A DNA stretch of 64,000 nt from an uncultured Ignavibacteriota bacterium. Its GTDB lineage: Bacteria > Bacteroidota > Ignavibacteria > UBA10030 > UBA8401. The translations under genes and the position numbers were made by a program. This document shows, piece after piece, positions 1-64,000 of the stretch (its first letter is position 1; every line of letters starts with the position of its first letter). The stretch lies in NCBI GenBank assembly GCA_903861125.1, contig CAIOTF010000023.1, positions 372,001 through 436,000 on the forward strand, given 5' to 3'. The notes below the pieces were generated by a model that made no database searches, was not told the origin of the DNA, and saw only the letters and a program-made list of their open reading frames with translations.

Positions 1-373
1 CAGTCGGAGTATTTGTTCTGTCGGCAGAAGGACACATATGTCCGCGGTCGAAACCAGTGAGGCGGTAACTTCCTTCGTGAACGTGATACCATTTTTCCGG
101 AAGGGTGCTATCGGGACGGAATTTGTTGTTGCGTTTGATCTCACCAAGCCAGGTGCTGTCCGTGTGCCATGCCACCCAGTTCGGAATACCTAAAAAACGA
201 TTATATGAATGAACAAATTGTCGTTTCACCATCAGATAGTTTCCGGGAGCATTCTTGTTTGCCGCGGCGCTGTTCGGATTTCCCATAGCAAGATGCTCGG
301 CAAGAAAGAGTGAATCGTTCTGTCCGTACGCGGCAAGAGAAACAATGCAAAGAAAAAATATTTTTCGAATCAT
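1..373 (-). CDS. DNA/RNA non-specific endonuclease, N-terminal part
   Basis: The C-terminal part is cut off by the window start. About 124 residues are visible. They begin with a signal peptide (MIRKIFFLCIVSLAAYGQN), then a stretch typical of NUC1/Serratia-type endonucleases (HLAMGNPNSA near residue 29, YNRFLGIPNWVAW), and the active-site signature FDRGHMCPSADR near residue 110, whose His is the general base of the family. It should cleave DNA and RNA outside the cytoplasm with a divalent metal ion. The metal-binding Asn lies beyond the edge. The ATG at 373 is chosen because the signal peptide follows directly. The next gene on the same strand is 105 bp upstream. Confidence 0.88.
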   Translation of the reverse strand, partial: MIRKIFFLCIVSLAAYGQNDSLFLAEHLAMGNPNSAAANKNAPGNYLMVKRQFVHSYNRFLGIPNWVAWHTDSTWLGEIKRNNKFRPDSTLPEKWYHVHEGSYRLTGFDRGHMCPSADRTNTPT

Positions 374-478
374 AATTTTCACCGGCGAAAACCGGAAACA
401 AAATAAACCGGCGGAAGAATCTCTCCGATCGCTGCAGCCGGTGTGTTATCGCATCTTCCGACATCTGTCGATCTTTAC

Positions 479-1627
479 TTATACTTTCACAAACCATTTT
501 TTCTTATACATCACCCACACCACCACATACATAACACTTATCCAAACTATGGCATGCATCAGCGAAGCATTCAGCGGAGAGAAGAATGGTTCAAAAAGAT
601 TTTGCGTTAAGATTGTTTTTATCGAAACATCCTTGAATGTGCCATCGCTCAACTGCACATTAAATTTCCATAGAGCCATGGTCCGTCCGGCAACACCCGA
701 AAGAACAAAGACAAAGATAGCATTCATCCCATAGACAACAAACGGATGCGCCCATTTTTTAATTCCTTTTCCATCGATCAGGAAATAGAATATTCCGAAA
801 ATGCAGAGTGCCCATCCGGCCATAAAAATGGAATACGACACCGTCCAAAGACTTTTATTGATTGGCATCCACATATCCAGAAACGCGCCAACAAGCAGAA
901 GTCCGGCACCGAAAACGAACATCCAGACCGATTTTTCCGTTTTATCGTGGCCGGACGTTCGAAGATAATCACCTGTGAGTGAGCCGAAAAGCGTTGTTGC
1001 GATTGCCGGGATCGTGCTGATGATTCCTTCCGGGTCCCATGTTTTTGTTGCGCTCCACATATGTCCCGACAACAGCAGGGAATCAATATAGGCCGAAAAA
1101 TTTTTTCCTTTTTCAAACAGACCTGCACCAAATTCGGGAATCGGGATGTAGAACATAGCCAGCCAATACGTAACGAACAGCACCCCGATAGCGATGATCT
1201 GTCCGCGCATGGAAGTATTAAGATAGATGACCGAAGCGATAAAATAACAAACAGCGATCCGCTGCAGCACGCCGGGAATCCGGATGGCGCTCAAGCTGAA
1301 ATTGTGTCCCCATAATAGTCCAAAGGGGAATCCGGCAAGAAAGAGGCCGAGTGCAAAAATAATGGCGGAGCGCCGAAGAACATTAAGCAGCAATTTTGTA
1401 TTGTCATCCCCTTTCGATTTCCGGACGGCAAACGAAAATGTCATCGAAACGCCGACGATCCAGAGGAAGAATGGAAAAATAAAATCGGTGAATGTCCAGC
1501 CGTTCCATGATGCATGTTCCAGCTGCGGATAGATACTTCCCCACGAACCGGGGTTGTTGACGAGAATCATTCCGGCAATAGTAAATCCGCGGAATGCGTC
1601 GAGAGAGATAAGGCGTTCTTGTTTCAT
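479..1627 (-). CDS. Heparan-alpha-glucosaminide N-acetyltransferase-like membrane protein (DUF5009/COG4299)
   Basis: This 382-residue polytopic membrane protein has about ten hydrophobic segments. The N-terminus (LDAFRGFTIAGMILVNNPG, residues 9-27, then LEHASWNGWTFTDFIFPFF) is the hallmark of the HGSNAT/NagX family, which carries acetyl groups across a membrane to amino sugars. His38 in LEHASW matches in position the His thought to be acetylated in the human enzyme; that equivalence is inferred. It sits downstream of a secreted alpha-amylase on the same strand, so a role in glycan modification or use is reasonable but not shown. The start is the ATG at 1627, followed at once by the conserved motif. 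Confidence 0.82.
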   Translation of the reverse strand: MKQERLISLDAFRGFTIAGMILVNNPGSWGSIYPQLEHASWNGWTFTDFIFPFFLWIVGVSMTFSFAVRKSKGDDNTKLLLNVLRRSAIIFALGLFLAGFPFGLLWGHNFSLSAIRIPGVLQRIAVCYFIASVIYLNTSMRGQIIAIGVLFVTYWLAMFYIPIPEFGAGLFEKGKNFSAYIDSLLLSGHMWSATKTWDPEGIISTIPAIATTLFGSLTGDYLRTSGHDKTEKSVWMFVFGAGLLLVGAFLDMWMPINKSLWTVSYSIFMAGWALCIFGIFYFLIDGKGIKKWAHPFVVYGMNAIFVFVLSGVAGRTMALWKFNVQLSDGTFKDVSIKTILTQNLFEPFFSPLNASLMHAIVWISVMYVVVWVMYKKKWFVKV

Positions 1628-1726
1628 AGTTTATCCTTTGTTTGTTAGATCTTTCCGGATCGACGCTCCTCTCTTCTTTTCCGGAAGAGATAGCACGCCG
1701 ATGCATTAACCGGGGAAATTACATTT

Positions 1727-3076
1727 CTATTTTACAATAAAGATCCTGTAGCCGAATTTCGGCAGCGTGATTGTTTCCACATTTTTTAGTGCCTCCGGTT
1801 TTCCGGTGCATGCATCCGTGAATTTTGCGGCCGAAATGTTCTTTGGAAGTTCGATGTGCACTGTTCGTTCGTCAATCGAAAAATTGAGTGCTGAAAAAAT
1901 TGTGTTCTCGCCGATGGTGCGGATAAAGGTATATACCTTGTCGGCGCTGCTGTTTTGAACACGGCGATATTCCCCTGCGGCCAGCGACGGGTTATGTTTT
2001 CGCATTTCAAAAAGTGTTTTGTACAACTCGCGAAATTCTTTCCCCTTGGTCCAGTCGATTTCGAACTTCTCAAACAATCCTAATTTCACATCGTTCGCGG
2101 CTTCCTGACCATTATAAAGCAGCGGAACCCCGGGAAATGTGTTCACCAGAACCGCGGCAAGTTTTGCGCCGTCCATTCCGAATTTTTCCACATCGGGTTT
2201 GTCCCACGCATTCTCGTCGTGATTGGAACTGAAACGCATCCTGATACTCCCTTTCGGATACGCCGATGCTTCGCGCGCAAGAACAGAATCAAATTCGGAA
2301 ACAGGTTTCTCACCTTTCAACACCCTTGCCATAACGCCGTACATATTCCACGAATACGTAAGGTCGAACGCTTTCAGATGATGTTCCGGATATTGTCCTT
2401 CCGACAGCATTATGACCGGTCTGATCGAATCAAGAGCGGCCCGCGCTTCATTCCAAAAATCGGTCGGCACCATTTCGGCAACATCGCACCGGAATCCGTC
2501 AAGTCCAATATCGCGTACCCAGTATTTCAGCATTTCAATCATGTACCGGCGAAGGTCAGCATTATTATAGTTCAGGTCAACGACGTCGGACCAATCCGCA
2601 ACCGGCGGAACAAATTTGCCCGTTGAATCTTTTGTGAACCATTCGGGATGTTCCGTGAACATCTTACTGTCCCACGAAGTATGATTTGCGACAAGATCGA
2701 TGATAATTTTAAAACCAAGTTCATGCGATTTCTTTACGAGCCGTTTGAAATCGTTAAGGTTTCCGAATTCGGGATTGATGCCGTAATAATCCCTGACAGA
2801 ATACGGCGAACCGAGTGGTCCCTTCCGTTTTTCTTCACCGAGGGGATGAATAGGCATCAGCCAGAGGATCGTTACGCCGAGTTGTTTTAATTCGGGCAGT
2901 TTCTTTTCGATTCCCGAAAAATTTCCTTCTTTAGAAAAAGCGCGGGTATATATTTCGTAAATAACCCCTTTTTTTACCCACTCTTCCGATGGCCGTGCAG
3001 ATTGGTCTGCTATGTGGGTTGGCTGCTGTGAAAAGAGAAGTGATCCGCTGATAAGGAAAAGAAAGAAATTTTTCAT
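1727..3076 (-). CDS. Secreted alpha-amylase family glycoside hydrolase (GH13)
   Basis: 449 residues with an N-terminal signal peptide (MKNFFLFLISGSLLFSQQ), so probably periplasmic or exported. The (beta/alpha)8 barrel shows all GH13 landmarks: DLVANHTS (127-134), GLDGFRCDVAEM with nucleophile Asp198, IMLSEGQ with acid/base Glu226, and SSNHDENA with the transition-state Asp287. A short C-terminal beta domain follows (from about residue 365). The protein is shorter than many amylases and lacks extra carbohydrate-binding modules. It should hydrolyse alpha-1,4-glucans or maltodextrins; exact specificity cannot be read. The HGSNAT-like gene follows 99 bp downstream on the same strand. Confidence 0.9.
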   Translation of the reverse strand: MKNFFLFLISGSLLFSQQPTHIADQSARPSEEWVKKGVIYEIYTRAFSKEGNFSGIEKKLPELKQLGVTILWLMPIHPLGEEKRKGPLGSPYSVRDYYGINPEFGNLNDFKRLVKKSHELGFKIIIDLVANHTSWDSKMFTEHPEWFTKDSTGKFVPPVADWSDVVDLNYNNADLRRYMIEMLKYWVRDIGLDGFRCDVAEMVPTDFWNEARAALDSIRPVIMLSEGQYPEHHLKAFDLTYSWNMYGVMARVLKGEKPVSEFDSVLAREASAYPKGSIRMRFSSNHDENAWDKPDVEKFGMDGAKLAAVLVNTFPGVPLLYNGQEAANDVKLGLFEKFEIDWTKGKEFRELYKTLFEMRKHNPSLAAGEYRRVQNSSADKVYTFIRTIGENTIFSALNFSIDERTVHIELPKNISAAKFTDACTGKPEALKNVETITLPKFGYRIFIVK

Positions 3077-3249
3077 ACGTACCGTCCTGTCGAAGAAGAA
3101 ATGTGGAGGGAAAGTAACGAAAGAAATTTTTCAAAGCAATGAAGGAGAATTGTTTGTTGTATTTCACCTTTCACTCTATTAAAGAATAGTGGTATATTAT
3201 GGTTAATGTTATTGACGCTGTCCGTTGTGAATTTATATTTTGCGCCGCT

Positions 3250-4302
3250 ATGACCAAATTACTTTCTATCTTTTTTTGCATCTCAGTTTTGTGCTGTTCG
3301 TTGATCCTTTCTTCCTGCAGTTCACGGTCCGAAGAAAATACACCCAAACCCGGAGGCCAGGGAAGCGTGCTGACGGTCAACGGCGTGGTGATCAAACCGG
3401 AGCCGCTGGAAAATGTCGTTCGTTCATCCGGAACGGTCCTTGCTTCCGAGTCAGTCGATCTTATCACCGAGGCAGCGGGACGCATCGATAAAATAAGCTT
3501 CACAGAAGGATCGCATGTTGTTAAAAATTCTCTTCTACTCAAGATCAATGATGATGATCTGCGGGCGCAACTGAAAAAAACAGAGTTGCAGATACAACTT
3601 GCCTCGGAGCAGGAAATACGTCAAAAACAGCTGTACGGGATCAACGGAATCAGCAAAGAGCAATATGATATTGCTTTGAACCTGGTGAACACGCTCAAGG
3701 CGGACCGGGAAAATCTTATTGTCTCCATCCGTAAAAGGGAGATACGCGCACCATTCGACGGGATCATCGGGCTGAGGTATATCAGTGAAGGGGGCTATGT
3801 CTCACAAACAACGCGGATCGCCTCCGTTCAAAAGATTAATCCCTTAAAGGTAGATTTTTCAATCCCCGAAAAATATTCGGACGACGTTGCCGTGGGCGAC
3901 GTCGTTGAATTCAGCAGCGACGAAACAAAGCTGCGGTTCACCGGAAAATTATATGCGATCGAACCAAAGATCGATCCCGTCACACGTACCCTGCAGCTGC
4001 GCGCATTGTGCGATAATAAAAATGAGAAGATCTTCCCCGGCGCCTATGTTCAAATTGAATTGCGGCTGAAAAATATTCCCGATGCACTGATGGTTCCGTC
4101 GCAAGCTATTATCCCCGTCTTAAAAGGTCAAACGGTACTTGTGAAACGGAAAGGGGTTGTCGTGTCGCTTCCGGTAAAAAGCGGAATCCGAACCGCGTCG
4201 TTAGTACAAATACTCAGCGGAATCTCTGCCGGAGATACCGTACTCACAACCGGACTGATGCAGGCGCGTCCCGGAATGCCGGTGAATGTTGTTGTTAAAT
4301 AG
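3250..4302 (+). CDS. RND efflux periplasmic adaptor lipoprotein (HlyD/AcrA family)
   Basis: 350 residues from the ATG at 3250. The frame stays open upstream to 3199, but the internal start is preferred because it gives a clean lipoprotein signal (MTKLLSIF...LILSSC, lipid-modified Cys23). Adaptor features follow: a barrel-sandwich/lipoyl half (SVDLITEAAGRIDKISFTEG), a short alpha-hairpin (about residues 95-155), the second lipoyl half (RAPFDGIIGLRYISEGGYVS) and beta-barrel and membrane-proximal domains. It should bridge the inner-membrane pump encoded next to an outer-membrane channel. No TolC-like gene lies in the cluster, so the channel must come from elsewhere. Confidence 0.9.
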   Translation: MTKLLSIFFCISVLCCSLILSSCSSRSEENTPKPGGQGSVLTVNGVVIKPEPLENVVRSSGTVLASESVDLITEAAGRIDKISFTEGSHVVKNSLLLKINDDDLRAQLKKTELQIQLASEQEIRQKQLYGINGISKEQYDIALNLVNTLKADRENLIVSIRKREIRAPFDGIIGLRYISEGGYVSQTTRIASVQKINPLKVDFSIPEKYSDDVAVGDVVEFSSDETKLRFTGKLYAIEPKIDPVTRTLQLRALCDNKNEKIFPGAYVQIELRLKNIPDALMVPSQAIIPVLKGQTVLVKRKGVVVSLPVKSGIRTASLVQILSGISAGDTVLTTGLMQARPGMPVNVVVK

Positions 4303-4422
4303 TTTTACCTGAACACACAGAGTATTATGAATCAACTCTGCTCTTAACAAATTATTTGAAACCAAACACCTCAATGTACATCCGCATAACGTGCGGTTAT
4401 GTTTTTTGTAAGTAAAAATGAT

Positions 4423-7400
4423 ATGAGCCTAGCGTCAATAAGTATAAAGCGTCCTGTTCTGGCAATTGTTATGTCGCTGACGATCATTCTCTTCGGAATC
4501 ATCAGTTTTCAATTCCTTGGTGTGCGCGAATATCCGGCGATCGATCCGCCGATCATCTCCGTCCGGACGAGTTACGTCGGCGCGAATGCGGATGTAATCG
4601 AATCGCAGATCACCGAGCCGCTGGAAAAGGCTATTAACGGTATCGCCGGCGTGCGGAATATTTCGTCGAGCAGCAGTCAAGGAACAAGCAACATCACTGT
4701 TGAATTCAATTTGGATGCAAATCTTGAAGCCGCGGCAAACGATGTGCGTGACAAGGTATCGGGTGCAACGAGGCAGCTTCCACAGGATATCGATTCTCCC
4801 CCGGTTGTCACAAAGAGCGATGCAAATTCCGACGCGATCATTTCCCTTACAATCCAAAGCAATACCAAAAACATCCTTGAATTAAGCGATTTTGCAGAAA
4901 ATGTTGTCGCCCAAAATCTGCAGACAATACCCGGTGTAAGTTCAACGCAGATATGGGGACAAAAACGGTATGCAATGCGCATTTGGATGGATCCGGCGCG
5001 TTTTGCCGCTTACGGTTTAACGCCGCTTGATGTAAAGAATGCGCTCAGCAAAGAGAATGTAGAGCTTCCTTCGGGAAAGATCGCCGGAACACAGACCGAA
5101 CTTATCGTCAACACGAAGGGGCGATTGAAAACCGTTGAGGATTTTAATAATCTAATCGTCAAATCCGACGGTACAAAGACCGTCCGGTTAAGCGATGTCG
5201 GTTATGCTAATCTCGGTCCGGAGAACGAGGAGACGGTCTTGAAACTATCGGGTACGCCGATGGTTGGCGTTGCGATCATTCCGCAGCCCGGCAGCAACTA
5301 TGTAGAAATTGCCGATGCCTTCTACAAACGTATTGAACAGATCAAGAAGGATCTTCCGGCCGACTTCAAGCTCGATATTGCAATGGATAATACGCGCTTC
5401 ATTACGCAATCGATCTCTGAAGTACGGGAAACAATTTTTATTGCGATCCTGCTCGTTATTCTTATCATCTATCTCTTCTTTCGCGACTGGCTTATTGCAT
5501 TCCGTCCGCTGATCGATATTCCGGTATCGCTGATCGGCGCATTCTTTATCATGTACATCATGGGATACTCGATCAATGTGCTGACTCTTCTTGCCATTGT
5601 TCTTGCAACCGGTCTTGTTGTTGACGACGGCATTGTCGTCACGGAAAATATTTTCAAAAAAGTGGAGGCGGGATTTCATCCGCTTGATGCCGCCTTTGCG
5701 GGTTCAAAAGAAATATTTTTTGTGGTCATCTCCACTTCTATTACGCTTGCTGCGGTATTCCTTCCCGTAATTTTTTTGCAGGGATTCGTCGGACGGCTGT
5801 TCCGCGAGTTCGGCGTTGTTATCGCCGGCGCCGTGATGATCTCCGCGTTTGTTTCGCTTTCGCTCACCCCGATGCTCAACGCGCGGATGATCCGGAAGAA
5901 GCAGAAGCACAGCAGGTTCTATGAAATCACAGAACCGTTCTTCGTTTCCATGAACGACTTCTATGAACGATCGTTAACACGATTTATGAAGCGCCGCTGG
6001 ATTGCAACGGCGATCATCGTCTGTTCTGTAATATTCATTGCCGTTGCCGGAATGCTTCTGCAGTCCGAACTTGCTCCGCTCGACGACCGCTCGTTTCTCC
6101 GGCTATCGGTAACGGCTCCCGAAGGATCTTCGTTTGAGTACACTGATGCGTTCATGGATAAACTGGACAGCTTCGTTGCCGATTCCATTCCGGAAAAAAG
6201 GATCTTTTTAACCATCACCGCACCGGGATTCAGCGGTTCGGGCGCTGTGAATACCGGATCGGTTCGATTTATGCTGAAAGATATTTCGGAACGCAAACGG
6301 TCCCAGCAACAGATCGCGGACTATGTTACGGCAAAAACCCGGCGCATGACGGAGGCGCGCGTTTTTGTGCTACAGGAGCAGACCATCTCTGCCGGCGGCG
6401 GCGGCGCACGCGGCGGTCTTCCCGTACAGTATGTGCTGCAAAATCAGGACTTTGAAAAACTGCGCCAGTTTGTACCGCAGTTTCTTGAAGAGGTGAATAA
6501 GAGCAGTGTGTTTCAGGGTTCCGATGTGAATTTAAAATTCAACAAACCACAGATCGATCTTTCGATCGACCGCGACCGGGCGCGGAGCCTCGGCGTTTCG
6601 GTCATCGATATTGCACAGACTCTGCAGCTGGCCTTCAGCGGTCAGCGATTCTCCTATTTTGAGATGAACGGTTTTCAATATCAGGTGATCGGACAGGTGA
6701 ATAAATCGGACCGCGATGAACCGCTCGATCTTACATCGCTGTACGTGAGGAATAATACGGGACAGTTGATCCAGCTCGACAATCTTATTTCGCTGCGCGA
6801 GCAAAGTGCGCCTCCACAGTTGTACCATTTCAACCGTTTCAAATCCGCAACGGTATCAGCCGGACTTGCTCCGGGAAAAACAATCGGCGACGGCATCAAC
6901 GAAATGAACCGTATTGCAAAAAAAATATTGGATGAATCGTTCACCACATCGCTCAGCGGACCTTCCCGCGACTATGCGGAAAGTTCGTCGAATATTTTCT
7001 TTGCGTTCATCCTTGCGCTTGTATTGATCTATCTTGTTCTTGCCGCACAATTCGAAAGTTTCATCGATCCGTTTACTATCATGCTTACCGTGCCGCTGGC
7101 ACTTTCGGGAGCCCTTTTGTCGCTCTGGATCTTCGGCAAAACACTGAATATCTTCAGTGAAATCGGTATTATTATGCTGATCGGTTTGGTTACAAAGAAC
7201 GGGATTCTGATCGTTGAATTCGCCAATCAACAGAAAGAAAAGGGATTGAAATTGCTCGATGCCGCGCAATATGCAGCTGTTGCCCGGTTCCGCCCTATCT
7301 TAATGACGAGTCTTGCTACGATGCTCGGCGCACTCCCTATTGCACTCGCGCTCGGTGGAAGCGCAAAAAGCCGTGTATCAATGGGAATTGTGGTTATCGG

Positions 7401-7524
7401 GGGATTATTCTTTTCGCTTGTGCTGACGCTTTTTGTAATACCAGCAATGTATACGTTCTTTTCAAAAGAACATAAGCCAGTTGAAGCAACGGTGCCGGAC
7501 AATGCCGTCGTGAACGAAGGTTAA
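4423..7524 (+). CDS. RND multidrug efflux permease (AcrB/MexB-like, HAE family)
   Basis: About 1033 residues, normal for the family. The N-terminus (MSLASISIKRPVLAIV) is a typical RND start, so the ATG at 4423 is preferred over the in-frame ATG at 4399. Two repeats, each with one helix, a large periplasmic loop and five to six further helices, are visible. The proton-relay pair Asp401-Asp402 lies in TGLVVDDGIVVTENIF and the matching Lys in GLVTKNGILIVEFANQ. The protein uses proton influx to expel drugs or other amphiphiles with the adaptor encoded 120 bp upstream. Substrates cannot be predicted. The gene is convergent with the helicase gene. Confidence 0.93.
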   Translation: MSLASISIKRPVLAIVMSLTIILFGIISFQFLGVREYPAIDPPIISVRTSYVGANADVIESQITEPLEKAINGIAGVRNISSSSSQGTSNITVEFNLDANLEAAANDVRDKVSGATRQLPQDIDSPPVVTKSDANSDAIISLTIQSNTKNILELSDFAENVVAQNLQTIPGVSSTQIWGQKRYAMRIWMDPARFAAYGLTPLDVKNALSKENVELPSGKIAGTQTELIVNTKGRLKTVEDFNNLIVKSDGTKTVRLSDVGYANLGPENEETVLKLSGTPMVGVAIIPQPGSNYVEIADAFYKRIEQIKKDLPADFKLDIAMDNTRFITQSISEVRETIFIAILLVILIIYLFFRDWLIAFRPLIDIPVSLIGAFFIMYIMGYSINVLTLLAIVLATGLVVDDGIVVTENIFKKVEAGFHPLDAAFAGSKEIFFVVISTSITLAAVFLPVIFLQGFVGRLFREFGVVIAGAVMISAFVSLSLTPMLNARMIRKKQKHSRFYEITEPFFVSMNDFYERSLTRFMKRRWIATAIIVCSVIFIAVAGMLLQSELAPLDDRSFLRLSVTAPEGSSFEYTDAFMDKLDSFVADSIPEKRIFLTITAPGFSGSGAVNTGSVRFMLKDISERKRSQQQIADYVTAKTRRMTEARVFVLQEQTISAGGGGARGGLPVQYVLQNQDFEKLRQFVPQFLEEVNKSSVFQGSDVNLKFNKPQIDLSIDRDRARSLGVSVIDIAQTLQLAFSGQRFSYFEMNGFQYQVIGQVNKSDRDEPLDLTSLYVRNNTGQLIQLDNLISLREQSAPPQLYHFNRFKSATVSAGLAPGKTIGDGINEMNRIAKKILDESFTTSLSGPSRDYAESSSNIFFAFILALVLIYLVLAAQFESFIDPFTIMLTVPLALSGALLSLWIFGKTLNIFSEIGIIMLIGLVTKNGILIVEFANQQKEKGLKLLDAAQYAAVARFRPILMTSLATMLGALPIALALGGSAKSRVSMGIVVIGGLFFSLVLTLFVIPAMYTFFSKEHKPVEATVPDNAVVNEG

Positions 7525-7660
7525 ATATCCGGATGCGGAATTAAAAAGTTTGACCGAAAATATTTTTGTCTGTGCGGTATAATGTGAGGTAATAAATTTT
7601 CGGAGGATTTTAATTGTAGTTCAAGTTAGTTAAACGCCTGCGGTAAATGTTTAAAATATA

Positions 7661-7684
7661 AAACGCGAACTCTCGTCCGCGTTT
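7661..7684 (-). terminator. Rho-independent terminator of the helicase gene
   Basis: Arms aaacgcg (7661-7667) and cgcgttt (7678-7684) pair perfectly around a 10-nt loop. Read on the minus strand, the hairpin is followed by TATATTTTAA, a fair U-tract. It lies 27 bp past the helicase stop and also in the intergenic region after the RND permease, so it may act in both directions. Confidence 0.6.
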
Positions 7685-7710
7685 ATACACCATCTTGCCA
7701 TTATTTTCTT

Positions 7711-9339
7711 TTACGAGGTTCTTCTCGGCGGTCTTTTTGTGCTGCCCGGTTTTCTTCCTCTTCCTCTGCTGCCGGTACGGCTGCCTGAAGGACGGTCCTT
7801 TTTTAATTCCTTGCGCGGAAAAATTTCGGTTACCGGTGCAAGCAGTGTTTCGTCCGGATAGATGCACTCGATCTTCCGCTTCATAAATTCTTCCAGTTTC
7901 GGAATTTCGTATGAATCCTCTTCGTCCGCAAAGCTGATGGCAATGCCGGTTGCGCCGGCGCGGCCCGTGCGTCCAATGCGGTGAACAAATTCTTCCGCAT
8001 CCTGAGGCATGTTATAATTGATAACGTGCGAGATCGCGTCAACATGAAGACCGCGTGAAGCAACATCGGTTGCAACCAGTACGCGCACTTTTCCTTCGCG
8101 GAAATTTTCCAGCCGCTTGATCCTCTGTCGCTGATCAACGTCGCCGGAGAGCAGTGTGCAGGGAATGCCGTATGTTTCCAGTTTTTCTTTCAAGTCACGT
8201 CCCACATCGCGCCGGTTCACAAAAATCAATACGCGTTCCAGATGTTTCTGCTGCATCAGATTGTAGAGAAGCGGAAATTTTTCGTCTTTGGTGGTGATAT
8301 AGGTAATCTGTTCGATGGCAGAAACGGCCATCGTGTCCGGGGTGACCGTTACTTCTATTGCCTGTCTGGTCCACGATTCCGCGAGACGCTTCACTTCGGA
8401 GTTCATTGTTGCGGTAAAGAACATTGTCTGACGTTCCGATTTTTGCGGTGTGCTCAAAACAATGCTTCTCACGGCCGGAATGAATCCCATGTCCAGCATT
8501 CTGTCCGCTTCATCGATCACAAGAAATTCTGCTTTTCCAAGATCCACATATTTCTGTTTTTTGAAATCGATCAACCGTCCCGGTGTGGCCACAACAATGT
8601 CGACAGTTTCGTGTTTCAAACTCTGCATCTGTTTGTTGTAATCGATCCCTCCCACCAGCGAGAGAACGGTACATGGTGCGTATTTCCCAAGCAGCCGCGC
8701 ATCTTTTTCAATCTGCATCACCAGTTCGCGCGTGGGCGCAAGGATCAGCGCACGCGGTGTTCCCTTTTTTTGATCCTTCAGCGGATTGCGGATGATGTGG
8801 GAAAAAATAGTAATAAGAAATGCTGCGGTCTTCCCTGTTCCTGTCTGCGCCTGCGCCGTTACATCGTCCCCGCGCAGTGCGATGGGAAGTGTTTGGGCCT
8901 GAACTTCGGTGCAATACTGAAAATTCAGATCGGCGATCGCGTGAAGAATTTCCTGCGGAAGATCGAAATCCTGGAACCGCGTCTTCCCGTCAACGACCGG
9001 CACTTTGAATGATGACGGATCCCACGGTTCGGAAGGAATAAACGCCTTCGGTTTTTCTTTTGCAACTATCAGAACCTGGTCGTTTTCTTTCTCGCGGTCC
9101 TGTTTTTCGTGACGCAAACGGTATTCTTCGCGTGTTTCCCTTTTACGGATATCCCGCGGATGGTGTGCACCGGCCGGTTTTTCACTTGGATGCTTTTTTT
9201 GCGGATGCTGGTGCTGCTTCGGTAATTCTTTTTGCGACGCCGGTTTGAGAGGGAGAACTGTTTTCGGCTTAGCGCCAAAGAGTGTTTTTAGTTTTGAGAC
9301 AAAATTCTTGAGCAAAATATCTTTCCGGTATTGATTCAA
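7711..9339 (-). CDS. DEAD-box ATP-dependent RNA helicase (RhlB/RhlE-like)
   Basis: 542 residues. A basic, low-complexity N-terminal extension (about 1-105) precedes the helicase core. Motifs: Q-motif CTEVQAQTLP (143-152), Walker A AQTGTGKT (164-171), PTRELVMQI, DEAD at 276-279, motif III as TAT (309-311) instead of SAT, and motif VI HRIGRTGR (453-460). A basic tail rich in Arg, Gly and Ser ends the protein. It should remodel RNA, for example in ribosome assembly or RNA decay. The core (YCTxVQAQTLP, QAQTGTGKTAAF) resembles RhlB. The open frame begins with TTG at 9339 with no clear Shine-Dalgarno sequence, so the exact start is uncertain; a second TTG lies eight codons further in. Confidence 0.9.
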   Translation of the reverse strand: MNQYRKDILLKNFVSKLKTLFGAKPKTVLPLKPASQKELPKQHQHPQKKHPSEKPAGAHHPRDIRKRETREEYRLRHEKQDREKENDQVLIVAKEKPKAFIPSEPWDPSSFKVPVVDGKTRFQDFDLPQEILHAIADLNFQYCTEVQAQTLPIALRGDDVTAQAQTGTGKTAAFLITIFSHIIRNPLKDQKKGTPRALILAPTRELVMQIEKDARLLGKYAPCTVLSLVGGIDYNKQMQSLKHETVDIVVATPGRLIDFKKQKYVDLGKAEFLVIDEADRMLDMGFIPAVRSIVLSTPQKSERQTMFFTATMNSEVKRLAESWTRQAIEVTVTPDTMAVSAIEQITYITTKDEKFPLLYNLMQQKHLERVLIFVNRRDVGRDLKEKLETYGIPCTLLSGDVDQRQRIKRLENFREGKVRVLVATDVASRGLHVDAISHVINYNMPQDAEEFVHRIGRTGRAGATGIAISFADEEDSYEIPKLEEFMKRKIECIYPDETLLAPVTEIFPRKELKKDRPSGSRTGSRGRGRKPGSTKRPPRRTS

Positions 9340-9435
9340 ATGATGAATTATTATGATAATATACGAAATTCAACGATGGCAAGATACATTTTTCGCCCCC
9401 TTCTATTTCTTATTACTTTTATCAATGCCTGTTCG

Positions 9436-9464
9436 TTGAAATCAACCCACCATTAATGTATATT
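9436..9464 (+). promoter_or_regulatory. Candidate promoter of the subtilase gene
   Basis: TTGAAA (9436-9441) and TATATT (9459-9464) are 17 bp apart, close to a sigma70-type consensus. They lie about 30 bp before the start codon at 9495, in the divergent region between the helicase and subtilase genes. A TATAAT at 9472-9477 is an alternative -10 box. Confidence 0.45.
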
Positions 9465-9494
9465 TCACTATTATAATACGAGAAAGAGACGTTC

Positions 9495-11528
9495 ATGGGA
9501 AAATGGTTCATTATCTGTACTTTCTGCATTGCATTCATCGCCGTGGCGCAGGAAAAACCGCAAAAATACTGGATCTATTTTGCAGCCAAAGAGAATCTTA
9601 CGCTGTCTAAATTTTCCTCCCCGTCCGAGATCACCGCTCTCACCGGAATCTCCGAACGGGCATTACAGCGCAGAGCGAAGGTCGGACAGCAGATGGTGAC
9701 GTTCGAAGATTTTCCTGTTTCAGCTTCAAACCTGACACGGCTTACAGGCCTAGGAATTACAATTGAAAATACCTCGCGATGGTTCAATGCGGTTACGGCG
9801 TACCTCACTGTTTCACAACTCCGGCAAATAGAAACATTATCATTCGTTCGTTCCGTTGAACCGGTGGCAACATTTACGAGGAAAGAATTGCCGCCGGTAG
9901 AATTGGCGGCAAGAACATTTTTGAAACAGGCTACAGACAAATTTTCATACGGCTTGTCGCAGGCACACATGGCTTCGATCAACGCCATTACCGTACACAA
10001 CATCGGCATTTCGGGGCGCGGTGTGTTAGTGGGAATGCTTGATACGGGTTTCCGCTGGAAGATCCACGAAGCGATGCTCAACATGAAGGTTGTTGCTGAA
10101 TATGATTTTATCCAAAAAGATAATAATACGGCGAACGAAGGGAACGATGCTCTGTCTCAGGATTCACATGGTACATCAACAATGTCTCTCGTCGGCGCAT
10201 ATAAAGAGGGACAGCTAGTAAGTCCCGCGTTCAATGCAAATTTTATTCTCGGAAAAACAGAATACGTTCCATCCGAAACAAATGCGGAAGAAGATAACTG
10301 GGTTGCGGCAATTGAGTGGATGGAGTCGCAGGGTGTCGATGTTGTCAGCAGTTCGCTCGGCTACAAAGACTTTGATGCCGGACAGAAAAGTTATGTGTAT
10401 GCCGACATGAACGGCAGAACCGCTACAACATCGAAAGCAGCCACCATCGCGGCGCGCAAGGGGGTTGTTGTTGTTAATGCAATGGGAAATGAAGGAGCCG
10501 GTCTTGTTCCACCGTCTTTGACAACGCCGGCTGATGCGGATAGTATTGTTTCCGTTGGTGCAGTGAGCGTCGCCGGTAATTTAGCAGGATTCAGTTCCAA
10601 CGGTCCGACATCGGACGGACGGATGAAGCCGGATGTTATGGCGCACGGCATCGGAACATATGCCGCAACACCAAGCACAAATAGATATTCGGGCTCGTCG
10701 CAAGGCACATCGCTTTCTACGCCACTTGTGGCCGGAGTGGCAGCAATGGTCCTTTCCGCACATCCCGAACTAACACCGATACAGGTACGCGATGCACTGC
10801 GAAACACCGCAAGCAATGCAACAAAACCGAACAACGATATCGGATGGGGAATCATCAACGCGTACAAAGCGGTGCTGAATAACGGAATGGTGATCAGCAC
10901 CGATCCGGAAATTTCGCTGACACAGGACAGCAATTTTTCCGTGGGCGTATTTGTGGTATCAACATCGATTGTTAAAAAAGATTCGGTGCGTCTCTATTAT
11001 ACGACGAACGATGGTATCACTTTCACGCCGTTGAAAATGACCTTGGGCGACATCGTCGACACGGCAACAAACTCTGGAAAATATTCTGCGGTGATTCCAC
11101 AATCGCCGACAACACCCCGTTTTTATGTCCGCGCTGCAGACGCAACAAATGTTCCACACACCAGTCCATCCACAGCACCGGCTGTTTTGTACGATGCAAA
11201 AACCGGAACAACGGGAGTGACACCGGGTATTCCTGTTCCCGGATCATTTGCGCTGCTGCAGAACTATCCTAATCCTTTCAATCCGGTAACAGTGATCAGT
11301 TATGATCTTCCCCAAACAAGCAGTGTAACGCTTACAGTCTTTGATCTTCTCGGCCGCGAAGTGACCACGTTGGTCAACGAGGTAAAATCGTTTGGAAGAT
11401 ATTCTGTTCCGTTCAACGGCTCCGGTTTTGCAAGCGGCGTTTATTTTTACCGGCTGCAGACCCGCCAAACGGACGGAGAACGGGCTGAAAATTTTGTAGA
11501 AACAAAACGAATGATGCTGGTGAAATAA
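9495..11528 (+). CDS. Secreted subtilisin-like (S8) serine protease with T9SS C-terminal sorting domain
   Basis: 677 residues: signal peptide (1-18, cleavage near AVAQ), inhibitor-like prodomain (about 20-130), S8 catalytic domain (about 165-450), an Ig/Fn-like segment and a C-terminal sorting domain from about residue 590. The triad is Asp183 (GMLDTG), His225 (SHGTST) and Ser406 (GTSLSTP), with oxyanion Asn332 (MGNEG). The tail (LLQNYPNPFNPVTVISY, then VFDLLGREV, ending FVETKRMMLVK) is the type A signal recognised by the type IX secretion system, so the enzyme should be exported through the outer membrane and be released or surface-attached. No T9SS component is encoded in the window. A VWA membrane protein gene follows after 5 bp. 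Confidence 0.93.
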   Translation: MGKWFIICTFCIAFIAVAQEKPQKYWIYFAAKENLTLSKFSSPSEITALTGISERALQRRAKVGQQMVTFEDFPVSASNLTRLTGLGITIENTSRWFNAVTAYLTVSQLRQIETLSFVRSVEPVATFTRKELPPVELAARTFLKQATDKFSYGLSQAHMASINAITVHNIGISGRGVLVGMLDTGFRWKIHEAMLNMKVVAEYDFIQKDNNTANEGNDALSQDSHGTSTMSLVGAYKEGQLVSPAFNANFILGKTEYVPSETNAEEDNWVAAIEWMESQGVDVVSSSLGYKDFDAGQKSYVYADMNGRTATTSKAATIAARKGVVVVNAMGNEGAGLVPPSLTTPADADSIVSVGAVSVAGNLAGFSSNGPTSDGRMKPDVMAHGIGTYAATPSTNRYSGSSQGTSLSTPLVAGVAAMVLSAHPELTPIQVRDALRNTASNATKPNNDIGWGIINAYKAVLNNGMVISTDPEISLTQDSNFSVGVFVVSTSIVKKDSVRLYYTTNDGITFTPLKMTLGDIVDTATNSGKYSAVIPQSPTTPRFYVRAADATNVPHTSPSTAPAVLYDAKTGTTGVTPGIPVPGSFALLQNYPNPFNPVTVISYDLPQTSSVTLTVFDLLGREVTTLVNEVKSFGRYSVPFNGSGFASGVYFYRLQTRQTDGERAENFVETKRMMLVK

Positions 11529-11533
11529 GAATC

Positions 11534-13684
11534 GTGAACTTATCTTTTCAAACACCACTGTCTCTTGTTATCACTTTCGTTATCGTTTCCTTTGCGGTTT
11601 CGTATTATGTATACCGTTATACCGTCCCGCAGATATCGGCTGCAAAACGGTCCCTGCTGATTGTTGTACGCGGATTGGCGCTGACATTCATTCTGCTAGC
11701 GATTTGTGAACCGCTGTTCCGCCTGATCTCACATGAAGAAAAGCGGCCGACAATTGCACTGCTTGCCGATATCTCTTTAAGCATGTCGCAAACGGACGGG
11801 GCGGGCAACCGGGAAAAGGCCCTCGTTTCTCTGCTGCACAGCGATGCCGTAAAAGCACTTTCCCGTTCTGCGGATCTGAAATTATTTTGCTTTTCGTATG
11901 CTGCGTCTCCGTTACTCCCCGAATCGCTCACCATCAGCGGTGGAACAACAAATATCTCCTCGGCTCTGCAATCGTCCCTGAAATCAATCGATGACCTCCG
12001 AGGAATCATCCTGCTAACCGATGGAAATTATAACGCCGGTACGAATCCGCTGTACGATGCGGAGAAAAGCCGCATTCCCATCTTCACGGTTGGCATCGGC
12101 GATACGAACGAGCAGAAAGATATTTCCGTTTCGAAACTGCTGACCAATTCCATCGGCTATGTTGATGCTGCAATTCCGGTTGATGCAACCATTAAAGCAT
12201 CGGGCATTTCGCCGCGGACGGTATCCGTTTCACTGATGGAAGAGGGAGGGAAAATCGCAGAACAGACGGTCTCCATTCCGTCGGCAAACACCGCCGCAGA
12301 AATCCCCGTCAAATTTTCCTACACACCTAAAAGCGACGGAGTAAAAAAACTTTCTGTTGCCGTTGCCGGAATTGACGGAGAGATGACCGCAAAGAATAAT
12401 GCACGTTCCGCCCTGATTAAAATCCTGAAAAACAAAATGAATATCGTTGTAATTGCAGGTACCGTCAGCCCCGATGTTGCCGCCGTAATGCAAGCGCTGA
12501 ATACCGATAAAAATATCGAAGCGCCGCTTTTTTATCAATTGCCGAACGGAGAGTTCAAGTCTCAAAAAGAGAATGCGGAGATCCAATCATCACTGACAAA
12601 AGCTGATGCCGTGGTTCTGATCGGATTTCCGTCGTCGTTCACCACCGTGCCGTTCATTCAGCGGTTTCAGCAAACGATCGCGTCACGTTCGATTCCGGTA
12701 TTGTTTATAGCAAGCCGAACGCTGGACCTGCAGAAGGTCCGCTCGCTGGAAAAAATATTTCCGTTCACCGTTACTTCGGAAAGAATAGACGAGCAGATGG
12801 TGCTGCCGGTGGTCCCGGAAAAAAATAAATTCCACCAGCTGTTGCAGAACGATGGAGCGCCGTGGCAGAAACTTCCGCCGCTCTTCTATTCCCTGCAGAC
12901 ATTCTCGGCAAAACCGGAAGCGCTGAATCTTCTTTCGGTGCAAATTCAAAATGTTCCGCTGGCGAATCCCCTTTTTCTCATCCGAAACACCGGCAACACA
13001 AAATCCGCCGCTTTTCTCGGTTACGGCATCCACCGCTGGAAAATACTGACGGGTTCGACGAACGAGACGAAAGATTTTTTTACTCAATGGTTCTCATCTC
13101 TTATCCGCTGGCTTGCAACGCGCGAGCAGGATACATTTCTCCGCGTGGAACCGTCGAAAGAATTCTACTCACAGGGAGAGCAGGTTGATTTTTCCGGACA
13201 GGTATATAATGAAAGTTATCAGCCGTTAGACAATGCCGAGGTAATTGTTTCTGTCAGGTCTCAGCGTGGTAACGAACATTACGAAACAACTCTTTCTTCC
13301 CTCGGCACCGGTCTCTATGACGGCAGCATCGGAAATTTATCCGAAGGGGATTTTACATATTCTGCATCAGCCCTGTTTAATGGGGATACCGTTGGAACCA
13401 CCAAGGGAAGAATCTCTGTCGGTGAGCAGTCGGTCGAGTTTGCCGAAACAAAAATGAATAAACCGCTGTTGGTGCAAATGGCTTCGTCTTCCGGCGGAGA
13501 ATATGCCGATGCGTCAGCGTTCAGCGTACTTGAAAAAAAGATCTTCGCCAGAAAAGAAATGCAGCTGATGATGCGACCGCTGACCAGTGAGTTTGAATTG
13601 TGGAATCTCCCCTCTTTCTTAACAATCATTGTTTTGCTGTTCGGTGCCGAATGGATCATCAGAAAACAGAGCGGAATGCTGTAA
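11534..13684 (+). CDS. Membrane-anchored von Willebrand factor A domain protein
   Basis: 716 residues from a GTG start 5 bp after the subtilase stop, so the two are probably co-transcribed. Two N-terminal helices (about 8-28 and 41-60) precede a VWA domain with the MIDAS motif DISLS (Asp79, Ser81, Ser83) and the later LLTDGNYNAG strand. A long extracytoplasmic region with beta-sandwich character follows, and one C-terminal helix (about 692-708, FLTIIVLLFGAEWII). The build resembles BatA/CoxE-like or glutamine-amidotransferase-like VWA proteins of Bacteroidota, which often work with MoxR ATPases; a moxR gene lies 6 kb away but is not adjacent. The function is unknown. Confidence 0.78.
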   Translation: MNLSFQTPLSLVITFVIVSFAVSYYVYRYTVPQISAAKRSLLIVVRGLALTFILLAICEPLFRLISHEEKRPTIALLADISLSMSQTDGAGNREKALVSLLHSDAVKALSRSADLKLFCFSYAASPLLPESLTISGGTTNISSALQSSLKSIDDLRGIILLTDGNYNAGTNPLYDAEKSRIPIFTVGIGDTNEQKDISVSKLLTNSIGYVDAAIPVDATIKASGISPRTVSVSLMEEGGKIAEQTVSIPSANTAAEIPVKFSYTPKSDGVKKLSVAVAGIDGEMTAKNNARSALIKILKNKMNIVVIAGTVSPDVAAVMQALNTDKNIEAPLFYQLPNGEFKSQKENAEIQSSLTKADAVVLIGFPSSFTTVPFIQRFQQTIASRSIPVLFIASRTLDLQKVRSLEKIFPFTVTSERIDEQMVLPVVPEKNKFHQLLQNDGAPWQKLPPLFYSLQTFSAKPEALNLLSVQIQNVPLANPLFLIRNTGNTKSAAFLGYGIHRWKILTGSTNETKDFFTQWFSSLIRWLATREQDTFLRVEPSKEFYSQGEQVDFSGQVYNESYQPLDNAEVIVSVRSQRGNEHYETTLSSLGTGLYDGSIGNLSEGDFTYSASALFNGDTVGTTKGRISVGEQSVEFAETKMNKPLLVQMASSSGGEYADASAFSVLEKKIFARKEMQLMMRPLTSEFELWNLPSFLTIIVLLFGAEWIIRKQSGML

Positions 13685-13784
13685 AAGCAATGACAATATT
13701 TGTCGTTTTACTGTTGTAAGGTGTTAACGTTATTAAAATTTTAAGCATTTCTCTCAAAAATATTTAACGGTATTTTTATTAACC

Positions 13785-14159
13785 ATGAAACGTTCCCTAC
13801 TTCTCCTCGGCTCACTTTTCGCCTTCTTCGGTGTGGCGTTTGGTGCATTCGGAGCACACGGCTTGAAAACGATCCTCTCGCCGGAGATGCTTGCCATTTT
13901 TGAAACGGCAGTCCGCTACCAGATGTATCATGCATTCGGTATCATTATTGCTTCATTTCTGGCGGATGAGCATCCCTTGGCGGTAACGGCAGGACGATTG
14001 TTCGGTGCGGGAATATTGCTGTTCAGCGGCAGTCTTTATGTGCTCTCGTTAACGGAAATTCGCTCGTTTGGAATGATAACACCGTTAGGCGGATTTTGTT
14101 TTCTCGGCGGATGGTTTCTTCTTTTTTCTGCAGCTTTAAAAATAAAGAAGGAGAACTAA
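13785..14159 (+). CDS. DUF423 family membrane protein
   Basis: 124 residues with four predicted helices. The signature GAFGAHGLK (residues 20-28) followed by FETAVRYQMYHAFGI is diagnostic of DUF423 (YgdD-like) inner-membrane proteins, whose role is not established. The start ATG at 13785 gives the normal family length. The stop codon sits in the loop of a terminator hairpin shared with the convergent DUF3332 gene. Confidence 0.88.
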   Translation: MKRSLLLLGSLFAFFGVAFGAFGAHGLKTILSPEMLAIFETAVRYQMYHAFGIIIASFLADEHPLAVTAGRLFGAGILLFSGSLYVLSLTEIRSFGMITPLGGFCFLGGWFLLFSAALKIKKEN

Positions 14160-14176
14160 AAAACTGTTCTCCTTCT
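14146..14176. terminator. Terminator-like hairpin between convergent genes
   Basis: A perfect 11-bp stem (agaaggagaac at 14146-14156 with gttctccttct at 14166-14176) encloses a 9-nt loop that contains the DUF423 stop codon. It sits between convergent stops, so it can serve both strands. U-tracts are weak on both sides. Confidence 0.6.
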
Positions 14177-14192
14177 GTTAAACAAAATGATA

Positions 14193-14699
14193 TTATTTGG
14201 TTGCGATCATGGATGTAACTTCTGCGTTGCTGTAGCTGCTTAAAATATTTCCATTCGCGTCAACAATGTTCATATTCCCGTTTGCATCGCTGATTGCGTA
14301 TGCAAGAACTTTTCCGTCGGCATCCTTTACCGTCGATTTTCCTTCTTCGCGGGATACGGTAAACGATTTTCCGGCATAGGAGACCGTCATTTCGTTCTTT
14401 TCCTTGTTAAAGGAGACCGTAGTTCCATCTTCCGATGTAATTTTCGAGGCCATAGGATTGCTGCCGGTCCAGAATTCAACCGAATTCAGGATTACGGTAT
14501 CAACAAATCCTGCAATGCCATAGACGGGTACAACCTGGCACACTAAGAATACAACTTCAACTACCCACTTGTTGCCAAGCGAACCGTTCCAGTTGTATAC
14601 TTTTTTTGTGAGACTGAATGATCCGTAACATCCAACGGACATCAATGCCATTGTCCCAACCAACATTGCAACGACGATCTGTTTAAATAGTTTATTCAT
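14193..14699 (-). CDS. DUF3332 family lipoprotein-like protein
   Basis: 168 residues. The N-terminus is a lipoprotein-type signal (MNKLFKQIVVAMLVGTMALMSVGC, Cys24), followed by YGSFSLTKKVYNWNGSLGNKWV and a hydrophobic helix (VYGIAGFVDTVILNSVEFWTG), the pattern of DUF3332. The C-terminal half is polar and contains repeating short beta strands (KVLAYAISDANGNMNIVDANGN). The function is not known. Members are small envelope proteins found mostly in Bacteroidota and Gammaproteobacteria. It is monocistronic, facing the DUF423 gene tail to tail. Confidence 0.8.
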   Translation of the reverse strand: MNKLFKQIVVAMLVGTMALMSVGCYGSFSLTKKVYNWNGSLGNKWVVEVVFLVCQVVPVYGIAGFVDTVILNSVEFWTGSNPMASKITSEDGTTVSFNKEKNEMTVSYAGKSFTVSREEGKSTVKDADGKVLAYAISDANGNMNIVDANGNILSSYSNAEVTSMIATK

Positions 14700-15037
14700 T
14701 ATGGTGCCCCTGTAAATTATTTGAAAAATAGTGGATTAATTGCCGATGCGAGTATACTATATTTTTTGATTGATGGCAAGAGATTGAATAAAAATAATTT
14801 ATTTTTCGTTGCTTTGGTGAATGCTTAATCCATCTCTTGGTTAACGTGTTGTTGTGCGTTTATTGTATAGAGGATTATTCTTCGGCGGCGCAGGTAGGCA
14901 TTCAATTCCCGAATATGGATTTTTCACAATTTCTGCGTATTATATTGATGTAATACTGGTTTAGATTGTGGTTGGCGGCAAAGGACACTTTCAAACAAAA
15001 AGGACAATCTCATTACAATAATTGCGGAGGAAACACT
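14700..15037. other. Intergenic region between divergent genes with an AT-rich inverted repeat
   Basis: This 338-bp stretch holds the start regions of the DUF3332 and Bax-inhibitor genes. It contains an imperfect inverted repeat: caagagattgaata (14777-14790) matches the complement of 14826-14839 at 12 of 14 positions, around a 35-nt AT-rich loop. GGAGG at 15026-15030 is the ribosome binding site of the downstream gene. No convincing open frame, tRNA or other RNA gene was seen. Confidence 0.5.
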
Positions 15038-15781
15038 ATGATGCGTACGGCAAATCCGGCGTTGAACGACAAAACATTTGAACAGATCGGCACGGGTCAA
15101 TACGCCGATACAATGACCGTGCAGGGCACAGTGAACAAAACAGGGATGATGCTTCTGCTTCTTGTGGCGGGTGCTGCATATACCTGGAGTTTGTTCCTTG
15201 AAGGAAATACCGGATCGCTCTCTCTGTGGATGATGGCCGGCGTAATCGGCGGAATGATTGTTGCATTCGTTACCGTCTTTAAAAAAGAATGGTCACCTAT
15301 CACCGCTCCGCTCTATGCAGTACTCGAAGGTTTTGCGCTTGGCGGAATTTCCGCAATTCTGGAATCTGCGTATCCGAATATTGTGATCCAGGCTGTCGCG
15401 CTGACATTTGGAACCGCAGGATGTTTGCTGATCGCGTACAAATCCGGAATGATCAAAGCAACCGAGAATTTCAAATTGGGCATCTTCGCGGCGACCGGCG
15501 GTATTGCGGTAATCTATCTCGTCGGCATGATCATGAGATTCTTTGGAACATCAATCCCGTATATTCATGAGAACGGATTAATCGGCATCGGATTCAGTCT
15601 TGTTGTTGTTGTAATCGCGGCATTAAACCTCGTTCTTGACTTTGATTTTATCGAAAAAGGTGCGGAACACGGCGCCCCGAAATTTATGGAGTGGTATGCT
15701 GCGTTCGGACTTATGGTGACATTGGTCTGGCTCTATATTGAGATTCTGCGTCTTCTTTCAAAATTGAACAGCAGAAAATAA
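15038..15781 (+). CDS. Bax inhibitor-1/YccA-like membrane protein
   Basis: 247 residues from ATG 15038, chosen because GGAGG lies 7 bp upstream; the open frame extends to 14966 without such a site. The N-terminus (MMRTANPALNDKTFEQIG) is typical of the bacterial Bax-inhibitor-1-like group (BaxI_1). Seven hydrophobic segments follow, ending in LVWLYIEILRLLSKL, a common end for the family. Relatives are inner-membrane proteins proposed to act as pH-sensitive Ca2+ leak channels; the bacterial role is not settled. A strong hairpin follows the gene, so it is probably transcribed alone. Confidence 0.88.
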   Translation: MMRTANPALNDKTFEQIGTGQYADTMTVQGTVNKTGMMLLLLVAGAAYTWSLFLEGNTGSLSLWMMAGVIGGMIVAFVTVFKKEWSPITAPLYAVLEGFALGGISAILESAYPNIVIQAVALTFGTAGCLLIAYKSGMIKATENFKLGIFAATGGIAVIYLVGMIMRFFGTSIPYIHENGLIGIGFSLVVVVIAALNLVLDFDFIEKGAEHGAPKFMEWYAAFGLMVTLVWLYIEILRLLSKLNSRK

Positions 15782-15790
15782 TTGCTTGTG

Positions 15791-15825
15791 TCCCCGGGGC
15801 CGCACCGGCTTCGGGGATACTCTTT
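15791..15825 (+). terminator. Rho-independent terminator after the Bax-inhibitor-like gene
   Basis: A GC-rich hairpin begins 10 bp after the stop codon. The outer stem TCCCCG/CGGGGA (15791-15796 with 15112-type partner at 15812-15817 on the window scale 15800s: 15812-15817) encloses an inner stem GCCG/CGGC. It is followed by atactctttt. Confidence 0.6.
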
Positions 15826-15933
15826 TGCCTCACGGATTGAACCATTCCCCCTTTTTCTCGTCTAAATTGTAACATTGTAACTCCCTTCAAGTTTTTTTAT
15901 CTTTCAATAAATAGTGAAAGGAACTGCCGCTGT

Positions 15934-17652
15934 ATGATGAAGCGTTGTGTATTGTTTTATGCTGCCGGAATACTTCTTGTGATCGCCGGTTGCTCTTCAA
16001 GTAAAGAAACGGTTGAAACACAGACTGTTCAGCCTTCCGGATCTCCGGAAAACGAGCAGCACCAGTCGGTTGCGATGCAGTTGTTCATCGACGGTTCGCT
16101 GAAAGAAAGCAAGGGTCAGTTTGCCGAAGCAATCCTTGATTATCAGGATGCCCTGCGGTACGATCATGATCCCGCAATATTTTTCGCAATGGCGAAATGT
16201 TATGCTCAATTGCGGCGTTTTGCTCCGGCTGCGGAAAATGCGGTCAGGGCAGTAGAACACGATCCCTCAAAAATTGAGTACCGCGATCTGCTTGCACAGA
16301 TCTATCTCAACTCCGCGCAGTTTGATAAAGCGGCACTTGAATACCGGACCATCCTTCAGATCGATCCGCAGAATGTCGCTGCCGCATATACACTTGCACA
16401 ATTGCTGGAACATGTAAAGCCGCTTGAGGCGTTGGAATTATATAATTCGCTTATTGCCCGCCAGGGTCCTACGTGGGAAGTGCTGCTCCAGATTGCGCAG
16501 CTGAATACCGTATTGCAGCGGTACGACAAATCCATCGAAGCGCTGGAGGAGATGCAAAAGATGGATCCGAGCAACCTTGCAGTGAAACAGAATCTTGCCG
16601 AAGTCTATATCCGAGTAAAAAAATACGACAAGGCTCTTGTACTGCTGAACGATGTGCTGGAAAAAAATCCGGCCAATATCATGCTCCGCGCAACACTGGC
16701 GGACGTGTACCTGCAGCAGAACGATTGGAATTCCGCGAAGAAAGAATTAAACACTGTTCTGCAGTCAGACTCGCTCGATCCCGACACGCATCTGCGCATC
16801 GGCGTTGCCTTCTACGCACAAACACTGAAGGATACACTTATCATTCCGGAAGCAATCGCTGTATTTAAGCAATATGAAAATAAATTCCCTTCCGATGCCC
16901 GGCCGTACGTGTATCTTGGTGTTCTTCATCGCGGAATAAAAAAAGATTCCGTGGCGGAACAATATTTTACCCGGGCAACACAATCTTCAAACTGGAACGG
17001 CGATGCGTGGTGGCAGCTCGGCTGGATGTATTTTGACAAACAGGATTTTAAAGAGACCATCAGCATTATGAACAAGGCGAAGCAATACATCTCCGATGAT
17101 TTCAGGATCTATATGCTGTTGGGTATCGCGTACAACCGCTCGGGTATGAATCAGGATTCCCGCATTGCTCTGGAGCGAGCCGTTGAACTGAATCCTGCCG
17201 ACTTGAATGCTCTCTCGTCGCTCGGCCTTACCTACGACGCGCTGACGATGCATACAGAATCGGATACGGTCTACGAGCGTGCATTAAGGATCGATCCGAA
17301 GTTTCCGCTTGTGCTCAACAATTATGCATACAGTTTATCCGAGCGCGGCTTGCAGCTTGAGCGTGCAGAGAAGATGTCAAGAGAGTCCCTCGCCGCCGAT
17401 TCCCTTAACCCGTCGTATCTTGATACGTACGGATGGATCCTTTTCCAGAAGGGAAAATATTCAGAGGCACTGCCCAATATTCAAAAAGCAGTGGATCTTG
17501 GTGATGCCAGCGCTGTTGTTATGGAACATCTCGGCGACGTGTATGCAAAATTGAATCGGACAGACGAAGCAATTAAATATTGGAAGAAGGCGTTGGAGAA
17601 AGACCAGAACAATGCTGCGCTGAAGGAAAAGATTGCCAAGGGAATAATGTGA
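15934..17652 (+). CDS. TPR-repeat outer-membrane lipoprotein
   Basis: 572 residues: a lipoprotein signal (MMKRCVLFYAAGILLVIAGC, Cys20), a polar linker, then about twelve tetratricopeptide repeats filling the rest (for example AEAILDYQDALRYDHD, RALRIDPKFPLVLNNYAY, AIKYWKKALEKDQNNAALK). TPR arrays bind protein partners, so a periplasmic scaffold role is likely. It starts a three-gene operon: its stop codon overlaps the start of the DUF4292 gene, which overlaps the EnvC-like gene. This order (TPR, DUF4292, M23/EnvC) recurs in Bacteroidota. AAAGGAA upstream of ATG 15934 is a plausible ribosome binding site. Confidence 0.88.
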   Translation: MMKRCVLFYAAGILLVIAGCSSSKETVETQTVQPSGSPENEQHQSVAMQLFIDGSLKESKGQFAEAILDYQDALRYDHDPAIFFAMAKCYAQLRRFAPAAENAVRAVEHDPSKIEYRDLLAQIYLNSAQFDKAALEYRTILQIDPQNVAAAYTLAQLLEHVKPLEALELYNSLIARQGPTWEVLLQIAQLNTVLQRYDKSIEALEEMQKMDPSNLAVKQNLAEVYIRVKKYDKALVLLNDVLEKNPANIMLRATLADVYLQQNDWNSAKKELNTVLQSDSLDPDTHLRIGVAFYAQTLKDTLIIPEAIAVFKQYENKFPSDARPYVYLGVLHRGIKKDSVAEQYFTRATQSSNWNGDAWWQLGWMYFDKQDFKETISIMNKAKQYISDDFRIYMLLGIAYNRSGMNQDSRIALERAVELNPADLNALSSLGLTYDALTMHTESDTVYERALRIDPKFPLVLNNYAYSLSERGLQLERAEKMSRESLAADSLNPSYLDTYGWILFQKGKYSEALPNIQKAVDLGDASAVVMEHLGDVYAKLNRTDEAIKYWKKALEKDQNNAALKEKIAKGIM

Positions 17653-18422
17653 ACACTGTAAAATTGTTTTCCGTATTCTTTGCTGTGTTTTTTTTCGGCT
17701 GTGCTACTGTGCCGAAACCGACCGCCAACGAAGCAATGTCGGCGGATGAACTTCGTCTTTGCCTTGCACAAACAACCGATTCGCTGAAAGATTTTTCCGC
17801 CGAAGGTTCAATCACAATACACACGCCGACTATGGATCAGTCGGCCGGTTTCGATCTCGCCGCACGCGGTACGGATTCCATAAAAATGTCTGTCTACGGT
17901 CCGTTCGGCATCACCGTCGGCTCCGCACTGTTTACGCGTCATGAATTCACCGCCTATAACGCGCTCAACAATACGGTTTATCGCGGTTCTCCCGAAAAAC
18001 AAATGCGCATGCTCCCGTTCGTTAAAGAGATTCCGTTTGAACTGCTGACCGGTACACTGAGGGGAATATATTTTTTCCTCCAATCATCGCCAATCGATAG
18101 TTTGAGTGTAAATGCTGAAAATTCGCTATCGTTCACTATAAGTAACAGCGATGGTTCATTCGACAAATTACAATATGACGGCGGTGTAAACCGTATTACG
18201 CGTTGTACACGCAGAGACGCAGGCGGAAGCATTCTTTGGCATGTCGGCTATCGTTACAAACGGAACGTTGACGGCGGTATTGTTCCCGAACAGGTCGAAG
18301 TGAACGTTCCATTGAAAGAGTCGACCCTCGTGCTGGATTACGACTCCGTTGTGTGGGGCAGTCCTCAGTCGCCGCTCACCATTTTATTTCCCGAAGACGC
18401 GGAGATTGTCACCATCGAATGA
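17649..18422 (+). CDS. DUF4292 family lipoprotein
   Basis: 257 residues from a GTG whose last bases form the stop of the TPR gene (GTGA overlap). The open frame runs upstream to 17580, but only the GTG start yields a lipoprotein signal (MNTVKLFSVFFAVFFFGC, Cys18). The body is rich in beta strands (FDLAARGTDSIKMSVYGPFG, then LLTGTLRG and VNVPLKESTLVLDYDSVVW), resembling the LolA/LolB-like fold expected for DUF4292. It may bind lipids in the envelope, an inference from fold type. Both ends overlap neighbours by 4 bp, so translation of the three genes is probably coupled. Confidence 0.8.
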   Translation: MNTVKLFSVFFAVFFFGCATVPKPTANEAMSADELRLCLAQTTDSLKDFSAEGSITIHTPTMDQSAGFDLAARGTDSIKMSVYGPFGITVGSALFTRHEFTAYNALNNTVYRGSPEKQMRMLPFVKEIPFELLTGTLRGIYFFLQSSPIDSLSVNAENSLSFTISNSDGSFDKLQYDGGVNRITRCTRRDAGGSILWHVGYRYKRNVDGGIVPEQVEVNVPLKESTLVLDYDSVVWGSPQSPLTILFPEDAEIVTIE

Positions 18423-19798
18423 AGCGTATCCTTCTATATGGTCTTTGCATCACTGTTTTTCTTCCGGGCGGTTTTGCCAATCAGCAAACGGATATCAAGA
18501 GAAAGGATCAGCAGTTAAAGCGTTTACGGGCCGAGATACAGCAATACGAACAGCAGATAGAAGAAAGTGAAAAGAAGGAAAAGGCAACGCTGGGGCGCCT
18601 TGATATCATAGAAAAAAAAGCAAATCTTGTCAGGTCTCTGTTGGCGGAATTGAGAGATGAAGAGAAATTGATTCGTGCTTCCATAAATAACTCGCGCGAT
18701 AATGTCGCCCGACTCGAAAAGCAGCTGACATTCCTTAAGAACCATTACGCGCATTATGTCTCCTCCGTTTACAAATTTGGAAAAGTATACGATCTGGAAA
18801 CAATCCTCTCTTCCAAATCCATCAATCAGCTGTATATCCGCATTGAATACATGAAGCGTTTTTCCGACCAACGGAAAAGGGACCTCGAAAAGATTGTCTC
18901 CAAGAAAGATCAGATCGAGATCGAACACAGTACACTGCAGGAAAAACTCTCCACCGAACAGCAGCTCATTTCCGAAAAGATCAAGGAAGAGAATACGCTC
19001 AATAAAACGAAGGAGCGCCGTAAAGGAGTGCTACGGGATATCCGCGAAGATAAATCGCAGATGAAGAAAGAGCTGACGCGAAAAATTTCCGCAGCAAAAG
19101 AGTTGGAGAACCTGATCACTGCACTGATCGAGCAGGAACAGATCAGAAAGGAAAAAGCGGAACGCCTGGAGCGCGAACGAAAAGAACGAATAGCAAAAGA
19201 GCGGGCTGCGCAACGTGAACGAGAGCGGGTCGCAAAGATCGAACGGGAAAAGGAACTGGCGGAGCTGAAACAAAAGAACGATCTGGCAAAAGCGAAGGAG
19301 AAGGAGCGTGAGATCGCCGAGGCAAACCGCCGTGCCGAGGAACGCGAAAAAGAATTTGAGATGGAAACGGCAAAGGTCGAACTGGTGATGCGTCCGCTAC
19401 TTGAGCGGAAAGGAAAATTGATCTGGCCCGTCAATGGAGGAAGAGTTGTTGCCGAATTCGGCAACCAGGTTCATCCGGTGATGAAAACGATCACCACGAA
19501 TACGGGTATCGACATCGCCACAAAAGAAAATGCGCCTGTCCGCTGTGTGGCCGATGGCGAAGTTGCATTGATACACTGGCTTCCGTCGTACGGCAATCTG
19601 ATTATTATCAACCACAGCCACGGTTACCGGACGGTGTATGCACATTTATCGGAGATATCGGTAGTAAATGGTCAGCAGATTAAAGAGGGGGCCGTCATCG
19701 CAAATAGTGGAGAAACCGTATCGGGTAATTTATTACACTTCGAGGTGTGGAAGGAAAAGGATAAGCAAAATCCACGTGAATGGCTTGCCCGGCGGTGA
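18419..19798 (+). CDS. envC: EnvC-like murein hydrolase activator (coiled coil plus degenerate M23/LytM domain)
   Basis: 459 residues from the ATG at 18419, which overlaps the DUF4292 stop (ATGA); the frame extends to 18353 but only this start gives a signal peptide (MKRILLYGLCITVFLPGGFA). Residues 24-325 are a long charged coiled coil rich in Glu, Lys and Arg. The LytM domain (about 333-456) keeps Asp365, His409 and His440, but the first His of the HxxxD motif is Asn361 (NTGID) and the first His of HxH is Leu438 (LLHFE). As in E. coli EnvC, it is probably not an active endopeptidase but an activator of cell-wall amidases during division. Confidence 0.88.
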   Translation: MKRILLYGLCITVFLPGGFANQQTDIKRKDQQLKRLRAEIQQYEQQIEESEKKEKATLGRLDIIEKKANLVRSLLAELRDEEKLIRASINNSRDNVARLEKQLTFLKNHYAHYVSSVYKFGKVYDLETILSSKSINQLYIRIEYMKRFSDQRKRDLEKIVSKKDQIEIEHSTLQEKLSTEQQLISEKIKEENTLNKTKERRKGVLRDIREDKSQMKKELTRKISAAKELENLITALIEQEQIRKEKAERLERERKERIAKERAAQRERERVAKIEREKELAELKQKNDLAKAKEKEREIAEANRRAEEREKEFEMETAKVELVMRPLLERKGKLIWPVNGGRVVAEFGNQVHPVMKTITTNTGIDIATKENAPVRCVADGEVALIHWLPSYGNLIIINHSHGYRTVYAHLSEISVVNGQQIKEGAVIANSGETVSGNLLHFEVWKEKDKQNPREWLARR

Positions 19799-19937
19799 AT
19801 CTGGATCCTTCAATGCTTCTATGCGAGGGATGATTTTTATCGCACATCCATTCTCTTGCATTTTTTCATAAGTTTGCGGTAATTGGTTGACAAGTAGTTG
19901 TATAGAATAAACTGTTTTTAAATATTAAAGGAAACCC

Positions 19938-20951
19938 GTGGCAAAACGAATTGAAAAACCGGAATCTGTGAAAACGAAACGCAGCGATGTAGAAGCAGTG
20001 CGCGAACTGAATTCATCGTATCAGGCTATGAGATCGGAGATCGCAAAGGTGATCGTCGGTCAGGATGCCGTCATCGAACAATTGTTTATTTCTCTGCTTT
20101 CTCGCGGACACTGCCTGCTCGTCGGCGTTCCCGGGCTTGCCAAGACACTGCTCATTAAAACCCTGGCGGAAGTGATCGATCTGAAATTCAACCGCATTCA
20201 ATTCACACCGGATCTGATGCCGAGCGATATTACGGGAACCGAGATCATCGAAGAGGATAAAAAAAGCGGCGGAAAAGTATTCAAATTTGTTGAAGGACCG
20301 GTCTTTGCAAACATTGTGCTTGCCGACGAGATAAACCGGACGCCTCCGAAAACGCAAGCCGCACTTCTGGAGTCGATGCAGGAACACAAGGTCACCGCCG
20401 CCGGAAAAACATATACGCTTGATGAACCATTCTTCGTTCTTGCCACGCAAAATCCGATAGAGCAGGAAGGAACGTATCCTCTTCCCGAAGCACAGTTGGA
20501 CCGGTTTATGTTCAATTTATGGCTGGAATATCCTTCGTTTGAAGAAGAGAAACAGATTGTTAAATCGACCACCAGCCAGTATGTTGCAAAACTGAAGCAT
20601 GTATTAAGCGGAGACGATATTGTTGACTATCAGGATCTTGTCCGCCGCGTTCCGGTGGCGGATAATGTGATCGACTATGCCGTTCAGTTGGTTGCAAAAA
20701 CGCGTCCGAAAGATCCACGCTCACCGCAGTTCATTAAAGATTGGCTGACCTGGGGAGCCGGTCCGCGTGCATCGCAATATTTAATCCTTGGCGCAAAGAC
20801 ACGCGCAATCCTTAATGGAAAATATACTCCGGATATGGAAGATGTTCGTGCCGTGGCCATTCCTGTTCTCCGTCACCGCATTATTCCCAATTTCAATGCT
20901 GAGGCAGATGGAATTACTTCGGTGCAGATCGTAGAAAAATTATTGGCGTGA
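19938..20951 (+). CDS. MoxR family AAA+ ATPase
   Basis: 337 residues from GTG 19938, preceded by AAAGGAA. AAA core: Walker A GVPGLAKTLL (the MoxR variant with Ala before Lys-Thr), Walker B ADEINRTPPKTQAALLE, sensor 1 ATQNPIEQEGTYPLPEAQLDRF and the C-terminal lid (about 240-337). MoxR ATPases remodel or activate partner proteins that often carry VWA domains. Here the usual DUF58 and BatA/BatB partners do not follow; the gene ends in a strong terminator. The VWA protein at 11534-13684 is the only candidate partner in the window. Confidence 0.93.
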   Translation: MAKRIEKPESVKTKRSDVEAVRELNSSYQAMRSEIAKVIVGQDAVIEQLFISLLSRGHCLLVGVPGLAKTLLIKTLAEVIDLKFNRIQFTPDLMPSDITGTEIIEEDKKSGGKVFKFVEGPVFANIVLADEINRTPPKTQAALLESMQEHKVTAAGKTYTLDEPFFVLATQNPIEQEGTYPLPEAQLDRFMFNLWLEYPSFEEEKQIVKSTTSQYVAKLKHVLSGDDIVDYQDLVRRVPVADNVIDYAVQLVAKTRPKDPRSPQFIKDWLTWGAGPRASQYLILGAKTRAILNGKYTPDMEDVRAVAIPVLRHRIIPNFNAEADGITSVQIVEKLLA

Positions 20952-20974
20952 TTTTTTTGTTGCGGCAATATTGC

Positions 20975-21008
20975 GAACCGTTCGCTTTACGTGAACGGTT
21001 CTTTTTTT
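20975..21008 (+). terminator. Rho-independent terminator of the moxR gene
   Basis: gaaccgttc (20975-20983) pairs perfectly with gaacggttc (20993-21001), and eight T residues follow. This is a strong intrinsic terminator on the plus strand, placed directly at the stop of the convergent thrB gene. Confidence 0.88.
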
Positions 21009-21901
21009 TAAACGGCGCTTATACCGCTGTTTTCAACCTTCATCATCTCGGCGCTTGCCTTCTGACCGCGTAACTCAAACACGTTCCGCATCGCTTCGGC
21101 AATCTGTTGTTCGTTCTTTACTGCAAATGCAAATACGGTTGGACCTGCCCCGCTGATGTTGAACGATAATGCGCCGGCTTTTAGTGCGGCTTTCTTTACT
21201 TCGTCATATCCCGGAATGAGTACGGCGCGGTATTGTTCGTGAAGCTTTTCCGCCGTAGTATACCGCAGCGCTTCGAAATCGCCGCTCATCAGCGCTGCCA
21301 CCAGCGAGGCGGCATTTTCAATATTTGTAACGGCATCCTTAAGAGATACTTGCTGCGGCAATATTTTTCTCGCTTCTTTGGTCTGCACCTGAAAATGAGG
21401 CGAACAGGTAATGACAGAAAGAGTGCGTTCGATCTTCACGCTCCTGCAGTGAACCGTATGCTCCGCATCAAAACAATTGACCGTCAGTCCCCCAAACAGC
21501 GCAGCGGAAACATTGTCCGGATGTCCTTCGATGCCGACGGCAATATTCAGCATTTCTTCTCGCGTCAGTCCGCCCTTCAATAATTCGTTTGCAAGAAAAA
21601 CTCCTCCGGCAATCGCCGCACCGCTGCCGCCGAGTCCGCCATATGCAGGAATTCCGTTGTTAATGTGAAGATGAACTACCGGAAGATTCTTTCCCAATTT
21701 TTGTGCCGTCATGTTCATTGCTGAATAGACAAGATTTGTCTCGTCTGTTGCAATATGATCTTTACCGTTTCCTTCAATAATAATGGATCGCTGTGCGGCT
21801 GCTTCCGCTGATAAAATTAAATACCGATTGAGCGCTAAACCAAGCGTATCAAATCCGGGACCCAGATTGGAAGTTGAACACGGAATTTTGATTTGGACCA
21901 T
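21008..21901 (-). CDS. thrB: Homoserine kinase
   Basis: 297 residues of the GHMP kinase family: N-terminal strand with IPCSTSNLGPGFDTLGLALN (residues 5-24), the ATP-binding PAYGGLGGSGAAIAGG loop (about 87-102), and the C-terminal FNISGAGPTVFAF motif. It phosphorylates L-homoserine, the step before threonine synthase, which is encoded 56 bp upstream. It is the last gene of the long minus-strand amino-acid cluster. Its 3' end meets the moxR terminator; no U-rich terminator was seen in its own direction. Confidence 0.95.
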   Translation of the reverse strand: MVQIKIPCSTSNLGPGFDTLGLALNRYLILSAEAAAQRSIIIEGNGKDHIATDETNLVYSAMNMTAQKLGKNLPVVHLHINNGIPAYGGLGGSGAAIAGGVFLANELLKGGLTREEMLNIAVGIEGHPDNVSAALFGGLTVNCFDAEHTVHCRSVKIERTLSVITCSPHFQVQTKEARKILPQQVSLKDAVTNIENAASLVAALMSGDFEALRYTTAEKLHEQYRAVLIPGYDEVKKAALKAGALSFNISGAGPTVFAFAVKNEQQIAEAMRNVFELRGQKASAEMMKVENSGISAV

Positions 21902-21957
21902 AATTAATTTCGGGATATGTGCGCTGCGTGCTTATTAATGATATTTTTTCGGTTCTA

Positions 21958-23232
21958 TTATGACAAATATTTTTTTATTTCTTCAATACTTGCTTCCACG
22001 TCGTGCGGCGGATTGGCAAGAGCGGTCTTTCGGTTAAAATGATAATCAACGATCACCTGCGGGTCTTTAAGAATGTTTCCCGTAAGAATACCAACCACTG
22101 TTTCGTTTGTTTTGATCTCGCCGGATGCGATCAGTTTTTTTATTCCGGCAACCGTTGCGCATGATGCGGGTTCGGCTCCGATCCCTGCTGCGTCAACATT
22201 CGCTTTCGCTTCAAGGATCTCTTCGTCTGTCACGCTTTCTACAATCCCATTCGTCCACTTCAATGCGCGGACCGCCTTCGTATAATTCACAGGATCACCG
22301 ATCTTGATCGCGGTCGCTATTGTCTCTGCTTTTTCGGTTTTCAATCCGGAAAAATTATTTTTATATGCTTTATAGAACGGACTTGCCCCTTCCGCCTGGA
22401 TCACAGCAAGCCGCGGTAACCGGTCAATAAGTCCGAGCTGGTGTGCTTCGTGCAATGCTTTTCCGAAGGCGCTTGTGTTGCCAAGATTCCCTCCGGGGAA
22501 AACGATCCAATCCGGGACCTGCCAGTTGCGCTGTTGCAGGATCTCCCACATGATCGTCTTCTGCCCTTCAAGCCGGAACGGATTAATGGAATTGAGCGGA
22601 TAGGCAGAGAGTGTTTCCTGCGCTTCGCGGATCAAACGCATGCAGTCATCAAAATCTCCATTGACCACAAGGGTTTTTGTTCCATAGGCAAGCGCCTGCG
22701 AGATCTTTCCAACGGCGACATTTCCTTTGGGAATAAGAACGATTCCTGTCAGTTCTGCTTCCGATGCATAGGCCGCAAGTGATGCCGATGTGTTGCCTGT
22801 CGATGCGCACGTGACCGCTTTTTGTTTCAGATGCTTCGCCATTGTTATAGCTGCGGTCATTCCGCGATCTTTAAAAGAACCGGTCGGATTCTCCCCTTCG
22901 TGTTTCAGAAAGAATTTTTCTTTGTTCAATCCAAGCCACGAAGAGATCTTTTTTGTGCGGTACAGCCGCGTGTTCCCTTCCTGTTTGGAAACAATCTCCG
23001 ATTCTGCAATGTCCGGTAAAACCAATTCCTTAAAATGCCACACGCCACCGCTCGGTTGTCCGTTGATCGATGAGCGTTTACTCAAAAAATATTCGCGGGT
23101 AAGCGGGTATTTTTTCTTCAATGCATCAAAATCGTGGATAACATCCAGAAGTTCGCCGTTATCCGATGTGAAGCGGACTTCGTCCAATGGATATTCTATA
23201 CCTGACGAGATACTTTTTAGAATCGATTTCAT
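21958..23232 (-). CDS. thrC: Threonine synthase
   Basis: 424 residues, PLP fold type II. The PLP-binding lysine is Lys121 in ENPTGSFKDRGMT, and the phosphate-cup region is the later FPGGNLGNTSAFGKAL. It converts O-phosphohomoserine to threonine. The start codon lies 1 bp after the stop of the small Rof-like gene, and thrB follows, so lysC-rof-thrC-thrB form one tightly packed unit. It resembles the shorter threonine synthases of archaea and plants more than the E. coli type, as it has a zinc-free N-terminus here (no CxxC pair). Confidence 0.93.
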   Translation of the reverse strand: MKSILKSISSGIEYPLDEVRFTSDNGELLDVIHDFDALKKKYPLTREYFLSKRSSINGQPSGGVWHFKELVLPDIAESEIVSKQEGNTRLYRTKKISSWLGLNKEKFFLKHEGENPTGSFKDRGMTAAITMAKHLKQKAVTCASTGNTSASLAAYASEAELTGIVLIPKGNVAVGKISQALAYGTKTLVVNGDFDDCMRLIREAQETLSAYPLNSINPFRLEGQKTIMWEILQQRNWQVPDWIVFPGGNLGNTSAFGKALHEAHQLGLIDRLPRLAVIQAEGASPFYKAYKNNFSGLKTEKAETIATAIKIGDPVNYTKAVRALKWTNGIVESVTDEEILEAKANVDAAGIGAEPASCATVAGIKKLIASGEIKTNETVVGILTGNILKDPQVIVDYHFNRKTALANPPHDVEASIEEIKKYLS

Positions 23233-23233
23233 A

Positions 23234-23482
23234 TTAACAATGTTTCGGGACGGGGATACCGTTAATGGAAATAATATGGTCTAGCCTAATAACTGTGCCG
23301 TTGTCTACCTTTAGATACTCGGCGCTCTCTTTAGAATATATGTCGACAATGATGCCGTCGGCAATTTTTTCAGATTCGTCCCGATAGAGAATGGAACAAT
23401 GCGTCCGTTTCGTTGCATATGCCTCGATCTGGTCATAATACGAACAGCTGATGCTTTGATATTTGTTTATTGTGTCACTCAT
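23234..23482 (-). CDS. rof: Rof-like Rho-binding antiterminator (PF07073 type)
   Basis: 82 residues. The pattern YQSISCSYYDQIEAYATKR, then CSILYRDESEKIADGIIVDI, EYLKVDNGTVIRLDHIISI, follows E. coli Rof/YaeO (YQPINCDDYDNLELACQH..., ...EYLVVEA...LRLDKITSF) nearly throughout. Rof binds the Rho hexamer and inhibits Rho-dependent termination. The gene is sandwiched in the threonine operon: its ATG overlaps the lysC stop by 4 bp and its stop is 1 bp before the thrC start. That makes it co-translated with pathway enzymes, an unusual setting. The family call rests on recognition by eye; a local role in limiting polarity is inference. Confidence 0.72.
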   Translation of the reverse strand: MSDTINKYQSISCSYYDQIEAYATKRTHCSILYRDESEKIADGIIVDIYSKESAEYLKVDNGTVIRLDHIISINGIPVPKHC

Positions 23483-24870
23483 AAATGAAATGCATCGTGC
23501 ACAGACTGAACCGCTTTCATTGCTTCACTTTGTTCAACAACAAAAGAGATGTTCAGTTCCGAAGAACCCTGAGCGATCGCAATAATGTTCACATCCGCTT
23601 TTGCAACCGCATCGAATGTGCGTCCGGCGATCCCTTTTGATCCGATCATTCCTTCGCCGACCACCGCTACGATGGAAACGGGTTCCCTCACCGATACATC
23701 ATCAATAATTTTCTTTGCAATATCAATACTGAATTCGTCTCTCAATGCTTTCACTCCTGCAGTACAGTCTTTTCGCGGCACAATAATGCAGACATTGTGT
23801 TCGGATGATGCCTGTGAGATCATCATCACGTTTACCTGCGCACGCGCAAGAGCGGAAAAGATCCTGGCGGAAACGCCGGGAACACCGATCATACCGTTTC
23901 CTTCAATCGCAATGATTGCAAGATTATCTATTGATGTTACTGTTTTGGCAGAGCTTCCCTGCTTGTCCGGTTTTGCAGAAATGAGCGTACCGGGATGTTC
24001 GGGATTGAATGTATTTTTGATCCGGATCGGAATATTTTTTACGATGGCCGGCACCATTGTTTTCGGATGAATAACTTTTGCCCCGAAGTAACTCATCTCC
24101 GCCGCTTCGCGGTAAGAGATCTCCGGCAGAACCTTGGCCCCCTTTACAAATCTTGGATCGGCAGTCATCACTCCGTCAACATCTGTCCAGATCCAGATCT
24201 CTTCGCTGCCCACCGCAGAACCGACGATCGATCCCGTATAATCCGAACCGCTGCGGCCGATTGTGGTGGTGATGCCGTCTTCCGTTGATGCAATAAATCC
24301 GGTCACAATAGGTACAAATCCATTGTGAACCAATGAGGTGAGTGTTTCATGTATCTGACTGTTGGAATATGAAAAGTCAACGGCTGCCTCGCCAAAATTA
24401 TCGTCCGTTCTAATAATCGTCCGGGCATCGACAAAGAACGATGTAATATTATTCTCTTCAAAAATCGCAGCGATCTGTCTGCACGACATGATCTCGCCGA
24501 AGGAAGCAATCGCATCAAGAGAGCGGGGCGACAGCTCGCGGAGCAGACTGACACCATGATACAGATTTGTCAGTTCGTCAATAGACTGCTGCTGTTTTTT
24601 AATGAGTACTTCGCGCCGGGAGGAATTCAGGATCATTGCGTTGGCAATCAGCGCGTGTCGTTCATATATCTCGGCGACTGCTGTTTTTACCTCTGCGCTC
24701 TTTCGTTCCACCGCTTTTTGCGCCGTATCGAGAAGAACGTTTGTCAATCCACCCATTGCAGAAGCGACCACAACGGGCTGCTTGTCCAAAAATTTTTTTA
24801 CGATCGCAACAACTTCCTGTAATCGCGGAACATCGCCAACCGAGGTCCCGCCGAATTTCATTGTAAGCAT
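23479..24870 (-). CDS. lysC: Aspartate kinase (monofunctional)
   Basis: 463 residues. The kinase domain opens with KFGGTSVGD (residues 5-13) and includes GRSGSDYTGSIVGSAV and WTDVDGVMTADPR. Two ACT domains follow (from about 305), the first with GNGMIGVPGVSARIFSALA and the second with GEGMIGSKGIAGRTFDAVA, so feedback inhibition by lysine or threonine is expected. It makes aspartyl phosphate, the entry to Lys, Thr and Met. No homoserine dehydrogenase is fused and no asd gene is nearby. The position before thrC and thrB suggests a threonine-directed role. The ATG at 24870 is used; an ATG three codons in is equally possible. Confidence 0.94.
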   Translation of the reverse strand: MLTMKFGGTSVGDVPRLQEVVAIVKKFLDKQPVVVASAMGGLTNVLLDTAQKAVERKSAEVKTAVAEIYERHALIANAMILNSSRREVLIKKQQQSIDELTNLYHGVSLLRELSPRSLDAIASFGEIMSCRQIAAIFEENNITSFFVDARTIIRTDDNFGEAAVDFSYSNSQIHETLTSLVHNGFVPIVTGFIASTEDGITTTIGRSGSDYTGSIVGSAVGSEEIWIWTDVDGVMTADPRFVKGAKVLPEISYREAAEMSYFGAKVIHPKTMVPAIVKNIPIRIKNTFNPEHPGTLISAKPDKQGSSAKTVTSIDNLAIIAIEGNGMIGVPGVSARIFSALARAQVNVMMISQASSEHNVCIIVPRKDCTAGVKALRDEFSIDIAKKIIDDVSVREPVSIVAVVGEGMIGSKGIAGRTFDAVAKADVNIIAIAQGSSELNISFVVEQSEAMKAVQSVHDAFHL

Positions 24871-24881
24871 ATGATTGTTGT

Positions 24882-25874
24882 TTAACCTTGTTTTTCCATT
24901 AAAGACACAACATGAGAAAAATCTGTGGTATATGTCTCTGCAATAAGATTTATTTCATTGCGGTCAAGTTTCACAATTTCGGTATTCATTTCGGCTTGTC
25001 CCGGTGTTTTAATTCCGGATATGATCGTGGAAACCTCCGGCATGCTCGCACAAAAACTCATCGCCAATGCAGTTTTTGAAATCTTTTTTTTCTCGGCAAT
25101 ATGCCAGATGTGTTCCAGACCGGATAACGATGATTCAATAATCTCTTTTGTCAGCCGGAACGAGCGGTGATCGTTGTGAGAAAATTTTGTTTCCGGAGAG
25201 ACTCTACCGGTCAACAAACCGAATTGCAGCGGCATTCGTGCAATTATACCGTATCCGGCGCCGGCGGCACGCGACATTACTCCCCGCGCACGCTGATTGA
25301 TGATGTTGAAAACAAGCTGGAATCCGTCGCCAATATTATGGTCGATCATATATTCCGATTCAGAGTACGGATGGAATGTGTTCAGCGATAAACCCCAGTA
25401 CCGTATCTTTCCCTGTTTTTTCAACTCTTCCATTGCTTCAACGCATTCCCCCTGCTCAAGATGCACCATTCGGGCGGAATGCAATTGATAATAATCGATG
25501 ACGTCTCGCCGCAATCGTTTCAGACTCCGGTCGCATGCCTCCACAATATGTTTTCTACTGTAGTCAAGCGCGATCGCATTCTCTGCTGTTGTGCGGTGCC
25601 CTACTTTTGTAGCAATAATGACGTCCGGAGAATTTCCGAATATTTCGCCGATCAATTCTTCCGAATGCCCGAGACCGTAAAAATCCGCCGTATCGAAAAA
25701 ATTAACGCCGAGTTCTTTTGCGCGGATCAACGCTTTTTTCGAAATTGCATCGTCAACATCTCCCCATCCGATCGGCGTTGAGCCGACCATTGCAGGACCG
25801 CCGATTCCCCACGCTCCAAATCCGGCAATGCTGACATTCAGATCTGTTTTGCCAAACTTTCTATATTCCATCAT
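24882..25874 (-). CDS. Aldo/keto reductase
   Basis: 330 residues. The AKR tetrad is visible: Asp and Tyr in [18 protein letters not shown] (about residues 59-76), Lys in VIIATKVGH and His in YYQLHS. The NADPH-binding end ([11 protein letters not shown]) is also typical. It reduces an unknown carbonyl substrate. Its ATG overlaps the leuB stop (ATGA) and lysC begins 11 bp after it, so it is embedded in the amino-acid cluster with translational coupling to leuB. Whether it acts on a pathway intermediate or is a passenger cannot be told. Confidence 0.88.
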
Positions 25875-26938
25875 ATCATTTCGGATATTTTTTGCGCCAT
25901 CTCCTGCGTTCCAAGGAGCGTGGTCCCTTCCGTAAATATATCTCCGGTTCGGAATCCTTTGCTCAACACTTTCTCGATCGCTTGTTCTATTGCTTCCGAT
26001 TCTGCACTGAGATCGAACGAATATTTCAGCATCATGGCAACAGACGCAATCGTTGCAATCGGATTTGCTTTGTTCTGTCCTGCAATATCCGGAGCGCTGC
26101 CGTGAACCGGTTCATACATTGCCACCGTACCGCCAAGGCTCGCGGATGCCAGCATTCCAATGGAACCGGTGAGCATCGCCGCTTCATCACTGAGAATGTC
26201 GCCGAACAGATTTTCTGTTACGATCACATCAAACTGTTTCGGATCGCGAATCAATTGCATTGCACAGTTGTCAACATACATGTGCGTCAGTTCCACGTCC
26301 GGATATTGTTTGGCAACTTCAAGAACGATCTTCCGCCACAGCTGTGACGTTTCCAGTACGTTCGCCTTATCCACGGAACATAGCTTTTTCTTCCGCTTAC
26401 GTGCGATTTCAAATGCAGATTCTGCTATTCGCTTCACCTCGGACACGGAATAAATCATGGTGTTAAATCCAACCTCTTCGCCGTTCCTCGTTTCAAATCC
26501 ACTCGGTTTTCCAAAGTACAGTCCGCCGGTCAATTCGCGCACAACAATAATATCAACACCATCAACAATTTCTTTTTTCAGCGACGATGCATCGACAAGT
26601 GCGGAATATATTTTTGCGGGACGGATATTGGCGTACAATCCAAGTTCTTTGCGGAGACCCAGCAGCGCCCGTTCCGGTTTCAAATGTTGGGGATTGGAAT
26701 CCCATTTCGGTCCGCCAACAGCGCCGAGAAGAACCGCATCGCATGCTTTCGCCAGATGTAACGTCTCTTCAGGAAGAGGAACTTCTTGTGCATCCAATGC
26801 TGCGCCGCCGGCAAGAGCGTATTTATAATCGAACGTATGTTTAAATTTATGTGCAATAACGTCAAGAACATGCAGGGCCCCTGCAACAACTTCTTTTCCG
26901 ATCCCGTCGCCGGGAATAACAGTAATTATTTTTTTCAT
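25871..26938 (-). CDS. leuB: 3-isopropylmalate dehydrogenase
   Basis: 355 residues, the usual length. N-terminal [14 protein letters not shown], substrate-binding [20 protein letters not shown], the [11 protein letters not shown] loop with catalytic Tyr, DKANVL with catalytic Lys, and the NAD-binding [17 protein letters not shown] are all present. It oxidatively decarboxylates 3-isopropylmalate in leucine synthesis and may also act on the citramalate-derived isoleucine branch. It lies after proC and is translationally coupled to the aldo/keto reductase gene. Confidence 0.96.
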
Positions 26939-27007
26939 GGTTTCGTATTTAACTTATTAATGCAGTGAATGGAAGCAGAAGAAGCAATGGTGAATGGTTA
27001 AATATAC

Positions 27008-27832
27008 TCAATGTTTATTGATTAATTCCGACAGTTCTCTCGACCGGATTGTTGCCGTTGCCACGGCGTCAATAAGCATGGAACGCAAGCCGTGAGATTC
27101 AAGCTCGTGTATCGCGTTGATTGTTGTACCACCTGGTGTCGTTACTTGGTCTCGCAATATGGCCGGATGAACATTCGATTCTTTCACCAGTTTTGCGGAT
27201 CCCAAAACTGTTTGGATCGCCAGTTTTGTGGAAATATCGCGGGGCAGACCCATCTTTACGCCGCCGTCTATCAACGCTTCAATCACCATGTAAATATATG
27301 CCGGACCGCTGCCGCTTAATCCTGTTACCGCATCAAGATGCTGCTCGCCGACAACAACAACGTCGCCGACCGCTTCGAAAATCTTAATGGCAACATCGTG
27401 TTGCGCGGAATGAACATGTTTGCCAAACGAGATCGCGGTAGATCCGAGTCCAACGGTTGATGCAATATTCGGCATGCAGCGTGCAACGGGAATATTTTTT
27501 CCAACAATCTTTTCCATCGAAGCGGTGGTAACACCGGCCGCAATGGAAATTACGAACTGACCCTTGTGAAGCACTTTGTGCATTTCGTCCAGCACGGAGC
27601 GTATCACCGATGCTTTTATGCAGAGAATAACGATGTCGGCATGCCTGGCGGCATCCTTGTTGTTTGTTGTAACATTGATGCCGAATTCTTTGGCAAGTTT
27701 TTCTAATTTGTCGATCCGTGTACCGCTGGCATAAATCTTTTTTGCACCGGTGAGATTCGCGGTAAGAATTCCGCGGATGAGTGCGGTCCCCATATTTCCT
27801 GCGCCGATAACCGCTATGGTTTTATTCAACAT
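27008..27832 (-). CDS. proC: Pyrroline-5-carboxylate reductase
   Basis: 274 residues from ATG 27832, the start that puts the Rossmann motif IAVIGAGNMGTALIRG at residues 5-20; the open frame extends upstream to 27949 into leuD without support. The C-terminal signature (VTGLSGSGPAYIY and RDQVTTPGGTTINAI) is complete. It reduces pyrroline-5-carboxylate to proline with NAD(P)H. A proline gene between leuD and leuB is out of pathway, but both pathways draw on glutamate made by gltBD in the same cluster. Confidence 0.95.
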   Translation of the reverse strand: MLNKTIAVIGAGNMGTALIRGILTANLTGAKKIYASGTRIDKLEKLAKEFGINVTTNNKDAARHADIVILCIKASVIRSVLDEMHKVLHKGQFVISIAAGVTTASMEKIVGKNIPVARCMPNIASTVGLGSTAISFGKHVHSAQHDVAIKIFEAVGDVVVVGEQHLDAVTGLSGSGPAYIYMVIEALIDGGVKMGLPRDISTKLAIQTVLGSAKLVKESNVHPAILRDQVTTPGGTTINAIHELESHGLRSMLIDAVATATIRSRELSELINKH

Positions 27833-27878
27833 ACAATTTGTTTTCCCCTCTGCACGGTGCGTGCTATACGATGCGCCT

Positions 27879-28445
27879 TCATTTTTTTTGAAGCATGCCC
27901 GATGTGCGTGCATACTCGAATATTCCTCCACCGCGAAGGATGTGTTCAATATCGCCGAGCGGATTGAGTTGATACTCTTTCTTTTGAGTAATGTTTTTCA
28001 AGATACATTTTGTCGTATCCAGTTCAAGTTGGTCGCCAGTGCGGATCTCCTTCGACAATTGGTACGCCGTTTCAAACGGCGCGATGAATGCACCATCGAT
28101 CGAGTTGCGGTAGAAAATCCGTGCATATCCTTCGGCGATCACCGCTTCTATGCCCGCAACCTGCAGCGCAAAGGGAGCGTGCTCACGCGAAGAACCGCAA
28201 CCGAAATTCTTTCCGCCGATTACTATGGTATATCCGCTCTTCCAGTTTCCTTCGTTGATAAAGGGAATATTCCCCTGCGGAAGACCGGAACGCTCTATCG
28301 GCACTCCGGAAAAAGCGTATCGCCCATAGTTCTTCTTTTCTTCGGGATCGTCCAGTTTATACACCAGATGTGCCGCCGGAATGATCTGATCTGTATCAAT
28401 ATCGTTGCCGAGTACAAATGCTTTGCCGCTGATAAATGGTTTCAT
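27879..28445 (-). CDS. leuD: 3-isopropylmalate dehydratase small subunit
   Basis: 188 residues, swivelling-domain subunit. Motifs: GNDIDTDQIIPAAHL (residues 13-27) and GGKNFGCGSSREHAPFAL with the substrate-recognition loop, then the NSIDGAFIAPFET region. With LeuC it isomerises 2-isopropylmalate; it can also serve the citramalate to methylmalate step fed by CimA. AGGAA precedes the ATG by 4 bp. It follows leuC after 13 bp. Confidence 0.94.
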   Translation of the reverse strand: MKPFISGKAFVLGNDIDTDQIIPAAHLVYKLDDPEEKKNYGRYAFSGVPIERSGLPQGNIPFINEGNWKSGYTIVIGGKNFGCGSSREHAPFALQVAGIEAVIAEGYARIFYRNSIDGAFIAPFETAYQLSKEIRTGDQLELDTTKCILKNITQKKEYQLNPLGDIEHILRGGGIFEYARTSGMLQKK

Positions 28446-28458
28446 GTGTTCCTGTTTC

Positions 28459-29757
28459 TTAATTGAAAAATTCGCGTGGATTCGTGATTACACCTTTCAC
28501 TGCCGATGCCGCAACGGTGTACGGCGAAGCAAGATATACTTGTGAGTCCTTCGATCCCATTCTTCCCGGAAAATTTCTATTCGTGGTTGAGATGCACACT
28601 TCCGCACCGTTTAAACGCCCGAACGTATCGGACGGTCCGCCAAGACAGGCGGCGCACGACGAATCACCGATCCGGCAGCCGGCTTCCTCGAAGATCTGCA
28701 TGACGGTCTTATCTTTCACTTTCGTTTTCCGGATTTCTGATGCAACATCCATGGTTGCCGGAACAATAAAGGTATCGATCTTCACCTTTTCGCCGTACAT
28801 GATCTCTGCGGCTGCGATGAAGTCGGAAATTTTACCGCCGGTGCAGCTGCCGATGTATGCGCGGTTAAGCTTGGTCCCCGCAACTTCGCTCACCGCTGCT
28901 TTGTTGTCCGGTGAATGCGGTTTTGCGACCGTTGGTTCTATTTCGTTTACGTTGAACCGGTGAACGGAATGATATTTTGCATCGTCGTCGTTATAGAAAC
29001 ATTCGAACTGTTTGTTCGTGCGGGCGCGAACGTAGTCGGTGGTTGTTTTGTCCGGTGCACAAATTCCGTTCTTTCCCCCGGCTTCGATCACCATATTACA
29101 CAGTGTCATCCGGTCTTCCATGGTCATGGAGTCTATGGTTGAACCGCAGAAATCCATGGCGCGGTATGTTGCGCCATCTACGCCAATCTTTCCGATCACT
29201 GCTAAAATAAGGTCCTTTGCCATCAGATATTTCGGCATGGCCCCTTCAAACACGAATTTCATTGTTTCCGGCACTTTTACCCATAATTTTCCCGTACCAA
29301 GAACAAAGGCGGCGTCCGTGTTGCCTATTCCTGTTGCAAACTCTCCGAACGCTCCGGCCGTGCATGTGTGCGAGTCGGTTCCAAACAAGACCTCGCCCGG
29401 ACGCGTGAATCCTTCTTCGGGCATTGCAACGTGACATACCCCTTTATACCGAGGTGTGCCGACATCGTAATAGTATGGAAGGTCCTGTTCTTTTGCGAAG
29501 TCGCGCAATATTTGGATGTTGCGGTTTGCGTGCATATCCTTGGTAAAGATATAATGATCGGGAATGACGACCAGTTTTTCCTTATCCCAAACTTTTGCGT
29601 CGCTGCCAAACTCCCGTTTAAAGATGCCGAATGTTCCCGGGCCGCACACATCGTGCGTCATAAGCACATCAACATCAATCCAAACATTGTCTCCGGGCTG
29701 AACGGCATTTCTTCCGGAATGTTTTGCAAGAATTTTTTCGGTGATCGTCATCGGCAT
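28459..29757 (-). CDS. leuC: 3-isopropylmalate dehydratase large subunit
   Basis: 432 residues, the shorter archaeal/HacA-like type rather than the 466-residue E. coli type. Iron-sulfur ligands are in GSCTGGKISDF and SSCAACLGGPSDTFG; the substrate and cluster loop FGTDSHTCTAGAFGEFATGIG is present. It is the aconitase-like catalytic subunit paired with LeuD. The start MPMTITEKILAKHSGRNAV is normal; an ATG two codons in is possible. Confidence 0.95.
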   Translation of the reverse strand: MPMTITEKILAKHSGRNAVQPGDNVWIDVDVLMTHDVCGPGTFGIFKREFGSDAKVWDKEKLVVIPDHYIFTKDMHANRNIQILRDFAKEQDLPYYYDVGTPRYKGVCHVAMPEEGFTRPGEVLFGTDSHTCTAGAFGEFATGIGNTDAAFVLGTGKLWVKVPETMKFVFEGAMPKYLMAKDLILAVIGKIGVDGATYRAMDFCGSTIDSMTMEDRMTLCNMVIEAGGKNGICAPDKTTTDYVRARTNKQFECFYNDDDAKYHSVHRFNVNEIEPTVAKPHSPDNKAAVSEVAGTKLNRAYIGSCTGGKISDFIAAAEIMYGEKVKIDTFIVPATMDVASEIRKTKVKDKTVMQIFEEAGCRIGDSSCAACLGGPSDTFGRLNGAEVCISTTNRNFPGRMGSKDSQVYLASPYTVAASAVKGVITNPREFFN

Positions 29758-29813
29758 AAAATCTTCTTTCCTATCTTTGAACTGTCTTTTTGGTTCTTGA
29801 TTGATAATTATTT

Positions 29814-31361
29814 TTACACGCCGACGTTTTCGTTTGTTGATTGCTCTTTCCGAAACCGCGCTGAAATCGCGTGATTGATCGCGTTGACATATGCCTTTAC
29901 ACTTCCGGTAATAACGTCGGTGCTGGCGGACCGGCCGTTGAACACGTACCCGTCGATCGCTATCTTTACAAAGACTTCACCGATTGCATCTTGTCCCCAC
30001 GAAACCGATTTAATAGAATAGTCAAGCAGATCGGTTTTAATGTTCGTGATCCTTCCGATGGCACGATAAGCGGCATCAACCGGACCGTCGCCGGTGGAAG
30101 AATCCTGCAGAAATTGATCTCCCTTTTTCAATCCGACTGTTGCCGTTGGAACGATATTGATTCCGCTGGTCACCTGCAGTGTTTCTATCTTATACGTTTC
30201 TTCAAGCGATGATATTTCATCCTGCAGTATTGCAACAAGATCGTCGTCGAACACCTGTTTCTTCTCGTCGGCGAGTTTTGAGAAAAGCACGTACGCTTTT
30301 TCCAATTCTTCCGTGGTCAGTTTATATCCGAGCTCTTCGTACCGTTGTTTCAACGCATGACGGCCCGAATGTTTCCCCAATACCAGAGTGCTGTGTTTAA
30401 TGCCGACACTGGCGGGAGTCATGATCTCATACGTCAGCGGATTTTTCAGCATTCCGTCCTGGTGAATTCCGGCTTCATGCGCGAATGCATTTTCGCCGAC
30501 GATCGCTTTGTTGCGCTGAATATGCATTCCGGTCAGCGACACAAGCATTTTGCTCGACTTGTAGATCTCTTCGGTGTTGATGTTGGTGGAAACTTTCAAA
30601 GCTTCGGCGCGGGTGCGGATCGCCATAGCAATCTCTTCCAGCGACGCATTGCCTGCACGTTCGCCAATGCCGTTGATGGTGCATTCAATTTGCCGCGCAC
30701 CGTTTATCACTCCGGACAATGAGTTCGCAACAGCAAGTCCCAGGTCATCGTGACAATGAACGCTGAGGATCGCTTTGCCAATATTCGGCACACGTTCCAT
30801 CAGCAAACGAATGATCGCTCCATATTCATGCGGCACGGCATAACCAACGGTATCGGGAATGTTGATGACGGTCGCACCTTCCGCGATTGCCGCTTCCACT
30901 ATTTGGCAAAGAAAACCTATGTCGCTGCGCGATGCGTCTTCGCAGGAAAATTCAACATCGTTACAATACGATTTGGCGCGCCGAACAGCTTTGACGGCAT
31001 TCTCCAATACTTCGTCCCGTGTCTTTTTAAGTTTATATTTCAAATGAATATCCGACGTTGCAATAAAGGTGTGTATGCGCGGCTTCTCGGCATACTTCAG
31101 CGCTTCCCACGCCTTGTCAATATCGTTATCGTTCGCGCGGCAAAGTCCGGCAATCGAAACGGTCCGGATCTGTTTCGCAATCTCTTTTACCGACTCAAAA
31201 TCCCCTTCGCTTGCAATCGGGAAACCTGCTTCGATCACGTCCACCTGTAATCGTTCCAGCTGACGCGCCATCCTGATTTTTTCCACAAAATTCATGCTTG
31301 CGCCGGGAGATTGCTCGCCGTCGCGCAGTGTTGTATCAAATATATAGACTCGATCATTCAT
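29814..31361 (-). CDS. leuA: 2-isopropylmalate synthase
   Basis: 515 residues: TIM-barrel (DTTLRDGEQSPGASM near residue 9, metal His pair in VHCHDDLGLAVANSL) plus the C-terminal LeuA regulatory domain (about 395-515), which binds leucine for feedback inhibition. It condenses acetyl-CoA with 2-ketoisovalerate, the first committed step to leucine. CCGGAGAA lies 4-5 bp before the ATG. A 120-bp gap separates it from the DAHP synthase gene, so a separate promoter is possible, though none is obvious. Confidence 0.95.
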   Translation of the reverse strand: MNDRVYIFDTTLRDGEQSPGASMNFVEKIRMARQLERLQVDVIEAGFPIASEGDFESVKEIAKQIRTVSIAGLCRANDNDIDKAWEALKYAEKPRIHTFIATSDIHLKYKLKKTRDEVLENAVKAVRRAKSYCNDVEFSCEDASRSDIGFLCQIVEAAIAEGATVINIPDTVGYAVPHEYGAIIRLLMERVPNIGKAILSVHCHDDLGLAVANSLSGVINGARQIECTINGIGERAGNASLEEIAMAIRTRAEALKVSTNINTEEIYKSSKMLVSLTGMHIQRNKAIVGENAFAHEAGIHQDGMLKNPLTYEIMTPASVGIKHSTLVLGKHSGRHALKQRYEELGYKLTTEELEKAYVLFSKLADEKKQVFDDDLVAILQDEISSLEETYKIETLQVTSGINIVPTATVGLKKGDQFLQDSSTGDGPVDAAYRAIGRITNIKTDLLDYSIKSVSWGQDAIGEVFVKIAIDGYVFNGRSASTDVITGSVKAYVNAINHAISARFRKEQSTNENVGV

Positions 31362-31481
31362 AAGATTCTCCGGTTAAATTCCAAATGTCACAATTCAAAT
31401 TATTTCAAAATCCCCAACCATCAACCTTGCACATTCACTTCTCCGATATTTTATTATTCTGTATTGCTGTTTCAAATATCT

Positions 31482-32495
31482 CTATAGGTGTCTGTTCTCT
31501 AGCGGTAGATATCTGCGTATTTCATCCATCAGTTTCGAAAATTGTTCCGGCATAAGTGATTGTGCCCCATCTGAAAATGCCTTTTCCGGATTCGGATGCA
31601 TTTCGATGATAATCCCGTCTGCGCCGGCGGGAACAGCCGCTTTCGCCATCGGTGTGATCAGGCTCCGAATTCCCGTACCGTGACTCGGATCGACGATGAC
31701 CGGAAGATGCGACATTTCTTTCAGTGCCGGCACTGCTGCCAGATCGAATGTGTTGCGGGTATAATCTTCAAATGTTCGTATACCGCGTTCGCATAACACA
31801 ACGTCATAATTTCCCTGCGACATGATGTATTCGGCAGACATCAATAGTTCTTTATATGTGCTCGACATTCCGCGTTTTAAAAGGATGGGACGCTTCGATT
31901 TGCCGACTTCTTTTAACAAAGCGAAGTTCTGCATATTGCGTGCGCCAATCTGCAGCATATCGGAATATCGCGCCACAAGATCAACATCGCCCGGAGAGAT
32001 CACTTCGGTTGCAAACGGCAGGCCGGTTTTTTCTCGTGCTTCCGCCAGCAGTTTCAATCCTTCCTCTTCTAATCCCTGAAAGGAATACGGTGACGTTCTT
32101 GGTTTGAAAGCACCTCCGCGTAGCATCTGCGCCCCTGCTTTCTTCACCAGTTCTGCGCTGAGGATGATCTGCTCTCTTGATTCCACGGAACAAGGTCCTG
32201 CTATCACTACAAATTGTGAATTTCCAAATTCCACGCTCCCTACTTTTACCACGCTGCGCGGTTTTGTTTCTTTGCTGGCAAGTTTAAACGGTTTGAGAAT
32301 TGGAAGAACATTTTCAACGTAGTCCAGTGATTCCAGCTGCTGCAGCTGAGCTTTACCCCGTTCGTCACCGACACACGCAATAACAGTGCGTTCGTCGCCG
32401 ACGATAGGGTGTGGTTTGAAACCATATTCGATCACTCGATCGATGACGTGATTGTATTCTTCTTTTTTTGTTCCGGGTTTTAATACGATAATCAT
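31482..32495 (-). CDS. aroF: 3-deoxy-7-phosphoheptulonate synthase (class I beta, AroF type)
   Basis: 337 residues. An N-terminal ferredoxin-like domain (about 1-70, [20 protein letters not shown]) precedes the DAHP barrel with [35 protein letters not shown], and [10 protein letters not shown]. This is the Thermotoga/Bacteroidota type in which the N-terminal domain senses Tyr or Phe. It makes the first intermediate of the aromatic pathway. It is the only aromatic gene in the cluster and starts 9 bp after the cimA stop. Confidence 0.94.
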
Positions 32496-32504
32496 TTGCG
32501 TCCT

Positions 32505-34085
32505 TTATGTTTTCTTCTTTAATAAGTGATAAGTGATTGAATCGACAAGTGCCTTCCAACTTGCGTCAACAACATCCGATGAAACGCCGACTGTATTCCA
32601 CGACGATGTGCCGTTCTTCGTTTCGATTAGTACGCGAACCTTTGCCGCGGTTGCATTCTGTGAATCCAGTACGCGCACTTTGTAATCTGTTAATTGAATT
32701 TCCTTCAGTTCCGGATAGAACCGTTCAAGCGCTTTTCGCAGCGCTTTGTCCATTGCGTTCACCGGACCGTTCCCTTCGGCGGCGGTCATTTCGGTTTCTT
32801 CGCCGACACGGATCTTGATCATCGCTTCGCTTCGAGCATCAACATCGTTTGAATCTTTGTGGATGCTGATCTTGAATCTTTCCAACTCGAACAATTTTTG
32901 GATCTCTCCGGTGTGTTTCTTTACCAGCAATTCGAACGACGCCTCGGCATCCTCAAAATAATATCCGTAATGTTCCATCTCTTTCAGTTCTTCAACAATC
33001 CTCTGGGCTGCGGGGGATTTATCGTCGATCTTTAAGCCAAGCTCTTCCGCTTTATATAGAACGTTGCTCTTTCCGGACAGATCGGACATTAATACACGCC
33101 GCACATTCCCGACAACCTCCGGTTCAACATGTTCATACGTCTTCGGTGTTTTCATCACCGCGCTGACATGTACCCCCCCTTTGTGGGCAAACGCACTCTC
33201 GCCGACGAACGCCATATTTTTTTTATGCTTCAGATTCGCCAGTTCGCTTACGTAGCGGGAAACATCCGTGATTTTTTTCAACTGTTCTTTTCCAACGGTT
33301 TCACATCCCATCTTAATTTCAAGGTTGGGGATAATGGAACAAAGATTGGCGTTTCCGCAGCGCTCGCCATAGCCGTTGATCGTTCCCTGTACGTGTGTTG
33401 CTCCGCTCTGAATCGCGGCAAGCGCATTTGCAACACCGACTTCCGAATCGTTGTGAGTGTGAATTCCCAGTTGAACGGTGATCGCACCTTTCAGTTCATC
33501 AACAATGCCGGATACTTCCCACGGCATCGTGCCGCCGTTCGTATCGCACAAAACAATCACATCGGCGCCGGACTGCTGCGCCGCCTGCAATGTTTTGATC
33601 GCGTAAGCCTTGTCGGACTTGTATCCGTCAAAGAAATGCTCTGCATCATACACAACTTCTTTGCCGTTCTTTTTCAAGTACGCCACCGAGTCGGAAATGA
33701 TCTCGAGATTCTCTGCCTCCGAGATCTGCAGCGCTTCTTTCACATGAAGTATCCATGTTTTGCCGAAGATCGTCACAACCGGTGTTTGCGCATCGAGCAG
33801 CGCCTTAATGTTTGCATCATCTTCAACTCTGTTCTTTGCGCGGCGCGTACTTCCGAACGCGGCAATCTTTGCATGAACAAAATGAATACTGCGCGCCTTT
33901 TCAAAGAATTCCATATCCTTCGGATTGGAGCCGGGCCATCCCCCTTCGATGTAGTCGATGCCGAATGCATCAAGACGCTTTGCGATCTTGATCTTGTCCT
34001 CAGCCGAGAAAGAAACTTCTTCCCCTTGGGTTCCATCCCGCAGCGTTGTATCGTATGTAAATATTTTTTTCATTGTCGTATGCAT
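32505..34085 (-). CDS. cimA: (R)-citramalate synthase
   Basis: 526 residues, of the CimA branch of the LeuA family: [17 protein letters not shown] (residues 10-26), [12 protein letters not shown] (a CimA hallmark absent from LeuA), [16 protein letters not shown] metal motif and the C-terminal regulatory domain (about 390-526). It condenses pyruvate and acetyl-CoA to citramalate, giving 2-ketobutyrate for isoleucine without threonine deaminase; no ilvA is in the window, in agreement. Two starts are possible, ATG 34085 or ATG 34073; neither has a clear ribosome binding site. Confidence 0.92.
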
Positions 34086-34149
34086 GAATGATGTCGCGGC
34101 AGATTATAAAATAATTTCTCCGCCGTCTTTCCTCTTTTGCGGTGAACGG

Positions 34150-35205
34150 TTATTTCTTCCAATTTTCCGGCCGCAATCCCCGTACCGCTTCGCCAGCTTT
34201 CCACATTTCGGAATTTTTCCATTCGTCCAGCTCTTTTTGCAAAATAGAACGGTAATCCGGCGAACTTGTTGAATCGAGAACCCGTTTTGTTTCTACGCCG
34301 TATTGAACATCGCGGTACAGCAATTCGAACAACGGACGGTTTGCCGTTTCAAATTTTTTCGCCCAATCAAGAGCTCCGCGCTGAGCGGTGACCGAGCACG
34401 CCGCAAACATCCAGTCCATTCCGTATTTTCCTACGAGAGGATACAGGCTTTGTGTGGCTTCTTCCACTGTTTCGTTGAATGCTTCGCTGGGAGAATGACC
34501 CATTTGACGCAAAACGTCATATTGCGCCTTCATCAATCCGGCAATTGCGCCCATCAACACGCCGCGTTCGCCGGTAAGATCGGAAAGAACTTCTTTTTCA
34601 AATGTTGTTGGGAATAAATATCCTGAACCTATCGCGATACCGCATGCTATCGCACGCTCACGCGCTTTACCGGTTGCATCCTGAAATACCGCAAAGCTGG
34701 CGTTAATTCCGCTTCCGGCCAGGAAATTACTCCGCACCGTACGTCCGCTTCCTTTCGGCGCAACCAGAACCACATCAACATCCGCAGGCGGAATAACATT
34801 TGTTTGATCTTTGAAAACGATGGAGAAGCCATGCGAAAAATATAATGCCTGTCCTTTTTTCAAATTCTTTTTTACAACTTCCCACTGCTGCTTTTGCCCG
34901 GAGTCGGAAAGAAGGTATTGAACGATCGTCCCTTTTTGGATCGCTTCTTCAATATTTGAGAACAGGTTTTTTCCTTCCACCCAGCCGTCGCGAATCGCGT
35001 CACTCCATCCCTGTCCCCCTTTGCGCTGGCCGACAATAACATTAATGCCATTGTCGCGCATGTTGAGCGATTGTCCGTATCCTTGCGGACCGTAACCGAT
35101 AATTGCAACAACTTCGTTCTTTAAGAATTCCTTTGCTTTCTCAAGCGGATATTCCTCGCGGGTAACAACTTCTTCAACTGTTCCGCCAAAATTGATCTGT
35201 GCCAT
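34150..35205 (-). CDS. ilvC: Ketol-acid reductoisomerase
   Basis: 351 residues, class I. NADPH fold GYGPQGYGQSLNMRDNG (residues 38-54), VLVAPKGSGRTVRSNFLAGSG, and the knotted C-terminal domain with the acidic metal ligands in DLTGERGVLMGAIAGLM and FNETVEEATQSLYPL. It converts acetolactate or acetohydroxybutyrate to the dihydroxy acids for valine, leucine and isoleucine. AGGAGAG lies 5 bp before the ATG. A 232-bp gap to gltD suggests a second transcription unit begins here. The next enzyme, IlvD, is not encoded in the window. Confidence 0.95.
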   Translation of the reverse strand: MAQINFGGTVEEVVTREEYPLEKAKEFLKNEVVAIIGYGPQGYGQSLNMRDNGINVIVGQRKGGQGWSDAIRDGWVEGKNLFSNIEEAIQKGTIVQYLLSDSGQKQQWEVVKKNLKKGQALYFSHGFSIVFKDQTNVIPPADVDVVLVAPKGSGRTVRSNFLAGSGINASFAVFQDATGKARERAIACGIAIGSGYLFPTTFEKEVLSDLTGERGVLMGAIAGLMKAQYDVLRQMGHSPSEAFNETVEEATQSLYPLVGKYGMDWMFAACSVTAQRGALDWAKKFETANRPLFELLYRDVQYGVETKRVLDSTSSPDYRSILQKELDEWKNSEMWKAGEAVRGLRPENWKK

Positions 35206-35348
35206 GTGTCTCTCCTGAATTTTCCGGCGCCGGGAAAAAAAAGATTTTTTCTTTCGTTTCTCCGCACCCTTACTGTGAAAAGTATTATTTACTTACGTTC
35301 CGCTCTGCGTGTCGTTGACAAACTAAATAAGTCGGTCATGGTGAGCAA

Positions 35349-35371
35349 GTCCCGATGCTGTTTATCGGGAC
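35349..35371. repeat. Palindromic hairpin between gltD and ilvC
   Basis: gtcccgat (35349-35356) and atcgggac (35364-35371) pair perfectly around a 7-nt loop. No T-tract follows on either strand, so it is not a classical terminator. Stems of this kind occur as dispersed intergenic repeats in related genomes; only one copy was found here. The rest of the 35206-35437 gap holds a palindrome ccggcgccgg (35224-35233) just ahead of the ilvC ribosome binding site and no open frame of note. Confidence 0.5.
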
Positions 35372-35437
35372 GCGTCGAACCATTTTATGAAAAACACTGT
35401 ATCGCGTAACATCGGTTGTGTATTAATTTTACAATTG

Positions 35438-36859
35438 TTACGGAAGCGTTGTTGCTCCCATCAAATATTTATCCACGCTGCGCGCCGCTTTGCGTCCTTC
35501 GCTGATCGCCCATACAACAAGCGATTGACCGCGGCGCATGTCTCCGGCTGAAAATATTCCCGGTACCGAACTCATATACTCTTTGTCGGTGGAAACGTTG
35601 CTGCGTACATCAAGAGCAACGCCAAGCTCATCAAGCAGGCCGCTCTTTGTCGGACCATTGAATCCCATCGCCAGTAAAACCAGATCAGCTTCAAGGGTGA
35701 ACTCTGTTCCGGTGACGGGTGCAAAATTCGGCGGCGGACCTACGCGGATCGCGTGAAGTTTTGAAACATTTCCGTTTGCATCACCTTCAAATTTTGTCGT
35801 TGCAAGTGCCCAGTCCCGCGTTCCCCCTTCTTCGTGTGAACTTTCAGTTCGCAATTGCAGCGGCCATTGCGGCCACGGCGTTGAGGCGGCGCGTTCAAGC
35901 GGCGGCTTGGGCATAATTTCAAACTGATGTACTGATTTTGCTTTTTGCCGCAAACTTGTTCCAAGACAGTCCGCGCCTGTATCGCCGCCGCCGATAATGA
36001 TCACGCGTTTCCCCGTAGCGAGAATATCTTTTGCGGGATCTGATGTATCACCGGCGTTGCGGCGATTTTGCTGCGGAAGAAATTCCAAGGCAAAATGGAT
36101 CCCCTTCAATTCTCGTCCCGGTACTTTTAGGTCGCGCGGAGATTCCGATCCGCCGCACAACAGGATCGCATCATAGGACCGCCTCAATTCTTCGGCGGAA
36201 ATATTCACGCCAACATTTGTCTTCGTTGTAAAAACAATTCCTTCCGCCTGCAATTGTTCTACGCGGCGATCAAGCAGATGTTTTTCAAATTTAAAGTCGG
36301 GAATTCCGTACCGAAGCAATCCGCCAACGCGGTCATTCTTTTCGTACACTGTTACGCGGTGTCCTGCGCGATTCAATTGCTGCGCCGCGGCCAAACCGGA
36401 TGGACCCGATCCAATCACGGCTACTGTTTTACCGGTTCGTTTTGCCGGCGGTTCAGGCTTTATCCAGCCGTGTTTGAATGCATACTCTATGATTGTCCTT
36501 TCAATCACCTTGATCGTCACGGGCGGTTCATTGATACCCAACACGCATGATGCTTCGCACGGCGCGGGACAGACGTTACCGGTAAATTCGGGAAAATTAT
36601 TTGTTGAGTGCAAAATTCGTATCGCTTCTTCCCAGCGATTTTTATAGACGAGATCATTCCAATGCGGGATGACGTTGTTTACGGGACAACCCGATTGACA
36701 GAACGGTATTCCGCAATCCATGCAGCGGGCACCCTGCGTTTGCACTTTTTCTTCTGCAAAAGCATTGTACACATCGCGCCAATCCTCCAGGCGTTCTAAC
36801 GCGGGTCTGCGCTGCGGAACTTCGCGCCGATATTCCATGAATCCGGTTGGCTTACCCAT
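35438..36859 (-). CDS. gltD: Glutamate synthase (NADPH) small subunit
   Basis: 473 residues. N-terminal Cys-rich segment for [4Fe-4S] clusters ([16 protein letters not shown], about 42-57), then FAD-binding ([21 protein letters not shown]) and NADPH-binding ([13 protein letters not shown]) folds, closing with the [21 protein letters not shown] motif. It passes electrons from NADPH to the large subunit, which makes two glutamates from glutamine and 2-oxoglutarate. Its start overlaps the end of gltB by 8 bp. Confidence 0.95.
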
Positions 36860-39800
36860 TTACCGCCTCCTTGTCCGAACCATTCTTTTTCAGGGTGACC
36901 GTCTCCTCGAGTGCTTTTTGTTTTGCATTTAAGACACGCTTATAGTCATGCGGAAATACTTTCACAAACTTCGTCTTGAATGTTTCCCATTCATTAAGGA
37001 TCCTCTGTCCGCGCCGGCTTCCGGTCAGATCAACATGTCTCTTGACGAGATTTTGCACGAGACGTTCGTCGTCATTGTTAAGAGCGTCAAGATCAACGAT
37101 GGATTTATTGCACATTTTTGATGCAAATTCTCCATCCTCATCCAATACAAACGCATACCCGCCGGACATTCCTGCTGCGAAATTCTTTCCAGTCTTTCCA
37201 AGCACCACAACGATGCCGTTCGTCATATATTCGCATCCGTTTGCACCGACAGATTCAACCACAACGGTCGCGCCGGAATTCCGGACAGCAAAACGCTCGC
37301 CGGCTTTTCCGCCAAAGTACGCTTCGCCGCTCGTCGCGCCGTATAACACAACGTTGCCGACAATCGAATTATCTTCGGGAACAAAGCTGGAATTTTTCGG
37401 AGGGAATATAATGATTTTTCCTCCGGACAGCCCTTTGCCGACATAATCGTTTGCATCTCCTTCAAGTTTCAGCGTTACACCCTTGGAAAGAAATGCTCCG
37501 AAACTTTGTCCTGCCGAACCGGTAAAGTTGATTGTGATCGTGCTTTCCGGCAGTCCTTCTGCGCCGTAATATTTTGCAATGCGCCCGCTGAGCAAAGCTC
37601 CGACTGTTCGGTGAACATTTCTGATCGGCAGCGATAATTCAACCGGTTTCTTTTCTTCAAGTGCAACTTTTGTCTGCTCAAGCAGCTGATAGTCGAGTGC
37701 TTCGTTAATACCGTGGTCCTGCGGAATCATACAGCGTCGTCCGATTCTTAACGGCACCGTCGGCTGATGAAGAATGGAAGAGAGATCAACCCCCTTTGCT
37801 TTCCAGTGATCAATATCCTTTCTCTGTTGCAGCATGTCAACACGTCCGATCATTTCGTCCAGCGTGCGGAATCCAAGTTTTGCCATAATCTCACGGACTT
37901 CATCGGCGATATAAAAGAAAAAATTAATAACATGTTCCGGAGTGCCGGTGAATTTTTTTCTCAGCTCCGGGTCCTGCGTTGCAATTCCAACGGGACATGT
38001 GTTGAGATGACACTTCCGCATCATGATGCACCCCATTGCAATGAGAGGCGTTGTTGAGAAACCGAATTCTTCGGCGCCAAGCAGCGCGGCAATGACAACA
38101 TCGCGCCCTGTTTGCAGTTTTCCGTCCGTCTGCAGGCGAACGCGGCTGCGAAGATCGTTCATCACCAATACCTGCTGTGTCTCGGCAAGACCAAGTTCCC
38201 ATGGAACCCCGGCGTGTTTGATAGATGTCAGCGGTGACGCACCTGTTCCGCCATTGTCTCCGCTGATCAGGATCATATCGGCGTGTGCTTTGGCAACACC
38301 GGCCGCCACAGTTCCAACGCCGACTTCGGAAACCAGTTTCACCGAAATTCTTGCGATCGGATTCACATTCTTCAGATCATAGATCAATTGCGCAAGGTCT
38401 TCTATAGAATAGATGTCGTGATGCGGCGGCGGCGAAATAAGTCCGACACCGGCAATTGAATGTCTCGTCTTTGCAATCACTTCGTCAACTTTGAAACCGG
38501 GAAGCTGACCTCCCTCGCCCGGCTTCGCTCCTTGTGCTATTTTTATCTGTATCTCATCCGCATTCACAAGATAATTAGCCGTTACCCCAAATCGTCCGGA
38601 GGCAACCTGCTTAATCGCACTTCTCCGCAGATCACCGTTGGCATCGGAACGAAAACGCGCTTCATCTTCTCCCCCTTCACCCGTGTTCGATTTTCCGCCG
38701 ATGCGGTTCATGGCAATAGCTATCGTTTCGTGTGCTTCTTTGCTGATCGATCCGAACGACATTGCTCCCGTAACAAACCGCTTTACAATCTGCTTTGCCG
38801 GTTCAACATCTTCTATGTGAACACTTCTCGTTCCTTCTTTAAACTCCATTAATCCGCGAAGCGTGAAAAATTCTTTGTTCTGATCGTTGAGAACGCTTGT
38901 AAACTCCTTGAATGTCTTGAAATCCCTTTTGCGAACGGATTGCTGAAGTTTCGTTACCGTTGTTGGATTGATGAGATGACGTTCGCCGCTGGTGCGGAAG
39001 TGATAATTTCCGCCGAGATCAAGCTCGGTGTTTGCCTGCGAAAATGGCTGAAATGCAAATTCATGTTTCCTTCTCGCCTCTTCCACCAGCACATCCAGCC
39101 CTATCCCTTCAATGCGCGATGATGTGCCGTGAAAATATTTTTCCACCACTTTTTTATTCAATCCGATGATCTCAAAGATCTGCGCCCCTCGATAACTTTG
39201 CAGCGTCGAAATTCCCATTTTGGAAAAGACCTTTAACAATCCTTTCCCAACTGCTTTTTTGTAGTTTTTCAGCGCATATTCTGCTGTTACGTCTTTTGAT
39301 AATCTTCCTTTGTTGGCAAGATCCTCGATCGTTTCTATGGCAAGATACGGATTGACGGCGCTTGCTCCGTAGCCGATCAATAAACAATAATGCATTATTT
39401 CGCGCGGCTCTCCGGATTCAACGACAAGAGCAACCTGTGTGCGAGTTTTTTCTCTTACCAAATGATTGTGTACGGCCGTCATTGCCAGTAAACTCGGGAT
39501 CGGCGCATATTCTTCATCTGATCCGCGGTCGGAAAGAATGATGATGGAATATCCTGACTCGATTGCCAGCGAAGCGCGGCGGCAAAGTCCGTCGAGCGCC
39601 CGCTCCAGTTCCAGTTCGCCGCCGTTCACACGGAACAGCATCGGCAGTGTTGTTGTCAGAAAATCTCCCTGCGAAACACGTCGCAGTTTTTCCAATTCAA
39701 CATTTGTCAGTATCGGATGCTGCAGTTTCAGTGTATGACAATGCATCGGTGTTTCTTCCAGAATATTTCTTTCGGTGCCGATGTAGCTTGTCAGCGACAT

Positions 39801-41423
39801 AACAAATTCTTCGCGGATCGGATCAATTGGCGGATTAGTCACTTGCGCGAACAATTGTTTAAAGTAATTGTACAGCGACTGCGGTTTGTCGGACAAGCAC
39901 GCCAGCGGTGTATCGGTTCCCATCGAACCGATCGCCTCCTCGCCGTTCACTGCCATCGGCGTCACGATCATCCTCACATCTTCGTCGCTGTAACCGAACA
40001 TTCGTTGCCGCTGCACAATATCTTTTTCGCTCAGCACGTGAGCGCGCGGAGGCTCGGCAAGCTGCTCAAGTGTTATTTGATTCTCTTTGATCCAGTTTCC
40101 GTACGGCTTGCGCGAACTTAATTGCGCTTTGATCTCTTCATCAAGAATCACCCGTTTCTGTTCAAGGTCAACAAGCAGCATTTTTCCCGGTTCAAGTCTC
40201 CCCTTCGTTTTTACCCGCTCCTGTTCAATCGGAAGCACACCGACTTCTGATGCCATGATCAGCAATCCATCGTGTGTTTCAATATACCGCGCGGGACGAA
40301 GTCCGTTCCGGTCAAGTGTCGCACCAATAACTTTTCCATCTGTGAAGGCGACCGCTGCCGGACCGTCCCACGGCTCCATCAGAGATGCATGATATTCATA
40401 GAATGCTTTTTTCTCCGGCGACATGGTTACATCCATGCTCCACGCTTCAGGGATCAGCATGGACATAACGTGCGGCAGACTTCTTCCGGAGTGATACAAT
40501 AGCTCAACGGCGTTATCGAGCGCAGCGGAATCGCTTCCGTCGGGCTGAATGATAGGAAATAATTTTTTCATGTCGTCGCCGAACAGATCGGATTTCAAGA
40601 CTGACTGGCGTGCATACATCCAGCTAACATTGCCGCGCATTGTGTTGATCTCGCCGTTGTGACTCACAAATCTGAAAGGGTGCGCCAATTGCCAGTTCGG
40701 CATTGTGTTGGTGGAAAAACGTTGATGCACAAGACAAAGTGCGCTTTCGGTGTCGGTGTCGGACAGTTCGCTGTAAAACTGCTCTATCTGCGGAGCAAGC
40801 AGCAGCCCCTTATAAATAATTACGCGCGACGAAAGCGAAGGAATGTAAAAAAAATCTTTTTCTTTAATATCGGAAGCATACAGCTCAGCTTCCGCACGTT
40901 TCCGCACAACAAAAAGTTTGCGGTCGAATTCTTCCCGCGTCATTCCTTCTGCGCGGCGGATAAATATCTGCTCTATATAAGGCTGTGACGCCCGCGCTAT
41001 GCGGCCGATCGCATCGGCGCCGACCGGCGTATCTCTCCACCCAAGCACGGTCAGATCTTCTTCGCGTGCAATACGCTCTAAAATTCCCTCGCAGATCAAT
41101 CGAGACGTTTGATTTACCGGCAGGAATACAATTCCGACGCCATACTCTCCCTCTTCGGGAAGCGTGATACCTATGCTTTTACATTCTTTCACAAAAAATT
41201 TGTGAGGAATTTGAATTGTTATCCCTGCTCCATCCCCTGTTTCAGGATCGCAGCCGCACGCACCCCGGTGCGTAAGATTGATCAGAATCTCAATTCCTTT
41301 TGTGATAACATCGTGAGACCGCTCTCCTTTGATGTTCACAATAAAACCGATCCCGCACGCATCGTGTTCGTTGCGCGGATCATAAAGAGGAAAATTGTCC
41401 CCGTGCTGGTATGGTTCTTTCAT
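36852..41423 (-). CDS. gltB: Glutamate synthase large subunit
   Basis: 1523 residues, full length. The class II glutaminase domain begins at Cys23 ([15 protein letters not shown]) after a short propeptide; then the central domain, the FMN-binding synthase domain ([40 protein letters not shown]), the [3Fe-4S] Cys cluster ([19 protein letters not shown]) and the beta-helical C-terminal domain. It joins nitrogen assimilation to the branched-chain genes: ilvH ends 2 bp before its start, and glutamate is the amino donor for Val, Leu and Ile, and the precursor of proline (proC downstream). Confidence 0.97.
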
Positions 41424-41425
41424 GC

Positions 41426-41953
41426 TTACACTTCTCCGACAAATTCTCTTTTTAAGGCTACGCGTCCGGTGCGGGCAATTTCCTTGATGTGGAACGGTTT
41501 CAGCATTTTTATAATCGCATCAACCTTTTGTCCGCTTCCGGTTGATTCCACCGTCACTGTTTTATGACTGATGTCGATGATCTTGGCGTGAAAGATCTCC
41601 ACGATCTGCATAATCTCCGAACGATTGTCCGGCGTTGTGCCGATCTTGATCAGCGCAAGTTCCCTCTCCATAAAACTGTCATACGTCAGGTCGACAACTT
41701 TCAGCGTATCGATCAATTTGTTCAGTTGTTTTATAATTTGTTCTATAATCGCGTCGTCTCCACGGGTAACAATCGTCATTCGAGAGATAGAAATATCCTC
41801 GGTCGGTCCGACCGTGATACTTTCCAGATTGTAACCTTTTGCCGAAAACATCCCCGCAACGCGGTTCAAAGCACCGAACTTATTCTCCAATAAAACGGAG
41901 ATTGTATGTTTGTGCGTTGTTTCGTCGGCCGGTATTTCTGTGCTATTGCTCAT
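41426..41953 (-). CDS. ilvH: Acetolactate synthase regulatory (small) subunit
   Basis: 175 residues: N-terminal ACT domain ([23 protein letters not shown] within the first 40 residues, then [22 protein letters not shown]) and C-terminal domain typical of IlvH/IlvN. It binds valine and confers feedback inhibition on the IlvB subunit, encoded 3 bp upstream. The 2-bp gap to gltB implies a single ilvB-ilvH-gltB-gltD message. Confidence 0.95.
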
Positions 41954-41956
41954 ACG

Positions 41957-43726
41957 TTATCCTTTGGTAATAGTGACCATTTCAATATCTGATTCTTTTT
42001 CGCCATCGGTAGACGCCGTCTTTTCTTCCGGCATATCAATAATCTCGTGATATGTCTGTCCCGCTGGAATCATCGGGTATACATTATCCTCTTTTACCAC
42101 TTTGAATTCTGCAAGCACCGGACCGTCAATGGCAAACATTTTTTTAATAACGTCCTCCACCTCATCCGTTTGCGTTGCGCGAAAGCCCGGAATACCGTAC
42201 GCCTCTGCAAGTTTCACGTAATCCGGCCCAAACATTTCCACATGCGAATACCGTTTCCGCCAGAACAGCTCCTGCCACTGGCGCACCATTCCAAGATAAC
42301 CATTGTTGAGGATAATTATTTTTATAGGCACGCTGTGTTCACGGATGGTCGCCAGTTCTTGAATATTCATCTGAAATCCTCCGTCGCCACTGATAGAGAT
42401 AACCGGGAAATCTTTTCGAGCAAAAGCAGCACCCATCGATGCGGGAAGAGAAAATCCCATCGTTCCAAGTCCCCCGGATGTTAAATGCGTGCGCGGGTAC
42501 ACATATTTGTAAAATTGTGCCGTCCACATTTGATGCTGCCCTACATCGCTGACGATGACGGCTTTCCCTTTTGTGATCTCCGAGATTTTCTGAATAACAT
42601 GCTGCATCCGGATATATTTTCCGTTTCTGTAACGAAGCGGATGTTCTTCTTTCCAGGTTTTTATTGTCTGGATCCAATCCTTTGTATCAAGCGCGGTCAC
42701 GGACGGCATTAATTGCTGAAGCACTTTTTTTACATCGCCGACGATCGGAACATCAACCTTAACATTCTTGCTGATATTCGACGGATCAACATCGATATGG
42801 ATCTTTTTTGCTTCGGGTGCAAACGCATCCGTCTTACCTGTTACTCGATCGTCGAATCGAGCACCGACCGCAATAAGCAGATCGGAATAATTCACGGCTG
42901 TATTGGAGTACCATGTGCCGTGCATTCCAAGCATGCCGAGCGAAAGTTCGTCGGTCTCCGGAAATGCGCCGAGTCCGTGCAGTGTTGTGGTAACGGGAAT
43001 TTTTGTTTTGTGCGCAAACTTTGTCAGCTCTTCTGCGGCATTGGAAAGAATTGTGCCGCCGCCAACATACAGTATGGGACGTTTTGCTTTTGCAATAAGT
43101 GCGATCGCCTTATCCAATTGTTTTTGATGTCCTTCAACGTGGGGAACGTACGAACGCATCTTCACGCTTTTCGGATAACTGAACATTGTTTTCATCGCCA
43201 TCACATCCTTGGGAAGATCGACTAGTACGGGCCCCGGCCGGCCGGTGGTGGCAACATAAAATGCTTCCTTAACGGTGGCGGCGAGTTCGTTAACATCGCG
43301 GACAAGATAATTATGCTTTGTGATCGGACGAGTGATGCCGACAATATCCGCTTCCTGAAATGCGTCGTTTCCAATCAGCTTCAAGGCAACCTGTCCCGTA
43401 AATACGACGATGGGAACCGAATCCATGTATGCATCGGCAATTCCGGTCACTGTGTTTGTTGCTCCCGGACCGGATGTAACAAGGGCCACGCCGGGTTTGC
43501 CGCTGGCCTTTGCATAACCTTCTGCGGCATGCACCGCACCTTGTTCGTGCCGGGTAAGAATGTGTTTGATGTCGGAAATATCATGAAGCGCATCATAAAT
43601 GCCGATCACGGCACCGCCGGGATACCCGAAAACGATATCGACTTTTTCTTCGATCAACGATCGAACAAAGATTTCTGCGCCGGTCATTTGCCGTTGCGGA
43701 GACGGGGGAGAAGTATGTTGAGTCAT
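41957..43726 (-). CDS. ilvB: Acetolactate synthase catalytic (large) subunit
   Basis: 589 residues from ATG 43726. The frame is open to 43756, but that extra part would run into the attenuator hairpin and an AGGTG sits 6 bp before ATG 43726. ThDP enzyme motifs: VFGYPGGAVIGIYDAL, the catalytic Glu in LTRHEQGAVHAAEGYA, the FAD region, and the ThDP/Mg motif GDGGFQMNIQELATIREHS with LNNGYLGMVRQWQ. It makes acetolactate and acetohydroxybutyrate. It is the first gene of the cluster and probably under leader-peptide attenuation (43749-44003). Confidence 0.96.
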   Translation of the reverse strand: MTQHTSPPSPQRQMTGAEIFVRSLIEEKVDIVFGYPGGAVIGIYDALHDISDIKHILTRHEQGAVHAAEGYAKASGKPGVALVTSGPGATNTVTGIADAYMDSVPIVVFTGQVALKLIGNDAFQEADIVGITRPITKHNYLVRDVNELAATVKEAFYVATTGRPGPVLVDLPKDVMAMKTMFSYPKSVKMRSYVPHVEGHQKQLDKAIALIAKAKRPILYVGGGTILSNAAEELTKFAHKTKIPVTTTLHGLGAFPETDELSLGMLGMHGTWYSNTAVNYSDLLIAVGARFDDRVTGKTDAFAPEAKKIHIDVDPSNISKNVKVDVPIVGDVKKVLQQLMPSVTALDTKDWIQTIKTWKEEHPLRYRNGKYIRMQHVIQKISEITKGKAVIVSDVGQHQMWTAQFYKYVYPRTHLTSGGLGTMGFSLPASMGAAFARKDFPVISISGDGGFQMNIQELATIREHSVPIKIIILNNGYLGMVRQWQELFWRKRYSHVEMFGPDYVKLAEAYGIPGFRATQTDEVEDVIKKMFAIDGPVLAEFKVVKEDNVYPMIPAGQTYHEIIDMPEEKTASTDGEKESDIEMVTITKG

Positions 43727-43748
43727 AGAACACCTGATAAATAAATAA

Positions 43749-43774
43749 CGATACAAAACCTCGGTTCAGAGGTT
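43749..43774 (-). terminator. ilv attenuator terminator hairpin
   Basis: On the minus strand AACCTC (43774-43769) pairs with GAGGTT (43762-43757) around the loop TGAACC, followed by TTTGTATCG and a T-rich run. It ends about 25 bp before the ilvB start. The stem is short, so the strength is uncertain. Its 5' arm is part of a segment that can pair elsewhere, as described for the antiterminator. Confidence 0.55.
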
Positions 43775-43846
43775 ACGCCCTGTTATTATTTCTCACGTGT
43801 TGCTGATTGATTGTAGTGTGATATGTTTTTTTGGGAGTAACCTCTG
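43767..43846 (-). promoter_or_regulatory. ilv antiterminator pairing
   Basis: Segment CAGAGGTTAC (minus strand, 43846-43837) is perfectly complementary to GTAACCTCTG (43776-43767), with three further G-C pairs after one mismatch (43833-43835 with 43778-43780). The second segment includes the 5' arm of the terminator, so the two structures exclude each other. The first segment starts 7 nt after the leader stop codon, where a terminating ribosome would cover it. Confidence 0.6.
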
Positions 43847-43853
43847 CGTTTTC

Positions 43854-44003
43854 TTAGCCGATAATAGTTAGGCGTAGAATCGCAAAAGTAATTCCCAAAA
43901 GAATAATAATGCCGCTCAGCGGAAGAATTGTTGCCGGTACAGTAATCGTGCGAACGCGCTGGCGTTTCGAAACGATTTCTGTATGTGTGTTGTATGCGGG
44001 CAT
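43854..44003 (-). CDS. ilv leader peptide (attenuation control)
   Basis: A 49-codon frame reads from ATG 44003 to TAA 43854, too short to be noticed as a normal gene. The N-terminus is polar (MPAYNTHTEIVSKRQRVR); residues 20-49 contain 16 Ile, Leu or Val among 30, including three Ile codons and two Leu codons in a row (SGIIILLGITFAILRL) and TIIG at the end. It lies 128 bp before ilvB, behind a promoter and ahead of mutually exclusive hairpins. Low Ile or Leu tRNA charging would stall the ribosome and favour the antiterminator. A small membrane peptide is the alternative reading. No strong ribosome binding site precedes the ATG. Confidence 0.62.
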   Translation of the reverse strand: MPAYNTHTEIVSKRQRVRTITVPATILPLSGIIILLGITFAILRLTIIG

Positions 44004-44048
44004 TCTTTTGTTGGTTACGTTAGAAGTGCAACTGGGTTACACATATAT

Positions 44049-44076
44049 AAGATACAAGAATCCTTTCCGTTGTCAA
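44049..44076 (-). promoter_or_regulatory. Candidate promoter of the ilv leader and operon
   Basis: On the minus strand TTGACA (44076-44071) and TATCTT (44054-44049) are 16 bp apart, a near-consensus sigma70-type pair. Transcription would begin near 44042, about 40 nt before the leader-peptide ATG. Confidence 0.55.
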
Positions 44077-44098
44077 GAAATAATTTTGTATCTTATAA
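44070..44098 (+). promoter_or_regulatory. Candidate promoter of mnmE
   Basis: TTGTCA (44070-44075) and TTATAA (44093-44098) are 17 bp apart, shortly before the mnmE ATG at 44113. Its -35 box overlaps the -35 box of the ilv promoter on the other strand. The short leader leaves room for little more than a weak ribosome binding site. Confidence 0.4.
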
Positions 44099-44112
44099 AA
44101 ATTTATTTTTTT

Positions 44113-45498
44113 ATGCATTACCAATCACACGATACTATTGCCGCAATAGCAACTCCGCCGGGTGTTGGCGGTATAGCCGTTATAAGAATAAGCGGACCGG
44201 AGACATTTTTTGTTGCCGATTGTCTGTTCGTGGGATCGGCTCCGGTTAAAAGTTCTCCCTCGCACACCATTCTCTATGGAACAATTGTTGACCCTGTTTC
44301 ACGTGAAACTATTGATACAATTCTTTTATCCGTGTTCCGTAATCCAAACTCATATACAGGCGAAGATGTTGTAGAGCTTAGTTCGCACGGTGGATACTTA
44401 GTTTCTCAAAAGATTTTATCGTTGTTGTATAAATCTGGTGCCCGGCCGGCTTCGCCGGGGGAGTTTACTCTTCGCGCCTTTCTTAATGGTAAATTGGACC
44501 TTGTACAAGCCGAAGCTGTTGCCGATATAATCCATTCAAAGACGGAGAGGGCGCACCGAGCCTCCGTTGAACAGTTACGCGGAAAACTCTCTGAAATTGT
44601 TAATGATCTAAGAAAAGAAATCCTCGACACATGCTCATTGCTTGAGCTGGAATTAGATTTTTCGCAGGAGGGGATTGAGCTTACCGATAAAACCATTGTG
44701 GTGGATAAGCTTTTAGGGGTCGAAACTATCATTAAAAAGCTTTCTTCAAGCTACCACGAAGGGAAAATCATAAAAGAGGGTATTAGGGTAGCGCTTGTTG
44801 GCAAACCTAATGCGGGCAAGTCCAGCTTGTTGAATATCCTATTGCGGGAAGATAGGGCTATCGTCAGTGAAATTGCCGGCACAACGCGTGATACTATTGA
44901 AGAGAGTATTCTGCTGGACGGTATCGAGTTTGTCTTTAATGATACGGCCGGATTGAGAGCTTCAACAGATATGCTTGAACTGGAGGGGATAAGAAGAACC
45001 TCTAAAGCTATCGATAGCTCAAATGTTATAATTATGCTTGTTGATGGATCAGCCCCCATTTCTGAGCCCGATTTGGTTTTTTATAATGAAATAAATTCGA
45101 AATACAAAGACAATAAATCTATTCTTTGGGTAATAAATAAATCGGATATTAAGATAAATCATTTAAATATCGAGAACATTGATCACCCATTATGGATCTC
45201 GTGTAAATCCCATGATGGCATTTCGGAGCTCAAGCAAAAACTTGTCGCGCTTTCGTTGCCACGATATGACTCTACTGCTTCTTCTGTTACAATTACGAAT
45301 GTAAGACACAGGGATGCTCTTGAGCAAGCCTCTGTTTCGGTAAAAGCTGCTGCCTCTGCAATACAGGGCGGTCTCGGTGGCGATTTTGCGGCTATCGATC
45401 TGAGGGCCGCGCTTAATTATCTGGGAGAGATTATTGGAATTACTACACCGGACGATATTCTAAACAACATCTTTTCAAATTTTTGCATAGGAAAGTAA
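44113..45498 (+). CDS. mnmE: tRNA-modification GTPase MnmE
   Basis: 461 residues from ATG 44113, which places the family N-terminus (HDTIAAIATPPGVGGIAVIR) at the start. The frame is open to 43909, but that part is antisense to the ilv leader and not conserved in type. G-domain: GKPNAGKS (230-237), DTAGLR, NKSD. The C-terminal CIGK is the conserved Cys-containing end. With MnmG it builds the 5-carboxymethylaminomethyl group on U34 of certain tRNAs. mnmG follows after 66 bp. A parS-like site lies inside the gene. Confidence 0.96.
   Translation: MHYQSHDTIAAIATPPGVGGIAVIRISGPETFFVADCLFVGSAPVKSSPSHTILYGTIVDPVSRETIDTILLSVFRNPNSYTGEDVVELSSHGGYLVSQKILSLLYKSGARPASPGEFTLRAFLNGKLDLVQAEAVADIIHSKTERAHRASVEQLRGKLSEIVNDLRKEILDTCSLLELELDFSQEGIELTDKTIVVDKLLGVETIIKKLSSSYHEGKIIKEGIRVALVGKPNAGKSSLLNILLREDRAIVSEIAGTTRDTIEESILLDGIEFVFNDTAGLRASTDMLELEGIRRTSKAIDSSNVIIMLVDGSAPISEPDLVFYNEINSKYKDNKSILWVINKSDIKINHLNIENIDHPLWISCKSHDGISELKQKLVALSLPRYDSTASSVTITNVRHRDALEQASVSVKAAASAIQGGLGGDFAAIDLRAALNYLGEIIGITTPDDILNNIFSNFCIGK
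44295..44310. other. parS-like ParB binding site 1 (inside mnmE)
   Basis: TGTTTCACGTGAAACT matches the bacterial parS consensus TGTTTCACGTGAAACA at 15 of 16 positions, with a perfect 14-bp palindromic core. It is one of three such sites in 3.2 kb near the candidate origin. Confidence 0.8.
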
Positions 45499-45546
45499 CC
45501 CTTCCGCACATTCACAATGCCTGTAACTGGATTGTTGAGATATTGT

Positions 45547-45562
45547 GGTTCCACGTGAAACA
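45547..45562. other. parS-like ParB binding site 2 (before mnmG)
   Basis: GGTTCCACGTGAAACA matches the B. subtilis parS form TGTTCCACGTGAAACA at 15 of 16 positions. It lies 2 bp before the mnmG start codon, over the region where its ribosome binding site would be. Confidence 0.78.
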
Positions 45563-45564
45563 TC

Positions 45565-47454
45565 ATGCTGATAAGTAGTCCAAAAACATATTATGATGTT
45601 ATTGTTGTCGGCGGCGGGCATGCCGGCGTCGAGGCATCGTTGTCTGCCTCTAGAATGGGTTGCAATACACTTTTAATTTCTCTTAAGTCCGGTGCCATAG
45701 GTAGAATGTCGTGCAACCCTGCTATTGGGGGAACCGCCAAAGGACATCTGGTAAGGGAACTTGATGCGCTTGGCGGTGAAATGGGAAAGATTGCTGACGC
45801 TACCGGAATTCAATTTAAGATGCTTAATACATCAAAAGGTCCTGCTGTTTGGTCTCCCCGAAGTCAGAACGACAGAGAATGGTATTCAAATGAGGCGCAG
45901 CGAAGGGTGCTTAATCAAACCAGGCTGGATGTGTTGGAAGATTCTGTTGCCGACATCATTGTTGATGGGGGAGTTTTGCGTGGCCTGCGGACATTTCTCG
46001 GCCACGAAATTTCCTGTGGCATGGCTGTGCTTTGCGCCGGTACTTTTCTTAACGGCCTAATGCATACTGGGGAGAAGAGTAGAAGCGGGGGTAGGTTTGG
46101 TGAAGCACCGGCCCGTGGTGTTACGGAAAGTTTATGTTCGCTTGGTTTTTCTACCGGAAGACTTAAGACGGGAACGCCACCGCGAATTGATCTAAACAGC
46201 ATAGATCTTTCCAAAACTGAAATTCAGAACAGCGACGATCCGCCAATTCCTTTTTCATATCACAACGAAAAAATTACCAACCGTTTGATCCCGATGTATC
46301 TAACGTACACAAATGTTGGCACACATAAGATTCTAGAGAAAGGTTTCGATCGTTCTCCCATGTTTACCGGACGCATCAAAGGAGTTGGACCAAGATATTG
46401 CCCTTCCATAGAAGACAAAGTTTTTCGTTTTTCCGAAAGAGAGCGTCATCAAATCTTTCTTGAACCCGAGGGCTATGATACCAATGTGGTATACGTTAAC
46501 GGGTTCTCCACAAGCCTTCCGGAAGAAATTCAATTTGAAGGTATTCGCTCCATTGCCGGCTTGGAAAATGCAAAACTAATCCGCCCTGGTTATGCCGTTG
46601 AATATGATTTTTTTCCACCGCATCAATTACGCCATACTCTTGAAACAAAAATAGTGTCAGGACTTTTTCTTGCGGGACAGATCAATGGAACATCCGGATA
46701 CGAAGAAGCTGCCGGTCAAGGTTTGATCGCGGGAATTAATGCAGCATTAAAAGTTCAAAATAAAAAACCGTTTATCGTGCAAAGAAGCGAGGGTTACATT
46801 GGTGTTTTAATTGACGACCTCATCAACAAATCAACGGATGAACCATATCGCATGTTCACCTCGAGGGCTGAGTATCGGTTACTTCTGAGACAAGACAACG
46901 CTGATCGCAGATTGATGCGTGCTGGTTTCGATCTTGGTCTGATCTCGGAGGGAATGATCGACCGCCTCAATGATAAAGAAAATTCTATAAGCGAATCTAT
47001 TCAATATCTAAGTTCTACAACCATAGCGCCGACAAAAATAAATCCGCTTCTTGTAATGAAAAATGAATCGCCAATTCTTGAAAATGAACTCTTGTCAAAA
47101 CTTTTGCGGCGAACAAATATCACGGCATCAGACATTGCGGGAGTCGTTGATAACGATAAAATTAAATTAAACATTCTTCGTAATTCTGTCGGACAGCAGG
47201 TCGAAATTGATATGAAGTATGACGGATACATCCGTCGTCAAAACGAACAGATCCTTAGGTTTGCAAAACTTGAAGAATATATTATTCCGGAACATTTTGA
47301 TTACTCGGTTATTTCGTCTCTAAGCACCGAGGGAAAAGAAAAGCTGCATCGCATTCGTCCGCATTCTATCGGGCAAGCTTCAAGAATTTCCGGTGTAACT
47401 AATTCAGATGTTTCTGTGTTGAGTGTATTTTTAAAACAACTTGAAAATAAATAA
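45565..47454 (+). CDS. mnmG: tRNA uridine-5-carboxymethylaminomethyl modification enzyme MnmG (GidA)
   Basis: 629 residues, full length. FAD motif DVIVVGGGHAGVEASLSASR (residues 10-29), the signature CNPAIGGTAKGHLVRELDALGG, GTFLNGLMHTGE, and the second signature GQINGTSGYEEAAGQGLIAGINA; the C-terminal helical domain (SRISGVTNSDVSVLSVFLK) binds MnmE. It uses FAD and folate in the tRNA wobble-uridine modification with MnmE. The ATG at 45565 follows a parS-like palindrome by 2 bp, so ribosome or ParB access could interfere. Confidence 0.97.
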   Translation: MLISSPKTYYDVIVVGGGHAGVEASLSASRMGCNTLLISLKSGAIGRMSCNPAIGGTAKGHLVRELDALGGEMGKIADATGIQFKMLNTSKGPAVWSPRSQNDREWYSNEAQRRVLNQTRLDVLEDSVADIIVDGGVLRGLRTFLGHEISCGMAVLCAGTFLNGLMHTGEKSRSGGRFGEAPARGVTESLCSLGFSTGRLKTGTPPRIDLNSIDLSKTEIQNSDDPPIPFSYHNEKITNRLIPMYLTYTNVGTHKILEKGFDRSPMFTGRIKGVGPRYCPSIEDKVFRFSERERHQIFLEPEGYDTNVVYVNGFSTSLPEEIQFEGIRSIAGLENAKLIRPGYAVEYDFFPPHQLRHTLETKIVSGLFLAGQINGTSGYEEAAGQGLIAGINAALKVQNKKPFIVQRSEGYIGVLIDDLINKSTDEPYRMFTSRAEYRLLLRQDNADRRLMRAGFDLGLISEGMIDRLNDKENSISESIQYLSSTTIAPTKINPLLVMKNESPILENELLSKLLRRTNITASDIAGVVDNDKIKLNILRNSVGQQVEIDMKYDGYIRRQNEQILRFAKLEEYIIPEHFDYSVISSLSTEGKEKLHRIRPHSIGQASRISGVTNSDVSVLSVFLKQLENK

Positions 47455-47493
47455 GTCAAATTGATTTTTTCTAATTTTAAATTTTCTATTGAA

Positions 47494-47509
47494 CGTTTCA
47501 CGTGAAACT
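47494..47509. other. parS-like ParB binding site 3 (before rsmG)
   Basis: CGTTTCACGTGAAACT holds the perfect 14-bp palindrome GTTTCACGTGAAAC (47495-47508). It abuts the rsmG ATG at 47510. Confidence 0.8.
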
Positions 47510-48214
47510 ATGAACGAAGAAGAACTATGGCTCTATACGCTATGTAGAAAAAACGGGGTATCTATAACGGATATTCAAATCCGGGACCTGTCCACATTCA
47601 AACAGCTGCTGCTTGAGTGGAATAAAAAAATTAACCTTGTCTCAAGAAAAAATGAGGAGAACATCTGGCGGGGTCATATTGCTCTGTCGCTCTCTTTGTT
47701 GTTTAAGGCCAATTTCAGGCCAAAAATGAATATTCTTGATTTGGGAACCGGCGGTGGATTTCCTGGTATTCCGCTGGCAATAATGCTTCCCGATTGTTCG
47801 TTTCTTCTGCTCGATTCTACGCAAAAAAAAATTGGGGCTGTGCAATCTATGGCGGATTCACTTGGGCTTTCTAATGTAAAAACGGTTTGGGGCAGGGCGG
47901 AAGAACAACAGATTGCACCGGGAATGCATCATGCGTTTGATGCTGTGGTTGCTCGTTCGGTAAGCAATCTCACAAATCTGTTGGATTGGGGTTTGCCGTT
48001 TCTGAAACAATTCGGCGGCGAAAATATTTTTTTAGAAAAAGTTTCGATTGCCGTCCCTTCTTTGATTACATTTAAAGGTGCCGAAATCGGCGATGAGGAG
48101 CGGTCGGCTCAAAATAAATATCCCCGCGTTTCTTTTAAGAGCATCCCTTTGATATTTCCGGGGAGCGAAGAATTTGAAAACCTGGACAAAAAACTTATTA
48201 TAGCTACGCTGTAA
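47510..48214 (+). CDS. rsmG: 16S rRNA (guanine-527-N7)-methyltransferase RsmG (GidB)
   Basis: 234 residues from ATG 47510; a TTG seven codons upstream (47489) would run through the parS palindrome and is less likely. Motifs: LLEWNKKINLVSRK near the N-terminus, the SAM site LDLGTGGGFPGIPLAIMLP, and VVARSVSNLTNLLDWGLPFL. It methylates G527 of 16S rRNA. In many bacteria parA and parB follow; here murQ does. Confidence 0.94.
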   Translation: MNEEELWLYTLCRKNGVSITDIQIRDLSTFKQLLLEWNKKINLVSRKNEENIWRGHIALSLSLLFKANFRPKMNILDLGTGGGFPGIPLAIMLPDCSFLLLDSTQKKIGAVQSMADSLGLSNVKTVWGRAEEQQIAPGMHHAFDAVVARSVSNLTNLLDWGLPFLKQFGGENIFLEKVSIAVPSLITFKGAEIGDEERSAQNKYPRVSFKSIPLIFPGSEEFENLDKKLIIATL

Positions 48215-48229
48215 CTTACCGAGGTGATT

Positions 48230-49186
48230 TTGGAAAAAAAAGAACTCTTTCTTCAACTTGAAAAACTTTCCACCGAACAACGTAATCCCTATTCGATGGA
48301 CATTGACGCGCGTTCGACCGAAGATATTCTCGCTATTATTAATGGTGAGGATAAAAAAGTTGCAACCGCTGTAGAAAGCCAGATTCCTTATATCGCTCTG
48401 GCGGTTGAAATGGTTGTAAAATCTTTTCTGAACGGCGGTAGATTAATTTATGTCGGCGCGGGTACCAGTGGCCGTGTCGGCGTTGTGGATGCCAGCGAGT
48501 GTCCTCCAACATTCGGCGTCCCGTTCGATATGGTGCAGGGAATGATTGCCGGGGGCGAGGGGGCGATGTTTAGAGCCGTTGAGGGGGCCGAGGATAAGCC
48601 GGAAAATGGTTCGCGCGATATTGATCTTAAAAATGTCGGACCGAACGATGTTGTCTGCGGAATCGCGGCCAGCTTGCGCACCCCGTATGTGATCGGCGCG
48701 GTGAAGCGTGCAAAAGAGTTGGGATCAAAAACGCTGTATGTAACAACCAATCCGCGTACGAATTTAGATCTTCCTGAATACAGGCATCTTGCAGAAGCGC
48801 TCGATGTTGCCATCTGTGCCGAGGTTGGTCCCGAGGTGGTGATGGGTTCCACGCGCATGAAAAGCGGAACGGCGCAAAAATTAATCCTGAACATGATCAC
48901 GACCGCAGCAATGATCCGCATGGGCAAGATCTATGAAAACATGATGATTGATCTTCAGATGACGAACAACAAGCTGGTCGAGAGGGCAAAACGTGTTGTG
49001 ATGACTATTACCGGTGTTGACTATTCTACGGCAGAAAAATATCTCGGCGATGCAAGGGGACATGTAAAAACCGCCCTTGTGATGATCAAGGCTGATGTTG
49101 ATTACAATGAGGCTGTGAACCGTTTGCACCGTGCAAACGGTTTTGTAAGGGCTGCAATCGAAGGGAAGGAATATACTATTGTTTGA
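48230..49186 (+). CDS. murQ: N-acetylmuramic acid 6-phosphate etherase
   Basis: 318 residues from TTG 48230, chosen because GAGG lies 5 bp before it; an in-frame GTG at 48224 is the alternative. Motifs: STEQRNPYSMDIDARST, the SIS-domain YVGAGTSGRVGVVDASECPPTFGV, EGAEDKPENGSRDI with the catalytic Glu, and GSTRMKSGTAQKLILNM. It cleaves the lactyl ether of MurNAc-6-phosphate during cell-wall recycling. No PTS transporter, MurK or AnmK gene is nearby. Confidence 0.95.
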   Translation: MEKKELFLQLEKLSTEQRNPYSMDIDARSTEDILAIINGEDKKVATAVESQIPYIALAVEMVVKSFLNGGRLIYVGAGTSGRVGVVDASECPPTFGVPFDMVQGMIAGGEGAMFRAVEGAEDKPENGSRDIDLKNVGPNDVVCGIAASLRTPYVIGAVKRAKELGSKTLYVTTNPRTNLDLPEYRHLAEALDVAICAEVGPEVVMGSTRMKSGTAQKLILNMITTAAMIRMGKIYENMMIDLQMTNNKLVERAKRVVMTITGVDYSTAEKYLGDARGHVKTALVMIKADVDYNEAVNRLHRANGFVRAAIEGKEYTIV

Positions 49187-49289
49187 CCCTTGTGGTTCGA
49201 CCGATCCTTAAAAACCAACTTTTTTCTCTTCCGAAATACTCTGCTTTTATTCCTGCTGAATGTTTGCCTTTAATGTCAATGCATATTTC

Positions 49290-49320
49290 TTGACTAAAAT
49301 AATCGTCATTTTTATTTTTG
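49290..49320 (+). promoter_or_regulatory. Candidate promoter of spoVG
   Basis: TTGACT (49290-49295) and TATTTT (49313-49318) are 17 bp apart. The -10 region reads TATTTTTG, which also matches the Bacteroidota-type TAnnTTTG box. It lies 53 bp before the ATG. Confidence 0.5.
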
Positions 49321-49372
49321 CCTCAACGCGTTCCACAAATCACTTTTTTTCAACCAATATACTGGAGGCAGT

Positions 49373-49633
49373 ATGAATGTCGTTAACATGAAACAATTTT
49401 CGGGCGCAAAGAATTTGAAAGCGTTTTTTGATATTGAAACAACCGAAGGGATCACGATCAAAGGCTTTAAGATCGCCGATGGAAAGAATGGTCTTTTTGT
49501 GGGGGTTCCCTCGGATCAGGATAAGACCGACAAGGGGAAGTATTGGGACAAAGTTTTAATGTCAAAAAAATTGCGGGATAAATTAACAGAGATAGCGTTG
49601 GAGGAATATTCTAAAGTTGCCGACGATAAATAA
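49373..49633 (+). CDS. spoVG: SpoVG-like septation/RNA-binding protein
   Basis: 86 residues with the SpoVG fold pattern: N-terminal strands (LKAFFDIETTEGITIKGFKI) and the family core ADGKNGLFVGVPSDQ, then a C-terminal helix (KLRDKLTEIALEEYSK) that corresponds to the nucleic-acid-binding helix. SpoVG proteins of non-sporulating bacteria bind RNA or DNA and affect many genes. GGAGG lies 5 bp before ATG 49373. It has its own promoter-like site and terminator, so it is probably expressed alone. Confidence 0.85.
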   Translation: MNVVNMKQFSGAKNLKAFFDIETTEGITIKGFKIADGKNGLFVGVPSDQDKTDKGKYWDKVLMSKKLRDKLTEIALEEYSKVADDK

Positions 49634-49654
49634 ATTCTTCTAATCGCGGTATAT

Positions 49655-49687
49655 AAAAAAAACGTCCTCAATGAGGACGTTTTTTAT
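49655..49687. terminator. Bidirectional Rho-independent terminator
   Basis: aacgtcctc (49661-49669) pairs perfectly with gaggacgtt (49673-49681) around a 3-nt loop, with A-tract before and T-tract after. It serves spoVG and the convergent MFS gene. Confidence 0.9.
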
Positions 49688-49706
49688 TTTTCGAACACTT
49701 GCCACC

Positions 49707-51119
49707 CTAGTGTGCTGCGGCAGCCGTTTCATAATCGATTCCCTGGGCTTTTAAGACTGCCTTTGCTTTTATTGCAAAGAAGGCCAGATAGCCGAACAAG
49801 AATATTGTAATGATGTATGACAGATGAATATTGTTAAACACATCGCTGATCCATCCCTGGAACGGCGGAATTAGTGCTCCTCCAAGAATCATCATTATAA
49901 GGAATGTGGAGCCCTGGCTGGTATATTTTCCAAGTCCCGCAATAGAAAGAGAGAATATGCACGGCCACATCACAGAACAAAAGAGTCCGCCACTGATAAA
50001 TGCAAACACGGCAATTTTACCGGTTGTTAGCATTCCGATAGACATTGCCGCCATACCGAGGAGCGAGAACACCAAAAGCGTCTTTGCCGGTTTTTCCTGT
50101 CCAATAAAAAATCCGATGATCTGAATGGCTATGACAAATGCGTACACATATAGATCGCTCACGTCGGTCCCGTTAAGAATGTTTGCCCCGAGAACTACGC
50201 CAAAGGCAACGTAAGGAACAATCACGGTTAAAATATTCTTCCACATTTTCGGAAGGTTGAAAACGGTAATGGCGCCGGTCCATCGGCCGATCATTAGGCT
50301 TCCCCAGAACAACGAGATAAAGCGCGAAATTTCTGATTTGTCGTAACCGCCGAATTCGGGCAATTTTAAAAGCGCTCCCAAATTGCTCTGGATCGTTACT
50401 TCAACGCCGACATAGACAAATATTCCGATCATACCATACACAAGCTGCGGGTACTTCAGGGCCCCTCGTCCCGGTTCGATGTGTTCATCCTGAACGATCT
50501 TTGGCAGATTAGAAAAAATAAAGAACAATGCGACAGCAATAAAGAGTCCGGCAAGAAAGAGATACATTTGATTGATGGATCCTATTTCAACCTTAACGTT
50601 TTTTGTTAATCCGCCGAAAAGAAAATAGCTGACGATCAGCGGACCGATGGTTGTTCCAAACGAATTAACGCCGCCGGCCAAGTTCAGCCGGTGTGCGCCG
50701 GTTTCCGGATTGCCGAGCGCTATCGCAAACGGTTGGGCGCATGTTTGCTGAAGCGAGAAACCAACGGCAATAAGGAAGAGAGAGCCGAGAATCAGCCAAT
50801 AATTTCCGACGTTCACTGCACCGATCATTGCGATTGCTCCGGCCGCCGAAACAAACAGACCGTATGCTATTCCCATTTTGTAGCCGATCTTGTTAAGAAA
50901 GTCGATCTTCATCAGCCGCTCGGTAAGATAGAGAGCCAGCGAACCGACAAAATAAGCAAGATAAAATGCCAGGTCGATCAGCTGCGACTGAAATTGTGAG
51001 AGATTAAAATGTTCTTTGCAGAATGGAATGAAGACGCCGTTCGATGCTGCGAGGAATCCCCAAAAGAAAAAGACCGTTATCAGGGTTCCAAATTGTGATT
51101 TTGTTGAAGTTGTGCTCAT
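49707..51119 (-). CDS. Sugar MFS transporter (FHS family, FucP/GluP-like)
   Basis: 470 residues from ATG 51119, which begins the usual short N-terminus (MSTTSTKSQFGTLITVFFFWGF); the frame is open to 51263 but the extra part is not membrane-like. Twelve transmembrane segments are visible. Family marks include FFFWGFLAASNGVFIPF, LQQTCAQPFAIALGNPETGAHRLNL and the NSFGTTIGPL loop. Members import fucose, glucose, galactose or other sugars with protons or sodium. The exact substrate is not evident, and no sugar-metabolic genes are adjacent. Confidence 0.88.
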   Translation of the reverse strand: MSTTSTKSQFGTLITVFFFWGFLAASNGVFIPFCKEHFNLSQFQSQLIDLAFYLAYFVGSLALYLTERLMKIDFLNKIGYKMGIAYGLFVSAAGAIAMIGAVNVGNYWLILGSLFLIAVGFSLQQTCAQPFAIALGNPETGAHRLNLAGGVNSFGTTIGPLIVSYFLFGGLTKNVKVEIGSINQMYLFLAGLFIAVALFFIFSNLPKIVQDEHIEPGRGALKYPQLVYGMIGIFVYVGVEVTIQSNLGALLKLPEFGGYDKSEISRFISLFWGSLMIGRWTGAITVFNLPKMWKNILTVIVPYVAFGVVLGANILNGTDVSDLYVYAFVIAIQIIGFFIGQEKPAKTLLVFSLLGMAAMSIGMLTTGKIAVFAFISGGLFCSVMWPCIFSLSIAGLGKYTSQGSTFLIMMILGGALIPPFQGWISDVFNNIHLSYIITIFLFGYLAFFAIKAKAVLKAQGIDYETAAAAH

Positions 51120-51170
51120 GGGTAGTAAGATGGTTTGTGATAGAAAATGTGCTGTTCGAATTGGGGCCCG

Positions 51171-51199
51171 TTGTTCTCGGCTAGAGTACGATATAAAAT
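51171..51199 (+). promoter_or_regulatory. Candidate promoter of the uppP leader
   Basis: TTGTTC (51171-51176) and TAAAAT (51194-51199) are 17 bp apart. Transcription would start near 51206, about 105 nt before uppP. Confidence 0.45.
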
Positions 51200-51219
51200 G
51201 TAAGAATTCAACTACTATT

Positions 51220-51270
51220 ATGGTGCGTTTGAAGGGAATATTATTTTTCGTACCTTTACTCATCGTGTAA
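51220..51270 (+). CDS. Possible 16-residue leader peptide ahead of uppP
   Basis: ATG 51220 to TAA 51268 encodes MVRLKGILFFVPLLIV. Its stop codon overlaps the base of the terminator hairpin at 51269, so a ribosome reaching the stop would mask the 5' arm and let transcription continue. No strong ribosome binding site is seen. It may be chance. Confidence 0.3.
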   Translation: MVRLKGILFFVPLLIV

Positions 51271-51296
51271 GAGGAGCATGGTGCTCCTCTTTTTTA
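51269..51296 (+). terminator. Terminator-like hairpin upstream of uppP
   Basis: aagaggagca (51269-51278) pairs perfectly with tgctcctctt (51282-51291), 3-nt loop, followed by TTTTTATT. It ends 17 bp before the uppP ATG and has no complete plus-strand gene before it, so it looks like an attenuator. Confidence 0.75.
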
Positions 51297-51312
51297 TTGT
51301 TTTGTAAAATTT

Positions 51313-52161
51313 ATGGATATCGTACAGGCGGTTATACTCGGCATTATTCAGGGATTAACAGAGTTCCTTCCCATCAGCAGTACGGGACATTTGCGTATCA
51401 TTCCTGCGCTCTTAGGCTGGAAAGATCCGGGTGCGGCTTTTACGGCGGTTATACAATTTGGGACGCTTGTTGCTGTGCTTTTCTATTTTAGAAAAGATAT
51501 TGCCGCTATTACGGCGGCGGTCATAAAAGGAATGTTAAGCGGAAAACTTTTTCACAATCGCGACGCCCAGCTCGGCTGGATGATCGGTGCCGGCACTATT
51601 CCAATTGTTGTTTTGGGTTTGCTGTTAAAACACCAGATCGAAACTTCGTTCCGATCGCTATATGTAATCAGCGCATCGTTCATTCTTCTTGCGGTCGTGT
51701 TGATGGTCGCAGAATATTTTACCAAAATGAAACTCGCGCGTGGCGAGAAGCTGAAGTCTTTGGACGATCTTACCTGGAAAGAGATTGTTGCGGTCGGTTT
51801 TTGGCAGTGCGTTGCTCTGATCCCCGGCTCATCGCGATCCGGAACAACCATCACCGGAGGATTATTTTCCGGGATGAACCGTGAAACGGCTGCGCGGTTC
51901 TCGTTTTTATTGTCGCTCCCTTCAGTCTTGGCCGCGGGAATGTTGGAGTTGGTAAAAGAACGAGAGGCGTTGCTTTCGTCGGATGCCGGCATCACAAATC
52001 TGATTGTTGCAACAATTGTTTCTGGTCTTGTTGGTTATGCATCGATTGCCTTTCTGTTAAACTATTTAAAAACTCATACGACCTATTTGTTTATCGTTTA
52101 TAGAATAGTTGTCGGCTTTGGATTGTTGTATATGTTGAATAGTGGAACACTAAGGCCATAA
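51313..52161 (+). CDS. uppP: Undecaprenyl-diphosphate phosphatase UppP (BacA)
   Basis: 282 residues, polytopic. The first catalytic motif QGLTEFLPISSTGHL (13-27) and the second PGSSRSGTTITGGLFSGM are complete. It recycles undecaprenyl diphosphate, the carrier lipid for peptidoglycan and other envelope glycans, and gives resistance to bacitracin when overexpressed. It heads a run of seven closely spaced plus-strand genes; dedA follows after 18 bp. A hairpin upstream may control its expression. Confidence 0.96.
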   Translation: MDIVQAVILGIIQGLTEFLPISSTGHLRIIPALLGWKDPGAAFTAVIQFGTLVAVLFYFRKDIAAITAAVIKGMLSGKLFHNRDAQLGWMIGAGTIPIVVLGLLLKHQIETSFRSLYVISASFILLAVVLMVAEYFTKMKLARGEKLKSLDDLTWKEIVAVGFWQCVALIPGSSRSGTTITGGLFSGMNRETAARFSFLLSLPSVLAAGMLELVKEREALLSSDAGITNLIVATIVSGLVGYASIAFLLNYLKTHTTYLFIVYRIVVGFGLLYMLNSGTLRP

Positions 52162-52179
52162 TAAGGAAGATAGGCTTCT

Positions 52180-52803
52180 ATGGAATTCGTTTTAGATTTT
52201 TTTGACAAACTGAGAGACATTCAAGCCCTTGTTGTATGGGCGGGATATGTCGGGTTGTTTATTATTGTTTTCGCGGAGACCGGATTGCTCGTCGGTTTTT
52301 TTCTTCCCGGGGATTCTTTGTTGTTTACTGCCGGATTGTTTGCGGCGCAAGGATTGTTTAATGTTTACGAATTGTGCGTCATTTTGGTCGTAGCCGCAAT
52401 CACGGGTGATGCCGTTGGATATTATATCGGGAAAACGGGGGGGCATACGCTCTATGCGCGCGAAGATTCCCGTTTTTTTAAAAAGAAACATCTAATCGCT
52501 ACAAAGGTATTCTATGAAAAATATGGCGCGTTCACGATTGTCGCTGCGCGCTGGATGCCCTTTGCTCGAACGTTTGCCCCCGTTGTTGCAGGAATAGCCG
52601 AGATGCCGTATTCAACTTTTGTTACCTACAACATCGTGGGCGGCACAACCTGGGTATTAAGCATGATCCTTGCGGGATATTTTCTTGGAACAGCGTTTCC
52701 GGCAATCGTCAAACATCTTGAAATCGTTATTGTTGTCATTGTTTTCCTTTCTTTGCTTCCGGGTATTATAAAATACTTACAAGTAAAGTATGGAAAAAAA
52801 TAG
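52180..52803 (+). CDS. DedA family membrane protein
   Basis: 207 residues with the DedA (SNARE-associated) pattern: FAETGLLVGFFLPGDSLLFTAGLFAAQG (split across residues 28-55), the GDAVGYYIGKTGG motif, and RWMPFARTFAPVVAGIAEM containing the conserved Arg pair. DedA proteins help flip undecaprenyl phosphate or phospholipids across the inner membrane. The location beside uppP fits a shared role in undecaprenyl phosphate recycling. Confidence 0.92.
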   Translation: MEFVLDFFDKLRDIQALVVWAGYVGLFIIVFAETGLLVGFFLPGDSLLFTAGLFAAQGLFNVYELCVILVVAAITGDAVGYYIGKTGGHTLYAREDSRFFKKKHLIATKVFYEKYGAFTIVAARWMPFARTFAPVVAGIAEMPYSTFVTYNIVGGTTWVLSMILAGYFLGTAFPAIVKHLEIVIVVIVFLSLLPGIIKYLQVKYGKK

Positions 52804-52898
52804 CCGCCCTTCTCTAGGGTGTTGTTGTGTGCTGCCGGCGGCGGCGACCGCGTTTTACCGTAATCGGTTACTGCAAAGAAATATTCTTATCTTTGATC

Positions 52899-54128
52899 GT
52901 GAAAGACCGCATTCCCCACATTCGTTTTCATGTTGACCCGATCTTCAAGGAAGAACTCGAAAAACTTCCGTGGAGCATTCCTGTTGCCGATTGGCACCGG
53001 TACGGTGTAACCATGTTGAATATTAAGCGGGGCATGTCGCGCCACGAGGTGGTCTTTGTGCGCACGGGAAGATTTTCTTTTTGCGTTAAAGAGATCAGCG
53101 AAGAGATCTCAAAGAAAGAGATCAATCATTACGAACATCTGCTGATGCTTGGCATACATACTCTTGTGCCCGCCGGCTATATTATAAGAGAAGAAGAACC
53201 GCTTGCCGTAGCAACTCCGGTCGGCATACAATATCAAGTCAACAATATTTCCCACACAATCACGGTTCTGGTCAACAAGGTGTTGCCGGACTCTTTGCTC
53301 TATTCGAGGAACTTCCGGGCAGAAACCCGTCGAAAAATATGGGATGCCATCATCCGACTATTTGTTCAATTACACAGTAACGGTGTGTATTGGGGTGATG
53401 CCTCGCTGGCAAACACTCTTATTAAATTTGAAAAACAGATGGTGCCGTTCGTTGGTCCTCAAACTGTGCTTATGGCATATCTTTCGGATGCTGAAACGGT
53501 CGAGATTCGGCCGAAGCTTTCCAAATCGATGCGCGAAGAGGACCTGAACTTTTTCTTTGAGTCGATGGACTGGGTCAACGAAGACCTGCGCAAAGACGGG
53601 GTTGTCCGCGACGATGCCGGAATGGACGAAGACAAGGGTTATATAAAAGAGCGGTATGCCATGCTGTATGGTGTTGAGATGAAAAAGAAAAAATTCGAAC
53701 GGCTCACATCGTTTAATGTCGACAGATTTCTTGGCGGTATTTTCAATCCTGCCTACGTCGATCAGTTTCTGCGGCACATTGAAGAACACCGGTGGTATCT
53801 GGGTGAACGGATGAAGCGGGATGTTTCGTTGGCCGAGGCAACGCGCGATTGGTATGAAACGATTTTCGTTCCTATCTGCGAATTGTTCCGGACTGAACGC
53901 ATCCTCGATTTATTCAAAGGTAAAACCGCGGCAGAGATGTATATAGAGATCATGAACAATAAATATTATTTGAGTGAGCGGGCGGGAAGAGATGTCGGCA
54001 TGATCGCGGCTATGAATGATTATGCGCTGAAATTCGGCGCGGCCGAACAAAATAAATCGCTATTCGCCCATCTTGCAGACGGCATGATGAAAATTTTAGG
54101 ACTGAAAGAGTCGGTGCTTCTAAGGTAA
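52899..54128 (+). CDS. DUF4032 protein with a kinase-like N-terminal domain
   Basis: About 409 residues from GTG 52899; the frame is open to GTG 52827, but the family-like part begins at KDRIPHIRFHVDP. The N-terminal half resembles lipopolysaccharide-kinase/RIO-like folds: FCVKEISEEISKKEINHYEH with a possible ATP-site Lys, then the catalytic-loop-like HSNGVYWGDASLANTLIKF. The C-terminal half (from about residue 220) is the DUF4032 region, with two internal copies of a pattern: VDQFLRHIEEHRWYLGERM...VSLAEATRDW and AEMYIEIMNNKYYLSERAG...VGMIAAMNDY. Substrate unknown. A protein-kinase-like phosphotransferase is plausible but the start and function are uncertain. Confidence 0.75.
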   Translation: MKDRIPHIRFHVDPIFKEELEKLPWSIPVADWHRYGVTMLNIKRGMSRHEVVFVRTGRFSFCVKEISEEISKKEINHYEHLLMLGIHTLVPAGYIIREEEPLAVATPVGIQYQVNNISHTITVLVNKVLPDSLLYSRNFRAETRRKIWDAIIRLFVQLHSNGVYWGDASLANTLIKFEKQMVPFVGPQTVLMAYLSDAETVEIRPKLSKSMREEDLNFFFESMDWVNEDLRKDGVVRDDAGMDEDKGYIKERYAMLYGVEMKKKKFERLTSFNVDRFLGGIFNPAYVDQFLRHIEEHRWYLGERMKRDVSLAEATRDWYETIFVPICELFRTERILDLFKGKTAAEMYIEIMNNKYYLSERAGRDVGMIAAMNDYALKFGAAEQNKSLFAHLADGMMKILGLKESVLLR

Positions 54129-54182
54129 GCGTTGATTATATTGCTTTTGTTCAATTTAACATTGCTAACAAAGGAACTTTTT

Positions 54183-54440
54183 ATGACAACAATTACACCG
54201 TCACCCGTTAAACTTTTTGATCCGGCTTCGCTGGAAAAGATCGCCTACGAAAGCGTCAAGTCGATCCCCACAAAAGAACCGAATGATCAGTATCGGCTTG
54301 GTTATCACGTCTGGAATTATTTAAAAGACAAAAGGGGAACCATTGCCGATGTTGTAAAACAATCGGGGGCCCGGATATTGATCCCCGAACAAACGGCGGT
54401 AGGAATAATAGAGTCGGAATTAAAAAAATCCGCCCTCTAA
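54183..54440 (+). CDS. Hypothetical 85-residue protein
   Basis: 85 residues from ATG 54183, preceded by AAAGGAA; the frame is open to 54132. No signal peptide or membrane helix. The sequence is polar and likely helical in its C-terminal part (TIADVVKQSGARILIPEQTA, ending VGIIESELKKSAL). I do not recognise the family. It lies 54 bp after the DUF4032 gene and 31 bp before marC, so it is probably part of the operon. Confidence 0.7.
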   Translation: MTTITPSPVKLFDPASLEKIAYESVKSIPTKEPNDQYRLGYHVWNYLKDKRGTIADVVKQSGARILIPEQTAVGIIESELKKSAL

Positions 54441-54471
54441 TCTTTTCCTGCGGAAACAGCTGACCATCCCG

Positions 54472-55068
54472 ATGAACATTGCTTGGAAAATACTAAACGA
54501 TCTGATTATGGCTTTTATCCCGCTTTTTGTGGCGATCGATGTGCCGGGTCTTGTCCCTTTGTTCATATCGCTCACCGATGGGATGACACTGAAAGCAAAG
54601 CGGCGACTGATCATCGAGGCAACGATGACAGCGGGTGCTGTGGCGCTTGTTTTCCTTATCCTCGGAAAAGTGATCTTCAAATTCCTCGGCATTACGGAAA
54701 ATGATTTCCGTATCGGCGGAGGAATCGTTCTTATTGTGCTTGCTGTGACCGATCTCCTTTTTTCCAATGACGACCGGAAAAACACCAATACATCCGTTGG
54801 CATCGTGCCGATCGGCATCCCGCTGATAATGGGGCCCGGGGCGCTGACGGCAATCATCATTATTGTTGATGCATACGGTTATTGGATCTCGATGGTCTCC
54901 CTTCTCCTGAATTTGATCATCGTCTGGCTGATTTTCCGTAACTCCGATATTGTGATCCGGGTGATGGGTGAGGGGGGCACAAAAGCGTTTGCTAAAGTCG
55001 CCGCTCTTTTTATGGTCGCGATCGCCGTTATGATGATCCGCGTCGGCATTCAAAACATACTCAAATAG
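54472..55068 (+). CDS. MarC family membrane protein
   Basis: 198 residues with six predicted helices. The start (ALNDL-like LNDLIMAFIPLFVAIDVPGL) and the half-repeat FRIGGGIVLIVLAVTDLLF plus GIPLIMGPGALTAIIII are marks of the MarC/NAAT family. Members are proposed amino-acid transporters; E. coli MarC itself has no proven role in drug resistance. The glutaminase gene follows after 9 bp. Confidence 0.9.
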   Translation: MNIAWKILNDLIMAFIPLFVAIDVPGLVPLFISLTDGMTLKAKRRLIIEATMTAGAVALVFLILGKVIFKFLGITENDFRIGGGIVLIVLAVTDLLFSNDDRKNTNTSVGIVPIGIPLIMGPGALTAIIIIVDAYGYWISMVSLLLNLIIVWLIFRNSDIVIRVMGEGGTKAFAKVAALFMVAIAVMMIRVGIQNILK

Positions 55069-55077
55069 TTGTTCGTT

Positions 55078-55998
55078 ATGTCTTACCATTATCAATCCGT
55101 CCTTGAAGCAATACGGTCTGACGTAGCTCCACTGCGTCGCGCCGGATCTGTTGCGAACTATATTCCCGAGCTTGCCAAGATCAATCCGAACAAATTCGGT
55201 ATGCATCTGCGAACCATTAATGGACAGGACTATGCGGTGGGCAACAGCGGCGAAAACTTTTCAATACAAAGTATCTCGAAGGTGTTTGCTTTGGCGATGG
55301 TCGTCTCGCTCATCGGCGAAAAGATCTTTGAGCGTGTTGGTGTAGAGCCGTCGGGCAGTTCGTTCAACTCTCTTGTGCAGCTGGAATATGAAAAGGGAAT
55401 ACCGAGAAATCCGCTGATCAATGCGGGGGCAATGGTCGTCTGCGATGTGTTGATCGAACAGCTGCGCAAACCAAAAAAAGAAATTCTCGAGTTTGTGCGT
55501 CTTCTGGCCAACAATAAAAAAATCGGCTACAACGAACGGGTCGCTGCTTCGGAAAAAACTTTCGGTTTCCGTAATGCCGCGCTGGCAAATTTTCTGAAGT
55601 CGTTCAATAATATCCATAACGATGTGGGCGATGTGTTGGACCTTTATTTCCATATCTGCTCCATTGAAATGTCGTGCAAAGATCTTGCTACCGCATTCCT
55701 GCTCTTTGCCAATCACGGCACGGTAATGACCACAAGCGAATCAATACTCACTAAAAGTCAGACCAAGCGCCTAAATGCCTTGATGCAAACGTGCGGTTTT
55801 TATGATGAGGCCGGAGAGTTCTCTTTCACTGTTGGTCTGCCGGGAAAGAGCGGTGTTGGCGGCGGCATTGTTGCCGTGCTTCCTCACCGGTACGCTGTGG
55901 CGACGTGGGGTCCGCGATTAAATGCGCGGGGAAACTCTGTGATGGGAATGAGGGCGTTAGAATTGCTGACAACAAAGCTTGGTTCTTCTATCTTCTAA
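55078..55998 (+). CDS. glsA: Glutaminase A
   Basis: 306 residues from ATG 55078; a TTG at 55069 is possible but lacks support. Beta-lactamase-like serine hydrolase fold with Ser65-xx-Lys68 (FSIQSISKVF), the INAGAMVVCD motif, and GLPGKSGVGGGIVAVLP near the C-terminus. It hydrolyses glutamine to glutamate and ammonia. It sits 9 bp after marC; a link with amino-acid transport by MarC is possible. Confidence 0.95.
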   Translation: MSYHYQSVLEAIRSDVAPLRRAGSVANYIPELAKINPNKFGMHLRTINGQDYAVGNSGENFSIQSISKVFALAMVVSLIGEKIFERVGVEPSGSSFNSLVQLEYEKGIPRNPLINAGAMVVCDVLIEQLRKPKKEILEFVRLLANNKKIGYNERVAASEKTFGFRNAALANFLKSFNNIHNDVGDVLDLYFHICSIEMSCKDLATAFLLFANHGTVMTTSESILTKSQTKRLNALMQTCGFYDEAGEFSFTVGLPGKSGVGGGIVAVLPHRYAVATWGPRLNARGNSVMGMRALELLTTKLGSSIF

Positions 55999-56041
55999 AT
56001 ATTACGTCTGCGCATTATAAACTTTTATTTCGGGAAATAAT

Positions 56042-56659
56042 ATGCTTCGCTCCATCTTTCATCCTGCCTCGCAAACAACCGAAACGAAATCAACGCTCAT
56101 TATGCTTCACGGAAGGGGTGCGGATGAACACGATCTGTTCGGACTAAAAGAACGCCTTGATCCTCGTCTGGACATCCACTCTCTTCGCGCTCCGTTCGAA
56201 TATGAGTGGGGCGGCAATGCGTGGTTTGATATGTCCGAGGATGGAACTTTAGACGAGAAAAGTTTTCTTCGCAGCAAAGCAGAGATCCTTGCGTTCGTTG
56301 ACTCTATTAAGGCGGACAATCTTTTCCTGCTCGGCTTCAGTATGGGCGCAATCATGTCGTATGCCCTCGCGCTGACGCAGCCGCACCTTTGCCGGGGGAT
56401 TCTGGCCTTAAGCGGATTTGCTCCGTTACAATTGGAGAAAGAATACAGGTTAAACGAACTAAACGATCTTCACGTATTTATCTCGCACGGCATCAACGAT
56501 CCGGTGATTCCCGTTTCCGCCGCGCGGAAGACCAAAGAATTGCTTTCCTCTTCCAACGCACACGTTACTTACAACGAATACCATATGGCGCATCAGATCG
56601 CCGAAGAATGTCTGGTCGATATCGGGGCTTGGCTGAAAAAATTATTGGACCAACCATGA
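56042..56659 (+). CDS. Alpha/beta hydrolase (phospholipase/carboxylesterase family)
   Basis: 205 residues. Oxyanion region MLHGRGADEHDLFGL (21-35), nucleophile Ser100 in LGFSMGA, Asp153 in INDPVIPV and His184 in YHMAHQIAEE make a complete triad of the YpfH/carboxylesterase type. It should cleave short carboxylic esters; the natural substrate is unknown. It is the last gene of the uppP run and ends before a strong terminator. Confidence 0.92.
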   Translation: MLRSIFHPASQTTETKSTLIMLHGRGADEHDLFGLKERLDPRLDIHSLRAPFEYEWGGNAWFDMSEDGTLDEKSFLRSKAEILAFVDSIKADNLFLLGFSMGAIMSYALALTQPHLCRGILALSGFAPLQLEKEYRLNELNDLHVFISHGINDPVIPVSAARKTKELLSSSNAHVTYNEYHMAHQIAEECLVDIGAWLKKLLDQP

Positions 56660-56740
56660 GTGCGTGAAAATGCTTGTCTGTGTTAATTAAGTTGAAGAGA
56701 GAAATTATTCGAATAGTTTTTTTCGTCTGGCTTCCGCGGT

Positions 56741-56779
56741 AAACAAAAATCCCCAAGAACTTCTTGGGGATTTTTGTTT
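56741..56779. terminator. Bidirectional Rho-independent terminator
   Basis: An almost uninterrupted inverted repeat of 19 bp (56741-56759 with 56761-56779) contains the GC core atccccaagaa/ttcttggggat, flanked by A- and T-rich arms. It separates the hydrolase gene from the convergent yidC. Confidence 0.92.
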
Positions 56780-56797
56780 GTCGAATTTTTTTGTTGT

Positions 56798-58606
56798 TTA
56801 TTTTTTCTGCGATTTCGGCAGGTTCTTCTGCATGCGCTCCATAAATCCCGGCTTGCGCTTGTTCTCGGGAATTTTCTGCAGCGGTTCATCTTTGTGGCGT
56901 TGATTGAAATACCATTGCTGACTGATCGACAAAAGATTGAATACAAAATAATACAGGTTTAATCCGGACGGAAAGTGATTAAACATTACCGTCATCATGA
57001 TCGGCATCATCCAAACCATGGCTTTCTGTGTAGGATCTGTAACTGTTTGTTTTTGCTGAACAAACATTGTAATGCCCATCGCCAGCGTCAGACCGCTGAT
57101 GAAATTTCCGAGCAGCGGAACGGTGAATGGAAGCGACACAAGAACATCCGGAACCGAAAGATCGGTGATCCAAAGTGTAAACGGCTGCTGCCGCAATTCT
57201 ATCGAGGCGCTGAAAAGGGCATATAGAGCATATAGTATCGGAAGCTGAAGCAGCAGGGGCAAGCATCCGCCGGCTGGATTTACACCATAATCTTTATACA
57301 GCTTCATGGTTTGCATATTGAGCTGTTGTGCGTCGCTCTTATATTTTTCCCGGATCTCCTGCATCAGCGGCTGCAGTTTCTGCATTTTGCGCATCGATTT
57401 CATGCTCGACCGCGTTAACGGCTGCAGCGCTGTTTTAACAATAATGGAAAAGATGATGATGACCAATCCATAATTCGATATCAGCGAGTGGATAAGACGG
57501 AATAGCGGAATGAAAATATATTCTGTAATCGGACGGATCCACGACCAGCCGAGCGACATAATTTGATCGAGTCCGCGGTCATAGCTTTTGATTATTGAAA
57601 ATTCAAGCGGCCCAATGTATGTCGAAATTTTTGCGGTTTCGCTTACCGTGTTTTTGAACGGGTATTTCAATGCGATCGCATATTTTTCCACCACTCCGCC
57701 TTCGGCTGCCGAGATGTGTTGTCCCTCTAAGTATGAACCGGTAGCTTTTTTGTCCTGCGACAGAAGTGCGACGGCAAAATATTTGTTCCGCATTGCAACC
57801 CATTCCGTTTGTCCGGACGGGTCTTCTTTCGGATTATCGCTGGCAGATTTTGCGTTTACTTCTTTTAATTCTCCACCGCCGTACGTATAGGCTGCGGCAG
57901 AATTTGATTCGTCGACGCTGTTGAACTCTGTGTATTTAATGCCGTATTCCCACAAAATTTGGTATTCGTAATTCGCTATAACATTCTGCATCCCCTCAAA
58001 CGAGAAATCGGCATCAAAATCATACGCTTTATTTTTGAATGTCAGTTTTTTTATCAGTTTCCCTTCGCTGCCGTTCAACACAAACTCCACAACATACCGG
58101 TCGTCGCCCGAGAGAACTGCTTTTCCTCCAATCGGAATCTGTGCGGCAAAGAAAAGGTTCTTTGTGTTGATCATTCTTCCGTCGGTGGTTGTAAACAATA
58201 CGCTGAAATCACCCTTCGTATCATTCACCAATTGGACGGGATGTTTGTCCCACGTTTTATGTTTTTTCAGAGTCCACTGTTTTATCGCGCCGCCTTTAGT
58301 GGATAGTTCGGCGATATAGTTATCGGTTTCGATTGTAAAGGTCTGTTCTTTGCCTATCTCTGTTCCGCTGAAATATTTTCCCAGTGTGTCGCTGATCTGT
58401 TGGGCCTGCTTCGGTGTTTGCAGGGAGGACTGGCCCAGCGAAACTTCTTTTTTTACAGACTCCGGCAATCTTGCGGAATCGATAGGTGTTTGTACGGTTC
58501 TCTGTTGTGGTTGCTGTTGAGGCTGTCGCTGCGGTGAGGTAAAATACATCCACGCCATAAGTACGGCTGCGATCAGAACGAATCCTAGTGTTTCCTGTCT
58601 TCCCAT
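56798..58606 (-). CDS. yidC: Membrane protein insertase YidC
   Basis: 602 residues, Gram-negative type: first helix (QETLGFVLIAAVLMAWMYF), a large periplasmic beta-sandwich domain (about 30-345), then the conserved insertase core from about 365 (YGLVIIIFSIIVKTALQPLTRSSMKSMRKMQKLQP, in parts), with the hydrophilic-groove Arg in TRSS and five helices, ending in a basic tail. It inserts and folds inner-membrane proteins with or without Sec. It lies last in rpmH-rnpA-yidD-yidC, the standard origin order. Confidence 0.96.
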   Translation of the reverse strand: MGRQETLGFVLIAAVLMAWMYFTSPQRQPQQQPQQRTVQTPIDSARLPESVKKEVSLGQSSLQTPKQAQQISDTLGKYFSGTEIGKEQTFTIETDNYIAELSTKGGAIKQWTLKKHKTWDKHPVQLVNDTKGDFSVLFTTTDGRMINTKNLFFAAQIPIGGKAVLSGDDRYVVEFVLNGSEGKLIKKLTFKNKAYDFDADFSFEGMQNVIANYEYQILWEYGIKYTEFNSVDESNSAAAYTYGGGELKEVNAKSASDNPKEDPSGQTEWVAMRNKYFAVALLSQDKKATGSYLEGQHISAAEGGVVEKYAIALKYPFKNTVSETAKISTYIGPLEFSIIKSYDRGLDQIMSLGWSWIRPITEYIFIPLFRLIHSLISNYGLVIIIFSIIVKTALQPLTRSSMKSMRKMQKLQPLMQEIREKYKSDAQQLNMQTMKLYKDYGVNPAGGCLPLLLQLPILYALYALFSASIELRQQPFTLWITDLSVPDVLVSLPFTVPLLGNFISGLTLAMGITMFVQQKQTVTDPTQKAMVWMMPIMMTVMFNHFPSGLNLYYFVFNLLSISQQWYFNQRHKDEPLQKIPENKRKPGFMERMQKNLPKSQKK

Positions 58607-58610
58607 AATA

Positions 58611-58850
58611 TTATTGTCGTTTTGTCAATGAAAATTGTTCCGGAACGGGATCATAGCCGCCTTCGTGATACGGATGACATTTACAGATCCGTTTCACGCC
58701 AAGCAATGAGCCTTTGAGCGCTCCGTGTTTTTGTATGCATTCAAGGGTGTAGGTGGAGCAGGTTGGAAAAAATCGGCATGAGTTTGCCGGCAGAAACGGC
58801 GAGATCACCATCTGATAAACGCGGATCAAAAAAACAAAGAAATGTTTCAT
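58611..58850 (-). CDS. yidD: Membrane protein insertion efficiency factor YidD
   Basis: 79 residues. The signature [33 protein letters not shown] with its conserved Cys residues, followed by [18 protein letters not shown], is complete (given here as known motif positions 12-72). It is a small membrane-associated helper of YidC. Its start overlaps the rnpA stop by 4 bp and yidC begins 4 bp downstream. Confidence 0.95.
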
Positions 58851-59233
58851 AGCGATTTCAGAATTTGTTGCTGTATATCAAACCACGCCGATTCCATGTC
58901 GTGCAGCGTCAGGCGTCTGATCTGCTTGTTCTTCTCCCCTTTGTACATCAGAACAATCTTTGCCCCGATATTTTTTTTTCTGGCAACGGAGGAGATCTCT
59001 GCAAAAGTAGTTCTCGCCGATTCACGCATTAACCGTTTTATCCTGTTGCGGTCCGCGGCCAGCGGCACTCTTTTTTTGGGGACAGAAAATCCGATCGTTA
59101 TCTTCCTGTCTTTCGCGTCGGTCAAAAGAAATCCTGTCAGCAATGTTCCGTGAAACGAAACTCCGCCGGTGATGACATTGGTGAACGATTGGTATCCGCG
59201 AAGGATGATTGATTTGGGAAGTGTCTGTCGCAC
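58847..59233 (-). CDS. rnpA: Ribonuclease P protein component
   Basis: 128 residues. N-terminal [13 protein letters not shown] corresponds to the family LPKxxRLRxxxDF, and the RNR motif [13 protein letters not shown] (about 77-89) is intact. It assists the RNase P RNA in trimming tRNA 5' ends. The start is GTG 59233. It is coupled to yidD by a 4-bp overlap and lies 59 bp after rpmH. Confidence 0.94.
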
Positions 59234-59292
59234 TCACACCGCCGCTTCCTGATTTGAGAGAGGAGAGAAGCACAGACGGAAACAACGACGCG

Positions 59293-59445
59293 TTATGAAC
59301 GCGGTTCGTCGCTTACGGTCAATTTGTGCCGCCCTTTTGCTCTGCGGCTTGATAATACTTTGCGTCCGTTTTTTGTCGCCATACGCTCACGAAATCCGTG
59401 CGTATTTCTGCGTTTGCGTTTGTGCGGTTGAAATGTTCGTTTCAT
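59293..59445 (-). CDS. rpmH: 50S ribosomal protein L34
   Basis: 50 residues from ATG 59445: [20 protein letters not shown], then [20 protein letters not shown], the universal L34 sequence, with a short acidic tail ([10 protein letters not shown]). CTGGAGAA precedes the ATG by 4 bp. The open frame extends upstream to 59502 but that part is not L34. Confidence 0.97.
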
Positions 59446-59473
59446 TATTTCTCCAGGTGAATAAAATCTATAT

Positions 59474-59502
59474 AATTTACAAAAACATCGAGGGACAAAC
59501 AA
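59474..59502 (-). promoter_or_regulatory. Candidate promoter of the rpmH operon
   Basis: On the minus strand TTGTTT (59502-59497) and TAAATT (59479-59474) are 17 bp apart, with transcription expected near 59467, about 22 nt before rpmH. Confidence 0.5.
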
Positions 59503-59935
59503 GATAAATTTATATGCTATTAATCAGTTTTTTTATTTGTATTCTCTTTCGATGGTGAGCGTGTTGTTGTGCGTGGATGCTTTGAGGATAAGAAAATATT
59601 TTTTATTTATTAAAAATATTTCTTGACTTCTCTCCATCAAACGCACTATTATATATAACAAACACGGTGCGGTAGGCATGTGGATGAATTGTGGATAACT
59701 TTTGCTGTGGAAATAATTGCTGGAAGCGTTGATAATTCGGCGTAAAAGATATTCACACTGGGTGTTGATAAGTTGATCGTGGCCTCCTTTGGGTTGTTGT
59801 TTTTCAGTGGTTTAGCGCCGTTGTTCTAATGTGTATAATTCTCTTTTTTCTATAAGTTTGTTAAAATGGCTAGTTGTTGCTGTTGATAACATTGTGAATA
59901 AGTCGATATTAGATGTTGATAATGCTTGAGGTTTT
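59503..59935. other. oriC: Candidate oriC, upstream part (rpmH-dnaA intergenic region)
   Basis: The region between divergent rpmH and dnaA is AT-rich (notably 59590-59660) and holds many DnaA-box-like 9-mers in one orientation: TGTGGATGA 59679, TGTGGATAA 59690 (perfect), CGTTGATAA 59727, TGTTGATAA 59763, 59881 and 59914, TGTGTATAA 59830, TGTGAATAA 59893. The gene order rpmH-oriC-dnaA-dnaN-recF supports an origin. The dnaA promoter must also lie here. Confidence 0.7.
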
Positions 59936-61390
59936 ATGATTTCAATAGTAACCCCTTCTGACGTGCCTTCTACGGTTGCGGCGGACCAACAAAAAAATGA
60001 ATCTTTACATGCGTTGTGGAAAAACATTCTTTCACATATTCAGCCGGAAATAAATTCTCAAAGTTTTAAGACGTGGTTCGAGCCGATTAAGCCTGTAAAA
60101 ATTGAAAAAAACGAAGTCTCTGTAACGGTTCCTAGCCAGTTTTTTTATGAGTGGTTGGAGGAACATTACTACTCGCTGATTTCCGGCGCTTTGCAAAAGG
60201 TGCTTGGCCCCTCCGCAAAGCTTTCTTATACGGTGGTTCCGTCCGACGAGCCTTCGCCTTCTCTGGTGGTCTCACCTAACGATGCCCCGCTAAAGTTTGC
60301 AGAACCTGTTCAGGTAAAAGTTGAGCAGATGCAGTATGCTCAGCCGCTGCCATATGAAAAGACGTTTTTAAATCGCCGAAATACTTTCCACAGTTTTATT
60401 AAAGGTGAAAGCAATCAGCTGGCACGAGCGGCCGCTATGGCTGTTGCAAACAATCCCGGTGGAACATCGTTTAATCCTCTGGTGCTTTACGGGGGAACGG
60501 GTCTTGGAAAAACGCATTTGATGCAGGCTATAGGAAATTATGCGCTGGAGAATGGTAAAGCGAAGCGCGTTATGTATGTTTCCAGCGAAAAATTCACGAA
60601 TGAATTTATTGATGCAATCCGAAACGATGCCACGACGGATTTTTCAAACTTCTACAGGAATATGGATATTTTGATCGTTGATGATATCCAGTTCTTTACG
60701 GGCAAAGAAAAGACGCAGGATAGCTTCTTTCATACATTCAATTCTCTACATCAGCTTGGAAAGCAGATCATTCTTTCTTCCGATCGTCCTCCGAAAGAGC
60801 TGCAGGGACTGGATGAGCGGCTGATCTCGCGTTTCCAGTGGGGTTTAACAGCAGACATACAGCCGCCGGATCTTGAAACGCGTTCTGCTATTTTGCGCAA
60901 TAAATGTGAGCGGGATGATGTTTTTATACCGGAAGTTGTTTTAGACTTTATTGCCGCCAACGTAAAATCTAATGTGCGCGAGCTGGAAGGCTGTTACACG
61001 AAACTGTTGTTCAATGCTTCGCTGCTAGGAAAAGATATTGATATTGAAATGGCGCGGGAAGTATTAAGTTCGGTGGTTACCGAGGTTCGTTCGCCGCTCA
61101 CCGTTGAAGAGATTCAGCGTTTAGTCTCCGAATTTTTTGATATACCCAACGATCTGCTCCGGGCAAAAACGCGCAAACAAGAAATTGTTATAGCCAGACA
61201 GGTTGCGATGTATCTTGCAAAAGAACTGACAAACTGTTCTCTTAAGACGATTGGTTTGAATTTTGGCGGAAGGGATCACAGCACTGTTATACATGCTTAC
61301 CAAACTGTTGAAGAGCAGATCAAGATCGATCAAAAGTTCCGCGCATCCATCGATCAATTGAAAAAGAAAATCGATATTTATTCGCGGTAA
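59936..61390 (+). CDS. dnaA: Chromosomal replication initiator protein DnaA
   Basis: 484 residues. Domain I (about 22-95, ALWKNILSHIQPEINSQSFKTWFEP), a linker (about 96-140), the AAA+ domain with Walker A GGTGLGKTH (186-194), Walker B ILIVDDIQFF and sensor region SSDRPPKELQGLDERLISRF, and the DNA-binding domain IV ending with the signature LKTIGLNFGGRDHSTVIHAY. It binds DnaA boxes and opens oriC. TGAGG lies 5 bp before ATG 59936. DnaA-box clusters flank the gene on both sides. Confidence 0.97.
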   Translation: MISIVTPSDVPSTVAADQQKNESLHALWKNILSHIQPEINSQSFKTWFEPIKPVKIEKNEVSVTVPSQFFYEWLEEHYYSLISGALQKVLGPSAKLSYTVVPSDEPSPSLVVSPNDAPLKFAEPVQVKVEQMQYAQPLPYEKTFLNRRNTFHSFIKGESNQLARAAAMAVANNPGGTSFNPLVLYGGTGLGKTHLMQAIGNYALENGKAKRVMYVSSEKFTNEFIDAIRNDATTDFSNFYRNMDILIVDDIQFFTGKEKTQDSFFHTFNSLHQLGKQIILSSDRPPKELQGLDERLISRFQWGLTADIQPPDLETRSAILRNKCERDDVFIPEVVLDFIAANVKSNVRELEGCYTKLLFNASLLGKDIDIEMAREVLSSVVTEVRSPLTVEEIQRLVSEFFDIPNDLLRAKTRKQEIVIARQVAMYLAKELTNCSLKTIGLNFGGRDHSTVIHAYQTVEEQIKIDQKFRASIDQLKKKIDIYSR

Positions 61391-61413
61391 TTTTGTTTTT
61401 TATTTTTTTTCTA

Positions 61414-61450
61414 AAAGGGATCATTTCTTTTTTTTGATCCCTTTCTTCTT
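61414..61450 (+). terminator. Rho-independent terminator after dnaA
   Basis: aaagggatca (61414-61423) pairs perfectly with tgatcccttt (61435-61444) around an 11-nt T-rich loop, followed by cttctttt. Confidence 0.7.
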
Positions 61451-61823
61451 TTAAATACTTATCCACAAACTGGTGTTGATGATGTGTGAAAAGATGTTAT
61501 TCACATGTTGGTAATTACGGTTATTAACTTTTATGTTTTTCCGTTGTGGATGAGTGTGGAAAAGAATCTATTTTACCAACAATTTATTGACAGTCTTTTT
61601 TTCATTTTTATCTGTAAATGTATTTCAATTGCCGGTTTATCCACATATCCACACTATTATTGTTATTATGATTTTAAAGGTACATATATGATTTAAATAC
61701 GCCATAACTCACTGAAAGAATAAAGACTTACAGGTTTTCATCCTTTGGGTTTCCCACACAAATTTCGTATATTAGACCACTAAAATTCTTCATTTTAGAT
61801 CAATAAATTTAAGGAGATTGATA
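61451..61823. other. oriC: Candidate second oriC part (dnaA-dnaN intergenic region)
   Basis: This AT-rich gap has perfect DnaA boxes TTATCCACA at 61459 and 61637, and near matches TTATTCACA 61497, TGTGGATGA 61545 and ATATCCACA 61645, here in mixed orientation around a T-rich stretch (61585-61630) that could unwind. A 63-codon open frame (61505-61696) is not convincing. AAGGAG at 61811-61816 is the dnaN ribosome binding site. Confidence 0.65.
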
Positions 61824-62939
61824 ATGAAATTTTCCGTTCGGAGCGCCGAGTTACAAAAAGCACTGGCAAAAACAGTCAGCGTCGTTCCCACCAGATCGAC
61901 ACTTCCTATTCTCGAAAATCTGCACTTTGATATTCATTCTAATACACTAAAAATTACAGCAACGGATTTAGAGATATCGGTTTCCGTTTCTTTAGAGGTG
62001 CAGGGAAGTCAGAACGGAACAATCGCAATTCCTGCAAAAAGAATTTTTGACACTGTTCGCGCTTTATCCGACACGAATATTGCTTTTAATATTGATACAG
62101 AATCAAACAAAATTAAAATGAAGACGGATAACGGTGAATATACACTCACCGGAGAATCAAGCGAAGAATTTCCGGCTATACCGGAATTCAAAGGAGAAGC
62201 TGAAGTCTCGTTCGATGTTCAAGTGTTGCAGCGTTTAATAGGCACAACAATGTTTGCGGTCAGCGCAGATGAACTGCGTCCGGCAATGATGGGCGTATTA
62301 TTTCAGTTTTCAAAGAGCGAAGTGAGAGCCGTAGCAACCGACGGTCACCGTTTGGTCCGCGTTAACAATAAAAATCTTGGCAACACAAAGCTGACGAAGG
62401 ATATCATCATTCCATCAAAAGCTCTTGGACAATTAGATAAGGTGGCGACCGGAACAGAAACGAAGGTTTCAATCAGCGCTACGCACGTTATGTTTAAATT
62501 TGACGGAACATCGCTTATTTCCCGATTGATCGAAGAAAAATATCCGAATTATGAAACGGTTATTCCGCTTGATAATGAACGGACGCTTATTGTTAATAAG
62601 AACGAAATGCTTCAGTCGGTCCGCCGGGTTTCGCTGTATTCCAACTCTACCACGCATCAAGTACGCCTATCAGTCGGAAAAGATGAATTGCGAGTGACTG
62701 CAGAGGACCAGGATTTCGGCAGCGAAGCAAAAGAAAAGGTGTCGTGTGATTACAGCGACGAAGAGATGGAAATAGGTTTCAATTCAGCGTATGTTATCGA
62801 CGTTCTTTCACATCTTGACGCAGAAGAAGTGGAGTTCAAATTAAGTTCGCCGAACAGGGCGGCAATCGTTTCGCCGGTAAACAAAAAAGAGGGCGAAGAG
62901 GTGTTAATGCTTATTATGCCTGTGCGACTGAATAATTAA
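61824..62939 (+). CDS. dnaN: DNA polymerase III beta subunit (sliding clamp)
   Basis: 371 residues from ATG 61824 (AAGGAG 7 bp upstream). Three-domain clamp: KFSVRSAELQKALAKTVSVV at the N-terminus, PTRSTLPILENLHF, the TDGHRLVRV motif in the middle domain, and the C-terminal LMLIMPVRL that closes the family. It encircles DNA and tethers the replicative polymerase. recF follows 14 bp after the stop. Confidence 0.96.
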   Translation: MKFSVRSAELQKALAKTVSVVPTRSTLPILENLHFDIHSNTLKITATDLEISVSVSLEVQGSQNGTIAIPAKRIFDTVRALSDTNIAFNIDTESNKIKMKTDNGEYTLTGESSEEFPAIPEFKGEAEVSFDVQVLQRLIGTTMFAVSADELRPAMMGVLFQFSKSEVRAVATDGHRLVRVNNKNLGNTKLTKDIIIPSKALGQLDKVATGTETKVSISATHVMFKFDGTSLISRLIEEKYPNYETVIPLDNERTLIVNKNEMLQSVRRVSLYSNSTTHQVRLSVGKDELRVTAEDQDFGSEAKEKVSCDYSDEEMEIGFNSAYVIDVLSHLDAEEVEFKLSSPNRAAIVSPVNKKEGEEVLMLIMPVRLNN

Positions 62940-62953
62940 TCCGTCACGCCGCG

Positions 62954-64000
62954 ATGAAAATTTCCAACGCCCACCTGCGCAGTTTCCGCAATCACAACGA
63001 AACAGCCTTTGAGTTTGGAACACGAGTCAACGTGCTTCTCGGGGAGAACGGTCAAGGAAAGACCAACGCCCTTGAAGCGCTTTCGTTTCTGTGTCTGACA
63101 AAAAGTTTTTATGCCAGCGCAGACGCAACAGTGATGCAGCAACACGGCACGTTCTTTGAAATAAAAAGCGTTCTGTTGTCAGACAAAGGAAAAGAGTTTC
63201 ACGTTCGCGTGACCTATGACGACGAAAAAAAGACAAAGAAATTCACCATCAACGGTGCCGACGTTGAAAAATTTTCATCTGTCATCGGAATGTTTCCCGT
63301 TGTAATTCTTTCTCCGGAGAACAGTTCTATCACATTTGGCTCACCGGCCGACAGAAGAAAATTTGTTGATCTGGTAATCTCGCAAAGCAGTAAGTCCTAC
63401 GTAGAGAACGCGATGGAATATCGGCGGATTGTTCGGCAGCGAAACATGATTTTATCGGAGGCGAAGGGGAAAGATTGCAGCAGCGAGATCGCACCATGGA
63501 ACGAAATGCTGATAACGTATGGGTCGCGCATTATCGGAAAAAGAAATCAGTTTTTAAGCGAATTTGCACCATATATAGCGCAAACGTATCTGGATATTGT
63601 TGACGAACGGGAAACACCGAAGATTGAATATGCACCGTCGATAAGTATTAAACCGGATTCTTCGCTAGAAGAAATTGCGGCCGCGATGGAGCAAAAACTG
63701 GCAAAGAAAAAGAACGACGAACTGCGGTTTCAAACAACGCTGGTCGGCCCGCATCGTGACGAGATCATTTTTTCGCTGAACGGAATGTCGTTGAAACATT
63801 TTGCATCACAGGGACAACACAAGACATTTCTTGTAGCGCTGAAGGTTGCCGAATTCTTCTTCTTAAAAGAACGCTGTAACGAAACACCGATTTTTTTGTT
63901 GGACGATGTATTCAGCGAGTTGGACGAATACAGGAGCAGGAAATTATTGTCGCTTGCAGAATCGCTGGGACAGATATTTATCACCACAACAAGCGAAAAG
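62954..64000 (+). CDS. recF: DNA replication and repair protein RecF, 3' end missing
   Basis: 349 codons are visible before the window ends. Walker A GENGQGKTNALEAL (about 30-43), the RecF motif ILSPENSSITFGSPADRRKF, the ABC-type signature FASQGQHKTFLVALK and Walker B PIFLLDDVFSELD are present, so little is missing. RecF loads RecA at gaps with RecO and RecR. The ATG at 62954 gives the standard N-terminus (MKISNAHLRSFRNHNETAFE). No clear ribosome binding site is seen, so coupling to dnaN is likely. Confidence 0.95.
   Translation, partial: MKISNAHLRSFRNHNETAFEFGTRVNVLLGENGQGKTNALEALSFLCLTKSFYASADATVMQQHGTFFEIKSVLLSDKGKEFHVRVTYDDEKKTKKFTINGADVEKFSSVIGMFPVVILSPENSSITFGSPADRRKFVDLVISQSSKSYVENAMEYRRIVRQRNMILSEAKGKDCSSEIAPWNEMLITYGSRIIGKRNQFLSEFAPYIAQTYLDIVDERETPKIEYAPSISIKPDSSLEEIAAAMEQKLAKKKNDELRFQTTLVGPHRDEIIFSLNGMSLKHFASQGQHKTFLVALKVAEFFFLKERCNETPIFLLDDVFSELDEYRSRKLLSLAESLGQIFITTTSEK

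Follow-up and report, generated by a model that had tools for sequence, protein, structure and literature searches.

The window, a stretch of 64,000 nucleotides from an uncultured Ignavibacteriota bacterium, carries on its minus strand a run of genes for branched-chain amino acid (BCAA) synthesis and glutamate synthase. The acetolactate synthase large subunit gene ilvB (41957–43726, start ATG at 43726; TIGR00118 above cut-off) is followed by ilvH for the small subunit (41426–41953; TIGR00119 above cut-off) and gltB for the glutamate synthase large subunit (36852–41423; NF008730 above cut-off). The gene for the glutamate synthase small subunit, gltD (35438–36859), was named from its position and resemblance, and the two frames beyond it, ilvC-like (34150–35205) and leuA/cimA-like (32505–34085), from resemblance. 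The order from ilvB-ilvH-gltB-gltD into the ilvC-like and leuA/cimA-like frames is kept in relatives, an observation of gene order and not of co-transcription.

A motif scan, with comparison by eye, placed a promoter-like pair (TTGACA, 16 nt, TATCTT) at 44049–44076 on the minus strand. This pair, which had formed part of the original prediction, is indeed present but does not exceed chance, with 1 site of the type found against 1.3 expected. Similar pairs occupy, by eye, the same position before the leader within this genus and in neighbouring genera. Directly past the −10 box lies an inverted repeat, GTGTAAC-CCA-GTTGCAC (44026–44042, minus strand), a form of which is recognisable by eye in the 10 leaders of the window's clade; it may serve as an operator or fold into a hairpin at the transcript's 5' end. 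A divergent plus-strand ORF (43909–45498), presumably an mnmE-like gene, runs into the leader as mechanically called; its likely start (MHYQSHDT...) lies near 44113, outside the leader.

Leader frame and proposed control codons

Between the promoter-like pair and ilvB lies a frame of 49 codons (MPAYNTHTEIVSKRQRVRTITVPATILPLSGIIILLGITFAILRLTIIG; 43854–44003, minus strand, with ATG at 44003 and TAA at 43856–43854), the peptide of which ends in SGIIILLGITFAILRLTIIG. Ile, Leu and Val make up 16 of its last 30 codons, the run IIILL included. This content was compared with that of the 421 frames of 35–80 codons present in any of the window's six reading frames, which hold a mean of 6.0 such codons in their last 30 (sd 2.6). 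Only two of the 421 reach 16, namely the leader and one other, and the frame as first described is borne out by both the sequence and this count. A chance frame was rejected as an explanation on the basis of this comparison together with the conservation described below.

The window's family, f1, comprises 22 genomes, 18 of which have an ilvB orthologue of at least 68% identity, with G001, G014, G019 and G020 being the genomes without one. With L004 left out, as its contig ends 48 nt upstream of ilvB, the leader was found before ilvB in 16 of the 17 assessable genomes, with peptides of 48–52 residues. In the seventeenth, G011, the apparent end of ilvD lies directly upstream of ilvB (L027, by eye), and a leader precedes ilvD on another contig (L179; E 0.024 with covariance model R1 and 4.7e-6 with R2, for which see below). 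In G010 (C200:41458–43244), ilvB appears as two overlapping matches, one of them containing two TAG codons, which is either an assembly error or a broken gene.

For wider comparison, a set of 48 leaders from six families was used, consisting of the 16 f1 leaders before ilvB and 32 class loci. The distance from leader stop to downstream start is 101–150 nt across this set; for this distance, as for the other tests on the 48 leaders, starts in the 32 class loci were chosen by pattern, and in L155, L159, L171 and L173 the start so chosen is that of a short frame and not of ilvB or gltB.

The proposed control codons, ATT CTA CGC CTA ACT ATT ATC (43860–43880, minus strand), are suggested by codon conservation, a class-wide bias and the stall simulation described below. 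Both CTA codons are kept in 15 of the 16 family leaders, the exception being L010, and in nine genes of the window CTA accounts for 18 of 431 Leu codons. In L010 the ilvB gene is without ATT among its 36 Ile codons, yet ATT is present in the leader. Across the 48 leaders, CTA provides 103 of 294 leader Leu codons (35%) against 68 of 1945 (3.5%) in the downstream frames, and ATT provides 277 of 324 leader Ile codons against 904 of 1924; the CTA bias is weaker in family f6 (6 of 93 leader Leu codons against 9 of 502 downstream). Ile, Leu and Val make up a mean of 64% of the last 22 codons of the 48 leaders, compared to 24% in the downstream frames. Judging from CTA and ATT, it is the leader codons that are conserved and not the residues alone. 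This choice of codons is an indirect sign of a putative response to the charging of the cognate tRNAs. The CUA bias matches that of the Salmonella leu attenuator, in which, according to the accessible portion of the source, changing three CUA codons to CUG reduced sensitivity (PMC1183508). The present bias offers an independent lineage for testing the selective-charging theory of control codons.

The C-terminal pattern I-x-L-G-x4-I-L-x-L-x-I-x-G is kept in most of the 16 family leaders, which could point to arrest of the nascent peptide, its hydrophobic C-terminus sensing a metabolite in the exit tunnel and not tRNA charging. Such sensing by a nascent peptide within the exit tunnel takes place in TnaC. 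Here, however, conservation is found at the level of the codons (CTA and ATT), contrary to gene usage, and the peptides vary between families while the richness in Ile and Leu persists. The conserved Leu-Gly is explained by the pairing of segment 1 (see below), and peptide arrest is regarded as very improbable.

Alternative helices of the leader RNA

Three segments of the minus strand allow two helices to be drawn. Segment 1 (TTTTGGGA, 43893–43900) lies within the peptide codons; segment 2 (CAGAGGTTACTCCCAAAA, 43829–43846) begins 7 nt past the leader stop and has either segment 1 or segment 3 as its partner; segment 3 (GGGCGTAACCTCTG, 43767–43780) pairs with segment 2 in the 2:3 helix. Segment 1, read from 43900 to 43893, is complementary to TCCCAAAA (43836–43829), corresponding to the classical segment 1:2 pairing. 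Within 2:3, CAGAGGTTAC (43846–43837) is fully complementary over 10 nt to GTAACCTCTG (43776–43767), exactly as the first reading of the sequence had it. The RNA from 43935 to 43726 has a predicted folding energy of −58.7 kcal/mol (z −6.1 against 200 shuffles).

The helices were examined with an alignment-free swap test, in which each segment is paired in turn with its own partner and with partners from other genomes and the energies are compared. In the 48 leaders, helix 1:2 gave −17.39 with own partners and −15.19 with within-family swaps, none of 5000 permutations being as good. The corresponding values for helix 2:3 were −24.94 and −21.45, and here too none of the 5000 permutations did as well; it should be borne in mind that the model with which the 32 leaders beyond the family's ilvB set were found contains 2:3 and so favours sequences able to form it. 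By family, the P values for 1:2 were 0.0000 in f1 (3000 permutations), 0.002 in f6, 0.02 in f14 and 0.39 in f24, while for 2:3 they were at most 0.001 in each of these four.

Covariation in 2:3 was also seen on alignment A5 (43 sequences), with double changes in 10 of 13 pairs (43 cells) and a score of 0.208 compared to 0.088 when shuffled and at most 0.048 when slid. Pair counting on family alignment A3, made from sequence alone, showed none, as the helix hardly varies there and L017 is out of register. As A5 was fitted to the 2:3 structure, more weight is given to the alignment-free swap tests. Conservation of the frame and of the pairing in close relatives was thus checked and found in the family leaders, the swap tests and A5. 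Judged on these comparisons, 1:2 and 2:3 are mutually exclusive, partner-specific helices, so placed that either a stall or the stop codon would decide between them.

The strong conserved structure could also be expected of an element that works without a ribosome, such as a riboswitch, a T-box or a protein-bound RNA. No leader or riboswitch family matched the leader strand at the leader: Rfam gave no match at gathering score in the window stretch (in a copy that may lack the ilvB-OMG model), nor any leader or riboswitch match in nine loci at E values up to 1. A riboswitch or T-box was rejected for this lack of matches, and since any ribosome-independent element would leave the frame and its codon bias unexplained, this whole class of explanation is considered extremely improbable. 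The nearest family by name, Phe_leader, matched weakly on the plus strand opposite the leader (43810–43935; 22 bits where the gathering score is 55, E 1.1), which is probably due to chance.

The codons and swap tests uphold the original reading, in which Ile/Leu control codons and a 2:3 helix resembling an antiterminator make up a leader-peptide attenuator, and that the element is a BCAA leader-peptide attenuator of some form can be held with high confidence. A peptide of cognate codons, alternating helices and a biosynthetic operon downstream are features shared with the ilv, leu, thr, his and trp attenuators of E. coli and Salmonella, as far as these are set out in the available sections of PMC1183508. 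A BCAA-rich short frame with alternative structures is likewise shared with the ilvB leaders of Corynebacterium and other Actinobacteria and with the ilvB-II motif, as presented in the consulted parts of PMC10272879 and PMC1262725.

The OFF state: a probable lock on the ilvB ribosome-binding site or a possible terminator

Past segment 2 the first reading had placed a terminator, i.e. a hairpin with a T-rich tail. The hairpin exists (AACCTC-TGAACC-GAGGTT, 43757–43774, minus strand; segment 3:4) and shares the second complementary segment. The tail did not hold up in the same way: in the window the sequence after the hairpin (TTGTATCG...) is no clean U run, and a standard terminator scan of the window reported nothing at the site, though a laxer scan does score ACCTCTGAACCGAGGT with TTTGTATC there. 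In the window and the nearest genera this hairpin is predicted to sit as the tip on a longer one, which covers the ilvB Shine-Dalgarno and also draws in bases of the AUG. The 5' arm of this lock is AACACGTGAGAAATAATAAC (43782–43801), and its 3' arm (43729–43749, both minus strand) includes the Shine-Dalgarno CAGGTG (43736–43731). Neither the lock hairpin, nor the protector helix 1:2, nor the continuation of the cluster into the ilvC-like and leuA/cimA-like genes had been noticed in the original prediction.

In seven spaced sequences of the window's clade the lock arms are partner-specific, with −18.84 for own arms against −13.67 for swapped arms (P 0.0004); this gap of −5.17 compares with −0.44 (sd 1.05) for base-shuffled arms. 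No such preference was detected in the six other family leaders, outside the window's clade (P 0.36). In L010 the lock helix is rebuilt with other bases, GUAC/GUAC replacing ACAC/GUGU. Other leaders show a direct pairing with the Shine-Dalgarno: in genus g2 segment 3 itself pairs with it (GCAACCUC/GAGGUUGC, L013 and L014), and direct pairings in family f6 are GUUCGCCU/AGGCGAAC in L152 and GUUCACCU/AGGUGAAC in L168.

Over the 48 leaders the predicted unpaired fraction of the Shine-Dalgarno is 0.29 compared to 0.39 in shuffles (Wilcoxon P 0.0002). Own partners of the lock also beat within-family swaps when all families were pooled (0 of 5000 as good), with f1 being the only single family to reach significance (P 0.0003, against 0.12 in f6, 0.09 in f14 and 0.46 in f24). 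Enforcing 2:3 opens the Shine-Dalgarno further in 12 of the 16 family leaders, while in L007, L008, L011 and L012 it becomes no more open.

These results bear on a classical transcriptional attenuator, in which the tip hairpin would be an intrinsic terminator, 2:3 the antiterminator and the lock an optional second layer. The leader, the control codons and the 1:2/2:3/3:4 logic are all classical. The laxer scan also found terminator-like sites in 8 of the 48 leaders, the window's included, where shuffles yield 1.3; six of the eight belong to the window's genus and the neighbouring genera g7 and g9. In addition, L017 has by eye a run of 8 T past a short hairpin, which the laxer scan leaves unscored. 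On the other side, the standard scan is empty at the site, the window's U run is interrupted and, by eye, varies among relatives, and the laxer scan found no such site in 40 of the 48 leaders. From this distribution, termination is possible in the window and its neighbours and is not a kept feature of the system. It should also be noted that in L042, a Balneolales-type leader, the ilvB start lies by eye about 24 nt past segment 3, too short for a separate terminator, so the output stage must differ there.

Taken on sequence evidence, the lock is better supported than the terminator as the OFF state, and the original claim of an intrinsic terminator in that role was not upheld as it stood, given the longer hairpin over the ribosome-binding site and the 8 of 48 count. 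A transcriptional attenuator of the classical kind is rated as unlikely.

This arrangement also sets the leader apart from described attenuators. Unlike in the enteric examples, as covered by the accessible text of PMC1183508, there is no conserved intrinsic terminator here, 3:4 appears to extend to, or be replaced by, a lock on the ribosome-binding site, the hosts belong to other phyla and gltB is among the targets. In the ilvB leaders of Corynebacterium and other Actinobacteria a U run follows a terminator stem, an arrangement largely missing here, and the present leader, unlike theirs as described in the available parts of PMC10272879 and PMC1262725, also precedes ilvD or gltB. Actinobacterial leuA has a leucine leader, the LEU element, for which pairing with the Shine-Dalgarno is also described; in the sections consulted its architecture is another one, a pseudoknot with a base stem formed between the run of leucine codons itself and the Shine-Dalgarno (PMC1262725).

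Ribosome position and proposed mechanism

The effect of a ribosome was simulated in seven of the 16 family leaders, with the ribosome covering 11 nt beyond the A-site codon. At equilibrium, 2:3 does not form in the window (probability 0) on a leader free of ribosomes, nor when the A site lies 18 codons ahead of the stop or at the stop itself; its probability is 0.45 for an A site 12 codons ahead and 0.24–0.48 for one 8 to 2 codons ahead. The proposal that a stall at the Ile/Leu run releases 2:3 is consequently modified: 2:3 is not predicted at the first codon of Ile-Ile-Ile, 18 before the stop, and is predicted from 12 before it. As 2:3 forms there in the simulation, the decisive codons would be those from about 12 before the stop onward, the stretch in which the kept ATT and CTA codons are located.

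With the A site at 12 codons before the stop, the probability of 2:3 is 0.84 in L003, 0.92 in L005, 0.99 in L012, 0.94 in L013, 0.18 in L028 and 0 in L010, and it varies with ribosome position in five of the seven simulated leaders. For L028, where the switch at equilibrium is slight, and L010, where it is absent, co-transcriptional folding must be assumed. The unpaired fraction of Shine-Dalgarno and AUG in the window rises from 0.23 to 0.36 upon the simulated stall, a modest switch at equilibrium. Across the simulated leaders, the start site opens clearly further in L003 and L013, a little further in L002 and L005, and not at all in L012 despite formation of 2:3.

A mode of action may be proposed on these grounds, starting from the presumed translation of the frame. 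When the leader carries no ribosome, or when its translation has been completed, segment 1 would pair with segment 2, leaving segment 3 free for the long hairpin that buries the ribosome-binding site and AUG of ilvB (OFF). A ribosome sitting at the leader stop would cover segment 2 and likewise give OFF. A shortage of Ile or Leu would be expected to stall the ribosome on the ATT and CTA codons 8 to 2 before the stop; with segment 1 covered or already passed, 2:3 would pair, the lock would be blocked and ilvB could be translated. Polarity would extend the effect to ilvH-gltB-gltD and perhaps to ilvC-leuA. The signal read by the leader would be the charging of the Ile and Leu tRNAs.

The preferred reading is that of a ribosome-mediated attenuator which senses Ile/Leu tRNA charging and has the translation of the first gene as its main point of action, to which a probability of roughly two in three is given. 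If the element is a BCAA leader-peptide attenuator, translation is probably its main output. In the parts of the sources that were available, the translational attenuation of erm genes is similar in that a stalled leader ribosome is thought to open an inhibitory structure at the start site, the cause of the stall there being an antibiotic and here presumably uncharged tRNA (PMC8274638, PMC5118997).

Spread beyond the family and target genes

To search for the leader elsewhere, covariance model R1 was used, which spans the last 21 codons through segment 3. Matches at E ≤ 0.1 were obtained in 77 of 391 class genomes, both inside f1 and in further families; the strongest match beyond f1 had an E value of 8.6e-9. 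On inspection, 32 further loci (f1, f5, f6, f14, f24 and f27) have a leader frame and a cognate gene, and these are the class loci of the 48-leader set. Eight weak R1 matches were dropped for want of a leader or a cognate gene (L174, L177, L178, L180, L185, L186, L187 and L189). One of these, L177, lies in the window's own genome, outside the window.

A second model, R2, built from 43 sequences, matched 98 of the 391 class genomes at E ≤ 0.01 and 34 of 395 phylum genomes, 7 of them outside the class. On 80 named records it gave 8 matches at E ≤ 1: at E ≤ 0.001 two Ignavibacteriae, a Bacteroidetes MAG, a Caldithrix MAG and an Aliifodinibius MAG, and more weakly (0.014–0.066) two Balneolales/Balneolaceae MAGs and a Rhodothermus MAG. 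All eight have, by eye, an Ile/Leu/Val-rich frame in the correct place. The occurrence of such an attenuator on the Bacteroidota/Ignavibacteriota side, as given in the original reading, is supported. One attenuator system would thus be present in a quarter of the searched genomes of a large, mostly uncultured class, and beyond it.

Most known cases of amino acid genes under leader-peptide attenuation come, to our knowledge, from Proteobacteria and Actinobacteria. According to the available part of a 2010 survey, only ermC was known outside these two groups before the Firmicutes case of that survey itself (PMC2965389), and a leucine-rich attenuator of Staphylococcus was a later addition, as given in the accessible text of PMC5794164. 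For Bacteroides, the portion consulted of a transcriptome study speaks broadly of short frames that resemble leader peptides (PMC7366714), and leader genes in Bacteroidetes are noted for another reason in the accessible section of PMC4833913, which also cites earlier surveys of attenuators. The ilvB-OMG motif is listed with 41 representatives from various phyla in the available part of PMC10272879. No report of this leader system, or of a leader peptide before gltB, was found in the literature searched, which does not include the earlier attenuator surveys (Lopatovskaya 2010, Vitreschak 2004); attenuators from this part of the tree may already appear in the former. The core logic is that of classical ribosome-mediated attenuation, and what would be new is the probable output stage, the targets and the host range.

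Gene context was determined for 59 loci (32 from R1, 20 from R2 and 7 named records), covering part of the 98 class and 34 phylum matches. The first gene was taken as the first of IlvB, IlvH, GltB, GltD, IlvC, LeuA/CimA and IlvD found downstream by tblastn, and not as the first gene of any kind. By this definition ilvD comes first in 38 loci, ilvB in 15 and gltB in 4 (57 of 59). L205, an R2 match, shows neither such a gene nor a peptide and was counted as a miss among the 59. Outside the class, ilvB is first in all five phylum matches examined of the seven (G395, G526, G562, G597 and G680).

The four loci with gltB first are L163, L173, L195 and L198; the gltB start lies about 30 nt past the matched stretch in three of them, and about 180 nt past it in L173, with a short frame between. 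Three genomes (G056, G058 and G326) have two leaders each, one before ilvD-ilvB and one before gltB. Glutamate synthase is therefore likely a real target of the leader, and the two branches can be tested apart in these genomes. The loci with gltB first and the separate gltB leaders support the link with glutamate synthase which the original prediction had drawn.

Within f1, the gltB of the ilv cluster was compared in nine genomes besides the window's own. It occurs together with gltD in the window's genus (G000, G004 and G005) and in genera g7 and g9, while g2, g3 and g4 have a different type (49–52% identity), with no gltD found in the stretch. No gltB was detected in the examined stretches of G012 (g6) and G011 (g5). 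The slot after ilvH is thus seen to hold two types of glutamate synthase according to genus (L215–L221 and L227). Given the two types and the separate copies, glutamate synthase would have come under the leader more than once. As glutamate serves the BCAA transaminases as amino donor, a link between gltB and the ilv genes makes sense. In E. coli, the coupling between BCAA and nitrogen assimilation is made by the protein Lrp. The attenuator described here, which seemingly acts at translation initiation, sets a nitrogen-assimilation gene, gltB, beside BCAA supply.

In a broader view, to which even odds are assigned, an old leader-peptide switch with translational output may run BCAA synthesis across Ignavibacteria-, Balneolales-, Caldithrix- and perhaps Rhodothermus-like bacteria, with CUA as a sensor codon for Leu, like that of the enteric leu system. 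Genes for glutamate synthase, of at least two types, would have been recruited to it several times, both within the ilv operon and as a separate unit under a leader copy of its own, so that the charging of Ile and Leu tRNAs would set the supply of the amino donor.

Some loci have additional sequence behind the leader. In L155, L159 and L171, about 315–378 nt with short frames lie between the leader and ilvB. Two of these short frames begin with VRSD or VRSN, as ilvD does; the possibility that they are remnants of ilvD was given up as blastp lent it no support. In G361 a remnant of ilvD (codons 4–49, 74% identical) was found between the leader and gltB (L202, L224), which suggests that a leader and the start of ilvD may have been copied and that gltB then came to follow. 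Another leader of the same genome precedes ilvD (L203).
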